This document shows positions 1 through 64,000 of a DNA stretch of 64,000 nt, one piece after another. Position 1 is the first letter of the stretch; the number at the start of each line of letters is the position of its first letter. Made by a program: the position numbers and the translations under genes. The notes under the pieces were generated by a model. That model was given only the letters and a program-made list of their open reading frames with translations. It was not told where the DNA came from and searched no databases. The stretch comes from Pseudomonas capeferrum (GTDB lineage: Bacteria > Pseudomonadota > Gammaproteobacteria > Pseudomonadales > Pseudomonadaceae), in NCBI RefSeq assembly GCF_013523055.1, contig NZ_JAAMQM010000028.1:1-64000 (forward strand), in the 5' to 3' direction.

Positions 1-56
1 TTTTCGTTCAACTTCAACCACTTGACGCGCTGCGATCTCTCGTCAGCGGGAGGCGA

Positions 57-84
57 ATCATACAGCGTTGAAAACCGCTGTCAA
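57..84 (-). promoter_or_regulatory. rRNA-type promoter firing leftwards out of the window (proximal copy)
   Basis: Read on the minus strand there is a TTGACA -35 (79-84), a 16-base spacer and a TATGAT -10 (57-62), followed by a GC-rich discriminator. This near-consensus layout is typical of stringently controlled rRNA promoters. Transcription would leave the left edge, so the rRNA operon itself is inferred and not seen. Pseudomonas genomes commonly carry an rRNA operon next to msrPQ. Confidence 0.7.
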
Positions 85-200
85 CCACCTTTTTCACCGC
101 TGTCGATCTGTCGATCGAAGCCCTTCCTGCATCGCCTGAAACGCTTAACTCATTGATCTTCAAGGAGTTTCTCGTTCCAACTACGCTGGAAGTGGTGCGC

Positions 201-228
201 ATTATAAGGACCTGGAAGAAGACGTCAA
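201..228 (-). promoter_or_regulatory. second tandem rRNA-type promoter (distal copy)
   Basis: The minus strand shows TTGACG (223-228), a 16-base spacer and a perfect TATAAT (201-206) with a GC-rich start region. It lies about 145 bases upstream of the other promoter and points the same way. Tandem strong promoters are usual for rRNA operons. No gene is seen in 1-248. Confidence 0.65.
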
Positions 229-248
229 GCCTTTATGCCAAAAAATTT

Positions 249-854
249 CTAGATTGGCTGCTTTTTACCGAACCGAGGCATTCTGCGCCATATTGCAGGT
301 AGACGGATCAACAGAAGCACTATACCGATCAAGGCATATGAAGCCCATTCAAGCATGTCTGCTCTTACCACCCACAGGAAGTGCAGCAACCCCAGCCCCA
401 GGATCAGGTAGATCAGCTTGTGCAGCTTTCTCCATCGCTTGCCAAGTTTGCGCTGACTTGCGTGATTGGATGTCGCCGCCAGAAGCAACAGACCCAGCAA
501 GCCAAGCGCCCCAACGATGATATAAGGGCGCTTGCGTAGCTCGACCCCTAACTGCGCCCAATCCAGCCCAAGCACGAACACCATATACGCAGTCATGTGC
601 ATGACTATATAAGCAAAGCTCCACAACCCGAGCTGCCGCCGCGCCACGACCCAGCCCGACCATCCAGTGACGCGCTGCAGAGGCGTCATACCCAATGTGA
701 TCAACAGAAAGATCAATCCGCCCAGCCCCAGCCGATCCACGAGGATCTTACCTGGATCAGGCCCCAGCGAGCCTGCGCCCGCCTCGTACAACCACCAGGC
801 AGGAAACAGGCAGCCCAGTACGAATATGCCAAACCGGAACCACCGATAGCGCAT
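249..854 (-). CDS. msrQ: MsrQ, heme-binding membrane subunit of the periplasmic methionine sulfoxide reductase
   Basis: This 201-residue inner-membrane protein belongs to the YedZ/MsrQ (ferric-reductase-like) family. It passes electrons from the respiratory chain to MsrP for repair of oxidised methionine in periplasmic proteins. Several hydrophobic helices are visible, starting with residues 5-20, then around 37-55, 75-100, 110-125, 145-165 and 170-185, with histidines in the central helices that could hold heme. Its ATG overlaps the msrP stop codon by one base (TGATG), so the two are translationally coupled. Length is normal for the family. Confidence 0.93.
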
Positions 855-1864
855 CAGTAGTTCTTCCTCAGGTCCAGACCGGTGTAAAGCGATGCAACCT
901 CATCGGCATAGCCATTGAACATCAGCGTATCGCGGACATTGGGGCTGAACAGACCGCTGGGGAGTCGACGTTCCCGAGCCTGGGTCCATCGCGGATGATC
1001 GACACTCGGGTTGACGTTGGCATAGAACCCGTATTCGTCAGGAGCGAGGCCTTGCCAGGTAGTTCCCGGCTGCTCGGCAACCAGACTAATCCGCACGATG
1101 GACTTGATGCTCTTGAATCCATACTTCCAGGGAACGACCAAACGCAGGGGCGCGCCGTTTTGGTTCGCCAGCTCACGCCCATACATGCCGACAGCCAGGA
1201 TCGCCAGCGGATTCATCGCCTCATCAAGACGCAACCCTTCGGCGTAGGGCCAGTCGATCAAGGCGAACCCGGACCTCTGCCCAGGCATGCTCTTGGGATC
1301 CTGCAAGGTCTCGAAGCGCACGTAGCGCGCATTGGAGCCTGGCTCGACCTGCTTGAGCAGGGCCGACAAGGGAAAGCCCAGCCATGGAATCACCATCGAC
1401 CAGGCCTCGACGCAACGCAGGCGATAGATACGTTCCTCCATCCGGGCGGGCTTGATGAAGTCTTCAAGGGCATACCTGCCCGGCTTGCCCACCTCACCGT
1501 CGACCACCACCGACCACGGCTCGGTCTTCAGGCTGCCGGCGTTGGCCGCCGGATCGCCTTTGTCAGGACCGAACTCGTAGAAGTTGTTGTAGTGCGTGGC
1601 ATCCTTGAACGGCGTGATGCTTTCGCCTTTGACATTGACCGCCTGCCAGTTTGTGTCCTTGAGCTTTTCCACGAACCAACCCGGAGTATTGCCCGACTCG
1701 ACGTCGGCATACCGGGACGGCTCGGCGGAGCCGATCCTGGGCAGTGCGCTCACGGCGACGCCTGCCAGGGACGCACCCAGCAAGGATCGCCTGGAAAGAT
1801 AGAGATGTTCGGGGGTGATCTCCGATGCCTTGCAATCGGAAGATCTGGGCAGCTTGATAAGCAT
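854..1864 (-). CDS. msrP: MsrP, molybdopterin-dependent protein-methionine-sulfoxide reductase catalytic subunit
   Basis: This 336-residue periplasmic Mo-cofactor enzyme (YedY family) reduces methionine sulfoxide in envelope proteins, using electrons from MsrQ. A twin-arginine export signal is visible at residues 24-41 ([12 protein letters not shown]). The conserved cysteine that binds molybdenum is Cys151, in the context RLRCVEAW. The gene is followed with one base of overlap by msrQ. The start ATG has a GGAG ribosome-binding site partly buried in an inverted repeat (see 1865-1910). Confidence 0.95.
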
Positions 1865-1910
1865 ATCGACTCCACAGTACTGGCTGGGTGAGATACCAGT
1901 AGACTGTGGA
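1865..1910 (-). promoter_or_regulatory. inverted repeat covering the msrP ribosome-binding site
   Basis: An imperfect inverted repeat has arms at 1871-1883 and 1896-1910, 13 pairs with a two-base bulge and a 12-base loop. In RNA made leftwards the 3' arm contains most of the GGAG motif (1870-1873) five bases before the msrP ATG. It could be an mRNA hairpin limiting msrP translation, an operator, or part of pssA transcript ending. No run of T follows. The structure is seen; the role is inferred. Confidence 0.5.
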
Positions 1911-1940
1911 GCCGCAAGGTTATTCCAGCATTAAATCATG

Positions 1941-2798
1941 TCAGCGCTTGTGCCTGCGGATGCGCAACAGGTATTGGACAGGCCCAGATATGGCGTAACC
2001 GAGGAAGATCAACAGCAGGATTCGCGGCGGATCGCTGAATACCACGGCGAAGACCAGAACCACGGCCAGGATCGCCACGAACGGCACGCGCCCGCGCAGG
2101 TCCAGCTCCTTGAAACTGTTGTACTTGATATTGCTGACCATCAGCATGCCTGCCGCGGCGATCAGCAAGGCGACCAGGAATGAAAGCTTGGAGCCCTGGA
2201 TCCCGAAGTCGCTGAATGCCCACACAGTACCCGCCACGACGCCGGCTGCCGCTGGACTTGCCAGCCCGATGAAGTAGCGCTTGTCGGCGGTACCGACCTG
2301 GGTATTGAAGCGTGCCAGACGCAGTGCAGCCCCGGCCACATAGATGAAGGCGACCATCCAGCCGACCTTGCCCATGTCGCCCAGAGCCCAGCCAAAGGCC
2401 AACAGCGCCGGTGCCACGCCAAAGGCTACCATGTCGGACAACGAGTCGTACTCGGCGCCGAACGCGCTCTGGGTATTGGTCATGCGTGCCACACGCCCGT
2501 CCAGGCCATCGAGGACCATGGCGACGAAGATTGCGATGGCGGCAAAAGCGAAATACTTGCTCGCCTCGCGAGGGTCACCGGCGCTCATCGCGCTCTGGGC
2601 GCTGATGGAGCTGATGATCGAATAAAAGCCGGCAAACAGATTGGCTGTGGTGAACAGGTTGGGCAGCAGATAGATGCCGCGATGCCGAACCTTGCGCCCT
2701 TCGGCGTCATGCCCTTCTTCAACATGCTCATCGACAGGTAGCAGGCTTTCGGCGTCGGAGGGCTTGTTCGGCTCTTCGGGACGTTCGCTCATGGACAT
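1941..2798 (-). CDS. pssA: CDP-diacylglycerol-serine O-phosphatidyltransferase
   Basis: This 285-residue membrane enzyme makes phosphatidylserine, the precursor of phosphatidylethanolamine, from CDP-diacylglycerol and serine. The CDP-alcohol phosphotransferase signature D-G-x2-A-R-x8-G-x3-D-x3-D is complete in the stretch DGRVARMTN...GAEYDSLSD (about residues 98-121). A charged cytosolic N-terminus (1-45) precedes several membrane helices. Two possible starts exist (Met1 and Met3); the longer is kept. It lies between the ilvC terminator and msrPQ. Confidence 0.94.
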   Translation of the reverse strand: MSMSERPEEPNKPSDAESLLPVDEHVEEGHDAEGRKVRHRGIYLLPNLFTTANLFAGFYSIISSISAQSAMSAGDPREASKYFAFAAIAIFVAMVLDGLDGRVARMTNTQSAFGAEYDSLSDMVAFGVAPALLAFGWALGDMGKVGWMVAFIYVAGAALRLARFNTQVGTADKRYFIGLASPAAAGVVAGTVWAFSDFGIQGSKLSFLVALLIAAAGMLMVSNIKYNSFKELDLRGRVPFVAILAVVLVFAVVFSDPPRILLLIFLGYAISGPVQYLLRIRRHKR

Positions 2799-2897
2799 TA
2801 CCTTGCAACTGGGTGGAAAGTGTTCGACACAGGCTCCCGCGCGGGGTTCGCCCGGTCGACCGCTGTTGGCTTTATACCAGATGCGGACCGGCAGAAC

Positions 2898-2926
2898 GAA
2901 AAAACGCGGCCTTGGCCGCGTTTTTC
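2898..2926 (-). terminator. intrinsic terminator after ilvC
   Basis: An 11-base-pair stem (2901-2911 with 2914-2924) is flanked by A on one side and T on the other, so it can work in both directions. It sits just downstream of the ilvC stop and closes the ilvIHC transcript. Confidence 0.88.
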
Positions 2927-2942
2927 CGTATCAGCTCAAGAC

Positions 2943-3971
<1,029 letters not shown>

Positions 3972-4015
3972 TTATAACTCGGCCCCTACGGGACCATCAC
4001 TGAGTCTTGCTGTTA

Positions 4016-4507
4016 TCAGATGCTGAGCACTTTGTCGCCACGGGCAATGCCGGTAACGCCGCTGCGCACGGTTTCCAGGATCGACGCGGTACCGATGGCC
4101 TGGATGAAATTATCGAGCTTGTCGCTGGTACCGGTCAGCTGCACCGTGTACACGCTGGCAGTCACGTCGACGACCTGGCCACGGAAGATGTCCGTGGTCC
4201 GTTTGATCTCCGCACGTTGCGCGCCGGTGGCCTTCACCTTGACCAGCATTAGCTCGCGCTCGATGTGAGCGCTCTCCGACAGATCGACCAGCTTGACCAC
4301 TTCGACCAGCTTGTTCAGGTTCTTGGTGATCTGTTCGATCACTTCATCGTGGCCAACGGTCGTCAGGGTCAGACGCGACAAGGTCGGGTCTTCGGTCGGA
4401 GCGACGGTCAGGCTCTCGATGTTGTAGTTACGCTGGGAAAACAGGCCGACCACGCGGGACAGGGCACCGGGTTCGTTTTCCAGCAGCAGGGAAATGATAT
4501 GCCGCAT
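4016..4507 (-). CDS. ilvH: acetolactate synthase small (regulatory) subunit
   Basis: This 163-residue regulatory subunit binds valine and gives feedback control to the catalytic subunit IlvI. An ACT domain fills residues about 3-78 (ISLLLENEPGALSRVVGLF), followed by the C-terminal ALS small-subunit domain. It starts directly after the ilvI stop and precedes ilvC by 56 bases, so the three genes form one unit. Confidence 0.96.
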   Translation of the reverse strand: MRHIISLLLENEPGALSRVVGLFSQRNYNIESLTVAPTEDPTLSRLTLTTVGHDEVIEQITKNLNKLVEVVKLVDLSESAHIERELMLVKVKATGAQRAEIKRTTDIFRGQVVDVTASVYTVQLTGTSDKLDNFIQAIGTASILETVRSGVTGIARGDKVLSI

Positions 4508-4508
4508 A

Positions 4509-6233
4509 TCAGGTACGCTCCGTCTTGCTCAGCCACATGTCACGCATCGCGCCGTCCCGAATCTGCATCGGGTAGACGTGCTCGGTCCGATCGACCTGGA
4601 TGTCGATGAATACCAGGCGGTCCTTCATCGCGAAAGCCTCTTCGAGCTTGGGCTTGAGGTCCTTCAGGCTGGTGATGCGGATACCTACATGGCCATAGGC
4701 TTCGACCAGCTTGACGAAGTCCGGCAGCGATTCCATGTACGAGTGCGAATGGCGGCTGTTATAGGACATGTCCTGCCACTGGCGAACCATGCCCAGCACG
4801 CCGTTGTTCAGGTTGACGATCTTCACCGGCAAGCCGTACTGCAGGCAGGTGGACAGTTCCTGAATGTTCATCTGGATGCTGCCCTCGCCCGTGACACAGG
4901 CGACGTCATCGTCAGGGAAGCTGAGCTTGACGCCCATGGCCGCCGGGAAACCGAAGCCCATGGTGCCCAGGCCACCGGAGTTGATCCAGCGGTTGGGTTT
5001 GTTGAAGCGGTAATACTGCGCCGCGAACATCTGGTGCTGGCCCACGTCGGAGCTCACGAAGGCATCGCCCTTGGTCACTTCGCACAGGGTCTCGACCACG
5101 GTCTGTGGCTTGATCACGCTGCCATCGCCCTTGTCATAAGGGAACAGGCCGCGATCGCCTCGCCACTCTTCGATCTGCTTCCACCAGGTATCGAGGGCCG
5201 CCTGTTCAGGCTTCTCGCCGATTTCCCGAAGGATGGTAAGCATCTCGCTAAGTACGCTATCGACCGGCCCGACGATAGGCACATCGGCCTTGATCATCTT
5301 GGAGATGGATGCGGGATCGATATCGATGTGGATGATCTTGGCATTCGGGCAGAACTTGGCCGGGCCGTTGATCACGCGATCATCGAAACGCGCGCCGACT
5401 GCCAGGATCACGTCGGCGTGATGCATGGCCATGTTGGCGGTGAAGCTGCCGTGCATGCCGAGCATACCGAGGAACTGGCGGTCCATCCCCGGATAGCCGC
5501 CCAGGCCCATCAAGGTATTGGTGACCGGAACGTTCAAGGATTGGGCGATTGCGGTCAGGACTTCGGAGCCACCACCGAGAATCACGCCACCGCCGGAATA
5601 GATGATCGGGCGCTTGGCGGCCAGGATCATTTCGGCAGCCTTGCGGATCTGTCCCGAATGACCTCGAACGGCCGGGCTGTAGGAACGCAGCTTGACCTTC
5701 TTCGGATAGACGTACTCGAATTTCTCGGCCGGGTTGGTCATGTCCTTGGGGATATCGACCACGACAGGCCCAGGACGCCCCGATTGCGCCAGGTAGAAAG
5801 CTTTTTTCAGGACTTCGGGAATCTCCGAGGCATGCTTGATCATGAAGCTGTGCTTCACGATCGGCCGGGAGATACCGATCATGTCGGTTTCCTGGAAGGC
5901 ATCGGTGCCGACCATGGTGCTAGGCACCTGACCCGACAGGATGACCATCGGAATGGAGTCCATGTAGGCGGTGGCGATACCGGTGATGGCATTGGTCGCG
6001 CCCGGACCGGAAGTCACCAGCACGACACCGGCCTTGCCGGTGGCGCGAGCGTAGCCGTCCGCCATATGGGTTGCCGCCTGCTCATGGCGAACCAGGATGT
6101 GATTGACTTCCGGTTCCTTGAACAGCGCGTCGTAAACATGAAGGAGAGCACCACCAGGGTACCCGTAGATGTGCTTGACGCCTTCGTCGCGCAAAAAGCG
6201 GACAAGCATCTCGCCGCCAGATAAAAGCTCCAC
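4509..6233 (-). CDS. ilvI: acetolactate synthase large (catalytic) subunit
   Basis: This 574-residue thiamine-diphosphate enzyme makes acetolactate from pyruvate, the first common step of branched-chain amino acid synthesis. The catalytic glutamate is Glu51 (RHEQ). The ThDP/Mg2+ motif near residue 445 reads GEG...NN instead of the usual GDG...NN. The start chosen is a GTG at 6233 because an AGAGGTG ribosome-binding site lies six bases upstream and the protein then begins [10 protein letters not shown] as in the family. A reading frame open further to 6407 adds 58 residues with no family character. Promoter and leader lie at 6234-6509. Confidence 0.95.
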
Positions 6234-6480
6234 GTTGTTCACCTCTAAAACGCCAGAATACCGCCCATCCGGACGGGTCTTAATAGGTTTACTGCCAAGC
6301 AGAGCATGAGCGAACGTCAGCACTGACTGAGCAAGTATTGGGAGCGCCCCAGAGTGTTGCGGGGATTTCCCACCCAGCGCGAGGTAACGCGTTGCGGGGT
6401 GTAACAAGTCGGCGCGGGTGTGCGCCTCATGATCTGCTTAGCGGGTCTGCTTCTGGCAGTCCCCCTACAGCGGAAGTTGG

Positions 6481-6509
6481 ATTCTTCTGATTCGGCGCCC
6501 GCAAGTCAA
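6481..6509 (-). promoter_or_regulatory. candidate sigma-70 promoter of ilvIHC
   Basis: The minus strand has TTGACT (6504-6509), a 17-base spacer and AAGAAT (6481-6486), preceded by an A/T-rich stretch (about 6510-6533) like an UP element. The predicted start near 6474 gives a leader of about 240 bases before ilvI. The rest of 6234-6640 holds that leader, a 37-codon open frame (6317-6430) and the terminator at 6594-6621. Confidence 0.5.
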
Positions 6510-6593
6510 GAAAAATTATTGCCAATTTTTCCTCAGGATGAATCCTCGCCACCACTAAAAACAGCATGAGCAGCAGAAAAATGAAGATTCCAA

Positions 6594-6621
6594 TAAAAAA
6601 GGGCCACAATCTGCGGCCCTT
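6594..6621 (-). terminator. intrinsic terminator after the YqcC-family gene
   Basis: A stem of about seven pairs (6599-6605 with 6615-6621) is followed on the minus strand by a run of six T. It lies 20 bases beyond the stop of the 6641-6973 gene and ends the mrcB-side transcript before the ilv promoter. Confidence 0.8.
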
Positions 6622-6640
6622 GATGAAAAATTGGGAGAAA

Positions 6641-6973
6641 TCAGGCTGATGCAGCGATCAATCGATCGAATGCTGCCAGCAGTCTTCTGAGCTCTCGACT
6701 CTCGTGCGGACGGTCGGAGAAGGTCGTTTCAGCCATGACCAGGATGCCGGAGGCACTGGGAAGCGCCAGGCCATGCTCCAGAATATGCGTCATGCGCGGC
6801 AGGAAGATCCACTGCAGCCACAGCTCGAAGCTCATCGAATCGACCGCGAACGGCACCGTGCTGGCAAGGGCCGAGGCACTGGGAGCCGCCTCGCTCCACC
6901 AGCCCTGTACCTTGAGTTCGCGCTCGATCAGCAACAGGTGATCGGCGATATCGAGAATGCGCTGTTCCATCAC
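6641..6973 (-). CDS. YqcC-family protein
   Basis: This 110-residue cytosolic protein resembles the YqcC family (named for E. coli yqcC); no biochemical function is established that I know of. It is largely helical, with a tryptophan-rich middle (WSEAA, FELWLQWIFLPRM) and no membrane segment or signal. Its ATG overlaps the end of the upstream lipoprotein gene by four bases (ATGA). The arrangement mrcB - TPR lipoprotein - YqcC is conserved in pseudomonads. Confidence 0.8.
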   Translation of the reverse strand: MMEQRILDIADHLLLIERELKVQGWWSEAAPSASALASTVPFAVDSMSFELWLQWIFLPRMTHILEHGLALPSASGILVMAETTFSDRPHESRELRRLLAAFDRLIAASA

Positions 6974-7734
6974 GAGCTGACCTTGGCTTTCTGCCGCGCC
7001 AGCGCCGCACCAGCGCTGTCGCCTTGCTTCTCACGCGCCTGGGCGATGATGTTCCACAGTTCCGCCTGCAGGTTCGGACGGCCGTTGGCATAGGTCAGGG
7101 CACGGCGGGCGAGCTGTTCGGACTGCGCGGCATCGCCTTGGGCCAGGCGCACCTGGGCCAGGCGGAACAACACCTGCGGTTCGCGCGGAGCGATGCGTTG
7201 GGCGCGTTCCAGGCTCGACGAGGCCCCATTGAAATCGCCAGTCCCCTGCTGTTGCTGGGCCGTCGTCAACAAGGCAAGAACCGGCCCGTCGAGCTGTTCG
7301 TCGGCAGACAGCGAGCTTGGAGCAGGCGTACTGCGGGGAATACCGGTCGGCGCGCTGGTGGCGCTGGGTGCACTGGTGCTGCTGGGCGCACTGTTCATCG
7401 CGGCGATGTCGAACGGCTCATCGCTGACCGGCCCCGGCGTGATCGGTCCGGTGCTGATCGGAGCCGCCGCGCTCGAAGCCGGGAAGGTCTGGATCGGCGA
7501 ACCGCCAGCGCCTTGCGGGATCATCACGGTCACGCCAGAGTCCTGCGGTATCGTCTGCGCCTGGCTGGTCCCAGCGGTGCTGGCCGGAACGGTCGCGGTG
7601 CGATTGGCCGAGACACGCTCGCTATTGGAAACCCGGCTCCCCGAATCCACGACCGGAATGGAGCCACGCGGGACATTGGCGCAACCGTGAAGCACGGCCA
7701 TCGCCGTCAAGGCAGGAAACCACCACTTGTTCAC
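6970..7734 (-). CDS. TPR-containing lipoprotein
   Basis: This 254-residue predicted lipoprotein has a short N-terminal signal ending in LHGC with Cys18 as probable lipid anchor; the lipobox is slightly off consensus (His at -2). A long low-complexity linker rich in Ser, Ala, Thr and Pro fills residues 20-145. The C-terminal part (about 150-250) has two to three TPR-like helix pairs (VLFRLAQVRLAQGDAAQSEQ). It lies 25 bases after mrcB, suggesting a role with the peptidoglycan synthase, but no function is shown here. It resembles accessory TPR lipoproteins; LpoB is an analogy only. Confidence 0.75.
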   Translation of the reverse strand: MNKWWFPALTAMAVLHGCANVPRGSIPVVDSGSRVSNSERVSANRTATVPASTAGTSQAQTIPQDSGVTVMIPQGAGGSPIQTFPASSAAAPISTGPITPGPVSDEPFDIAAMNSAPSSTSAPSATSAPTGIPRSTPAPSSLSADEQLDGPVLALLTTAQQQQGTGDFNGASSSLERAQRIAPREPQVLFRLAQVRLAQGDAAQSEQLARRALTYANGRPNLQAELWNIIAQAREKQGDSAGAALARQKAKVSS

Positions 7735-7759
7735 TTCGTATCCTCTTTTGCACTCGTGC

Positions 7760-10081
7760 TCAATTCATCCAGCCCTTGACCCAATCCATGACCGAATCAT
7801 CCGGTTTGGACTCGCTGCCACAGGCAGCCCCGGCAACCGGTTCGCTGCCTTGAATATACGGCATCTGCACGGCCCCAGGACAGCTCGCATCCGAGCCCTG
7901 GCCGCTGTAGGGATCGATCCAGGCCTGCACCACGTTGTCCGGCTTGGGCATGTCCAGCGGCAGCGGATCGGCCTTGCGCATGAAACTGGTCCATACCTGC
8001 AGCGCGCCCGTCGCACCGGTGAACGGCGTCTTGCCGTTGTCGTCCCGCCCCAGCCAGACCACTGCCAGCAGATCCTGGCTGAAGCCGGAAAACCAGCTAT
8101 CGCGTGAATCGTTGCTGGTACCGGTCTTGCCCGCCAAGGTCAGGTTACCGGGCAGGACATTGTAGACCGAACGCCCGGTACCCTCGCGCATCACCCGCTG
8201 CATGGCGTTCTGCACCAGGTAGATCGCGCCGGGATCGAAGGTCTGCTGGATCTGGAACGGGTAGCGCTTGAGCGGCTCGCCTTCGGCGGTCAGCACGCTG
8301 CGAATACCGCGCATGGGCGTATTGAAGCCACCGTTGGCGATGGTCTGGTACATGGTCGCGACCTGCATCGGCGACATGCCACCAGCACCCAGCAGCATCG
8401 ACGGGAAAGCCGGCCAGTCGACGTTCACACCCAATCGTCCAATGGTCTTGATCACGCTGGGCACGCCGACTTCCAGGCCGATCTTGGCGGTCGACAGGTT
8501 GTAGGAGTTGGCCAGCCCCTGATACAGGTAGATGGTCCCATGCGGGCGCCGATCGTAATTCTGTGGGCGCCAGACCTGGCCATCGGCCCCTTTCACCGAA
8601 AACGGCTCGTCCTGGACCCAACTGGTCAGGGTGTATTTGCTCGGTTTTTCCAAGGCCGTGAGATAGATGGCCGGCTTGACCAACGAGCCGATCGGTCGCA
8701 CAGCGTCGATAGCCCGGTTGAAGCCCGCGAAGCCGGCCTGGCGGCTGCCGATCAGCGCCTGGACTTCACCGGTTTCCGGGTTGGTCACCACCATTGCCGA
8801 TTCGACTTCCGCCGCCCCCTTGCGCCCGGCGAGACGCTTAAAGGTCTCGGCCATGGCGGTCTCGGCCTTCATCTGCAGGATCGGGTCGAAGCTGGTGAAG
8901 ATCCGCAATCCTTCTTCGGTCAAGTCCTCGTCGCGGTAGTCCTGACGCAGTTGACGCTTTACCAGGTCGAGAAACGCGGGGAAGGAACTGTCGGCCAGAC
9001 TACCGCGCTTGGTCACGCCCAGCGGCATCTTCTTCGCCGCCTCGACCACATCCTTGCTTGCCACGCCCTGCTCGGCCAACAGGTCGAGCACCAGGTTACG
9101 GCGGTTGAGGGCACGCTCCGGGTAGCGCCGGGGGTTGTAGTAGGACGGCCCTTTGACCATCCCCACCAACAAAGCGATCTGGTGCAGCTTGAGCTCCGCC
9201 AACGGCTGACTGAAGAAGAACTGGCTGGCCAGGCCGAAACCATGCACCGCACGCTGACCATCCTGACCCACGAAGACTTCGTTCAGGTACGCTTCGAGGA
9301 TCTCGCGCTTGTCGTAATGCAGTTCGAGCAGCACGGCCATCATGGCTTCGGTGAGCTTGCGGCTCAGACTGCGTTCGCTGGTGAGGTAGAAGTTCTTTAC
9401 CAACTGCTGGGTCAGGGTACTGCCGCCCTGGCGCATCGAACCGGCCGAGGTGTTGACCCAGACCGCGCGCGCGATGGACTTGGGCGAAACGCCAAAATGG
9501 CTGTAGAAGTCGCGATCCTCCACTGCCACCAGGGTCTCCAGCAGGTATGGCGGCGCCTGGTCGATATTGATCAGGATGCGGTCTTCCAGGTTCTTGGGAT
9601 AGATGCCGCCAACCAGCAACGGCTCCAGCCGCACCACGTCGAGCTTGCCCCCACTGGCGCCGCTGAGAGCGGCCACGTAGTCGCCGGAGAAACGCACGCG
9701 CACAGGCTGCGCCTTCTCCGCCCCTTCGTAGAACTGGAAACCACGGGTGTTCAGATCGACGGTATTGCCGTTGACCGATGCCGCGCCAGGGCCGCTGACA
9801 GCGCTCTCGCGACGATAACCAAGCGCATCGAGTTCGGTAAGGAAATCGTTCTTGCTCAGCTTCTGGCCGACGAACAGCTCCAACGGACGGGCATATACCT
9901 TCGCCGGAATGGTCCAGCGCTTGCCGGAGAACTTCTCCTGGACGACCGCGTCGAGGTAGATGGCGAAGCCGGCGACCACCACGAGGCCGACCAGGCTGAG
10001 CTTGAGCGCCCAGCCCAGCCAGGCGCGAGAGCGACCGGGCGGACGTTTCTTGGTCTTGCGGGGATTTGAGGTACGAGTCAT
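7760..10081 (-). CDS. mrcB: penicillin-binding protein 1B (bifunctional peptidoglycan synthase)
   Basis: This 773-residue inner-membrane protein has both glycosyltransferase and transpeptidase activity. A basic cytosolic tail (1-20) is followed by one membrane helix (about 23-44). The glycosyltransferase motif EDRDFYSHFG is near residue 187, followed by the conserved QGGSTLTQQLVKN. The transpeptidase motifs are SLVK (about 466), SYN (about 525) and KTGTS (about 650). Length is normal. The ATG has no clear ribosome-binding site, and a TATAAT lies only nine bases before it (10090-10095, minus strand). The TPR lipoprotein and YqcC genes follow. Confidence 0.95.
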   Translation of the reverse strand: MTRTSNPRKTKKRPPGRSRAWLGWALKLSLVGLVVVAGFAIYLDAVVQEKFSGKRWTIPAKVYARPLELFVGQKLSKNDFLTELDALGYRRESAVSGPGAASVNGNTVDLNTRGFQFYEGAEKAQPVRVRFSGDYVAALSGASGGKLDVVRLEPLLVGGIYPKNLEDRILINIDQAPPYLLETLVAVEDRDFYSHFGVSPKSIARAVWVNTSAGSMRQGGSTLTQQLVKNFYLTSERSLSRKLTEAMMAVLLELHYDKREILEAYLNEVFVGQDGQRAVHGFGLASQFFFSQPLAELKLHQIALLVGMVKGPSYYNPRRYPERALNRRNLVLDLLAEQGVASKDVVEAAKKMPLGVTKRGSLADSSFPAFLDLVKRQLRQDYRDEDLTEEGLRIFTSFDPILQMKAETAMAETFKRLAGRKGAAEVESAMVVTNPETGEVQALIGSRQAGFAGFNRAIDAVRPIGSLVKPAIYLTALEKPSKYTLTSWVQDEPFSVKGADGQVWRPQNYDRRPHGTIYLYQGLANSYNLSTAKIGLEVGVPSVIKTIGRLGVNVDWPAFPSMLLGAGGMSPMQVATMYQTIANGGFNTPMRGIRSVLTAEGEPLKRYPFQIQQTFDPGAIYLVQNAMQRVMREGTGRSVYNVLPGNLTLAGKTGTSNDSRDSWFSGFSQDLLAVVWLGRDDNGKTPFTGATGALQVWTSFMRKADPLPLDMPKPDNVVQAWIDPYSGQGSDASCPGAVQMPYIQGSEPVAGAACGSESKPDDSVMDWVKGWMN

Positions 10082-10133
10082 GGCGGCGGATTATACGCAC
10101 TTTATAAAGCGGGGGCAGACGCCCTCCGGCGGT

Positions 10134-10161
10134 TTGCAGGGACGGCACCATTGACCATAAT
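10134..10161 (+). promoter_or_regulatory. candidate promoter for the 10198 gene
   Basis: TTGCAG (10134-10139), a 16-base spacer and CATAAT (10156-10161) lie 36 bases before the GTG start. The -10 is reasonable and the -35 is weak. It sits in the divergent region shared with mrcB. Confidence 0.4.
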
Positions 10162-10197
10162 GGCGGCTTCGAATTCCCTGACCCTGAAGGATCGCCC

Positions 10198-11760
10198 GTG
10201 AGCCAAGCCTTGATCACCGCGCTGCAGAATCCCGCTGTTTATCCGCACCCCGTCAACGGCTTCCAGCTGATCGAGACGCATATTTCCTGGGTCCTGCTCA
10301 CTGGCGAGTACGCCTACAAGATCAAGAAACCGATGAACTTCGGCTTTCTCGACTTCACCGAGCTGAGCCAGCGAGAACATTTCTGCAACGAAGAGCTACG
10401 CCTCAACCAGCGCTTGACCGACGGTCTCTACCTGCAAGTGCTGCCGATCACCGGTAGCCCGGATGCCCCTTGCCTCGGTGGAGCGGGCGAAGCGATCGAA
10501 TATGCCCTGCAAATGCGCCAGTTCCCCCAGGACCAGATGCTCAGCACCTTGCAGGCCAACGGTGAGCTGACCGCAGGCCATATCGACCAGATGGCTCGAC
10601 AGATTGCCGAGTTCCACCTTGAGGCCCCCAAGGTCGCTTTCGATCATCCCCTGGGTACCCCGGAAAGTGTCATGGCGCCAGTGGAGCAGAACTTCGAGCA
10701 AATCCGCCCGTTCCTCAGCGACAGCGCCGACCTGCAGCAGCTGGACAACCTGCAAGCGTGGGCACGCAGCAGCTTCGAACGCCTGCACGGCCTGTTCGAA
10801 GCGCGCAAGGCACAAGGCTTCATTCGCGAATGCCATGGCGATATTCATCTGGGCAACGCGACCCTGATCGACGGTCAAGTAGTGATTTTCGACTGCATCG
10901 AGTTCAACGAGCCGTTCCGCCTGACCGATGTCTACGCCGACACGGCCTTCCTGGCCATGGACCTGGAAGATCGCGGCCTGAAGTGCCTGTCCCGGCGTTT
11001 CATCAGCCAGTACCTGGAACTGACTGGCGACTATGAAGGCCTGCAACTGCTCAACTTCTACAAGGCCTACCGTGCCCTGGTCCGCGCCAAGGTCGCGTTG
11101 TTCAGCCTGCCCACCGATGCCGATGGCGTTCAGCGCGCCACCACCCTGCGTACTTATCGCAACTACGCCAACCTGGCGGAAAGCTACAGTGCGATTCCCT
11201 CGCGCCTGCTGGCAATCACCCATGGCGTTTCGGCAACCGGCAAGAGCCACGTCGCCATGCGCCTGGTCGAGGCCATCGGCGCGATCCGTTTGCGCTCGGA
11301 TGTCGAACGCAAGCGTCTGCATGGTGAGCAGCAGGCCGAGAATGTCGGCCAGTTGCAAGCCGGCATCTACGATGCCAAGACAAGCGCAGCGACCTATGCC
11401 CGTCTTCACGAGTTGGCGGAAGTCATCCTGCGGGCCGGTTTCCCGGTCGTGGTCGATGCCACCTACCTGCAACGCGAGCAGCGCCAGGCCGCGGCGCAAG
11501 TAGCCCGCGAGACTGGCGTTCCGTTCCTCATCCTCGACTGCAACGCCCCTGACGCCGTGATCGCCAGCTGGCTGGCGCAGCGGCAGGCGGACAACAACGA
11601 TCCCTCCGACGCAACCTTGGAAGTGGTGAAGGCACAGCAAGCGAACCGCGAGCCTCTGGATGATCAGGAGCTCAGGGACAGCAAACGGGTCGAAACCAAC
11701 GAAGGCAGCAGCATGGACCAACTGATCGAGCAGATCCGTCAGCGCCTGCCGGGGCTCTGA
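10198..11760 (+). CDS. phosphotransferase-like / P-loop ATPase fusion protein of unknown substrate
   Basis: This 520-residue cytosolic protein has two modules. The N-terminal half resembles aminoglycoside/choline-type phosphotransferases, with the catalytic loop CHGDIHLGN near residues 212-220 and a metal-binding FDCIEF about 15 residues later. The C-terminal half has a Walker A-like motif GVSATGKS (about 341-348) followed by SDVERKR, as in AAA_33-type small-molecule kinases. It starts with GTG at 10198, after a GGATC-type weak ribosome-binding site. The pairing of two kinase folds is a known but uncharacterised architecture; substrate and role cannot be read from sequence, and antibiotic resistance should not be assumed. 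Confidence 0.8.
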   Translation: MSQALITALQNPAVYPHPVNGFQLIETHISWVLLTGEYAYKIKKPMNFGFLDFTELSQREHFCNEELRLNQRLTDGLYLQVLPITGSPDAPCLGGAGEAIEYALQMRQFPQDQMLSTLQANGELTAGHIDQMARQIAEFHLEAPKVAFDHPLGTPESVMAPVEQNFEQIRPFLSDSADLQQLDNLQAWARSSFERLHGLFEARKAQGFIRECHGDIHLGNATLIDGQVVIFDCIEFNEPFRLTDVYADTAFLAMDLEDRGLKCLSRRFISQYLELTGDYEGLQLLNFYKAYRALVRAKVALFSLPTDADGVQRATTLRTYRNYANLAESYSAIPSRLLAITHGVSATGKSHVAMRLVEAIGAIRLRSDVERKRLHGEQQAENVGQLQAGIYDAKTSAATYARLHELAEVILRAGFPVVVDATYLQREQRQAAAQVARETGVPFLILDCNAPDAVIASWLAQRQADNNDPSDATLEVVKAQQANREPLDDQELRDSKRVETNEGSSMDQLIEQIRQRLPGL

Positions 11761-11766
11761 GCATAC

Positions 11767-11787
11767 CGGGGCTGCACTGCAGCCCCG
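11767..11787 (+). terminator. hairpin after the kinase-fusion gene
   Basis: An eight-pair GC-rich stem (11767-11774 with 11780-11787) with a five-base loop begins seven bases after the stop. No T run follows, so termination would be weak or need other factors. A nearly identical stem follows cbrB (23805-23823). Confidence 0.45.
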
Positions 11788-11914
11788 ACTGCCTCATCGG
11801 CCAGCCCGCCACGCCCCCGAACAAAGCCGCACAATCCCCAACCCCCGCTACACTACTCCCTGACCTGTCCGCGATTTACACTCAAGGCCCGTTCGACCAT
11901 CGCATGGAGGCTTG

Positions 11915-12193
11915 ATGAACGATGAGTTGCAGCACCTGAAGAACCTGGGCAAGACCTCGGCGCAATGGCTGCATGCCGTCGGTATCCACAGTGCGTCGGA
12001 TCTGCGTCGACTTGGAGCTGTAGGTGCATATCAAGCTGTACGTTCTCGGGGTTTCCGGGCATCGAAGGTATTGCTGTACGCCATCGAAGGCGCTTTGCTC
12101 GACATGCATTGGAATGACCTGCCGCAAGACCGCAAGCAAGCGCTCAATCAACAGTTGGCCGCAAGAAGCCAATCATCGGCGAGCGAAAAATAA
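11915..12193 (+). CDS. TfoX C-terminal-domain protein
   Basis: This 92-residue protein consists almost only of a TfoX C-terminal domain, a helix-hairpin-helix-like fold (KNLGKTSAQWLHAVGIHSASDLRRLGA). The domain is found in competence regulator TfoX/Sxy but also in free-standing proteins. The ATG at 11915 is chosen because GGAGG lies four bases upstream; a TTG immediately before it is less likely. The N-terminal TfoX domain is absent, so a competence role is not implied. prrF follows 47 bases later. Confidence 0.82.
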   Translation: MNDELQHLKNLGKTSAQWLHAVGIHSASDLRRLGAVGAYQAVRSRGFRASKVLLYAIEGALLDMHWNDLPQDRKQALNQQLAARSQSSASEK

Positions 12194-12206
12194 ACACAGA
12201 AAAGCA

Positions 12207-12239
12207 TTGACGACGAAATGAGAATCGTTATGATTATCA
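12207..12239 (+). promoter_or_regulatory. prrF promoter with Fur box
   Basis: TTGACG (12207-12212), a 16-base spacer and TATGAT (12229-12234) form a strong sigma-70 promoter. A Fur-box-like sequence at 12219-12239 overlaps the -10 and matches the 19-base consensus at about 14 positions. Bound Fur-Fe2+ would block transcription, so the sRNA is made when iron is short. Confidence 0.82.
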
Positions 12240-12240
12240 C

Positions 12241-12354
12241 AGCTGGTCGCGAGACTGGTTGGATAACTTGAAAGCCTCTGGTTAGGGCTTTCAGATTATC
12301 TCCTCATCAGGCTAATCACGGTTTTTGACCCGGCTTTTTGCCGGGTCTTTTTTT
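12241..12354 (+). ncRNA. prrF: PrrF small RNA (iron-sparing, RyhB-like)
   Basis: The conserved PrrF core is recognisable: a 5' segment starting near CTGGTCGCGAGAC and the pairing core CTCCTCATCAGGCTAATCAC (12300-12319), then the terminator. In pseudomonads PrrF pairs with and represses mRNAs of iron-using proteins when Fur is inactive. The start near 12241 follows from the -10; the end follows from the T run at 12348-12354. It is a single copy here, whereas P. aeruginosa carries two in tandem. The neighbouring heme importer fits an iron-response locus. Confidence 0.9.
12327..12354 (+). terminator. intrinsic terminator of prrF
   Basis: A perfect eight-pair stem (12327-12334 with 12340-12347) with a five-T loop is followed by seven T. 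It gives the sRNA a defined 3' end suitable for Hfq binding. Confidence 0.9.
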
Positions 12355-12426
12355 GGATTGGAAAAGGATGGTCCGGACCTCATCACGCCTGGAGGCCATC
12401 ATGCAATCGCCTGATCCTGTGGCAAT

Positions 12427-13194
12427 CTAGCGAGCAATGATCAAAGGGTGCCCACGCTCCGGATGAGGTTGCACCAGCACCTCGATGCCGAAGACCGCCC
12501 TCAATGCGTCAGGCTGGAGCACCCGCTGAGGTGTATCCAAGGCATGACAGCGCCCTCCGTCCAGCAACAGGATGCGATCACAATAACGAGCCGCCAGGTT
12601 CAGATCATGCAGAATCACCAGTACCGCCGCGCCTCGGTCGGCAACACTGCGCACTGCCTGCAAGGTCGTGTGCTGGTGCAAGGGATCGAGCATGGAAGTC
12701 GGCTCGTCGAGCAACAGCGTGCTGCCCTGCTCGCCTGGCCAGAGTTGCGCGAGTACGCGCGCCAGGTGCACACGCTGACGCTCGCCACCCGACAAGGCGA
12801 GATAGCTGCGATCGACCAGGTGCCAGGCATCCGCAGCGCGCAAGGCTGCCTCGACGATTTCCTGGTCGCGCCTTTGCCCACTGGCATGCGGGAGTCGACC
12901 CAACCCGACCACTTCCGAGACACCGAAGGCAAACCCGAGGGTCGACACTTGGGGCAATACGGCCATGCGCCGCGCACGCTCCTGTCCTGACCACGTCGAC
13001 AAGGCTCGTCCCAGCAAGCGGACCTCGCCCTGGGTAGGGGGAAGTTCGCCACAGAGCGCCGCCATCAGGCTGCTCTTGCCAGCACCATTGGGTCCCAACA
13101 CCCCCAGCACCTGCGCAGGAAGCAGGTGCAGATCGATAGCGTGCAGGACCGCCTTGCCATCCCTGTACAAGTGGAGACCGCGAGCTTCGAGCAT
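12427..13194 (-). CDS. hmuV: heme ABC importer, ATP-binding protein
   Basis: This 255-residue cytosolic ATPase energises heme uptake through HmuU. Walker A is GPNGAGKS (34-41), the ABC signature is LSGGERQRV (about 137-145) and Walker B is TLLLDEPTS (about 158-166), followed by the switch histidine (ILHDLN). Its start overlaps the hmuU stop by one base (TGATG). It could be called PhuV by P. aeruginosa naming. Confidence 0.94.
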
Positions 13195-14231
13195 CAGTTA
13201 CGCCCTCGCACCAGCAGGATCAGGAAGAACGGTGCACCGATGAACGCCGTGACGATACCGATCGGCAACTCGGCGGGCGCCAGTGCCAGGCGAGCGACGA
13301 GGTCGGCGCACAGGAGCAGCGCACCGCCGGCCAGCAAGGAGGCGGGAAGCAGGACTCGGTGATCGGGGCCTGCCAATAGCCGCACCAGATGCGGTACCAC
13401 CAGCCCGATGAAGCCGATCAAGCCCGCTGCCGCGACCGCGGCACCCACACCCAAGGCTGTGCAGAACACCAGCTCGCGCTTGAGCGGTTCTACCTCCACT
13501 CCCAAGTGCCGAGCCTCTGACTCGCCCAGCAGCAAGGCATTGAGTGCCTGCGCCCGGCGTGGCAGCCACAAGGCCACCGCCGTCGCTACCAGCAACAAGG
13601 GCCACAAGCGATCGTAGGAGGCGCCATTGAGGCTGCCCAGGTTCCAGAAGGTCAGGGTGCGTAACGTGGCATCGTCGGCCAGGTAGGTGAACAGACCGAC
13701 CGCCGACCCGGCCAGCGCAGTCAGGGCGATGCCGGCCAGAAGCATGGTCGACACGCTGGTCCGGCCATTCCTGCGTCCAAGCCGATAAACCAGCGCGGTA
13801 ACGCCCAGGCCGCCGATGAATGCGCATAGCGACAACAGGTAGGGCGCGATCCAGTCAGGAATACCGCCGAGCCAGCTACCGCCGACGATAGCCACCGCGG
13901 CCCCTAGCGCCGCACCGCTGGCGACCCCCACCAACCCTGGGTCGGCCAGGGGATTGCGAAACAGCCCTTGCATCGCTACCCCGGACAGGGCCAGTACGGC
14001 GCCCACCGCCAACCCCAACAACGTACGAGGCAGCCGAATCTGCCCAAGGATCAACTCGGCCTGTTCCAGTCCCTCACCGGCAATCGGCAACCCTGCCAGC
14101 CGCAAGCCCGCGCGCAGGGTATCGGACAAGGGCAGGCTGACCGGCCCCAGGGACAAGGACAGCCAGGTGGCCAGCAGGCAAAGCAACGCCAGGCAGACCA
14201 ACAGCGGGCGCGCCTCGACGCGTCGTCTCAT
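13194..14231 (-). CDS. hmuU: heme ABC importer, permease
   Basis: This 345-residue inner-membrane permease belongs to the FecCD/BtuC family, with about ten hydrophobic helices. The conserved [10 protein letters not shown]...DHR loop (about 276-294) contacts the ATPase. The first helix follows an arginine-rich N-terminus. It overlaps hmuT by four bases and hmuV by one, so the three proteins are coupled. Confidence 0.94.
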
Positions 14232-15109
14232 GGTGCCGGGCTACCCTTGGTCGCTGGATAGAACGCGCCCGCCAGCTCACGTGCGGCGGCGGGCAGACGT
14301 GGTCCAAGCCCACCCACCAGTAGGGTCGGGTCGAGGGGGACCAGACGTTTGTCGCGTACTGCGCGCGATGCTGCCAATGCAGGGTTTTCCTTCAGCAGCG
14401 CCTGCAAGGCTTGCTCACCGTCGAGGCTGCGATCGGAAAACACCAGGACATCCGGATCCAGCGCGGCGAGCGCCTCGACTGAAAAATTCTTGTAGCCTTG
14501 ATGCTCTGCCAGGTTGCGCCCGCCTGCCTGGCGTACCAACCAGTCGCCAAGGGTGCCATGCCCGGCGATCAACGGCTTCGCACCAGCGTGCCCTACCAAT
14601 AGCAGGACACCTGGCGCTTCTTGACTGCCCCGAGCCTGTTCGAGCCGAGCCCCCAGCGCCTCGAATTGCTGGTGATAGTCGGCTGTCAGCTCGCTGGCTT
14701 TTTCTTCGGTCCCCAACAGATCGCCCAGACGCTCGAGGTTGGCATCGACGGCGTCGAGTTCGGCCTTGCTGGAAAACAGCTCGACCCGCACTCCGGCATT
14801 GCGGATCTGCGCGAGCACGGGTGGAGGGCCCATTTCCTCGGTCCCGACCAGCAGGTCCGGACGCAGGCTGAGCACACCTTCCGCCGATAGCATGCGTTGG
14901 TAGCCTACGCTCGGTAACGCCCGAAGAGACCGTGGGTGCTGACTGGTAGTGTCGACACCGACCAGCCGAGACTCGCCACCCAGCACGCTGACCCATTCAC
15001 TCAGCGCTCCCCCTGCGCTGACCCAGCGTTGCGCGAGTTCGGCGGCAGAAGACTGGCCGGCGAGGAGAAGGCCGGCGCACAGGGCGATCAGGGCAGCAGG
15101 ACGACGCAT
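14228..15109 (-). CDS. hmuT: heme ABC importer, periplasmic heme-binding protein
   Basis: This 293-residue periplasmic binding protein (TroA/BtuF-like fold) hands heme to HmuUV. A Sec signal peptide fills residues 1-22 (cleavage near SSA-AE). Conserved heme-family segments include RLVGVDTTSQHP with a candidate tyrosine ligand in SVGYQRMLSAEG. It is the first gene of hmuTUV. No heme-oxygenase, cytosolic heme carrier (PhuS) or outer-membrane receptor gene is seen nearby. A Fur-box-like site lies upstream. Confidence 0.93.
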   Translation of the reverse strand: MRRPAALIALCAGLLLAGQSSAAELAQRWVSAGGALSEWVSVLGGESRLVGVDTTSQHPRSLRALPSVGYQRMLSAEGVLSLRPDLLVGTEEMGPPPVLAQIRNAGVRVELFSSKAELDAVDANLERLGDLLGTEEKASELTADYHQQFEALGARLEQARGSQEAPGVLLLVGHAGAKPLIAGHGTLGDWLVRQAGGRNLAEHQGYKNFSVEALAALDPDVLVFSDRSLDGEQALQALLKENPALAASRAVRDKRLVPLDPTLLVGGLGPRLPAAARELAGAFYPATKGSPAP

Positions 15110-15196
15110 CGTTGGATTCCTTTGCAGAAAGCGAGGCCGCAGCCTTGTGGCATACGGAAGGACTGCGCACTATAGGCATGCAGGCGTATCAATCAT

Positions 15197-15215
15197 GAGC
15201 AATTTGATAATTATT
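15197..15215. promoter_or_regulatory. candidate Fur box between hmuTUV and the Rieske gene
   Basis: An A/T-rich sequence centred on TTGATAATTATT matches about 12 of 19 Fur-box positions. On the minus strand it lies about 25 bases upstream of a TATAGT -10-like hexamer (15169-15174), which would serve hmuT. Iron repression is expected for heme uptake; the site itself is weaker than the prrF box. Confidence 0.5.
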
Positions 15216-15262
15216 CGCGTTTATACGTCAACCGCCCTTCATGTTGCGCGAGTCTACCCACC

Positions 15263-15613
15263 ATGCAGTTCCTTTGTCCTTCCGGTGACCTCGGCGAAGG
15301 CCGCAGCCGTGCCTTTACCCATGCCGCAGAACAGCTTTTCGGTATCCGTCGCCAGGGCCGGGTCTACCTCTACCGCAATCGTTGCCCGCACCGTGGCATT
15401 CGGTTGAACTGGGATGGCAGCAACGACGCCTTTCTCGACGACAGCGCCAGTCTGATCCATTGCGCTCATCACGGCGCGCTGTTCGTCGTCGAATCGGGTG
15501 AATGCGTGGCAGGCCCCTGTGAGGGCGAACACCTTGACGCCCTGGAGTGCCTGGAAGACAGCCAGGGCATCTGGCTCATTGATCGAGCAGCACCGGCAAA
15601 GGCCGATCGATGA
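15263..15613 (+). CDS. small Rieske [2Fe-2S] protein
   Basis: This 116-residue soluble protein has a complete Rieske cluster motif: Cys41-x-His43 (RCPHRG) and Cys67-x2-His70 (HCAHHG). It resembles the ferredoxin-like Rieske subunits of nitrite reductase (NirD) and dioxygenases, but no partner enzyme is adjacent. No signal or membrane helix is present. Its 3' end overlaps the convergent sfsA gene by 38 bases. It is divergent from hmuTUV, and the shared region has a Fur-like site. A role in electron transfer is likely; the partner is unknown. Confidence 0.85.
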
Positions 15614-16289
15614 CGATCCCCTTGCTATCCAGATGCGTACCATAGGCCAGCACTTCGACCCCGTCCGCCACGGCAGCCCGTAGCGCCTGGGCATACGCCG
15701 CGTCGATCTCGTGCGCCGGACGTACCGCCTCGACGCCGGTGAGATTCACGCAGTAGAGCTGCACCGCCCGGACACCCTGGCGCGCCAGGGCTGCCAATTC
15801 ACGCAGGTGCTTGGCACCGCGCTGGGTGACCGCGTCAGGAAAGGCCGCCACCGCGGTGTCCGGGTAGCCCAGGGTCACGCTCTTGACCTCGACGTAGGCG
15901 GGCCCTTCGGGAAACTCCAGGCGAAAATCCACACGGCTGCCTTCTTCACCATAGGCCACCTCGCGTCGTAGCGCGGTGAAGCCGGCCAGCTCCGTGATCC
16001 GTCCCGCGCGCAGCGCCTCTTCCACCAACGCATTGGCGCGGCCGGTATTGATGCAGGCCAGCCGACCCTGCGGCGTTTCGCTGATCTCCCACGTGCCCGG
16101 CAACTTGCGCTTGGGGTCGTTGGAGCGACTGAACCAGACCTGTCCGCCTTCACGCATGCAATTGAGCATCGACCCGGTGTTCGGGCAGTGGATGGTCAGC
16201 AACTCGCCGGTCGCCAGCTCGATATCGGCGAGAAAGCGTTTGTAGCGACGCAGTAGACGGCCCTGTTCAAGCAGAGGAAAGAACACCAT
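15576..16289 (-). CDS. sfsA: SfsA family protein (sugar fermentation stimulation homolog)
   Basis: This 237-residue protein belongs to the SfsA family, which has an OB-like N-terminal part and a nuclease-like C-terminal fold; its biological role is unsettled. Typical segments are present: [14 protein letters not shown] near the start, CPNTGSM (about 36-42) and [13 protein letters not shown]. The ATG at 16289 is chosen because it overlaps the stop of the upstream aminotransferase by one base (TGATG) and gives the usual length. A TTG at 16301 would add four residues. Confidence 0.9.
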
Positions 16290-17461
16290 CAGCCTTGCCA
16301 ACTCTGCAGGCCACGAGCAATGCGTTGCACAGCCTCTTCCAGGCGCGGCAGGCTCTGGGTATAGGCAAAACGCACATGATGCCCCGCCAGATGACGGCCG
16401 AAGTCCAGTCCTGGCGTGAAGGCCACATGTTCGGTCTCGAGGAAGTGCTGACAGAACGCGAATGCGTCACCGCCAAAACCGCTGATGTCGGCGTACAGGT
16501 AGAAAGCCCCCTCGGGCTCTACCGCAATGTTGAAGCCCAAGGCGCGCAGGGCAGGTAGCAAGTAGTCACGACGGCGGGCGAATTCGTGGCGCCGCTCCTC
16601 GAAAATAGCCAGCGTCTCCGGCTGAAAACACGCCAAGGCCGCATGCTGGGCCATGCTCGGTGCGCTGATATAGAGGTTCTGCGCCAGCTTTTCCAGGTCT
16701 GCCACGGCACCGGGTGGTGCCACCAGCCAACCGAGCCGCCAGCCGGTCATGCCGAAATACTTGGAAAAACTGTTCAGGACGAAGGCCTCGTCGTCCACTT
16801 CCAGAACGCTGGGTGCATCCATGCCGTAAGTCAACCCGTGGTAGATCTCGTCCACCACCAGGTGGCCGCCGCGGCCACGGGTTGCCTGGGCCAGACGGGT
16901 CAACGCCTCGCGGTCCAGTACCGTGCCCGTGGGGTTGGCCGGTGACGCTACCAGTGCGCCGACCGTATCCTGGTTCCAATGGCGCTCGACCAGTTCGGCG
17001 CTCAACTGGTAGTTGACTTCAGGGCCCACTGGCACCAGTTGTGCCCCACCTTCCACCAGTCGCAGGAAGTGCCTGTTGCAAGGGTATCCGGGGTCGGCCA
17101 GCAACCAGTGCTTGCCCGCATCGACCAACAGGCTGCAAGCGAGCAGCAAGGCACCCGAGCCACCGGGCGTGACGAGGATGCGCCCGGGATCCACCTCGAG
17201 ACCGTATCGCTGGCCGTAGAAACCCGCGATGGCTTCGCGCAATGCTGGCAGGCCGCGTGCTGCGGTGTAGCGGGTATGACCTGCCGCCAGGGCAGCCTGG
17301 CCGGCCTGCACGATAGGCGCGGCGGTGGTGAAATCGGGCTCGCCGATTTCCAGGTGGATCACGTCATGCCCGACCGCCTGCAGCTCATTGGCTCGCGCGA
17401 GCAGCGCCATGACGTGGAAGGGTTCGATGGCGCGACTGCGCGCACTGTAGGGCTGAGCCAT
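16289..17461 (-). CDS. PLP-dependent class I/II aminotransferase
   Basis: This 390-residue cytosolic enzyme has the aspartate-aminotransferase fold. The lysine that holds pyridoxal phosphate is in [16 protein letters not shown] (about residue 230). Other family marks are ASPANPTGT and the C-terminal arginine in [10 protein letters not shown] that would bind the substrate carboxylate. Substrate cannot be assigned; the family includes aspartate, alanine and aromatic aminotransferases. It is translationally coupled to sfsA and divergent from dksA. Confidence 0.9.
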
Positions 17462-17671
17462 GGAGCGTCTCTCGTTTGGACTAGACTGGTGATTCTACCC
17501 ATGCACGCGAACGAACGTCCGCCAAAACCGGCGGTCAATAGCTGGATACGGGCGGGGTGGCGAACCCCGATGCTATCTGGTAAGTTCGGCGGCTCGCAGT
17601 CGCAGGGCCGGCGGGCGCCGGAGATGGAGCAGCCTGCGAAATGGATCAGATGAGTGAGAGGCGGTCTATTC

Positions 17672-18118
17672 ATGTCCACCCAAGAAAAGCAGAAAACAGG
17701 TCAAAATACGTTCGGTATCGCCCCTTACACGGAAACCAAGGGCGAAGAATACATGGGTGCTCCTATGCGCGCTCACTTCACCAAGATCCTTAGCAACTGG
17801 AAACAAGAGTTGATGATCGGCGTGGACAAGACTGTAGATCACATGAAGGACGAAGCGGCCAACTTCCCGGACCCGGCCGACCGTGCCAGCCAGGAAGAAG
17901 AGTTCGCTCTCGAACTGCGCAACCGTGATCGCGAGCGCAAGCTGATCAAGAAGATCGACAAGACCCTGCAACTGATTCAGGACGAAGAGTACGGTTGGTG
18001 CGACGCCTGTGGCGTGGAAATCGGCCTGCGCCGACTCGAAGCCCGGCCTACCGCGGACTTGTGCTTCGACTGCAAGGAGCTGGCGGAGAAAAAGGAAAAG
18101 CAGGTCGGTAAAGGCTGA
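17672..18118 (+). CDS. dksA: DksA, RNA-polymerase-binding transcription factor
   Basis: This 148-residue protein binds the RNA polymerase secondary channel and, with ppGpp, adjusts rRNA, amino-acid and stress promoters. The coiled-coil tip carries the D-x2-D-x-A motif (Asp67, Asp70, Ala72). The zinc finger has four cysteines, Cys110, Cys113, Cys131 and Cys134, so this is the zinc-containing form. The ATG at 17672 is chosen over an upstream in-frame codon because GAGAGG lies ten bases before it and the family N-terminus is MSTQ. A strong terminator follows. Confidence 0.96.
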   Translation: MSTQEKQKTGQNTFGIAPYTETKGEEYMGAPMRAHFTKILSNWKQELMIGVDKTVDHMKDEAANFPDPADRASQEEEFALELRNRDRERKLIKKIDKTLQLIQDEEYGWCDACGVEIGLRRLEARPTADLCFDCKELAEKKEKQVGKG

Positions 18119-18133
18119 TCCCGATCGCAATCG

Positions 18134-18159
18134 AACGGGGCGCTCTGAGCGCCCCGTTT
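18134..18159 (+). terminator. intrinsic terminator after dksA
   Basis: A perfect 11-pair stem (18134-18144 with 18148-18158) with a three-base loop ends in TTT. It separates dksA from gluQ, though some readthrough into gluQ is commonly reported in other bacteria. Confidence 0.85.
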
Positions 18160-18186
18160 CATTTATATCCCTAGCGCCTGCTGCCC

Positions 18187-19074
18187 ATGAACGACTCCAG
18201 CTACATCGGGCGTTTCGCCCCTACCCCAAGCGGCTACCTGCATTTCGGCTCTCTGGTCGCGGCGCTTGCCTCCTGGCTCGATGCCCGAGCGGTTGGAGGA
18301 CGATGGTTGCTGCGCATGGAAGATATCGATCCGCCCCGCGAAGCACCGGGCGCGCGCGATGCCATCCTGCAGACCCTGGAACGCTATGGCCTGGAATGGG
18401 ATGGCGAGGTGGTCTACCAGAGCCAGCGCCATGACGCTTACGCCGAGGTCGTCGAACGCCTGTTTCGCCAAGGCCTGGCTTACGCCTGCACCTGCTCGCG
18501 CAAACAGCTCGAAGGCTACGCCGGCATCTACCCCGGTTTCTGCCGCGATGCCGGTCATGCCCGCGAAGGCGCGGCGATTCGCCTGCGCGTACCGGAGCTT
18601 ACCTACGCCTTCGTCGATCGGGTGCAGGGCCGTTTCGAACAGCATCTGGGCCGCGAGGTAGGCGATTTCGTCATCCAGCGTCGCGACGGCCTTTATGCCT
18701 ATCAACTGGCAGTCGTGCTGGACGATGCCTGGCAGGGGGTGACGGACATCGTCCGTGGCGCCGACCTGCTGGACAACACACCGCGCCAGTTGTACTTGCA
18801 GGAGTTGCTAGGCCTGCATCAGCCTCGCTATCTGCATGTACCCTTGATCGTGCAACCGGACGGACACAAACTGGGCAAGTCCTATCGTTCCGCGCCGCTG
18901 CCGTGCGAGCAAGCCACGCCCCTGTTACTGCGAGCCCTGCGTGCGCTCGGCCAGGCCACCGACCCGGCACTCGAGGGCGCACGGCCCGCGCAAGTGCTTG
19001 AGGCGGCCAGGGAGCGCTGGTGCAGCCAGGCTATCCCGAACCGCAGGACCGTGCCTGAAGCGCAGCTATCATGA
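18187..19074 (+). CDS. gluQ: glutamyl-Q tRNA(Asp) synthetase
   Basis: This 295-residue paralogue of the glutamyl-tRNA synthetase catalytic domain attaches glutamate to queuosine-34 of tRNA-Asp. The HIGH-like motif is PTPSGYLHFGS (residues 13-23), the zinc site includes CTCSRKQ with a later Tyr/Cys (FCRD), and the KMSK-like motif is KLGKS (about 229-233). The anticodon-binding domain of GluRS is missing, as expected for the family. It lies just after dksA, a conserved pairing. Confidence 0.95.
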   Translation: MNDSSYIGRFAPTPSGYLHFGSLVAALASWLDARAVGGRWLLRMEDIDPPREAPGARDAILQTLERYGLEWDGEVVYQSQRHDAYAEVVERLFRQGLAYACTCSRKQLEGYAGIYPGFCRDAGHAREGAAIRLRVPELTYAFVDRVQGRFEQHLGREVGDFVIQRRDGLYAYQLAVVLDDAWQGVTDIVRGADLLDNTPRQLYLQELLGLHQPRYLHVPLIVQPDGHKLGKSYRSAPLPCEQATPLLLRALRALGQATDPALEGARPAQVLEAARERWCSQAIPNRRTVPEAQLS

Positions 19075-19228
19075 GCACCAGCAGTACATGATAAAGCTCA
19101 ATGGATTCAAATCCTTGGCGAAACTCGTGCTACCCCTTGCAGTCACCGGCGCTTGCGTTACCATCGCCGCAGCCATAGGCGCCAATAACACATCCAGGCG
19201 CGCAGTGTCCTGAACCCACGAGGCCGGC

Positions 19229-19405
19229 ATGTATATCTATCGTTTGGTACTGCTACTGGTCGTGGGAATCTACCTGTTCTCCCCGGCCATCATGGACTGG
19301 TGGATCGAACCGACCGGCGCCTGGTATCGCCCTTATCTGCTCTGGCTGATCCTTATCGTCGTCACTTTCATTCTCCAGAGCCAACGAGATGCCGATGAGC
19401 TTTAG
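19229..19405 (+). CDS. cbrX: CbrX, small membrane protein overlapping cbrA
   Basis: This 58-residue protein has two hydrophobic segments, about residues 4-21 (YRLVLLLVVGIYLFSPA) and 37-50 (LLWLILIVVTFILQ), joined by a tryptophan-rich loop and ending in a charged tail. The ATG follows a GAGG motif by five bases. Its 3' end overlaps the start of cbrA by 17 bases (11 if cbrA begins at its second Met). A small gene in this place is known as cbrX in P. putida, where it is co-transcribed with cbrA; its function is unclear to me. Confidence 0.85.
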   Translation: MYIYRLVLLLVVGIYLFSPAIMDWWIEPTGAWYRPYLLWLILIVVTFILQSQRDADEL

Positions 19406-22364
19406 CCTGACGCAGATGATCTTGATCAGCGCCGCCTACCTGCTGGTGCTGTTCGGCGTCGCATGGATCAGCGAACGTGGTGTGATCCCGCGTTCTGTCA
19501 TCCGCCACCCACTGACCTACACCTTGTCTCTGGGTGTCTATGCCAGCGCCTGGGCGTTCTATGGGTCCGTGGGCCTGGCTTACCAGTACGGGTACGGTTT
19601 CCTGGCCTGCTACCTGGGCGTTTCCGGCGCGTTTCTGCTGGCGCCAGTGCTGCTGTATCCGATTCTCAAGATCACCCGCACCTACCAGCTTTCCTCGCTG
19701 GCCGACCTGCTGGCCTTCCGCTTTCGCAGCACCTGGGTCGGCGCACTGACGACTCTGTTCATGCTGATTGGCGTATTGCCGCTGCTGGCGTTGCAGATCC
19801 AGGCGGTGGCGGACTCCATCAGCATCCTGACGGGCGAGCCGGTCAAGGCCAGGGTCGCCCTGGCTTTTTGTGCCTTGATCACGCTGTTCACCATTTTCTT
19901 CGGCTCGCGGCATATCGCGACGCGAGAGAAACACGAGGGTTTGGTCTTCGCCATCGCCTTCGAGTCGGTGATCAAGCTGATCGCCCTGAGCGCGGTCGGT
20001 CTCTATGCCCTGTATGGGGTATTCGGAGGACCGCACCAACTGGAGGTATGGCTGCTGCAGAACCAGACTGCCCTGGCGGCGCTGCACACCCCGCTCCAGG
20101 AAGGCCCGTGGCGTACGCTGCTGCTGGTGTTTTTCGCTTCGGCCATCGTCATGCCGCACATGTACCACATGGCGTTCACCGAGAACCTCAACCCGCGCGC
20201 GCTGGTCAGCGCCAGCTGGGGCCTGCCGCTGTTCCTGCTGCTGATGAGTCTGGCCGTGCCGTTGATCCTGTGGGCCGGCCTGCGCATGGGCGCGAGCACC
20301 AACCCCGAATACTTCACGCTGGGTCTGGGCATCGCCACCGGCAACGAGGCGCTGGCCTTGCTGGCCTACATCGGTGGGCTATCGGCCGCCAGCGGGCTGA
20401 TCATCGTCACGACCCTGGCTCTGGCGGGCATGGCTCTCAACCATCTGGTGCTGCCGCTCTACCAGCCTCCGGCCGAGGGCAACATCTACCGCTGGCTGAA
20501 GTGGACCCGCCGCGCGCTGATCGTCGCCATCATCGCGGCGGGCTTCATCTTCTACCTGACCCAGAACACCCACCAGAGCCTGGCCAACCTGGGCATCGTC
20601 GCCTTTGTCGCGACCCTGCAGTTTCTTCCAGGCGTGCTCTCGGTGCTGTACTGGCCGACCGCCAACCGCCGCGGCTTCATGGCGGGCCTGATCGCCGGTT
20701 TCGTGGTCTGGATGGTGACCATGCTGTTGCCGCTGATCGGTAACGTGCAAGGGTTCTACATCCCCCTCCTGGACATGATCTACGTCCTCGACGATACCAG
20801 CTGGCACATGGCGGCCATCGCCTCGCTGGCGGCCAACGTCCTGCTGTTCACCCTGATCTCGTTGTTCACCAACGCCAGCAGCGAGGAAGTCAGCGCCGCG
20901 GAAGCCTGCGCCGTGGACAATGTGCGCCGACCGCAACGGCGCGAGCTGTATGCCGCATCGCCACAGGAGTTCGCCACGCAGTTGGCCAAGCCATTGGGCG
21001 CCAAGGCGGCGCAGAAGGAGGTCGAGCAGGCGCTGCGTGATCTCTACCTGCCCTTCGACGAGCGTCGTCCGTACGCCCTGCGGCGCCTGCGCGATCGCAT
21101 CGAAGCCAACCTGTCCGGCTTGATGGGCCCCAGCGTCGCCCAGGACATGGTCGAGACCTTCCTGCCGTACAAGTCGGCCAACGAGAACTACGTCACCGAG
21201 GACATCCACTTCATCGAAAGCCGGCTCGAGGACTACCACTCACGCCTGACCGGCCTTGCCGCCGAACTCGATGCTCTGCGCCGCTATCATCGACAGACCC
21301 TTCAGGAGCTGCCGATGGGCGTGTGTTCCCTGGCCAAGGACCAGGAGATCCTCATGTGGAACAAGGCCATGGAGGAGCTCACCGGGATTGCCGCCAAGCA
21401 CGTGGTCGGCTCGCGCCTGGTCACCATCGCCGAACCATGGCGCGGTTTGCTGCTGGAGTTCATCAACGTGCCCGACGAGCATCTGCACAAGCAGCGCCTG
21501 GCGCTGGACGGGCAGCCACGCTGGCTCAACCTGCACAAGTCGGCCATTGCCGAGCCACTGGCGCCTGGCAACAGCGGCCTGGTGGTACTGGTCGAGGACC
21601 TTACCGAAACCCAGGCCCTGGAAGACAAGCTGGTGCACTCCGAGCGCCTGGCCAGCATCGGTCGCCTGGCCGCGGGCGTCGCGCACGAGATCGGCAACCC
21701 GATCACCGGCATCGCCTGCCTGGCGCAGAACCTGCGCGAAGAGCGTGAAGGCGATGGAGAAATCATCGAGCTTTCCAGCCAGATCCTCGAGCAGACCAAG
21801 CGGGTATCGCGCATCGTGCAGTCGCTGATGAGCTTCGCCCATGCCGGTGGCAGCCACCAGAACAGCGAAGAGCCGGTATGCCTCGCCGAGGTGGCGCAGG
21901 ACGCCATCGGTCTGCTGGCCTTGAACCGGCGCAATTTCGAAGTGCAGTTCTTCAATCTCTGCGATCCGGAGCATTGGGTCGAGGGCGATCCGCAGCGCCT
22001 GGCACAAGTGCTGATCAACCTGCTCTCCAATGCGCGCGATGCCTCTCCAGCGGGCAGCGCCGTACGGGTTCGCACCGAGCCGAGCGAGCATACCGTCGAC
22101 CTGATCGTGGAAGACGAAGGCAGCGGCATTCCGAAGAACATCATGGATCGGCTGTTCGAACCTTTCTTCACCACCAAGGACCCTGGCGAGGGAACCGGCC
22201 TGGGACTTGCTCTGGTCTATTCCATCGTGGAAGAGCATTATGGGCAAATCACCATCGACAGCCCGGCCGATCTACAGCGCCAACGAGGCACCCGAATCCG
22301 CGTGACCCTGCCCAGGCATGTCGTAGCGACGTCCCCTGAATATCGAGACCGTCGAGAGAACTGA
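19389..22364 (+). CDS. cbrA: CbrA, transporter-linked sensor histidine kinase
   Basis: This 991-residue inner-membrane kinase controls carbon and nitrogen use (histidine, proline, arginine) with CbrB. Residues 1 to about 500 form a sodium-solute-symporter (SSSF)-like domain with about 13 helices. A STAC-type linker and a PAS domain follow ([20 protein letters not shown], about 637-656). The phosphorylated histidine is near residue 765 (GVAHEIGNP). The ATPase boxes are [19 protein letters not shown] and GTGLGLALV. Two starts are possible (19389 or 19395). It overlaps cbrX and lies four bases before cbrB. Confidence 0.96.
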
Positions 22365-22368
22365 ATCA

Positions 22369-23796
22369 ATGCCGCATATTCTGATCGTCGAAGACGAAAC
22401 CATCATCCGCTCGGCCCTGCGTCGCCTGCTCGAGCGGAACCAGTACCAGGTCAGCGAGGCCGGCTCGGTGCAGGAAGCCCAGGAACGCTTCAGCATTGCT
22501 ACCTTCGACCTGATCGTCAGTGACCTGCGCCTGCCAGGCGCGCCCGGAACCGAGCTGATCAAGCTGGGCCAGGGCATACCTGTATTGATCATGACCAGCT
22601 ACGCCAGCCTGCGTTCGGCGGTCGACTCCATGAAGATGGGCGCTGTCGACTACATCGCCAAGCCCTTCGATCACGACGAGATGCTCCAGGCGGTCGCGCG
22701 TATCCTGCGTGATCGTCCGAGCGCTCCGACCCCCGTGGCCGAGCCCCGCGTCGGCGGTAAACCTGCCACGACCGAGAAAGCGGCCGCCAACGGCGAGATC
22801 GGCATCATCGGCTCCTGCGCCCCCATGCAGGACATGTACAGCAAGATCCGCAAGGTCGCTCCCACCGACTCCAACGTGCTGATCCAGGGCGAGTCCGGCA
22901 CCGGCAAGGAGCTGGTCGCTCGGGCACTGCACAACCTTTCTCGCCGAGCCAAGGCTCCGATGATCTCGGTGAACTGCGCGGCCATTCCCGAAACGCTCAT
23001 CGAGTCCGAGCTGTTCGGGCACGAGAAAGGCGCATTCACCGGTGCCAGCGCCGGCCGTGCGGGACTGGTCGAGGCGGCCGATGGCGGCACGTTGTTCCTC
23101 GACGAGATCGGCGAGTTGCCCCTCGAGGCCCAGGCGCGTCTGCTGCGGGTGCTACAGGAAGGCGAGATTCGCAGGGTGGGCTCGGTACAGTCGCAGAAGG
23201 TCGACGTGCGCCTGATCGCCGCGACGCACCGAGACCTGAAGAACCTGGCCAAGATCGGCCAGTTCCGTGAAGACCTTTATTACCGACTGCATGTCATCGC
23301 CCTCAAGTTGCCGGCCCTGCGCGAGCGCGGGAGTGACGTCAACGAGATTGCCTCCGTGTTCCTGGCTCGTCAGAGCGCGCGCATCGGTCGCGACGACCTG
23401 CGTTTCTCCCATGAAGCCGAACAGGCGATCCGTCATTACAGCTGGCCGGGCAACGTCCGCGAGTTGGAAAACGCGGTGGAGCGCGCGGTGATCCTCAGCG
23501 AGAGTCCGGAAATTTCCGCCGAGCTGCTGGGCATCGACATCGAACTGGGCGATCTGGAGGACGATGACGGCTTCGCCACCGCCCCCAATACGACTGGAAC
23601 CGGCGGTAACACTAGCCATGAGCCGACCGAGGACCTTTCGCTGGAAGACTACTTCCAGCATTTCGTCCTTGAACATCAGGACCACATGACCGAAACAGAG
23701 CTTGCTCGCAAGCTTGGGGTCAGCCGCAAATGCCTGTGGGAACGACGCCAGCGTCTCGGCATACCTCGCCGCAAGAGCGGAGCCATCAGCGAGTAA
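22369..23796 (+). CDS. cbrB: CbrB, sigma-54-dependent response regulator
   Basis: This 475-residue NtrC-family activator is phosphorylated by CbrA and turns on crcZ and catabolic genes. The receiver domain has Asp52 (IVSDLRLPG). The AAA+ domain has Walker A GESGTGKE (about 174-181), the sigma-54 contact loop GAFTGA (about 223-228) and Walker [11 protein letters not shown] Fis-type helix-turn-helix ends the protein ([22 protein letters not shown]). Its target crcZ lies directly downstream. Confidence 0.97.
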
Positions 23797-23803
23797 CCTC
23801 CTT

Positions 23804-23823
23804 GGGGGCTGCAGCGCAGCCCC
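23804..23823 (+). terminator. hairpin after cbrB
   Basis: An eight-pair GC-rich stem (23805-23812 with 23816-23823) with a three-base loop begins eight bases after the stop. There is no T run. The stem is nearly the same as the one at 11767-11787. Confidence 0.45.
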
Positions 23824-23856
23824 GCCGCCGTATCGTCTGCGCCTCTCCCACCTCCC

Positions 23857-23930
23857 GTAACAATTCCCACCCTTAAAAATCTGTTACCGCATGCGCCTCG
23901 TCGTAACAGCCGCCGGGGCGTACGGTAACG
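23857..23930 (+). promoter_or_regulatory. CbrB binding region upstream of crcZ
   Basis: A palindrome TGTTAC (23882-23887) - 15 bases - GTAACA (23903-23908) is flanked by further half sites GTAACA (23857-23862) and GTAACG (23925-23930). Such TGTTAC/GTAACA pairs are described for CbrB at crcZ promoters. The palindrome lies about 125-150 bases before the predicted start, a normal enhancer distance for sigma-54 activators. An A/T-rich stretch between (23940-24000) may bind IHF. Confidence 0.75.
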
Positions 23931-24005
23931 GAACGCGACGTTTTTTAACCGAGCTCAGCTCTCGGAAAAACGGCAAATCCTTGATTTTACTGGATTTTCT
24001 AAAGT

Positions 24006-24021
24006 TGGCACGGCACCTGCT
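24006..24021 (+). promoter_or_regulatory. sigma-54 (-24/-12) promoter of crcZ
   Basis: TGGCAC (24006-24011) and TGCT (24018-24021) place GG and GC exactly ten bases apart, matching the sigma-54 consensus. Transcription should start about 12 bases after the GC, near 24032. Confidence 0.88.
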
Positions 24022-24031
24022 ATATTTCTGG

Positions 24032-24400
24032 TACAAGAACAATAACAAGCACTGCAAAAACAGAATAAGAACAAGACGAAACGGCTCACGCATAACAAGA
24101 ACAAGACGGCGGAGGCGCAGCTAACTGATTCTTTTGGAGAGGCGTTGTGTTTGGGGTTGCCCCACGACCAGGCAGAGAACAACAAGAACTGCACTAAAGC
24201 AGAGCCTGAACTGGTTGGATCGATCGATCAGCATGACACAGCGATCAAAGCAATCCGTTTGCTCTTGACTCCCGAATTGGGAGTCGTCCATGAATTCGTG
24301 ATTCGTGGACCGGGCACTCTACAAAAACAAGAAGCCCAGCAAAAAAACAATAAGAGCAGGCAATGACATTCTTGGGGAGCTTCGGCTCCCCATGTCGTTT
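24032..24400 (+). ncRNA. crcZ: CrcZ small RNA, Hfq/Crc-titrating regulator of catabolite repression
   Basis: The region downstream of cbrB holds a roughly 369-base transcript, close to the known P. putida CrcZ size. It carries repeated A-rich motifs of the AAnAAnAA type that bind Hfq with Crc. They occur at about 24033-24049, 24060-24081, 24090-24108, 24175-24192 and 24319-24357. When CbrAB is active the RNA soaks up Hfq/Crc and frees catabolic mRNAs. The sigma-54 promoter and the closing hairpin bound it. Open frames across it have no ribosome-binding sites and no protein character. Confidence 0.92.
24365..24400 (+). terminator. terminator of crcZ
   Basis: A two-part stem pairs 24365-24369 with 24392-24396, and 24374-24380 with 24385-24391 around a UUCG tetraloop, then GTTT. 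The tetraloop makes the hairpin very stable, though the T run is short. Confidence 0.8.
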
Positions 24401-24452
24401 CACCCCCCCTCGGACAGGCGTTTACGACCGCCTACACCATTCCCTGAGTAAA

Positions 24453-24461
24453 TGCTAGAAT
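24453..24461 (+). promoter_or_regulatory. extended -10 promoter candidate for pcnB
   Basis: TGCTAGAAT forms an extended -10 (TGn plus TAGAAT) about 63 bases before the pcnB ATG. No good -35 is seen, which extended -10 promoters tolerate. Confidence 0.42.
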
Positions 24462-24524
24462 CCCCGCCCATCATGCGGCCATTCTCCTATTCTTGGCCGA
24501 ACATTCCTTCAAACAGTGCATCCC

Positions 24525-25913
24525 ATGCTGAAGAAGCTGTTCCAGTCGTTCCGTCCTCCCATCGGTGGTCAACACCACAGGCGTACCACGCCTGAGGTGA
24601 TCAATAGCGCTCAACACTCGCTGCAGCGAAGCCAGTTCAGCCGCCACGCCGTGGGCATCGTCGAGCGCCTGCAAACCGCCGGCTACCAGGCATACCTGGT
24701 CGGCGGTTGCGTGCGCGATCAACTCCTGGGCATCCCTCCCAAGGATTTCGACGTCGCCACCAGCGCCACGCCAGAACAGGTGCGTGCCGAGTTCCGCAAT
24801 GCGCGCATCATTGGCCGTAGATTCAAGCTCGTACACGTGCATTTCGGCCGTGACATCATCGAGGTGGCTACCTTCCGGGCCCACCACTCCGATGATGATC
24901 AGGGCGATGCCCATCGCTCGTCGCACAACGCCAGTGGGCGAATCCTGCGTGACAATGTCTACGGTACGCTCGAAGAAGACGCGCAGCGCCGTGACTTCAC
25001 CATCAATGCGCTGTACTACGATCCCGTCAGCGAGCGCATTCTCGATTTCGCCAACGGCGTGCACGACATCCGCAACCGCCTCATCCGTTTGATCGGTGAT
25101 CCCGCCCAGCGCTACCAGGAAGACCCGGTGCGCATGCTTCGCGCCGTGCGTTTCGCCGCCAAGCTCGACTTCGGTATCGAGAAGCACACCGTGCAGCCGA
25201 TCCGCGAGCTGTCGTCGATGCTGCGCGAAATCCCGCCGGCACGGCTGTTCGAAGAGGTCCTCAAGCTGTTCCTGTCCGGGCACGCCGCATTGACCTTCGA
25301 GATGCTGGTCGATCTGCAGTTGTTCGAACCGCTGTTCCCTGCCAGCGCGCAGTCCCTCGAAGAGCGCCCGACCTATACCCATACGTTGATCAGCCAGGCT
25401 TTGGCCAATACCGATCTGCGCGTCAAACAGGGCAAACCGGTGACACCGGCCTTCCTGTTCGCCGCCCTGTTGTGGCCGGCGCTTCCGGCTCGGGCCTTGT
25501 ATCTGCAAACCCAGGGCGTACCGCCGATTCCAGCCATGAATGGCGCGGCGCACGATCTGATCGCCGAACAGTGTCAGCGCATCGCCATTCCGAAGCGCTT
25601 TACCTTGCCGATCCGCGAGATCTGGGACATGCAGGAGCGCCTGCCGCGCCGTAGCGGCAAGCGTGCCGACCTGCTGCTCGACAACCCACGCTTTCGCGCC
25701 GGTTACGACTTCCTGTTGCTGCGCGAAAGCGCGGGTGAGGAAACCGATGGCTTGGGCCAATGGTGGACGGACTACCAGGAAGCCAACGACAGCGAGCGCC
25801 GGGACATGATCCGCGACCTGGGCAGCCGGGATGAAGGCGCCGCTACCGGCCAGCGCAAACGCAAGCGCAGCCCCAGCAAGCGCAAGCGCACCGACGATGA
25901 CGTATTTGATTAA
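24525..25913 (+). CDS. pcnB: poly(A) polymerase I
   Basis: This 462-residue enzyme adds 3' A tails to RNA and so promotes decay. The nucleotidyltransferase core is GGCVRDQLLG...DFDVATSATP (about 61-86), with the DxD metal site. The RNA-binding head domain follows, and the tail is strongly basic (RKRKRSPSKRKR). The ATG at 24525 gives MLKKLFQSF; a GTG three codons earlier is also possible, and neither has a strong ribosome-binding site. Start uncertainty is also known for E. coli pcnB. folK follows after three bases. Confidence 0.94.
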   Translation: MLKKLFQSFRPPIGGQHHRRTTPEVINSAQHSLQRSQFSRHAVGIVERLQTAGYQAYLVGGCVRDQLLGIPPKDFDVATSATPEQVRAEFRNARIIGRRFKLVHVHFGRDIIEVATFRAHHSDDDQGDAHRSSHNASGRILRDNVYGTLEEDAQRRDFTINALYYDPVSERILDFANGVHDIRNRLIRLIGDPAQRYQEDPVRMLRAVRFAAKLDFGIEKHTVQPIRELSSMLREIPPARLFEEVLKLFLSGHAALTFEMLVDLQLFEPLFPASAQSLEERPTYTHTLISQALANTDLRVKQGKPVTPAFLFAALLWPALPARALYLQTQGVPPIPAMNGAAHDLIAEQCQRIAIPKRFTLPIREIWDMQERLPRRSGKRADLLLDNPRFRAGYDFLLLRESAGEETDGLGQWWTDYQEANDSERRDMIRDLGSRDEGAATGQRKRKRSPSKRKRTDDDVFD

Positions 25914-25916
25914 GTC

Positions 25917-26396
25917 ATGACGACACGTGTCTTCGTCGGCCTGGGCAGCAATCTGGCTGAACCGGCCGAGCAGCTGCGCAGCGCCTTGCAGGCCATGGAC
26001 GGGTTGGAAGGTACCCGCCTGTCGGAAGTTTCCGCCTTCTACGCCAGCGATTCCCTGCTGCCCGGGCAGCCGCGCTACACCAATGCGGTGGCGGCACTGG
26101 ATACATCGCTGGCACCGCTGCCCCTGCTCGATGCCCTGCAGAGCATCGAAACCGGACAGGGGCGCGAGCGCAAGGAACGCTGGGGGCCGCGTACCCTCGA
26201 CTTGGATATCCTCCTCTATGGCCATCAGGTCCTCGACATGCCCCGCCTGAAAGTGCCGCACTACCATATGCAAGCCCGTGCCTTCGTCCTTTATCCGCTA
26301 GCCGAGCTGGTGCCCGCCGACTTCTGCCTGCCGGACGGCCGCAGCCTTGCGCAGCTCCTGGCACAGTGCCCGTTCGAAGGCCTTGAGCGTCTGTAG
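25917..26396 (+). CDS. folK: 6-hydroxymethyl-7,8-dihydropterin pyrophosphokinase
   Basis: This 159-residue cytosolic enzyme transfers pyrophosphate from ATP to hydroxymethyldihydropterin in folate synthesis, just before the step of FolP (encoded at 48916-49767). The family signature is RWGPRTLDLDILLY (about 88-101), with the metal-binding Asp pair DLD. The N-terminal VGLGSNL is typical. It begins three bases after pcnB, the usual pairing in gammaproteobacteria. Confidence 0.96.
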   Translation: MTTRVFVGLGSNLAEPAEQLRSALQAMDGLEGTRLSEVSAFYASDSLLPGQPRYTNAVAALDTSLAPLPLLDALQSIETGQGRERKERWGPRTLDLDILLYGHQVLDMPRLKVPHYHMQARAFVLYPLAELVPADFCLPDGRSLAQLLAQCPFEGLERL

Positions 26397-26416
26397 ATCA
26401 GCCATCCGCAACGACG

Positions 26417-26456
26417 GTAACGCCAGTAACGCTCCATTCGTAACAACCCGGTAACA
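26417..26456 (+). repeat. four GTAAC repeats upstream of panB
   Basis: GTAACG (26417), GTAACG (26426), GTAACA (26440) and GTAACA (26451) occur in the same direction within 40 bases, just after folK. They resemble half sites of the CbrB type seen before crcZ. They lie immediately upstream of the promoter candidate at 26463. Function is not shown. The remaining 26493-26737 shows no gene. Confidence 0.55.
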
Positions 26457-26462
26457 GGGTGA

Positions 26463-26492
26463 TTGACTTCGCCTACCGCCCTCACGACTATA
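26463..26492 (+). promoter_or_regulatory. candidate promoter of panBC
   Basis: TTGACT (26463-26468) is followed after 17-18 bases by GACTATA (26486-26492). The predicted start leaves a leader of about 235 bases before panB, in which I see no gene. Confidence 0.45.
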
Positions 26493-26737
26493 GGCGTCCC
26501 GTGGTGCCGATGTGCCGCCTACGGTTAACGTCGACCTCCCGCGCACTCTGAGTATCCGGACCAGGCAGCGCTTTCACGCCCCCTGCGGATGTGATACGTC
26601 GCTCAGGGAGAAGGCGCATCCCGACCCGGAACGGCCCCAATACTCAAACATCACGCACGATGATGTGGCGTTCCGGAAGATCAACACACGCGTTGAGCGC
26701 CGTCTCTTTCGCAGCGGCTGAACGAGGATTTCCCCAC

Positions 26738-27538
26738 ATGCCTGAAGTAACCCTTACCACTCTGCATGGCCTGATGGCCAAGGGTGAAAAAATCACTATG
26801 CTGACCTGCTACGACGCGACCTTTGCCAAGACCGCGAGCCAGGCCGGTGTGGAAATCCTGCTGGTGGGTGATTCCCTCGGCATGGTCTTGCAGGGCCATG
26901 ACAGCACGCTGCCGGTCACGACCGCTGAAATGGCCTACCACACGGCTTGCGTCAAGCGCGGTAACGAGGGCGCGCTGATCCTCGCCGACCTGCCCTTCAT
27001 GGCCCATGCCACCGCAGAGCAGGCCTTTGTCAACTGCGCCACCCTGATGCAGGCCGGCGCACACATGGTCAAGCTCGAAGGCGCGGCCTGGCTCGCCGAT
27101 ACCATCGGCAGGCTGGCCGAGCGCGGCGTACCGGTGTGCGCGCACCTGGGCCTGACGCCGCAGACGGTCAACGTGCTGGGCGGCTACAAGGTTCAGGGAC
27201 GTAATGAGGCCCAGGCGCAGCAACTGCGCGCCGATGCTGTTGCCCTGGAACAAGCCGGTGCCGCGATGCTGCTGCTCGAATGCGTTCCCACCGCGCTTGC
27301 CGCGCAGATCACCGAGGCGGTCGGGATTCCGGTCATCGGCATCGGTGCTGGGAGCGCCACCGACGGCCAAGTGCTGGTCCTGCACGACATGCTCGGACTC
27401 TCGCTCAGTGGCCGGGTGCCCAGGTTCGTGAAGAATTTCATGACCGGCCAGCCCGATATCCAGAGCGCCCTGGCCGCCTATGTGAAGGCGGTCAAGGATG
27501 TCAGTTTCCCCGCGACAGAACATGGATTCAGCGCATGA
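26738..27538 (+). CDS. panB: 3-methyl-2-oxobutanoate hydroxymethyltransferase
   Basis: This 266-residue enzyme makes ketopantoate from 2-oxoisovalerate, the first step towards pantothenate and coenzyme A. Family motifs are [15 protein letters not shown] and [10 protein letters not shown] with the Mg2+-binding Asp, then KLEGA and [14 protein letters not shown]. The ATG at 26738 has GAGGA nine bases upstream; the open frame reaches further back but without family character. It overlaps panC by four bases. Confidence 0.96.
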
Positions 27539-28386
27539 ACACAGTCAAGACCGTCCGCGAACTGCGCGCCGCCGTAGGGCGTGCGCGTACTGAAGGCAAG
27601 CGTGTCGCGCTCGTGCCGACCATGGGCAACCTGCACAGTGGCCACGCCGCCCTCGTGATCAAGGCCGCCCAGCGAGCGGACTTCGTGGTCGCGAGCATTT
27701 TCGTCAATCCGCTGCAGTTCGGCGCCAACGAAGATCTCGATACCTATCCACGGACCCTTGCCGCCGACCAGGAACGCCTGCTTCAGGCCGGATGCCACCT
27801 GATCTTCGCGCCCACTGTGGATGAAATGTATCCCGACGGCATGGCGGGCCAGACACGGGTCAGTGTTCCTCACCTGTCGCAAGGATTGTGTGGCGCGAGC
27901 CGCCCAGGGCATTTCGAAGGGGTAGCGACCGTTGTCAGCAAGCTGTTCAACATGGTCCAGCCCGACTTGGCCGTCTTCGGCGAGAAGGATTTCCAGCAGC
28001 TGGCCGTGATCCGTACCATGGTGCGTGATCTCAACATGCCGATCCAGATCATCGGCGAGCCGACAGTCCGTGCCGAGGACGGGCTGGCGCTGTCTTCGCG
28101 CAATGGCTACCTGAGTACCGAGCAGCGCGCCATCGCGCCTGTACTGTTCCAGACGCTGAACCATATCGCCCGGCAGATCCGCCAGGGCAGCCGGGACTTC
28201 GATGCACTGACCGGCGACGCCGCGGCTGTCCTGCTCGAAGCGGGCCTGCGCACGGACTACCTGGAAGTGCGCCACGCACTCACGCTGCTTCCCGCGACCG
28301 CCGCCGATCGCGATCTGGTGATCATCGTCGCCGCCTACCTCGGGACTACACGCCTGATCGACAATCTGCACCTGACACTCGAGTAA
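27535..28386 (+). CDS. panC: pantothenate synthetase
   Basis: This 283-residue ATP-dependent ligase joins pantoate and beta-alanine to give pantothenate. The HIGH-like motif is [10 protein letters not shown] (about 25-34) and the KMSKS-like region is LSSRNGYLS (about 181-189). Its ATG overlaps the panB stop (ATGA). No panD (aspartate decarboxylase, source of beta-alanine) follows, although P. aeruginosa has one between panC and pgi. Confidence 0.96.
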
Positions 28387-28434
28387 ATCCTTGGCCGCTG
28401 CGCCCGGGAGCATCACGACCACGCGGGCTGTGCC

Positions 28435-28440
28435 TATAAT
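28435..28440 (+). promoter_or_regulatory. -10 element candidate for pgi
   Basis: A perfect TATAAT lies 82 bases before the pgi ATG. No convincing -35 is at the right distance, so this is tentative. Confidence 0.35.
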
Positions 28441-28521
28441 GATGGCCAGCCCGCAACCGCCTGCAACTGGCCGGTGCGGCGAGTGTCAAAGGCATGTCCA
28501 CGCACAAGGAACTCATCTGCA

Positions 28522-30186
28522 ATGGCGTATTACCGTACTCCCCATGATGTGACGGCCCTGCCCGCCTGGCAGGCGCTTCAGCAACACCGCGACGCCATGC
28601 AAGGCTTCAGCATGCGAGAAGCGTTCAGCAGCGACCCGAGACGCTTCGATCAGTTCTCGCTGAGCAGCTGCGGCTTGTTTCTCGACTACTCGAAGAACCT
28701 CATCACCGAGCAGACCCGAGACCTGCTGGTAAACCTGGCCAACGAAGTCAGCCTGCAGGACGCGATCAAGTCGATGTTCAGCGGCGAGATCATCAATGCC
28801 TCGGAAGGCCGCCCGGTCCTGCACACGGCGCTGCGCCGCCCGGTGGGCGACAAGCTCAGCGTCAACGGCGTCAATGTGATGCCCGAGGTGCACAAGGTAC
28901 TCGGCCAGATCACCGAGCTGGTCGGCCGTATTCACGATGGCCTATGGCGCGGCTACAGCGAAAAACCGATCACCGACGTGGTGAACATCGGTATCGGCGG
29001 TTCGTTCCTCGGCCCCGAACTGGTTTCCGAAGCACTGTTGCCCTATGCCCAGCGCGGCGTGCGCTGCCATTACCTGGCCAATATCGATGGCAGTGAATTC
29101 CACGAGCTGTCGGCCAAGCTTCGCGCGGAGACGACGCTGTTCATCGTCTCCTCGAAATCTTTCAACACCCTCGAAACCTTGAAGAACGCCACGGCGGCGC
29201 GGACCTGGTACCTGGCCCAGGGCGGCTCGGAAGCCGAGCTGTACAGGCACTTCATCGCCGTATCCAGCAACAAGACCGCCGCGGTCGCATTCGGTATTCG
29301 CGAAGAAAACATCTTCCCGATGTGGGACTGGGTCGGCGGGCGCTATTCGCTGTGGTCGGCGATCGGCCTGCCGATCGCCCTGGCCATCGGCACGGCCAAC
29401 TTCAAGGAGTTGCTGTCTGGCGCCTATACCATGGACCAGCATTTCCAGACCGCGCCTTTCGAACAGAACATGCCGGTACTGCTGGCTTTGCTCGGCATCT
29501 GGTATGGCAACTTCTGGGGCGCGGAAAGCCATGCGATCCTGCCGTATGACCACTACCTGCGCAATATCACCAAGCACCTGCAGCAGCTGGACATGGAATC
29601 CAATGGCAAGAGCGTCCTCCAGGACGGCTCGCCAGCGAAGACCGAGACTGGACCGGTGATCTGGGGTGGCGTTGGCTGCAACGGTCAGCATGCCTATCAC
29701 CAGTTGCTGCACCAAGGCACCCAGTTGATTCCGGCGGACTTCATCGTCCCGGTGGTGAGCTTCAACCCTGTCGCCGACCACCATCAGTGGCTCTATGCCA
29801 ATTGCCTGTCGCAAAGCCAGGCCCTGATGCTCGGCAAGACGCGCAGCGAGGCCGAAAGCGAGCTGCGCGAAAAAGGCATGAGCGAAGCCGAGATCGCAAG
29901 GCTCGCGCCGCACAAGGTGATTCCCGGCAACCGTCCGAGCAATACCTTGGTCGTCGAGCGCATCAGCCCGCGCCGTCTGGGTGCGCTGGTGGCCATGTAC
30001 GAGCACAAGGTCTTCGTCCAGAGCGTGGTCTGGGGTATCAATGCCTTCGACCAATGGGGCGTCGAGTTGGGCAAGGAGCTGGGCAAGGGTGTCTATCAGC
30101 GCCTGACCGGCAGCCTCGAGCAGCCGGCCGATGACGGCTCCACCCAGGGGCTGATCAACTACTTCCGCAATCGTCACCGCGGCTGA
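28522..30186 (+). CDS. pgi: glucose-6-phosphate isomerase
   Basis: This 554-residue enzyme interconverts glucose 6-phosphate and fructose 6-phosphate; in pseudomonads it mainly serves the cyclic Entner-Doudoroff route and sugar-phosphate supply. Signatures present are [40 protein letters not shown] (about 272-286) and the C-terminal active-site segment. The ATG at 28522 follows AAGGA and gives [10 protein letters not shown]. Length is typical. Confidence 0.97.
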
Positions 30187-30200
30187 CTCCTGCCCCTTCG

Positions 30201-30230
30201 GCCCCCGACACGCTGAACGCGTCCGGGGGC
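30201..30230 (+). terminator. hairpin after pgi
   Basis: A GC-rich stem of about seven to twelve pairs with a bulge (30201-30213 with 30218-30230) lies 15 bases after pgi. No T run follows; its function as a terminator is a guess. Confidence 0.4.
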
Positions 30231-30357
30231 TACACTGTCCTATCGATAGCCGTTGCACCTCATCCTGCCATCGATGCCGATGCCGCCATGTGCGCGAGGA
30301 TGTCGTGCAGTCCACCGCCGCTATGCCGGCGCCGACTAGAGCAGGACAGGACACGCC

Positions 30358-32292
30358 ATGTTCGATATCAGCAAATATCCCGATGCCCAAGCCGTCAGCA
30401 ACGCGGCCCGGCTGTCACCTGACGACTACAGTCGCCTCTACCGCGAATCCGTCGAGGAGCCCGATGCCTTCTGGGCGGCACAGGCCGATCGCCTGGAATG
30501 GATTCGGCCCTGGACACAGGTTCAGCAAAGCGACCTGGCTACTGGCTCGGCCAGCTGGTTCGCGGGCGGACAGTTGAATGTCAGCGCCAATTGCATCGAC
30601 CGTCACCTTGCCACGCGTGGCGACCAGACTGCGCTGCTCTGGGAAGGCGACGAGCCTGATGATTCCCGGGCCATCACCTATCGCGAGCTGCATCGTGAAG
30701 TCTGCCGCCTGGCCAATACCCTGAAAGCTCGAGGAGTGAAAAAGGGTGATCGTGTGTGCATCTACATGCCCATGATCCCGGAAGCCGCCTATGCCATGTT
30801 GGCCTGCACGCGCATCGGTGCCGTCCACTCGGTGGTGTTCGGCGGCTTCTCGCCCGACGCCCTGCGTGATCGCATCCTCGATGCCGATTGCCGCACGGTA
30901 ATCACCGCGGACGAAGGCATCCGTGGCGGCAAGCGCATTCCCCTCAAACAGAACGTCGACCAAGCCTTGCAGAGCTGCCCGGACGTCAGCAGCGTATTGG
31001 TGGTCAAGCGCACCGGTGGCGAGACCCAATGGAGCGAAGGCCGCGATCTCTGGTATCACGAAGCCATCGACGAGGCAGACGACGAGTGCCCGCCTGAACC
31101 CATGGACGCCGAGGACCCGCTGTTCATCCTCTACACATCCGGCAGCACCGGCAAACCCAAGGGTGTGCTGCACTCCACTGCCGGCTATCTGCTGCAAGCG
31201 GCCATGACCTTCGACGTGGTCTTCGATTACCGTGACGGCGAGGTGTTCTGGTGCACCGCGGATGTCGGCTGGGTCACCGGGCACAGTTATATCGTCTACG
31301 GCCCCCTGGCCAATGGCGCGATCTCGCTGATGTTCGAAGGCGTACCGAACTACCCGAGCACTTCGCGCTTCTGGCAGGTCGTGGACAAGCACAAGGTCAA
31401 CATTTTCTATACCGCCCCGACCGCATTGCGGGCGCTGATGCGCGAGGGTTCGGCACCGCTGCAAGGGTCGTCCCGGAAGAGCTTGCGCCTGCTGGGCAGC
31501 GTTGGCGAACCGATCAACCCCGAGGCCTGGGAATGGTACTTCGAGGAAGTCGGACAGAAGCGATGTCCGATCATCGACACCTGGTGGCAGACGGAAACCG
31601 GCGGCATCATGCTGAGCCCGCTGCCCGGCACCCGACGGGTCAAGCCAGGCTGCGCGACCCAACCGATGTTTGGCATCCAGCCTGTCTTGCTCGATGAAAA
31701 GGGCAAGGAAATCGAGGGGGCGGGTGCCGGTCTGCTGGCCATCAAAGCCAGTTGGCCGGGACAGATTCGGAGTGTGTATGGCGACCACCAGCGAATGGTC
31801 GACACTTACTTCAAACCGATGCCGGGCTATTACTTCACGGGTGATGGCGCGCGCAGGGACGAGGACGGCGACTACTGGATCACCGGACGCATCGACGATG
31901 TGATCAATGTCTCCGGGCACCGCATCGGCACCGCCGAAGTGGAGAGCGCGCTGGTCCTTCACGACAAGATCGCCGAAGCCGCCGTCGTCGCTTACCCTCA
32001 TGACCTCAAGGGCCAGGGTATCTATGCCTTCGTCACACCCATGGGCGGGATCGAGCCCGATGATGTCCTCAGGAAGGAACTCCTGGCGCTGGTCAGCAAG
32101 GAGATCGGCAGCTTCGCCAAGCCCGAGTTGATTCAGTGGGCGCCCGCGTTGCCCAAGACCCGCTCTGGCAAGATCATGCGGCGTATACTGCGCAAGATAG
32201 CCTGTAACGACCTGGACAACCTCGGCGATACCTCGACCTTGGCCGACGCCAGCGTGGTTCAGGAACTCATCGACACACGTCTCAATCAATAG
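30358..32292 (+). CDS. acs: acetyl-CoA synthetase (AMP-forming)
   Basis: This 644-residue enzyme activates acetate to acetyl-CoA through acetyl-AMP. The AMP-binding P-loop is [14 protein letters not shown] (about 258-271), with the adenine motif TWWQTETGG (about 407-415) and the hinge Asp in [20 protein letters not shown]. The C-terminal lysine in [13 protein letters not shown] (about residue 603) is the catalytic and acetylation-controlled site. GGACAGG lies upstream of the ATG. The specificity pocket was not examined, so propionate use is possible. Confidence 0.93.
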
Positions 32293-32332
32293 ACGGCAGG
32301 CTGCGCTGGCTGCCACTGCACGACAGGACGCC

Positions 32333-33202
32333 ATGGAAGTCATTCGCCGCCGTATCGAGAGCCAACTTCTCAGCCTGACCGGAATGGCTCTCGGTCAGCT
32401 CGACCTGGAGTCACCCAAGGGCGACCCAGGCCTGTTCGGTCCTCAGAGTGTCAGCTGGCGCGTGCATGGTGACTTCACCAGTATGATGATCGGTGGGATC
32501 AGCGCATTGCTGATGCAGATGCTTCATCCACTCGCCCTGGCGGGTGTCTGGGATCATTCCAACTTCCGCCAGGACCTGATCGGTCGCCTGCGTCGCACCA
32601 GCCAGTTCGTGTCGGGCACGACCTTCGGCTCGACCCGTGACGCAGAATGGCTGATAGAAAAAGTTCGCTCCGTTCACCTCAAGGTCGTCGGCACGGCCCC
32701 GGATGGCCGCCCCTATGCGGCAAGCGATCCGGATTTGCTGACATGGGTTCACGTGGCCGAGGTCAGCAGTTTTCTGGCCGCGCACCTGCGCTACCGCAAC
32801 CCTTCGATGTCACAGGCCGATCAGGATGGCTATTACAGCGAAATCGCCTTGATAGCCGAACGTTTGGGAGCCCGGGCCGTGCCTCGCTCGACCGCGCAGG
32901 TCGCCGACTATCTCCAGCATATGCGCCCACAGTTGCAGGGGGATGCGCGCTGCCGCGAAATGCTGAGTATCCTTCTCGATGCACCGGCTCCCAGCCGCCT
33001 GGCGGAACCGGTCGGCAAGCTGATGTTGCGCGCCGGAATCGAGCTGCTTCCGGACTGGGCCACAGAGATGCTCGAACTGAGGCAAGGCCCCTTGCAGCGC
33101 ATGATGATTCGTCTGGGCGTCGAACGCACCGCGCCCGTACTGCGCTGGGCCATGCGTAACGGTTCGGTGCACCGCGCCAGACGACGCATGGGCATCGGCT
33201 GA
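32333..33202 (+). CDS. MpaB-type oxygenase family protein (DUF2236)
   Basis: This 289-residue protein carries a DUF2236 domain, related to rubber oxygenase and fungal MpaB, that are heme-dependent. Conserved pieces include QMLHPLALAGVWDHS (about 62-76), FVSGTTFGSTRDA and TWVHVAEVSSFLAAH (about 137-151); the histidines in the first and third could bind heme. No signal peptide or membrane helix is clear. Substrate is unknown. It lies 40 bases after acs and may be co-transcribed. Confidence 0.8.
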   Translation: MEVIRRRIESQLLSLTGMALGQLDLESPKGDPGLFGPQSVSWRVHGDFTSMMIGGISALLMQMLHPLALAGVWDHSNFRQDLIGRLRRTSQFVSGTTFGSTRDAEWLIEKVRSVHLKVVGTAPDGRPYAASDPDLLTWVHVAEVSSFLAAHLRYRNPSMSQADQDGYYSEIALIAERLGARAVPRSTAQVADYLQHMRPQLQGDARCREMLSILLDAPAPSRLAEPVGKLMLRAGIELLPDWATEMLELRQGPLQRMMIRLGVERTAPVLRWAMRNGSVHRARRRMGIG

Positions 33203-33283
33203 AGCAGGGATTTCGCCGACCTGCGGAACCGTTTTTACCTGCCATACTCCAAGCACTCCCGCCTGTGACAGACGACGTCGTTC

Positions 33284-36232
33284 ATGCCCAAAGGATTGAT
33301 CCGCGCCCTAGGCGCCTTGCTGGCCCTGGTGGCCCTGTACAGCCTGTTCGGCTTTCTGATTCTTCCCGGTATTGCCTTGCGCATCGCCAACCAGCAGCTG
33401 GTGACCTACGCCACGGTGCCCGCCCAGTTGCAGCGCATCGAGCTCAATCCTTTCACGCTCGAGCTGACGCTGCATGGTCTTCGGATCGGTGAACCTGGCA
33501 AGGAACAGGCAGGCTTCGAGCGACTGTACGCCAATGCGCAGCTGGACAGTCTGTGGAGTGGCGCCCTGCACCTGGAAGCCATCGAGCTGGATGGGCCGCG
33601 TACCGAGGTGCTGTTCGACAAGAACGGTAGCCTCAACCTTGAACGCCTCTTCAAGCTGCCGCCCAGCGAGCCTCAGCCGGAGGCCGCCCCAAGCGATCCT
33701 TTTCCGTTGCGTATCGGCAGCATCAAGCTCAGCAAAGGCTATGTGCGCTTTCAGGACCTGCGTCCAAGCGAGCCTATCGAGTTCCTCTACGATGCGCTCG
33801 ACCTGGAGCTGAAAAACCTGAGTACCCTTCCCGACGACAATGCCGACATGACGCTGGTCGCAAACGGACCGGCAGGCGGACGTATCGATTGGTCCGGTAC
33901 GCTGAGCCTGTCCCCGCTCGCCTCGGAGGGTACGCTGAAGATTACCGATGGCAAGATGAAAGCCTGGTGGCCCTACGTACGCGATGCCGTGCCCCTGGTG
34001 CTGGAAGACGGCACGATCAGCTTGAATACCCACTACAAGCTGAGCCTGGCCAAGGATACGGAGCTGCTGCTGGACAAGATCTCCATGCGTATCGCCCCCT
34101 TCGCCATCAAGGCACCGGATGGGCGCAAGCTGGCGCGCCTGGCGAAACTGGAGGTGAGCGAAACGTCAATCGACCTGGCCAAGCAGCGCGTGGTCGTCGG
34201 CAAGGTTCGCAGCGACAAGCTGGAGACCTGGGCGGCACTCGAGCAGGATGGCCAGCTCGATTGGCAGAAACTCTTCGCGACCTCGCCAGCCAAAGCCACG
34301 CCCGCGGAAATATCCGAACCCGCGACAGCCGCGCCGTCCACCGAAGCCTCTGCAGCCAACGCGCCAGGCAAGCCTTGGCAGGTGTTGCTCAAGGATGTCC
34401 AGTTACGCAACTACCAAGTGCACCTGGCCGATCGTAGTCGAAAGGAGCCGGTAGCGCTGGACGTCGGCCCGCTCAATGCAGACCTGCGTGATTTCGACAG
34501 CCTCAATCGGTCGCCCTTCACACTCAAGCTGGACACCGGCGTGGGGCGTCAAGGCAAGCTGCAGGCTTCCGGTCAGGTGAACCTGGCGCCGGTAAGCGCG
34601 CGCCTGGACGTGTCCACTCAGGACATCGATCTGCGCGTGGCCCAGGCCTACATCAGCCCGTTCATACGTCTGGAACTGCGTAGTGGCAGGTTGGCCAGCG
34701 CTCTCAAGGTCGACCTCACCAGTACCCAGCCGCTGGCCTTTACCGTGACCGGGAATGCCCAGGTCGATCAGTTGCACACCCTCGATACCATCAAGGACCG
34801 CGACTTCGTCAAATGGCAGCAGCTGAACCTGGATGGCCTGTCCTATGTGCACGGCGATGCGCTGTCGATCGACAAGGTCATGCTGCAGCAGCCCTACGCG
34901 CGCTTCATGATCAACGAAGATCGCACGACCAATATCGATGACCTGTTGATCAAGCAGCCCTCCGACACACCCGAACGCACGCAGGGCAAGCCCTCCACGG
35001 CGAGTACCGACTCTGCCGCTCGACCGCCTCTGGGCGTGCATATCGGCGAGATCAGTATTAATGACGGTTCTGCCAACTTCGCCGATTTCAGCCTGACCCC
35101 GTTCTTCGCCACCGCGGCGCAGGAGCTCAATGGCCAGATCGGGACGCTCGACAATCGCAAGCCGAATCCGGCCAAGGTGGATGTCCGGGGCAAGGTCGAC
35201 CGTTACGCGCCTGTCACCATCAAAGGCGCATTGAACCCCTTCGACCCCATGGCCAGCCTCGACATCGCTACCAGCTTCCGCCGTGTCGAATTGACGACCC
35301 TGACCCCCTATTCCGGAAAATTCGCGGGTTATCGTATTCGCAAGGGGCGCCTGAACCTCGACCTGCATTACCTGATCACCAACGGCCAGCTCAAGGCCGA
35401 GAACAAGGTGGTGGTCGAGCAGTTGCAACTGGGCGAGAAAGTCGACAGTCCGGATGCCGTGGACCTGCCGCTGCGCCTGGCCGTCGCGCTGCTCAAGGAC
35501 ACCCAGGGCAGGATATCGATCGAGCTGCCTGTCTCGGGCGATCTCAACAACCCTCAGTTCAGCGTGATGCCGATCGTTTGGCAGACCTTGCGCAACCTCG
35601 TCCTGCGCGCGGCCCAGGCACCGTTCAAGTTCATAGGCGGCCTGGTCAGCGGTGGAGGCTCCGAAGACCTTGGTACCGTGGCGTTCGCACCGGGCTCGAG
35701 CGACCTGGCTCAGGACGCACAGGCGGCACTGGACAAGCTCGCGATCGCCCTCAAGGAGCGCCCTGCCCTACGCCTGGAAATCGAAGGTACCAGCGCCCAG
35801 GACAGCGATGGCCCACTGATCGCTCAGCAGCGTCTGGAGCGCGAGTATCAGAGTACCTGGTACAAGATCCTCCAGCGCCGTGGCGACAAGGTGCCGGCCA
35901 GCGCATCGATGTTGGCGGTCGAGGACGAGGACAAGCCGGCCATGTTGGAAGGCATCTATCGTACCCGCCTGAAGCAGCAGCCTCCGGTGGAATGGGAACA
36001 GCTCGATCGCAATGAGCGTACGGCCCGCCTGCACGATGCGGTGATCAAGACCTGGGCACAAAGCACGACACTGCTCAGATCGCTCGGGCAGGCACGGGCC
36101 AGCAGCATCAAGGATTACCTGGTTGATAAAGGCCAACTGCAAGATGACCGCGTCTACTTTATCGATACCAGCCTCGGGCAGGCTGAAGCCGACGGACGCA
36201 TCGTCACGCCTCTGCATCTCGATGCGGAGTAA
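33284..36232 (+). CDS. large AsmA-like DUF748 protein
   Basis: This 982-residue envelope protein has one N-terminal membrane helix (about 5-28) and an otherwise periplasmic body. The body consists of repeated beta-rich AsmA/DUF748 segments, including VDVRGKVDRYAPVTIKGALNPFDPMASLDI and the conserved GKFAGYRIRKGRLNLDLHY (about 683-701). The C-terminal 200 residues are helical with an OmpA-like SSDLAQDAQAALDKLA segment. Relatives include AsmA/TamB-type proteins thought to carry lipids between membranes; that role is inferred. A strong terminator follows. Confidence 0.8.
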   Translation: MPKGLIRALGALLALVALYSLFGFLILPGIALRIANQQLVTYATVPAQLQRIELNPFTLELTLHGLRIGEPGKEQAGFERLYANAQLDSLWSGALHLEAIELDGPRTEVLFDKNGSLNLERLFKLPPSEPQPEAAPSDPFPLRIGSIKLSKGYVRFQDLRPSEPIEFLYDALDLELKNLSTLPDDNADMTLVANGPAGGRIDWSGTLSLSPLASEGTLKITDGKMKAWWPYVRDAVPLVLEDGTISLNTHYKLSLAKDTELLLDKISMRIAPFAIKAPDGRKLARLAKLEVSETSIDLAKQRVVVGKVRSDKLETWAALEQDGQLDWQKLFATSPAKATPAEISEPATAAPSTEASAANAPGKPWQVLLKDVQLRNYQVHLADRSRKEPVALDVGPLNADLRDFDSLNRSPFTLKLDTGVGRQGKLQASGQVNLAPVSARLDVSTQDIDLRVAQAYISPFIRLELRSGRLASALKVDLTSTQPLAFTVTGNAQVDQLHTLDTIKDRDFVKWQQLNLDGLSYVHGDALSIDKVMLQQPYARFMINEDRTTNIDDLLIKQPSDTPERTQGKPSTASTDSAARPPLGVHIGEISINDGSANFADFSLTPFFATAAQELNGQIGTLDNRKPNPAKVDVRGKVDRYAPVTIKGALNPFDPMASLDIATSFRRVELTTLTPYSGKFAGYRIRKGRLNLDLHYLITNGQLKAENKVVVEQLQLGEKVDSPDAVDLPLRLAVALLKDTQGRISIELPVSGDLNNPQFSVMPIVWQTLRNLVLRAAQAPFKFIGGLVSGGGSEDLGTVAFAPGSSDLAQDAQAALDKLAIALKERPALRLEIEGTSAQDSDGPLIAQQRLEREYQSTWYKILQRRGDKVPASASMLAVEDEDKPAMLEGIYRTRLKQQPPVEWEQLDRNERTARLHDAVIKTWAQSTTLLRSLGQARASSIKDYLVDKGQLQDDRVYFIDTSLGQAEADGRIVTPLHLDAE

Positions 36233-36294
36233 GCCAGGAACGAGCAGCCTGCCACGGCAGGATTGTGAGTGCGGGCAGGTGATGGGTGAATAGA

Positions 36295-36322
36295 AAAACC
36301 CCCGGCGCAGGCCGGGGGTTTT
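36295..36322. terminator. bidirectional intrinsic terminator
   Basis: A perfect 12-pair stem (36295-36306 with 36311-36322) with a four-base loop has A on the left and T on the right. It can end both the rightward DUF748 transcript and the leftward BON-gene transcript. Confidence 0.9.
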
Positions 36323-36365
36323 GCTTTATAGCGTGACCCCATCCATGTGGTCGCTGAAGCTATCC

Positions 36366-36722
36366 TTATTCGGCTTTCAGGCCGTCAGCCGATACGGCTT
36401 GGACGCCTTTGATTTTCTTGGTGATGGCAATTGCCATTTCTTTCTGGGATGCGGTGACTGCTACGTCGGAAGACAGGGATACCACACCTTTGTTGGTCTC
36501 GACCTTGATGTCAGTACCTGGAATACCTTTTTCGGTGACCAGGTCGGCCTTGACCTTGGTGGTGATCCAAGTGTCGGAAGTATCTTCTTTGGCCTTGGTC
36601 ATCTCGCCGGCGGCCAGCGTCATTGGAGCCTGGGACTGATTCGCTTGTTGGGCGAATGCGACGTTAGCCATGGTCATGGTCAGAGCGGTAGCAGTAGCGG
36701 CAGCAATGGCGAACTTCTTCAT
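36366..36722 (-). CDS. periplasmic BON-domain protein (OsmY-like)
   Basis: This 118-residue secreted protein has a Sec signal peptide (1-23, cleavage near AFA-QQ) and one BON domain (about 47-118: TKVKADLVTEKGIPGTDIKVETNKGVVSLSSDV). BON proteins such as OsmY act in envelope stress by binding membranes. The ATG at 36722 is chosen because AGGAG lies nine bases upstream; an in-frame GTG three codons earlier is less likely. Upstream is a -24/-12 promoter-like sequence and paired direct repeats, unusual for this gene type. Confidence 0.88.
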   Translation of the reverse strand: MKKFAIAAATATALTMTMANVAFAQQANQSQAPMTLAAGEMTKAKEDTSDTWITTKVKADLVTEKGIPGTDIKVETNKGVVSLSSDVAVTASQKEMAIAITKKIKGVQAVSADGLKAE

Positions 36723-36786
36723 ACAAAACACTCCTGGTTTACGATAGGGCTGAGCCGATGTAACTGGCTGCAGATGTAAGGAGTGT

Positions 36787-36802
36787 TGCAGGGCCTGTGC
36801 CA
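36787..36802 (-). promoter_or_regulatory. sigma-54-type promoter of the BON gene
   Basis: The minus strand reads TGGCAC (36797-36802) and TGCA (36787-36790), with GG and GC exactly ten bases apart. It matches the sigma-54 consensus about as well as the crcZ promoter does. The start would be near 36776, leaving a 54-base leader. Confidence 0.7.
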
Positions 36803-36868
36803 GCTTTTTAACAACCTAAAAATCGTTAAAAATCAAAGGCTTACTAGAAATGACAATTTCTTGAATCG

Positions 36869-36914
36869 TGCATTTTGCATGTCGGCACAAATTACTGCAT
36901 GCAAGATGCATGTC
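36869..36914 (-). promoter_or_regulatory. paired direct repeats, candidate activator sites for the BON gene
   Basis: Two 15-base direct repeats, TGCATTTTGCATGTC (36869-36883) and TGCAAGATGCATGTC (36900-36914), start 31 bases apart, three helical turns. Each contains inverted TGCA parts. They lie about 70-115 bases upstream of the -24/-12 element, where a sigma-54 activator would bind, with an A/T-rich stretch between. The activator is unknown. Confidence 0.55.
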
Positions 36915-37005
36915 CACGGGCTTTTCACGCCAAATAAAAAAGGACCCCGTAGGGTAATGCCAGTCAGTCAAGGCCCACGATCTGCAATTGGGGCTGCTTC
37001 GCATC

Positions 37006-37033
37006 CCTTCGCGGGCAAGCCCGCTCCCACAAG
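37006..37033 (+). repeat. REP element, left copy
   Basis: This unit, with the palindromic core GCGGGCAAGCCCGC, resembles the P. putida-type REP sequence. It forms the inner end of the left arm of the inverted repeat. Confidence 0.75.
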
Positions 37034-37063
37034 TTGAGCGCCGAATTCAGGAACTGCGCACTT

Positions 37064-37091
37064 CTTGTGGGAGCGGGCTTGCCCGCGAAGG
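37064..37091 (-). repeat. REP element, right copy (inverted)
   Basis: This is an exact inverted copy of the 37006-37033 element and forms the inner end of the right arm. Paired inverted REP units are the usual mobile form, spread by REP-associated transposases; no such gene is in the window. Confidence 0.75.
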
Positions 37092-37164
37092 GGCGCGAAG
37101 CAGCCCCATTGGCCTTAACTGACAAGCATTACCCCACAGGGTCCTTTCTTCTAACCTGTCTCGC

Positions 37165-39270
37165 TTAGACGCCAGAGGCCTTGGCCGCGGCGACGTCCTT
37201 GATCGACAGCTTGATACGACCGCGGTTGTCCACATCCAGTACCAGGACTTCGACTTCCTGACCTTCCTTGAGGATATCGGTCACTTTCTCTACACGCGCA
37301 TCGCTGAGCATGGAGATGTGCACCAGACCGTCCTTGCCAGGCAGGATGTTGACGAAAGCGCCGAAGTCGACGATACGCTCTACCTTGCCGACGTAGATCT
37401 TGCCGATCTCGGCTTCCGCAGTGATGCCCAGGACGCGCTGACGAGCTGCCTCGGCCGCTTCCTTGGTTTCACCGAAGATCTTGATCGAGCCGTCGTCTTC
37501 GATGTCGATCGAAGCCTTGGTCTCTTCGCAGATGGCGCGAATGGTAGCGCCGCCTTTGCCGATGACGTCACGGATCTTGTCGGTGTCGATCTTCATCGCC
37601 AGCATGGTCGGTGCGTTGGCCGACAGCTCGGTGCGCGACTGGGCAATGATCTGGTTCATCTGCCCGAGGATGTTCAGGCGAGCTTCCAGGGCCTGGCCCA
37701 GGGCGATCTCCATGATCTCTTCGGTGATGCCGTTGATCTTGATGTCCATCTGCAGCGCGGTAACGCCTTTCGCGGTACCGGCTACCTTGAAGTCCATGTC
37801 GCCCAGGTGGTCTTCGTCACCCAGGATGTCGGTCAGGATCGCGAACTTGTCGCCTTCCTTGACCAGGCCCATGGCGATACCGGCTACCGGCGCCTTCATC
37901 GGCACACCAGCGTCCATCAGGGCCAGCGATGCACCACAGACCGAGGCCATGGAGCTGGAACCGTTGGATTCGGTGATTTCCGATACCACGCGAATGGTGT
38001 ACGGGAACACGTCGGCGGCAGGCAGCATGGCCTGGACCGAACGACGCGCCAGACGACCGTGACCGATTTCACGACGACCGGCACCGCCCATGCGACCACA
38101 CTCGCCCACCGAGAACGGAGGGAAATTGTAGTGCAGCATGAAGGGGTCTTTCTTCTCGCCTTCAAGGGTGTCGAGCAGCTGTGCGTCACGGGCAGTACCC
38201 AGGGTCGCAACGACCAGGGCCTGAGTCTCGCCACGGGTGAACAGCGCCGAACCGTGAGTCTTGGGCAGGACACCGACTTCGATGTTCAGCGGACGCACGG
38301 TCTTGGTGTCACGACCGTCGATACGTGGCTTGCCGTTGACGATGTTCTCACGAACGGTACGGTATTCGATTTCGCCGAAGATCTCTTTGACTTCGCTGGC
38401 CGATGGCTGACCTTCCTCGCCGGAGAACTTGCCAATCGCCTGGTCGCGCAGCTCGCCCAGACGCGCGTAACGATCAGCCTTGAGGGTGATGGTGTAGGCC
38501 TGGGAAACGGCTTCGCCAACTTCGGCGCGGATGGCATTGAGCAGCTCGCTGTTGGCCGCGGCAGGTTTCCAGTCCCAGGTCGGCTTGGCGGCTTCGGCAG
38601 CCAGTTCCTTGACTGCTTTGATGACGGACTGGAACTCGTCGTGGGCGAACAGGACGGCGCCCAGCATCTGGTCTTCGGTCAGCTCCTTGGCTTCCGACTC
38701 GACCATCAGCACGGCGGTCTCGGTACCGGCCACGACCATGTCCAGGCTCGAAGCCTGCAGCTGTTCGTAGGTCGGGTTGAGCAGGTAGCCGGTGCTCTCG
38801 TGGAAGGCAACGCGGGCAGCGCCGATCGGGCCTTCGAAAGGAATGCCGGAGATGGCCAGGGCGGCCGAGGTACCGATCATCGCTGCGATGTCCGGATCGG
38901 TCTTCTTACTGGTGGAAACCACGGTGCAGACGACCTGCACTTCGTTCATGAACCCTTCCGGGAACAGAGGACGGATCGGACGGTCGATCAGGCGCGAGGT
39001 CAGGGTCTCTTTCTCGGAAGGACGGCCTTCGCGCTTGAAGAAACCGCCAGGGATCTTGCCCGCGGCGTAGGTCTTTTCCTGGTAGTGAACGGACAGGGGG
39101 AAGAAACCCTTGCCTGGATCGGCTTGCTTGGCACCGACCACGGTCACCAGCACGGTGACATCGTTATCGACGGTGACCAGCACGGCGCCGGATGCCTGGC
39201 GGGCGATGCGGCCCGTCTCGAGAGTAACGGTCGATTGACCGAACTGGAATGTCTTGATTACCGGGTTCAC
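37165..39270 (-). CDS. pnp: polynucleotide phosphorylase
   Basis: This 701-residue 3'-5' exoribonuclease degrades RNA by phosphorolysis and is a degradosome component. Two RNase PH domains flank a helical linker. The second carries [18 protein letters not shown]-type residues and the catalytic Asp region of [21 protein letters not shown] domain (about 553-615, [13 protein letters not shown]) and an S1 domain (about 620-690, [26 protein letters not shown]) bind RNA. It follows rpsO, with a stem-loop between them that may be the usual autoregulation site. Confidence 0.97.
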
Positions 39271-39446
39271 GGTTTCCTACCTTTTCAGTGGCTCTTGGGG
39301 GAACTGGTTCTTGCGAATTCTTGGGCAGAACGGGGAATCGGCCCCAGTGACCGTCCAGATAAAACTAGAGGTTGGGAGCCTGGCCTGCCGGGCGAAAATC
39401 GCTCGGCGAACCAGACTGCCAACCTCATAGACACGCATGACATGCT

Positions 39447-39479
39447 CATCGGACCCGGTGCAGGGCAGCGGGTCCGATG
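39447..39479 (-). promoter_or_regulatory. stem-loop in the pnp leader
   Basis: A perfect 11-pair stem (39447-39457 with 39469-39479) and 11-base loop lie between rpsO and pnp with no T run after. In E. coli an RNase III-cut hairpin at this place lets PNPase control its own mRNA; the same is inferred here. Confidence 0.55.
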
Positions 39480-39517
39480 CATGCAACAGGCCATGCACAC
39501 CACTGGCCGAGTCGCTA

Positions 39518-39787
39518 TTAGCGACGCAGGCCCAGGCGACCGATCAGGGCGCTGTAACGGGTGGTGTCCTTGCCCTTCAGGTAGTCCAGCAGCTTACGAC
39601 GCTGGTTGACCATGCGGATCAGACCACGACGGGAGTGGTGGTCCTTGCCGTTGGCCTTGAAGTGGCTTTGCAGCTTGTTGATGTTGACGGTCAGCAGGGC
39701 AACCTGCACTTCCGGGCTACCGGTATCGCCTTCTGCTTGCTTGTAGTCGGCAACGATTTGGGCTTTTTCTTCAACGCTGAGGGCCAT
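39518..39787 (-). CDS. rpsO: 30S ribosomal protein S15
   Basis: This 89-residue primary binder of 16S rRNA helps form the central domain of the small subunit. The sequence is full length and typical ([31 protein letters not shown]). It lies between truB and pnp as in most gammaproteobacteria. The leader has a small hairpin (39833-39850). Confidence 0.98.
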
Positions 39788-39832
39788 CTGGCTTCTCCAA
39801 TAAACGGATTCCGCGAACGGACTCCAATAGGC

Positions 39833-39850
39833 CAGGGACTTCGATCCCTG
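39833..39850 (-). promoter_or_regulatory. small hairpin in the rpsO leader
   Basis: Six pairs (39833-39838 with 39845-39850) close a six-base loop about 45 bases before the rpsO ATG. S15 is known to control its own translation in several bacteria through leader structures; this one is too simple to assign. Confidence 0.35.
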
Positions 39851-39898
39851 TATTCATAAGAGAGGTGTGACCATGCCTACTGACAGCCACCCTCTGAT

Positions 39899-39930
39899 CC
39901 GACGGCACGGGCCTTCGCCCTTGCCGTCGG
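39899..39930 (-). terminator. strong hairpin between truB and rpsO
   Basis: A nine-pair outer stem (39899-39907 with 39922-39930) continues into a four-pair inner stem with a four-base loop. It begins seven bases after truB. Without a T run it may slow polymerase or be an RNase processing site. Confidence 0.5.
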
Positions 39931-39936
39931 CTTCGA

Positions 39937-40854
39937 TCATTCCGACCGAATCAGTCGACGCGGCGCGATGCGCCCGTCTTCGCTCACTTCACCGATACCG
40001 ATGAAGCGGCCATTGTGATCTTGCACTCGAACCATGCCGAATTTCGGCGCTTCCGGCGCACGGACCGGCTGCCCATGCAGCCAGTAGAAACTACTGTGCT
40101 CGGACAGGCAGACCAGCGGCCAATCCTGCAGGCCACTGTCCGAAGGCATCAGGAAACGATCCAGCGCTTCGTTGCCACCTTCGGCATGCGCCTGTTCCAG
40201 CTCTTCCAGCGTCACCGTTTGCGCGAGCTCGAAAGGCCCGGCCTGGGTACGGCGCAGCTCGGCGACATAGGCGCCACAGCCGAGCACTTCACCAATATCC
40301 TCGACCAGCGTGCGAATATAGGTGCCTTTGCTGCAGCCTACCGACAGACGCGCACGAGTACCTTCGCATTCGAGTAATTCCAAGCGGCCAATAGTAACAG
40401 AACGCGCCTCGCGCTCCACTACCTCTCCTGCACGCGCAAGCTTGTACAACGGCTGACCGTCGCGCTTGAGCGCCGAGTACATCGGCGGTATCTGGCTGAT
40501 TTGCCCACGAAAACCTGGCAGAACGGCTTCGATGTCCGAGCGACCGACGGTCACTTCACGAGACTGCAGGACTTCGCCTTCAGCATCGCCAGTGGTGGTG
40601 GTCTGGCCCATCTGCATGACCGTTTCGTAACCCTTGTCGGAATCGAGCAGGTATTGCGAGAACTTGGTCGCTTCGCCGAAGCACAGTGGCAGCACACCGG
40701 TGGCCAAGGGATCGAGGCTACCGGTATGACCTGCCTTTTCGGCGTTGAGCAACCAGCGAACCTTCTGCAGCGCGGCGTTGGAAGTGAACCCAAGCGGCTT
40801 GTCGAGCAGGATGATGCCGCTGACGTTGCGGCGAATGCGTTTGACCTGGGCCAC
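39937..40854 (-). CDS. truB: tRNA pseudouridine(55) synthase
   Basis: This 305-residue enzyme makes pseudouridine 55 in the T loop of tRNAs. The catalytic aspartate is Asp48 in GSLDPLATG. The N-terminal DKPLGFTSN motif and the C-terminal PUA-like domain (about 250-305) are present. It follows rbfA by three bases within the nusA-infB operon. Confidence 0.96.
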
Positions 40855-40857
40855 CGC

Positions 40858-41256
40858 TTACTCCTCGGTGTCCGTCTTGTCGCCGGCCTGGTGCTGGCGG
40901 TCTTCGGCCACCGCACGCTCGATCAGCGCCGACAGGTGCGCACCGCGGCTAACGCTTTCGTCGTAATGGAAGTGCAGTTGCGGCACGCTGCGCAGTTGCA
41001 TCACACGACCGAGGTGCAAACGCAGGAAGCTAGCCGCGCTGCTCAGAGCCTTGAGCGACTGCGGCACCGCGTCGGTGCCCTCGGAACCCATCACGGTGAT
41101 GAAGACCTTGGCATGGCCCAGGTCACGGCTTACATCCACGGCAGTGATGGTCACCAGACCGACACGTGGATCCTTGACTTCACGGCGGATCAGCTCTGCC
41201 AGCTCGCGCTGCATCTGATCACCGATACGTTGGGTACGGCTGTATTCTTTTGCCAT
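40858..41256 (-). CDS. rbfA: ribosome-binding factor A
   Basis: This 132-residue 30S maturation factor has a KH-type fold. Typical segments are [25 protein letters not shown] and [11 protein letters not shown]. The tail is acidic and polar. It is three bases upstream of truB and 122 bases after infB, a gap holding a very strong hairpin. Confidence 0.96.
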
Positions 41257-41284
41257 TCTTGCTACCTGTATCTAAAGCGGCAAA

Positions 41285-41315
41285 CGCCCGGTCAGGCGTG
41301 AAGCCTGACCGGGCG
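41285..41315 (-). terminator. perfect 13-pair hairpin between infB and rbfA
   Basis: Arms 41285-41297 and 41303-41315 pair perfectly around a five-base loop, with three T following on the minus strand. It looks like a partial terminator inside the operon, reducing rbfA-truB expression relative to infB. Confidence 0.6.
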
Positions 41316-41378
41316 CTACCTGCAGAGGCGTTACCGACCGCCTTGCGGCGGGGCTTCGCGGCCTCCATTGCCAGTGGC

Positions 41379-43898
41379 TCAGAGTGTACGAGCGACCTGG
41401 ACCTTTTCGAAGACCTCGATCTTGTCGCCGACCTTGACGTCGTTGTAGCTCTTGACGCCAATACCGCACTCCATGCCCGAGCGGACTTCCGCGGCGTCGT
41501 CCTTGAAGCGACGCAGCGATTCCAGTTCGCCTTCGAAGATCACGACGTCCTCGCGCAGCACGCGGATCGGACGGTTGCGATACACGGTGCCTTCGATGAC
41601 CATACAGCCAGCGATGGCGCCGAACTTCGGCGAGCGGAACACGTCGCGCACTTCGGCGATACCCAGGATGTTCTCGCGAACATCGCTGCCGAGCATGCCG
41701 GTCAGGGCTTTCTTGACGTCTTCGATGATGTCGTAGATCACGTTGTAGTAACGCATATCCAGACCTTCCTGCTCGACGATCTTGCGCGCGCCGGCATCGG
41801 CACGCACGTTGAAGCCGAACAGCACCGCGTTGGACGCCAGGGCCAGGTTGGCATCGCTCTCGGTGATACCACCGACGCCGCCGCCCACCACACGGACCTG
41901 CACTTCGTCGTTGCCCAGTCCGGCGAGCGAACCTTGCAGCGCCTCCAGGGAACCGCGCACATCGGTCTTGAGGACGATGTTGAGGGTCTTCTTCTCTTCC
42001 TGACCCATGGTCTCGAAGATGTTTTCCAGCTTGCCGGCATGGGCACGAGCCAGTTTGACTTCGCGATACTTGCCCTGACGGAACAGAGCAACTTCACGCG
42101 CCTTCTTCTCGTCGGCCACGACGCTCAGCTCGTCACCGGCTTCCGGCGTACCGTCCAGGCCGAGGATCTCGACCGGGATCGACGGGCCAGCTTCCTTCAC
42201 AGGCTTGCCGTTCTCGTCCAGCATGGCACGCACGCGGCCATAGTTGGAACCGCAGAGGACCATGTCGCCCTGACGCAGGGTACCGTCCTGTACGAGGATG
42301 GTGGCAACCGGGCCACGGCCTTTGTCCAGACGGGACTCGACGACCACGCCACGGCCTGGGCCGGTCGGGGTTGCCTTGAGCTCGAGGATCTCGGCCTGCA
42401 GCAATACGGCTTCGAGCAGCTCGTCGACACCGGTACCCATCTTGGCCGAAACCTTGACGAACGGAGTATCTCCACCCCATTCCTCGGAGGTCACGCCTTC
42501 GACGGACAGCTCGTTGCGGATGCGATCGAGGTCGGCACCTGGCTTGTCGATCTTGTTCACCGCGACCACCAGGGGTACGCCAGCAGCCTTGGCATGCTGT
42601 ACGGCCTCACGGGTCTGCGGCATCACGCCGTCGTCGGCCGCTACCACCAGGATGACGATGTCGGTCGCCTTGGCACCACGAGCACGCATGGCGGTAAACG
42701 CGGCGTGACCTGGGGTGTCGAGGAAGGTGACCATGCCACGATCGGTTTCGACGTGGTACGCACCGATGTGCTGGGTGATGCCGCCGGCTTCGCCCGCAGC
42801 GACCTTGGCACGACGGATGTAGTCGAGCAGCGAGGTCTTGCCGTGGTCGACGTGGCCCATGACGGTCACGACCGGCGCACGTCCTTCGGACTCGCCTTCG
42901 AACTTCAGCGATTCGGCCAGGGAATCTTCCAGGGCGGTATCGCTGACCAACTTGACCTTGTGGCCCAGTTCTTCAGCGATCAACTGCGCGGTCTCGCGAT
43001 CGAGCACCTGGTTGATGGTGACTGGCGTGCCCAGCTTGAACATGAACTTGACCACTTCAGCGCCCTTGACGGACATCTGCTGCGCCAGCTCGGAAACCGT
43101 GATGGTCTCGCCGATGAACACTTCACGGATAACAGGGCCGGTCGGGCTCTGGAAACCGTGCTGGTTGCGTTTTTTCAGCTTGCCCTTGCCGCGGCCGCCA
43201 CGACGGAAACCGTCGCTTTCTTCCTCGGTGGTGCGTGGCGCGGCGCGTGGAGTCGGCGCTTTTTCCTTCTCCTTGACCTTGACCTTCACCGACACGCGTG
43301 GCGTTTCGTTGCGGCGTTCGCCACGACGATCGTCATCACGGGCACGATGCTCGGTGCGACGCACGTCGTCTTTCTTGCGCTCGGCACCAGGCGCCGGCGC
43401 ATCGACGGTACCAGGCTCATTGGCCGCTGCAGGTGCGGCGGCAGGAGCAGGTGCGGCGGTCGGAGCAACGGCCGGAGCCGACGGCGCTTCGCGTCGCGCA
43501 TTATCCTCGGCACGCTGACGGTTTGCGGCTTCGGATTTCTCGCGGGTGGCGTTTTCAGCCGCGCGGCGCTCATCCGCCTCACGCTTCTGCTCAGCCTGGA
43601 TTTCTTCCGGGCTGCGCTGCACGAATACTTTCTTCTTGCGTACTTCTACGCTGATGCTCTTGCTACCGGCGACACGCAGGGTGCTGGTGGTCTTGCGCTG
43701 CAAGGTAATCTTGCGCGGTTCTTCCACCTTGGTCTTGTGGCTGCTCTTCAAATGAGTCAGCAGGACCTGCTTCTCATTGTCAGTCACTACCTGACCGGCG
43801 TCGGTGTGCGGCAGACCTGCCTCACGCATCTGCTGCAGCAGGCGCTCTACCGGTGCTTCGACCTCTTGGGCCAGTTCTTTCACCGTGACTTGCGTCAT
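41379..43898 (-). CDS. infB: translation initiation factor IF-2
   Basis: This 839-residue GTPase places initiator tRNA on the ribosome. The N-terminal IF-2 domain (1-50) is followed by a long charged, Ala/Pro-rich linker (about 90-240). The G domain carries [10 protein letters not shown] (about 345-354), DTPGHAAF and NKIDKPGAD. Domains II-IV complete the C-terminus. It lies 27 bases after nusA. Its partner, initiator tRNA-fMet, is encoded upstream of the same cluster. Confidence 0.97.
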
Positions 43899-43925
43899 GC
43901 ACTTCTCTCCTCAGGCCGCGCCTAA

Positions 43926-45407
43926 TTACTCGAACCAATGGGCTCGGGCGGCCATGATCAACTTGCCGGCACGCTCTTGGTCGATGCCGTCGATGTCGAG
44001 CAGATCGTCAATCGACTGCTCGGCCAGGTCTTCGCGGTTAACCACGCCGCGCACCGCCAGTTCCGCTGCCAGATCCTTGTCCATACCCTCGAGCGAGAGC
44101 AAGTCTTCGGCTGGATGTGCGTCTGCCAGTTTTTCCTCGGTAGCGATGGCCTTGGTCAACAAACGGTCCTTGGCACGAGCACGCAGCTCGTTGACGATAT
44201 CCTCGTCGAAACCATCGATGTTGAGCATTTCCTCCAACGGTACGTAGGCAATTTCTTCCAGGCTGGTGAATCCTTCGTCGACCAGTACCTGTGCCAATTC
44301 CTCGTCGACTTCGAGCTCGTCGATGAAGTTGCGCAGGATGTCGCCGGTCTCGGCCTGCTGTTTAGCCTGGATGTCCTTCTCAGTCATCACGTTCAGGGTC
44401 CAGCCGCTAAGCTGGCTGGCCAGGCGAACGTTCTGACCGCCACGTCCGATGGCCTGGGCGAGGTTGTCCTCGGCCACTGCGATGTCCATGGCATGGGCAT
44501 CTTCATCGACGATGATCGCCGCGACTTCAGCCGGCGACATGGCGTTGATGACGAATTGCGCCGGATTTTCATCCCAGAGGACGATATCCACGCGTTCGCC
44601 ACCCAGTTCGCCGGATACGGCCTGGACGCGCGAACCACGCATGCCGATGCATGCGCCTTGTGGATCGATACGCTTGTCCTTGGAACGCACGGCGATCTTG
44701 GCACGCGATCCCGGGTCACGGGAGGCGGCCATTACCTCGATCAAGCCCTCGGCGATTTCCGGAACCTCGATGCGGAACAGTTCGATCAGCATCTGTGGCG
44801 CGGTACGCGACAGGATCAGCTGAGGACCGCGGTTCTCGGTACGGATTTCCTTGAGCAGCGCGCGCAAACGCACGCCGACGCGGAAAGTCTCGCGGGCAAT
44901 GATGTCTTCACGTGCCAGCAAGGCTTCGGCATTGTTGCCCAGGTCGACGATGACGTTGTCGCGGGTAACCTTCTTGACGGTGCCGGAGATGATCTCGCCC
45001 ACGCGTTCGCGGTATGCATCCACCACCTGGGCGCGTTCAGCCTCGCGGACCTTCTGCACGATGACCTGCTTGGCGGTCTGGGCGGCAATACGACCGAACT
45101 CGATGGACTCGATCTTCTCTTCGATCACATCGCCGATCTTGGCGTCGGGATGAGTTTCCCGAACCTTGGTCAGCCAGGTCTCGATCGCCGGATCGTCCAG
45201 ATCGTCTTCTTCGACGACGGTCCACCGGCGGAAGGTCTCGTAGTTACCGGTGTGGCGATTGATTTCCACACGCAGGTCGACTTCGTCCTCGAAACGCTTC
45301 TTGGTGGCGGTAGCCAGGGCTACTTCCAGCGCTTCGAAAATGACGCCGGGCGGCACGCCCTTTTCGTTGGATACCGATTCAACAACCAGCAGTACTTCTT
45401 TGCTCAT
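43926..45407 (-). CDS. nusA: transcription termination/antitermination factor NusA
   Basis: This 493-residue RNA-polymerase partner affects pausing, termination and rRNA antitermination. In order it has an N-terminal polymerase-binding domain (1-125), S1 (about 135-200), two KH domains (about 230-345) and two acidic helix-hairpin-helix repeats (about 360-490). The ATG at 45407 gives [11 protein letters not shown]; the frame is open seven codons further back, but without family character. It sits between rimP and infB. Confidence 0.97.
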
Positions 45408-45435
45408 CGTACGCCTCGCCTTGCGCAAGCCATTT

Positions 45436-45457
45436 GGCCCGGATCATCTACCGGGCC
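45436..45457 (-). promoter_or_regulatory. hairpin between rimP and nusA
   Basis: Seven GC pairs (45436-45442 with 45451-45457) with an eight-base loop lie in the 59-base gap between rimP and nusA. No T run follows; it may be an mRNA processing or stability element. Confidence 0.4.
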
Positions 45458-45466
45458 AGGCACGTC

Positions 45467-45925
45467 TCAGTCAAAACTGGGAATAATATTGGCCTTGTCG
45501 ATCGAGTCGATCGGCAACAGGAACTCGTGACTGTCCACTTGAACCACCACGTCCTGCTCCTCCACACCACGGAGAAGGCCCTGGAAGTTACGTCGACCTT
45601 CGAAGGGCGTACGCAGCTTGATCTTCACTTGTTCGCCGGCATGCGAGGCAAACTGTTCAAGGGTGAACAGTGGGCGATCCATGCCAGGAGAGGACACCTC
45701 GAGGGTATATTCGGAGCTGATCGGGTCTTCCACATCAAGGACACCGCTGGCCTGACGGCTGACCGCTTCGCAGTCGTCCACCAGGATTCCGCCTTCCTTG
45801 TCGATATAGATACGCAGTACCGAATGTTTGCCCTGGGAGATGAACTCGATCCCCCAGCATTGGTAGCCAAGACCCTCGACCACCGGGGCCAACAAGGCCT
45901 GCAACTGTTCTAGCTTGCTCGACAC
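45467..45925 (-). CDS. rimP: ribosome maturation factor RimP
   Basis: This 152-residue factor helps late 30S assembly. Typical segments are [32 protein letters not shown] and [16 protein letters not shown]. The GTG at 45925 is chosen because GAGGGGG lies a few bases upstream and the product then starts SSKLEQLQ as usual; an ATG six codons earlier has this same site inside its own coding sequence. It heads the protein part of the operon after tRNA-fMet. Confidence 0.94.
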
Positions 45926-46021
45926 CTGAACCCCCTCGTGCATGCTGTGCAAATAAAAAATGGGCAAAGCGCCCATCATGAAACACCGTTGAATACCGGT
46001 GTCGAGAACTGTTCAGCTAAA

Positions 46022-46044
46022 CAAAAAGCCCCTTGATAGGGGCT
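46022..46044 (-). terminator. terminator after tRNA-fMet
   Basis: A seven-pair stem (46027-46033 with 46038-46044) is followed by five T/A-type bases on the minus strand. It probably lets only part of transcription pass from the tRNAs into rimP-nusA-infB. Confidence 0.7.
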
Positions 46045-46054
46045 CCGCTGAAGC

Positions 46055-46131
<77 letters not shown>

Positions 46132-46191
46132 TCTACGCTGGGGCGAAAGTATAAGACCGAACCCTCTGCAGGGTCAATCCGACCTCCACCT

Positions 46192-46218
46192 ACAAGAAAG
46201 CCCGCTAAAGCGGGCTCT
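46192..46218 (-). terminator. hairpin between tRNA-Leu and tRNA-fMet
   Basis: Eight pairs (46199-46206 with 46209-46216) with a tight loop are followed by TTCTT on the minus strand. It may end or process the tRNA-Leu transcript. Confidence 0.55.
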
Positions 46219-46229
46219 CTTGCTTCAAT

Positions 46230-46315
46230 TGGTACCGAGAAGGGGACTCGAACCCCTACACCCTATGGGCACAACCACCTCAAGGTTGCGTGTCTACCAA
46301 TTCCACCACCTCGGC
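46230..46315 (-). tRNA. tRNA-Leu (GAG)
   Basis: The 86-base class II tRNA has a long variable arm and an encoded CCA. It starts GCCGAGGTGG and has the anticodon loop TTGAGGT, giving anticodon GAG. It lies 21 bases after secG, as in many gammaproteobacteria. Confidence 0.96.
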
Positions 46316-46336
46316 AATACTACTTCTTGAAACCCG

Positions 46337-46732
46337 TTACTTCTGCTCTTCGGCTGGAGGAGGTACATCACCCGTTGCCGGAGTGACTTCGCTCTTCTGT
46401 TCCTGGAGCACCGGTACATCATCATTTACTGCCGGCTTCTGCTCTTTGACTTCCAACACCGCTGGATCTGGGAGACCTGCCTGAGTCAGCTCATGAGCTT
46501 TCTCTTTAGCAAAGTATCCTAACCCAAGAGCAGTTAAGAAGAAAGTGGCAGCAAGTATAGCAGTAATCTTACTCAGAAAGGTAGCAGAACCTTGGCTTCC
46601 GAACACAGTATTTGAAGCACCTGCGCCGAAAGATGCACCTGCTTCCGCACCTTTACCCTGTTGCAGCAACACCAGCACAACTAGCCCGATGGCGCCCAAC
46701 AGATGAAAAACAACTACGACTGTTTCGAGCAT
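46337..46732 (-). CDS. secG: preprotein translocase subunit SecG
   Basis: This 131-residue inner-membrane subunit aids SecYEG export. Two membrane helices are visible (about 3-23 and 52-72), with the conserved [19 protein letters not shown] loop between them. The C-terminal tail is long, Pro/Glu/Lys-rich and low complexity. The ATG at 46732 starts [14 protein letters not shown]; a longer frame exists but overlaps tpiA. It begins four bases after tpiA. Confidence 0.94.
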
Positions 46733-46736
46733 TTGT

Positions 46737-47492
46737 TCAGTTTCCTGCGGCGCGACAAATTGCACCGAATTCGTCTGCGTTCAAGGACGCTCCACCAATG
46801 AGCCCCCCATCGATATCCGGCATGCCGAACAGCTCAGCCGCGTTGGTCGCCTTGACGCTGCCACCGTACAGAATCTGCACATTGGCGGCAACATCGGCAT
46901 CCACTACCGCCAACTGGGCGCGGATGGCTGCATGCACATCCTGAGCCTGCTGAGGCGTGGCCGTAAGTCCTGTACCGATGGCCCATACAGGCTCATAGGC
47001 AATTACCGCATTGGCGAAAGCCGCAACACCGAACGCGTCGATGATACTGCTCAACTGACGCCCTACAACTTCAAGCGTCTTGCCAGCCTCGCGCTCTTCG
47101 AGGGTTTCACCTACGCAGAGCACCGGCTTCAAACCACTGGCTTGCGCGGCTGCGAACTTGCGATTGAGCACTTCGTCGCTTTCGCCGATGATCTGGCGAC
47201 GCTCGGAGTGCCCTATCAGCACCAGCTTGCAACCCGCTTCAGCCAGCTGACTCGGTGCAACTTCACCGGTCAACGCACCCTGTTCGGGCTGTACAGCAGA
47301 ATTCTGGGCTCCAACGGCGATCCCCTTGCCCTGCAGTCCATCAATCACTTGATTGAGGAACAGGACCGGCGGAAACACCGCGACCTCTACACCGCTCGAC
47401 AAGGCAAGATTGCTCAAGCCCAGGGTCAGCTCAGCGACGCTGGCGCGGGTACCGTGCATCTTCCAGTTACCAGCTACCATAGGGCGACGCAT
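46737..47492 (-). CDS. tpiA: triose-phosphate isomerase
   Basis: This 251-residue TIM-barrel enzyme interconverts dihydroxyacetone phosphate and glyceraldehyde 3-phosphate. Asn and Lys of GNWKMHG (residues 7-13), His in GHSERR (about 95) and the catalytic Glu in [10 protein letters not shown] (about 166) are present. It lies between glmM and secG, the usual gammaproteobacterial order. Confidence 0.97.
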
Positions 47493-47558
47493 GCTTTACC
47501 TCGTCGGTCAAAGTGGGCGCAGATCTTACCCAACCCGAACAAGCCTGGCAAGCGTCTT

Positions 47559-48899
47559 TCAGGCACAAACTTCAGTTACGAGTCTCGCCAGTGCCTCGGC
47601 ATGGTCACGCACCTGGTTTTCGTCGTCACCTTCGACCATCACGCGCACCAATGGCTCGGTACCGGACTTGCGAAGCAACACCCGCCCACGCCCCGCCATA
47701 GCCTCTGTGACACTGGCGCTGGCCTCCTTGACCGCCGGATGCTCCAGAGGGTCGATACCAGTGCCGCCAAAGCGCACATTGATCAACACCTGAGGGCACT
47801 TGCGGATGCCCTGCCGCGCTTGCGCCAGGGTCTCGCCACGCCGTTTCAGCGCCATGAGCACCTGCAGGGCCGCGATGATGGCGTCGCCGGTGGTGGTATG
47901 GTTGCAGCATACGACATGACCGGAGTTTTCCCCGCCCAGCTGCCATTCACGCTCAAGCAGCTCAGCCATGACATAACGGTCGCCGACCTTGGCCCGGGTG
48001 AACGGAATATCGAGATCCTTGAGCGCCAGCTCCAGCCCCAGATTGCTCATCAGGGTACCGACCACGCCGCCCTGCAACTTGCCACGGTCGTGAAGATCAC
48101 GGGCAATGATGAACAGGATTTCGTCACCGTCGATGATCGCGCCGGTATGGTCGACCATCAGCACCCGATCACCATCGCCATCGAAGGCGATACCAAGGTC
48201 CGCATGCCCCACCAGCACGGCGGCCTGCAGCGACTCGATGTGAGTCGACCCGCAACCTTCGTTGATGTTCAAGCCATCGGGCTGGGCGTGCAGCACGGTC
48301 ACATCCGCGCCGAGCTCGCGGAATACGCTCGGGGCCACCTTGTAGGTCGCTCCGTGAGCGCAATCGACCACCAGCTTGAGGCCGGCGAAATCAGTGCTGC
48401 TCGGGACGCTGCTCTTGCAGAACTCGATGTAGCGACCCGCCGCATCGTTGATCCGCGACACTTTGCCCAGCTTTGCCGACTCGACCACTTGCATCGGCTG
48501 ATCGAGCAGCTCTTCGATCATCAGTTCGATTTCATCCGGCAGTTTCGTGCCCTGCCCGGAGAAGAACTTGATACCGTTGTCGTCATGCGGGTTGTGCGAA
48601 GCACTGATGACGATTCCTGCCTCGGCATGGAAGGTCCGGGTCAGATAGGCGATGGCAGGCGTGGGCATCGGCCCCAGCAGCATCACATCGGCGCCGGCGG
48701 CCGAAAGGCCGGCTTCCAGGGCGGACTCGAACATGTAGCCCGAGATACGCGTGTCCTTGCCCACCAGCACGCGACATGCGCCGTGCTTGCGGAATGCCAT
48801 CCCCGCGGCCCACCCCAACTTCAACATGAAATCAGGCGTGATCGGGTACTCGCCCACGCGACCACGGATACCGTCGGTACCAAAGTATTTTCTGCTCAT
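47559..48899 (-). CDS. glmM: phosphoglucosamine mutase
   Basis: This 446-residue enzyme makes glucosamine 1-phosphate for UDP-GlcNAc, feeding peptidoglycan and LPS. The phosphorylated serine is Ser101 in ISASHNP. The Mg2+ loop is DGDGDR (about 240-245), and the sugar-binding GENSGH is near 325. It follows folP by 16 bases, with ftsH further upstream. Confidence 0.97.
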
Positions 48900-48915
48900 A
48901 GGAACTCCAGGTTTC

Positions 48916-49767
48916 TTATTCGGCGCTTTGTACCGCAGCGATCATTCGCACTACATCAACGGTTTCCACGACATCGTGCACACGAAGAATACTTGCACCC
49001 TTGGTCATGGCAAGTGCCGCCAATGCCAGACCACCGTATAGCCGCTCTTCGACTGGACGCCCCAGCGTCAAGCCGATCATGCTCTTGCGCGAGACGCCTA
49101 CCAACAGCGGGCGACCCAGGCTATGGAGCGCCTCCATGTGCTTGAACAGGCTCAGGTTGTGCGCCAAGGTCTTGGCGAAGCCGAATCCCGGATCGAGGAT
49201 GATCCGCTGGGCATCGATGCCCGCTGCAGCACAGGCTGCCATCCGCTTTTCAAGATAGCGCGTAACATCGGCCGTCACATTCTCATAATGCGGATTGTCC
49301 TGCATATTGCCCGGCTCGCCACGCATGTGCATCAGGCATACCGGCAGACCGGTGTCCGCCGCGGCATCGAGCGCGCCATCGCGCTCCAGCCCTCGCACGT
49401 CGTTGATCAGGCCGGCACCAAGACGTGCGCTTTCGCGCATGACTGCGGGCGTGGAGGTATCGACGGAAATGATGACGTCCAGACGGCTGTTGATGACCTC
49501 GACCATCGGCGCTACTCGCTCGATCTCTTCGGTCACAGAGACCGCGGGAGCACCAGGCCGGGTCGATTCACCGCCGATGTCGATCAAGGTCGCTCCGGCA
49601 AGCACCATGGCTTCGGCATGACGCAGTGCCGCGTCACGCTGAGTGAAGCGGCCACCATCGGAGAAGGAATCGGGCGTGATATTGAGAATACCCATGACAT
49701 GGGTACGCGATAAATCAAGAACCCGGTTGCCGCAAGGCAACCGGGTCGGGTACTGCTGTGAGGTCAT
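48916..49767 (-). CDS. folP: dihydropteroate synthase
   Basis: This 283-residue TIM-barrel enzyme joins p-aminobenzoate to hydroxymethyldihydropterin pyrophosphate (the FolK product) in folate synthesis. It is the sulfonamide target. Motifs are [15 protein letters not shown] (about 25-39), [11 protein letters not shown] (about 62-72) and [11 protein letters not shown]. It is eight bases after ftsH. Confidence 0.97.
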
Positions 49768-49775
49768 AACTGGCC

Positions 49776-51692
49776 TTAGATTTGAGCCGCTGGACCGCCG
49801 ATCGGCGACTCTGGACGATCACCCTGCGCTGCGGGAGTGCCCGACGCGCCGGAATCATTGTCCCAGTCACGAGGCTCGCGAGGGGTACGTCCCGACATGA
49901 TATCGTCGATCTGATCCGCGTCGATGGTCTCGTATTTCATCAGCGCATCGGCCATGGCATCGAGCTTGTCGCGATTTTCCGTAAGGATCTGCTGGGCAGT
50001 GGCATAACAGTGATCGATGATGCTGCGCACTTCCAGGTCGATCAGCTTGGCGGTCTCTCCAGAGAGACTGGCATGCTGGGAACCCGCGCTGCGACCGAGG
50101 AACACCTCGCCCTCTTCCTCTGCGTACATCAACGGGCCAAGCTTCTCGGACAGGCCCCATTTGGTGACCATGTTGCGAGCGATCTGGCTGGCACGCATGA
50201 TGTCGTTCGATGCGCCGGTTGTGACACCATCGAAGCCCAAGGTCATTTCTTCCGCGATACGGCCACCGTACAGCGAGCAGATCTGGCTGATCAGGGCGCG
50301 CTTGGACAGGCTGTAGCGATCTTCTTCCGGCAGGAACATGGTCACACCCAGGGCGCGTCCACGCGGGATGATCGATACCTTGTAGACCGGATCATGCTCG
50401 GGGACGACACGACCGACGATCGCATGGCCAGCCTCGTGATAGGCGGTGTTCCGCTTCTCTTTCTCGGACATGACCATGGTCTTGCGCTCCGCGCCCATCA
50501 TGATCTTGTCCTTGGCCAGCTCGAACTCCTTCATCTCGACCACGCGCTTGCTGCCACGCGCCGCGAACAGGGACGCTTCGTTGACCAGGTTGGCCAGGTC
50601 GGCACCGGAGAAGCCAGGCGTACCACGAGCGATCACGGCAGCATTGACGTTATCGCCGATCGGAACCTTGCGCATGTGCACTTTGAGAATCTGCTCGCGC
50701 CCACGGATATCGGGCAGACCGACCACGACCTGACGGTCGAAGCGGCCCGGGCGGAGCAATGCGGGATCGAGCACGTCTGGACGGTTGGTCGCAGCGATGA
50801 CGATGATGCCATCGTTCATCTCGAAACCGTCCATCTCGACCAGAAGCTGGTTGAGCGTCTGCTCGCGCTCGTCATGCCCGCCGCCCATGCCGGCACCGCG
50901 GTGACGACCGACAGCGTCGATCTCGTCGATGAAGATGATGCAAGGCGCATGCTTCTTCGCCTGCTCGAACATGTCACGTACCCGGCTGGCGCCCACGCCG
51001 ACGAACATTTCGACGAAGTCGGAACCGGAAATGGTGAAGAACGGTACCTTGGCCTCGCCGGCGATGGCCTTGGCCAGCAACGTCTTGCCGGTACCGGGCG
51101 GGCCGACCATCAGCACGCCGCGAGGAATGCGACCGCCCAGGCGCTGGAACTTGCCCGGATCACGCAGGAACTCGACCAGCTCGCCTACCTCTTCCTTGGC
51201 CTCGTCGCAGCCCGCGACGTCAGCCAACGTAGTTTTGACCTGGTCCTCTGACAACAGGCGCGCTTTGCTCTTGCCGAAGCTCATCGGGCCGCCCTTGCCG
51301 CCTGCCCCACCCTGCATCTGACGCATGAAGAACATGAAGACGGCGATGATCACCAGGATCGGGAAGCTGGCGACCAGCAACTGGGTCCAGATGCTCTGCT
51401 GCTCGGGCTGCTTGCCCTCGACGACGACGTTGTTGTTCACCAGATCGCCGATAAGGCCATTGTCGGCGATGGCAGGACGGATGGTCTTGAAGTTGTCGCC
51501 ATCGCTGCGCTTGCCGGTAATGACCGCGCCGTCGACAGACACTCGCTCGACCTTCCCTTCCTTGACTTGTTGGATAAAGTCGGAATAGTTGAGGGTCTGC
51601 GGCTCGTTCGGGCTGGAGAAGTTGTTCATCACCGTCACCAGGACGGCAGCGATGATCAACCACAGGATCAGATTCTTTGCCATATCGTTCAA
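49776..51692 (-). CDS. ftsH: ATP-dependent zinc metalloprotease FtsH
   Basis: This 638-residue inner-membrane AAA+ protease removes misfolded membrane proteins and regulators such as sigma-32 and LpxC. Two membrane helices (about 7-25 and 105-125) flank a periplasmic domain. Walker A is GPPGTGKT (about 197-204), the SRH region contains RPGRFDRQV, and the zinc site is HEAGH (about 418). The start at a TTG (51692) is kept because GAGGG lies seven bases upstream; an ATG at 51683, three codons on, is the alternative. Confidence 0.95.
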
Positions 51693-51893
51693 TTAGCTAC
51701 CCTCTGAGGACGGCGCACGACGCACCCGTGCCTCGCATGATATTCACCGGCCTAACTTACTACATTACCCACGGGTTCGCAGGTGCCGTCTGTAACCCTT
51801 TGTGAACCTAGACTACACGATGTTCGCTCGGGCCAGGCAAGACACCTGATTGGAAATAACTATCGCGTTAGCCGATGTCGTCGTTTCGTTACC

Positions 51894-52517
51894 TTACGCG
51901 CCGCGATAACCCCTTGCCAGCAAGTATTGCTCGCGAGAGCGGTCACGCGAGGAATCAGGTTTGATCATCTGCACCTTGTCGAACTTCAGGCGCGTATCCT
52001 TCAGATAAACATCGAAGCCTTCGCCTTGGAAAATCTTGATCAGGAAATCACCACCCGGCTTGAGCACCCGCATCGCCAGATCGAGCGCCAATTCGCACAA
52101 GAACATGGCCTTGGGGATATCTACCGCGGGCGTACCACTCATGTTGGGGGCCATATCGGAAATCACAAGGTCCACATGCGTATTGCCGACAGCCTCGAGA
52201 ATCTGCGCCAGGACTTCGTCCTGAGTGAAATCCCCCTGGATGAAGGTGACATCCGGGATGCTGTCCATTTCCAGAATATCCGATGCGATCAGGCGACCTT
52301 GGCCTCCGATCAAGCGACTGGTCACCTGCGACCAGCCCCCAGGCGCGGCGCCCAGGTCGACCACGCTCATGCCTGGGCGAATGATTCGGTACTTTTCCTG
52401 GATCTCGAGCAACTTATAGCTTGCACGAGAGCGATAACCATCCTTTTGCGCCTTCTTGACGTAAGGATCGTTGAAATGTTCTTTCAGCCAACCAAGGCTT
52501 GTCTTGGAACGCGCCAT
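51894..52517 (-). CDS. rlmE: 23S rRNA (uridine(2552)-2'-O)-methyltransferase
   Basis: This 207-residue SAM-dependent enzyme (FtsJ/RrmJ) methylates U2552 of 23S rRNA in the 50S subunit and is heat-induced in E. coli. The SAM motif is [11 protein letters not shown] (about 55-65). The K-D-K-E catalytic set fits Lys in the N-terminal part, Asp in [10 protein letters not shown] and Lys in FLIKIF. The ATG at 52517 follows GAGGTG; the frame runs open further upstream past the divergent yhbY start, which is rejected. Confidence 0.95.
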
Positions 52518-52619
52518 TGGGCACCTCGATGATGAGAGATCGTGATTGACTGGGCGGAGCCACGAGCCCTCGGGTAAAATAGCCGCCAATTTTACAGAAT
52601 CAGACGAAAGGGTCAGATT

Positions 52620-52928
52620 ATGCCGCTCAATAACGAGCAGAAGAAGCAATACAAATCCATTGGCCATGACCTGAAACCGGTCTTGATCGTTGCTGGCAAC
52701 GGCGTCAACGAAGGTGTGGTCGCCGAGCTCGAACGTGCCTTGAGCGATCATGAGCTGATCAAGGTGGAGATACGCTCGGAAGATCGAGAGGAGCGTGCCG
52801 CCGCCATAACCGCGCTGTGCAAGGCCGGACGCGCCGAACTGGTACAGACCATCGGCAAGAAAGCGCTGATCTATCGCAAGAACCCACAACCGAACAAGCA
52901 GCTGTCCAACGTTCACCGATACAAGTGA
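52620..52928 (+). CDS. yhbY: CRM-domain RNA-binding protein YhbY
   Basis: This 102-residue protein consists of a single CRS1/YhbY (CRM) RNA-binding domain with the typical loop GNGVNEGVV and the C-terminal [11 protein letters not shown]. It associates with pre-50S ribosomes in E. coli. It is divergent from rlmE, another 50S factor, which is a conserved pairing. Confidence 0.93.
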
Positions 52929-52935
52929 CGAGACA

Positions 52936-52965
52936 GGTCAGTGGCGCGATCGACGCGCCCTGACC
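52936..52965. terminator. hairpin between convergent yhbY and the DUF4149 gene
   Basis: Five pairs (52936-52940 with 52961-52965) plus six pairs (52943-52948 with 52954-52959) form an interrupted stem eight bases after yhbY. It overlaps the end of the DUF4149 gene. No T run is present. Confidence 0.45.
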
Positions 52966-53387
52966 GGGACCGGCTGGGCCACCAGCACGATGCCGGAAAA
53001 GCCCAGTATCAGGAAACAGAACATCTGCCAACGCTCTCCCACGGATATACCGTAGCGTAGCGTGTAGTAGCCGAGGCAGGCGGCAAATCCCAGGAGCAGC
53101 ATCTGCCCCCTGAATTGCCGCCACCAGGCCGACAGGCCATCCACTCTTGCCAGCACCGCCAGTTGCGTCATCAGACCGAGCAGGGCCACGCCGATCAACC
53201 AGCGATCGATCTGCGCGGCGATGTCCTGCACCAACAGTGGCGCCAGGCCGCTGACCTTGAGCGCGGGCACCAGCCCCACGTGAAAGACCCACAGGCCCCC
53301 GACCCAGAATACCTGGGCCAGCTGCCAGAGGATCCCCTCGAGGGATGGCGCCCGCAGGCGCTTGTCAGACGTGCTTGACTTCGACAA
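52938..53387 (-). CDS. DUF4149 membrane protein
   Basis: This 149-residue protein has about four hydrophobic helices (about 19-43, 62-80, 93-109 and 118-136) and a basic C-terminus. It belongs to the DUF4149 family of unknown function. The only start compatible with the conserved N-terminus is a TTG at 53387, inside the 3' end of greA, giving 23 bases of overlap and suggesting coupled translation. The start is uncertain. The greA-DUF4149 order is common in pseudomonads. Confidence 0.78.
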
Positions 53388-53837
53388 TCTCGTACTCGAC
53401 TACACCGGCAGGGGTCTTGATGACCACTACGTCGCCCTCTTCCTTGCCAATGATGGCACGGGCAATAGGCGCGCCCACCGATAGCTTGCCCCGCTTGATA
53501 TCGGCTTCGTCTTCGCCAACGATCTGGTAGCTCACCGATTCGTCGGTTTCCACGTTCGCCAGCTCGACGGTCGTACCGAATATGACCTTGCCGGTATGCG
53601 CGATAGTGGTGACGTCGATCACCACCGCGTTCTGCAGGCGGCCTTCGATGTCACGAATACGCGCCTCGACCATGCCCTGCTGCTCGCGCGCGGCGTGGTA
53701 CTCGGCGTTTTCCTTCAGGTCGCCCAGCTCCCGCGCCTCGCCGATATCCTGGCTCAGCTTGGGACGCACGACCTTGGTCAGGTGAGTCAGTTCTTCTTCC
53801 AGGGCGCGAGCACCCTGGACGGTCATTGGGTATTTGT

Positions 53838-53841
<4 letters not shown>
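53365..53841 (-). CDS. greA: transcription elongation factor GreA
   Basis: This 158-residue factor enters the RNA polymerase secondary channel and rescues backtracked complexes by transcript cleavage. The N-terminal coiled coil (1-75) carries the acidic tip ([16 protein letters not shown]), and the C-terminal domain has the typical [15 protein letters not shown]. Its ATG overlaps the carB stop (ATGA), so it is coupled to carAB. DksA, encoded at 17672-18118, uses the same channel. Confidence 0.97.
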
Positions 53842-57059
<3,218 letters not shown>

Positions 57060-57166
57060 GGGTTGTCACTCAAATCCGCAGGTCAGTCGGCAAGCCGTCT
57101 TGAACATTCTTGATCAGGCGCATCCGGACGCGGGCGTGGCCGGTCCGGGGCCTTGTCGCAGGATGC

Positions 57167-58303
57167 TCAGCGGCGCTTGGCCATGGCATCGATGAAACGA
57201 TCGAACAGTGGCGCGACGTCAGTCGGGCCTGGGCTCGCTTCAGGGTGGCCCTGGAAGCTGAACGCGCTCTTGTCGGTCAGCTCGATACCCTGCAGGGTAC
57301 CGTCGAACAGCGACTTGTGGATGGCGCGGACATTGCCTGGCAGGGTGGCTTCATCCACGGCGAAACCGTGGTTCTGGCTGGTGATCATGACCACGCCGGA
57401 GTCCAGGTCCTGGACCGGGTGGTTGGCGCCGTGGTGGCCGTGGCCCATCTTGACGGTCTTGGCGCCAGCGGCCAGGGCCAGCAACTGATGACCCAGGCAG
57501 ATACCGAATACCGGAATCTCGGTCTCGAGAATGTCCTTGATCGCCTGGATCGCGTAGTCGCAAGGCTCGGGGTCGCCTGGGCCGTTGGACAGGAACACAC
57601 CGTCGGGATTGAGCGCGAGCACTTCGCTGGCAGGTGTCTGTGCAGGCACGACGGTCAGGCGGCAGCCGCGAGCGACCAGCATACGCAGAATGTTCAGCTT
57701 GACGCCGTAGTCGAAGGCGACCACGTGATAAGGCAGGTCGGCGGCTTCCACGGTGGCGTGGCTGTCCGTAGGGAGGCTCCAGACGCTGGAGCGCCATTCG
57801 TAGCGCTCCTTGGTGCTGACGACCTTGGCCAGATCCATGCCCTTGAGGCCTGGGAAAGCGCGAGCTGCCGCAATCGCCGCCTCCTCGGTGATGCCGTCGC
57901 CGGCCAGGATGCAGCCATTCTGCGCGCCCTTCTCACGCAGGATGCGCGTCAGGCGGCGGGTGTCGATCCCGGCGATCGCCACGACGTTGTTGGCCTTGAG
58001 GTAGTCAGACAGCGATTGGGTGTTGCGCCAGTTGCTCGCCACCAGCGGCAGGTCGCGGATCACCAGGCCGGCCGACCAGACGCGATCGGACTCGGCGTCT
58101 TCGGCGGTGGTGCCGGTATTGCCGATATGAGGATAGGTCAGGGTAACGATTTGCTGGGCGTAGGAAGGGTCTGTGAGAATTTCCTGGTAGCCGGTCATTG
58201 CGGTGTTGAACACCACCTCACCAACGGTCTGACCGTCGGCTCCGATGGCTTCACCGCGAAAAATGCTGCCATCGGCAAGGGCGAGTATGGCTGGCTTAGT
58301 CAA
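57167..58303 (-). CDS. carA: carbamoyl-phosphate synthase small (glutaminase) subunit
   Basis: This 378-residue subunit releases ammonia from glutamine for CarB. The C-terminal class I glutaminase domain has the nucleophile Cys near 268 (GICLGHQL) and the catalytic His-Pro-Glu in GHPEASPGP (about 352). The start chosen is a TTG at 58303, giving [12 protein letters not shown], because GGGAGGT lies five bases upstream and the length is the family's; upstream frame to 58378 crosses a terminator-like stem. The leader structure suggests attenuation. Confidence 0.95.
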
Positions 58304-58348
58304 GAAGACCTCCCGTAAATCAAGCCTGAAGGGGCGATCGCAGGTTGC

Positions 58349-58387
58349 AAAAAAGCGGAATGACGTATGAGACGTCACCCCGCTTTT
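58349..58387 (-). promoter_or_regulatory. terminator-like attenuator in the carA leader
   Basis: On the minus strand an eight-pair outer stem (58351-58358 with 58380-58387), a two-by-two internal loop, a six-pair inner stem (58361-58366 with 58372-58377) and a five-base loop are followed by six T. It ends 46 bases before carA. A complete intrinsic terminator in front of its own gene is the mark of attenuation. Confidence 0.78.
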
Positions 58388-58408
58388 ATATGCTGAATTA
58401 TCTGCGCG

Positions 58409-58430
58409 CTTTTAGTGGACACACTAAAGC
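58409..58430 (-). promoter_or_regulatory. upstream hairpin in the carA leader
   Basis: Seven A/T-rich pairs (58411-58417 with 58422-58428) around a four-base loop lie 22 bases upstream of the attenuator. It may act as a polymerase pause site. An open frame of 25 or 31 codons (58375-58452 or -58470) spans it and stops inside the terminator stem. Confidence 0.45.
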
Positions 58431-58593
58431 TGTAGCTTACAGGAAAGACCATTTTTGGTCTACCACACATGTGCCCTTGAACCACAGAATTGCGACAATC
58501 TCTTGGGGTAACCGCCATTTTGCCAGAATCGGCCGTCTTTGACCCGATTCAACGAGGCAGGCCGCTCCTGAGACCTGCCTGCCTTGCCCCTCG

Positions 58594-60538
<1,945 letters not shown>

Positions 60539-60747
60539 AGGTCATTTGCACTCTTGAGGGCGTTCGGCAACCTCTGCGCCATTGCGCCGTGCCGACAACA
60601 CCTGCCGCCTCACTCGAAAAAGAGCCCTGACAGATGCTGTAAAAATTCGCGTATTCCAGACACACCAACGCGGGAGCAAGCCCCCGCGCGGCGACATCCT
60701 ACCAGTCACTGCCAAACGGCAGTCAACCGGCCGACAACTTGCAGCGA

Positions 60748-62670
<1,923 letters not shown>

Positions 62671-62750
62671 GTTAACTCTCCCGAAACTTGAATTGGTTTG
62701 CAGCGACTACTTTGGTCAACTGCAGCAAAACTTGGATGCTTGACACCTAA

Positions 62751-62776
62751 ATGGGGATGCCCGGAAGGATTTCAAG
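62751..62776 (-). promoter_or_regulatory. sigma-32 heat-shock promoter of dnaK
   Basis: The minus strand reads CTTGAA (62771-62776), 14 bases, then CCCCAT (62751-62756), a consensus match to sigma-32 promoters. The -35 contains the grpE stop codon. It gives dnaK its own heat-shock start inside the operon. Confidence 0.85.
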
Positions 62777-63326
62777 CCTTTTCGTCGATCGATGGTTGGG
62801 AAGCTGCCGGCGTCTTGCTGACCACGACCATCGCCGGGCGCAGCAGGCGACCATTGAGCAGGTAGCCCTTCTGGAACACCTTGAGCACGCTGTTCGGCTC
62901 GACTTCGGCGCTTTCCTGCATGGCCATGGCCTGGTGATGCTCGGCGTTGAACGGCTCGCCGTGCGGGTCGATGGCTTCGAGGTTGTAGCGCTTGAGCGTG
63001 TCGTGGAACATTTTCAAGGTCAGCTCGATGCCTTCGCGCATCGGCTTGATCTTCTCGTCTTCGGCATCCGACAGTTCGAGGCCACGCTCGAGGCTGTCGA
63101 TGACCGGCAGCAGGTCGCCCGCGAATTTCTCGAGGGCGAACTTGTGCGCCTTCTCGACATCCTGCTCGGCGCGACGGCGCACGTTCTGCAGGTCAGCGGC
63201 GGTACGCAGGGATTGATCCTGGGCGGCGGCCAACTGCTCTTCGAGCACCTGCACGCGGGCGCCGAGATCCTGCGCACCTGCCTCTTCGGCGTTCAGATTC
63301 TGTTCGTCCAGCTGTTCGTCAGCCAT
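62772..63326 (-). CDS. grpE: nucleotide exchange factor GrpE
   Basis: This 184-residue dimeric factor releases ADP from DnaK. A long N-terminal coiled coil (about 20-85) precedes the beta-wing head ([21 protein letters not shown], about 150-170). The ATG at 63326 follows GGAGAG; a longer open frame without family character exists. It is the first gene of grpE-dnaK-dnaJ and is divergent from recN. Confidence 0.96.
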
Positions 63327-63384
63327 GGGTCTCTCCTCTGCGATATCGGGTATGCGAGCCATGCTCGCTTCGTCTGCGGGCTAT

Positions 63385-63410
63385 ATGGGGGCTTAAAAAC
63401 GAGCTTCAAG
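63385..63410 (-). promoter_or_regulatory. sigma-32 heat-shock promoter of grpE
   Basis: The minus strand reads CTTGAA (63405-63410), 14 bases, then CCCCAT (63385-63390), the same layout as the dnaK promoter. The start should lie about 50 bases before grpE. Confidence 0.87.
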
Positions 63411-63454
63411 GGGCGGACCGCTTACCTGGACGCGGATCATTCTACGAAGGGGCA

Positions 63455-63491
63455 TTGTCAGGCAAATCAAAAACACTGTATAAATAACCAG
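63455..63491 (+). promoter_or_regulatory. recN promoter with LexA box
   Basis: TTGTCA (63455-63460), 18 bases and TATAAA (63479-63484) form the promoter. A LexA-type site CTGT-N8-CCAG (63476-63491) covers the -10, one base off the CTGT-N8-ACAG consensus. It predicts SOS induction of recN, as known in other bacteria. Confidence 0.75.
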
Positions 63492-63517
63492 ACCTGTCCT
63501 TTTGGGGAGCCGCCTCC

Positions 63518-64000
63518 ATGCTGGTGCACCTGTCCGTTCACAATTACGCCATCGTCGAACACCTCGACCTCGAGCTGTCGCGCGGGATGAGCGTTATCAC
63601 CGGCGAAACCGGCGCCGGTAAATCGATCATGCTCGACGCCCTGGGCCTGGCCCTGGGCGATCGCGCCGACAGCGGCGTGGTGCGCCCTGGCGCGGACAAG
63701 GCAGATATCCTGGCCACCTTCGACCTGATCGACATCCCCGAGGCGAGTGCCTGGCTGGGCGAGCGCGACCTGGAGCATGATGGCCTGTGCATCCTGCGCC
63801 GAGTGATCACTGCCGAGGGCCGCAGCCGCGGCTACATCAATGGCACGCCCTGCCCGCTCGGCGACCTCAAGGCCCTGGGCGAGCTGCTGATCGACATTCA
63901 CAGCCAGCATGAGCATCAGTCGCTGCTCAAGACCGATACCCATCGTCGACTGGTGGACGAATACGCCGGCGCCAGCGACCTGGCGCGCCAGGTCCAACTG
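63518..64000 (+). CDS. recN: DNA repair protein RecN, 5' part (runs off the window)
   Basis: The first 161 codons of this SMC-like ATPase are present; full-length RecN is about 555 residues. Walker A is GETGAGKS (29-36), after the typical LVHLSVHNYAIVEHLDLEL start, and the segment LIDIHSQHEHQSLL (about 133-146) is conserved. RecN helps repair double-strand breaks and is strongly SOS-induced. The ATG follows GGGGAG. The frame stays open to the last base. Confidence 0.95.
   Translation, partial: MLVHLSVHNYAIVEHLDLELSRGMSVITGETGAGKSIMLDALGLALGDRADSGVVRPGADKADILATFDLIDIPEASAWLGERDLEHDGLCILRRVITAEGRSRGYINGTPCPLGDLKALGELLIDIHSQHEHQSLLKTDTHRRLVDEYAGASDLARQVQL

Follow-up and report, generated by a model that had tools for sequence, protein, structure and literature searches.

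The gene for a small BON-domain (OsmY-like) protein is preceded by a conserved, sigma-54-type promoter with paired putative activator sites, an assignment well supported by sequence comparison. The best-supported activator, and most likely the correct one, is AlgB, the NtrC-type partner of the kinase KinB. It is very likely that this promoter, with AlgB as its activator, places the BON gene in an AlgB/sigma-54 regulon that extends across the genus and whose products are mostly small proteins of envelope or stress type. From these comparisons we infer binding by AlgB, dependence on RpoN, activation rather than repression, and a stress signal, which may be envelope stress.

The BON Gene and Its Promoter

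The window, i.e., the whole 64,000-nucleotide stretch of DNA that was analysed, contains the BON gene on the minus strand at 36366..36722. It encodes a protein of 118 aa and is the gene presumably controlled by the promoter described here. The reading frame as listed begins at an upstream GTG, and an ATG is located at 36722. The product matched PF04972 (E 2.2e-13, 50.7 bits, cut-off 27) through one domain covering residues 49–113, its N-terminus was judged by eye to resemble a signal peptide, and matches to it at E ≤ 1e-3 were found in 198 of 199 genomes of the genus. Escherichia coli OsmY contains two BON domains and is linked to RpoS. The gene studied here is like osmY in specifying an apparently exported BON-domain protein, export being judged from the N-terminus, but differs in having a single BON domain and a sigma-54 promoter. 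We take its orthologue in P. putida KT2440 to be PP_4707, the gene that presumably adjoins pnp there. One published account includes PP_4707 among stress-related genes and gives it as overexpressed in solid medium, adding “water subsaturation, unpublished” (PMC6922523). The P. protegens mutation “osmY -104G>A,” described in a root-evolution study (PMC8262913), was left out of the argument, as the identity of that gene with the BON gene could not be demonstrated from the account given.

An exact GG-N10-GC element, TGGCACAGGCCCTGC, occupies 36788–36802 on the minus strand as a -24/-12 element, and 65 bases separate it from the ATG of the BON gene, precisely as the original prediction had placed it. 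Three further elements lie upstream on the same strand. An IHF-like site, TAAGCCTTTGATT, which that prediction did not list, is found at 36831–36843 and matches the sequence YAANNNNTTGATW, which we take to be the IHF consensus and used for scoring. Two putative activator boxes of the form TGCA-N3-TGCA follow, the near box, TGCAAAATGCA, at 36869–36879 and the far box, TGCATCTTGCA, at 36900–36910, so that the order on the minus strand is far box, near box, IHF-like site, sigma-54 element and BON start codon. The boxes had been noticed as a pair of 15-base direct repeats, TGCATTTTGCATGTC (36869–36883) and TGCAAGATGCATGTC (36900–36914), which are the plus-strand reading of both boxes. The coordinates and the 31-bp spacing of these repeats were borne out, but the GTC end of the 15-mer is not conserved, and the conserved unit is the near-palindromic TGCA-N3-TGCA. 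The full sigma-54 consensus TGGCACG-N4-TTGC had four matches in the source genome (labeled G000 in the genus comparison), none of them at the BON promoter, and a reversed control also gave four.

A terminator scan of 36600–37200 found none. The region between pnp and the BON gene includes a very long, near-perfect inverted repeat at 36920–37165 (fold -185.5 kcal/mol, z -17.9), which looks like a pnp terminator stem enclosing a REP-like GGGAGCGGGCTTGCCCGCGAAGGG pair.

Conservation of the BON Promoter

Taken singly, boxes and sigma-54-like elements were unremarkable in the window, with two found versus 1.94 expected and three versus 1.17 expected, respectively, while IHF-like sites were in excess (three versus 0.47 expected). 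The box pair was found once in the window and in none of 100 shuffles.

Conservation was assessed over 300 upstream bases, counted from the start, in a set of 81 promoters, consisting of the window and the best 80 of at least 332 confirmed loci in relatives. TGGCA-N8-GC was present and the near box was an exact TGCA-N3-TGCA in all 81, and the far box had no mismatch in 35 and one mismatch in 46. A lack of conservation of the repeats had been named as grounds for abandoning the original prediction, and the TGCA-N3-TGCA boxes within them are retained in every promoter of the set with at most one mismatch each. The two boxes are spaced 31 bp apart in 79 promoters and 32 bp apart in two, and the distance from the near box to TGGCA is 65 bp in seven, 66 bp in 50 and 67 bp in 24. 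The IHF-like site matched without mismatch in 53, with one mismatch in 24 and with two in four; a site of this kind is a frequent, though not an invariable, component of sigma-54-dependent promoters. The bases between these conserved blocks are mostly far more variable in the alignment. We regard the conservation across promoters as the decisive evidence that the arrangement seen in the sequence is real.

Recurrence of the Promoter in the Genus

A genome-wide search for the repeat, as the original prediction had recommended, revealed a second instance in the source genome. Apart from the BON locus and a tandem array, two exact boxes 8–40 bp apart occur there only at C22:84386-84420, where they precede a DUF3509 gene with a 66-bp gap as at the BON gene, an exact IHF consensus and TGGCACAGTCGCTGC. 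The excluded array, at C2:124892-125105 (L115), consists of about thirty 7-bp units (TGCAAGC, TGCAAAG and TGCAAGG) that exactly match the box spacing; it is possibly a decoy or a simple repeat. Because the box pair identified only the BON and DUF3509 loci in this genome, it was rejected as a signature of the regulon, and one exact box plus promoter was adopted as the search pattern. A narrower box, TTGCANNWTGCAYGA, was too strict as a search motif, with no occurrence in the source genome and presence in eight of 16 genomes.

The one-box pattern recovered a genus-wide set. In its loose form, box-N50-80-TGGCA-N8-GC, it gave 142 matches distributed over 36 of 38 genomes, versus six for the reversed pattern. 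The strict form, which requires TTGA in between, matched in 178 of 199 genomes, and its reversed pattern had two matches across all 199. TTGA is part of the IHF-like site, so that the frequency of this site among the strict matches is partly built in; the 81 BON promoters were collected without this requirement. The four strict matches in the source genome precede the BON gene, the DUF3509 gene, a hemerythrin-domain gene and a gene for a 62-aa small membrane-type protein.

The loci that were fetched yielded 78 promoter lines, from which three duplicates, five apparently spurious lines (incorrectly spaced and lacking an IHF-like site) and one good promoter lacking a credible gene (L185, minus strand, near 10842) were removed to give a catalogue of 69. 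Gene classes were assigned by N-terminus, with Pfam run on ten proteins, and on this basis the downstream genes encode DUF3509 proteins (20), a membrane protein of about 300 aa without a Pfam match (14), small membrane-type proteins of 62–78 aa (10), long (8) and short (3) BON proteins, hemerythrin (3), DUF1328 (3) and DUF2383 (1) proteins, proteins of about 94 aa adjoining algB (2) and other small proteins (5). The occurrence of the same architecture before DUF3509, hemerythrin, membrane-protein, long BON and DUF1328 genes therefore appears to mark a regulon.

Two of these loci deserve separate mention. L194:2279-3184 encodes an example of the membrane-type protein of about 300 aa (GVSWGAIFAGAAAAAALSL...), which has no Pfam match and recurs downstream of such promoters. 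At L183:2908-4060 in the source genome, a nucleotide-sugar dehydrogenase gene (PF03721), distinct from the gene called algD below, is oriented divergently from the hemerythrin promoter, and owing to this arrangement the intergenic region may serve both genes.

AlgB as the Candidate Activator

In G012, G014, G041, G064, G078 and G113, the sites are grouped around two paired genes, one encoding an NtrC-type regulator of about 450 aa and the other a kinase of about 600 aa. The orthologue of this regulator in the source genome, C8:115701-117044, is 448 aa in length and 85% identical, the next activator being 44% identical, and a gene for a 592-aa kinase is found behind it. This kinase is presumably KinB, and the names used for neighboring genes are likewise our assumption; the name AlgB for C8:115701-117044 rests on residues and gene order. 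Its product carries D59, K181, R186 and a GAFTGA motif, which are also the residues named for AlgB of P. aeruginosa in the accounts consulted (PMC6932827; PMC9431422). The 25 families displayed for two relatives included no NCBIfam AlgB model. The source genome resembles the KinB–AlgB system of P. aeruginosa in having an orthologous 448-aa regulator with the same key residues together with a kinase gene. The original prediction was right that the activator is not among the genes of the window; it had anticipated a new or little described protein, and the activator is probably the known protein AlgB.

The promoter co-occurs with AlgB. At a threshold of E ≤ 1e-120, AlgB was absent from eight of the 199 genomes, none of which has a strict site, versus 178 of the 191 with AlgB (Fisher 3.8e-9, uncorrected for relatedness). 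Both this value and the other Fisher value of the analysis, 1.7e-18, overstate the case, because the genomes are related and the AlgB-less ones may have a common ancestry. The AcoR-like protein of G079, which has no AlgB, is 84% identical to that of the source genome, much like the protein in many AlgB-bearing genomes, and this suggests that AlgB has been lost more than once. BON protein matches in the eight AlgB-less genomes were weak or absent (E 2.1e-12 or worse), and they were just as weak in G069, G082 and G187, which have AlgB. A single loose match, lacking an IHF-like site, occurs in one AlgB-less genome, G194.

The algB locus itself points in the same direction. In 32 of 40 algB loci, the divergent side of the gene carries, within 1.35 kb, a box with at most one mismatch together with an IHF-like site and a sigma-54 element, versus none of 57 loci at other activators. 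The 40 algB loci are spread over the genus and the 57 control loci come from four genomes, 27 of them from G000 and G014, both of which bear sites; more sequence and both strands were scanned for the controls.

Several results count against AlgB. Strict sites are absent from 13 AlgB-bearing genomes, although G010, G065 and G078, which were checked with the loose pattern, do match. None of the 40 algB-linked loci has an exact box, all of the matches there having one mismatch, and the standard arrangement was not found at the algB locus of the source genome, where a three-BON gene divergent from algB has a sigma-54-like element instead. The product of this gene (L213:5252-6082) is 276 aa long and has three BON domains; many other genomes carry, beside algB, a gene for a small protein of about 94 aa.

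The upstream region of algD, which we take to be C95:118078 in the source genome, lent no support either. No conserved box was found there in 30 loci of the genus, none of which was assigned to P. aeruginosa; exact boxes were present in two, near the start codon. One-mismatch boxes are scattered upstream of algD, with four loci sharing one at about -308 and the source genome having three, one of them at -656. AlgB has been reported to bind upstream of algD in P. aeruginosa, according to the descriptions available (PMC10418997; PMC6979010), and there it is also described as a repressor of biofilm formation (PMC6932827). In Azotobacter vinelandii, an algB insertion is described as having left alginate yield unaltered, and for this reason the control of algD may itself vary.

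Alternative Explanations

It is unlikely, though not negligibly so, that the sigma-54 promoter is driven by another enhancer-binding protein, such as CbrB, which is encoded in the window, and that the link to algB is indirect. The source genome has 18 strong activators (PF00158), so that other candidates exist, and the algD test was negative for AlgB boxes. Against this, ten of the 18 could be paired by reciprocal best hit with a protein of G014, a small, site-bearing genome. Neither G138 nor G194, both devoid of strict sites, has a close orthologue of AlgB or of an AcoR-like protein, and these two are the only such cases among the ten (a 42% reciprocal hit of the AcoR-like protein in G138 was taken as too distant). 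CbrB-like and FleQ-like proteins and five other activators have reciprocal best hits in both of these genomes. The AcoR-like candidate then fails the 199-genome profile: it is found in 159 genomes and missing from 40. Three genomes that lack both AlgB and strict sites (G079, G093 and G123) carry it, and 17 of the 20 genomes listed as lacking it keep strict sites. The recurrence of the architecture at algB and not at other activator loci also argues for AlgB.

CbrB had already been doubted in the original prediction, and this doubt is supported, since CbrB-like orthologues 84% and 86% identical persist in G138 and G194, respectively, where strict sites are absent. PP_4707 was not found when the main text of a CbrB ChIP-seq paper was searched for the term. 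Downstream of the cbrB-like gene in the window, an IHF-like site (23974–23986) and a sigma-54 element, TGGCACGGCACCTGC (24006–24020), are located as expected for the gene that we take to be crcZ. Promoters regulated by CbrB in P. putida (crcZ, crcY and PP2810) are like the BON promoter in that upstream sites are followed by an IHF site and then by GG-N10-GC (PMC6296734). They differ in that the boxes here are near-palindromic, whereas CbrB subsites were described in the same account as non-palindromic and without a restricted consensus, and in that the CbrB-like orthologue persists where the boxes are gone.

It is quite improbable that the TGCA boxes are the target of a regulator that is not a sigma-54 activator, with the sigma-54 activator itself binding at another place or working from solution. 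A simple near-palindrome such as TGCA-N3-TGCA could be bound by many helix-turn-helix proteins. However, the BON-promoter consensus contains no other comparable conserved block upstream of the IHF-like site, and the distance from box to TGGCA is 64–67 bp in 64 of the 69 catalogued promoters, 55 bp in three (about one turn less) and 73 bp in two, when the loose pattern would have admitted gaps of 50–80 bp. A chance match, in which GG-N10-GC and the repeats are functionless and an ordinary promoter transcribes the gene, is scarcely credible: single elements do occur near chance frequency in the window, but the pair was not reproduced by shuffling, the near box is invariant, no sigma-70-type promoter-like site was found in 36600–37200 (0.4 expected), and conservation already contradicts such a reading.

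Proposed Mechanism and Relation to Known Systems

With AlgB as the preferred activator, its active form would occupy both TGCA-N3-TGCA boxes, which at a spacing of 31 bp would lie on one face of the helix. IHF would bend the DNA between the boxes and the sigma-54 element, allowing the AlgB ATPase to remodel the RpoN-polymerase and bring about opening at the -24/-12 element 65–67 bp downstream. KinB/AlgB is counted as part of the AlgU regulon in a review (PMC10418997), and algB was listed at 5.2-fold under an inhibitor of lipoprotein transport, a compound whose effect was called AlgU dependent (PMC7685553). Because of these two observations, envelope stress could reach sigma-54 genes in two steps, from AlgU to AlgB and from AlgB to its targets. 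The proposed regulon is like the envelope-stress regulon of AlgU (sigma-22) in that the types of product overlap, and differs from it in sigma factor and promoter.

The association of AlgB with sigma-54 is not new as such, because a review calls the effect of AlgB on algD RpoN dependent (PMC4064291). AlgB carries the machinery for sigma-54 activation, and the literature that was found spells out no direct sigma-54 promoter fired by it. As described in the sources consulted, KinB–AlgB of P. aeruginosa is known for algD and for repression of biofilm formation (PMC6932827; PMC10418997), and the present system differs in that the region upstream of algD has no conserved boxes. No report of an AlgB regulon comprising BON, DUF3509 and hemerythrin genes was found in the open-licence literature searched, and the novelty of a regulon based on TGCA-N3-TGCA is provisional; an atlas of P. 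aeruginosa binding motifs may include one for AlgB (PMC8041468).

Implications for Pseudomonas Biology

We consider it reasonably likely that AlgB serves, across the genus, mainly as a sigma-54 activator dedicated to a small regulon of stress type, acting via TGCA-N3-TGCA, and that the control of algD in P. aeruginosa is a side branch. The proposed members of this regulon are BON proteins, DUF3509, hemerythrin and DUF1328 proteins, the membrane protein of about 300 aa and the small membrane-type proteins. The analysis yields a DNA motif that can be tested, a promoter architecture with defined elements and a small set of candidate targets; most of the Pseudomonas genomes compared contain one strict site or more. 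It suggests a possible route by which stress may reach sigma-54 promoters rather than those of RpoS or AlgU, and several targets of unknown function would gain a common regulatory context.
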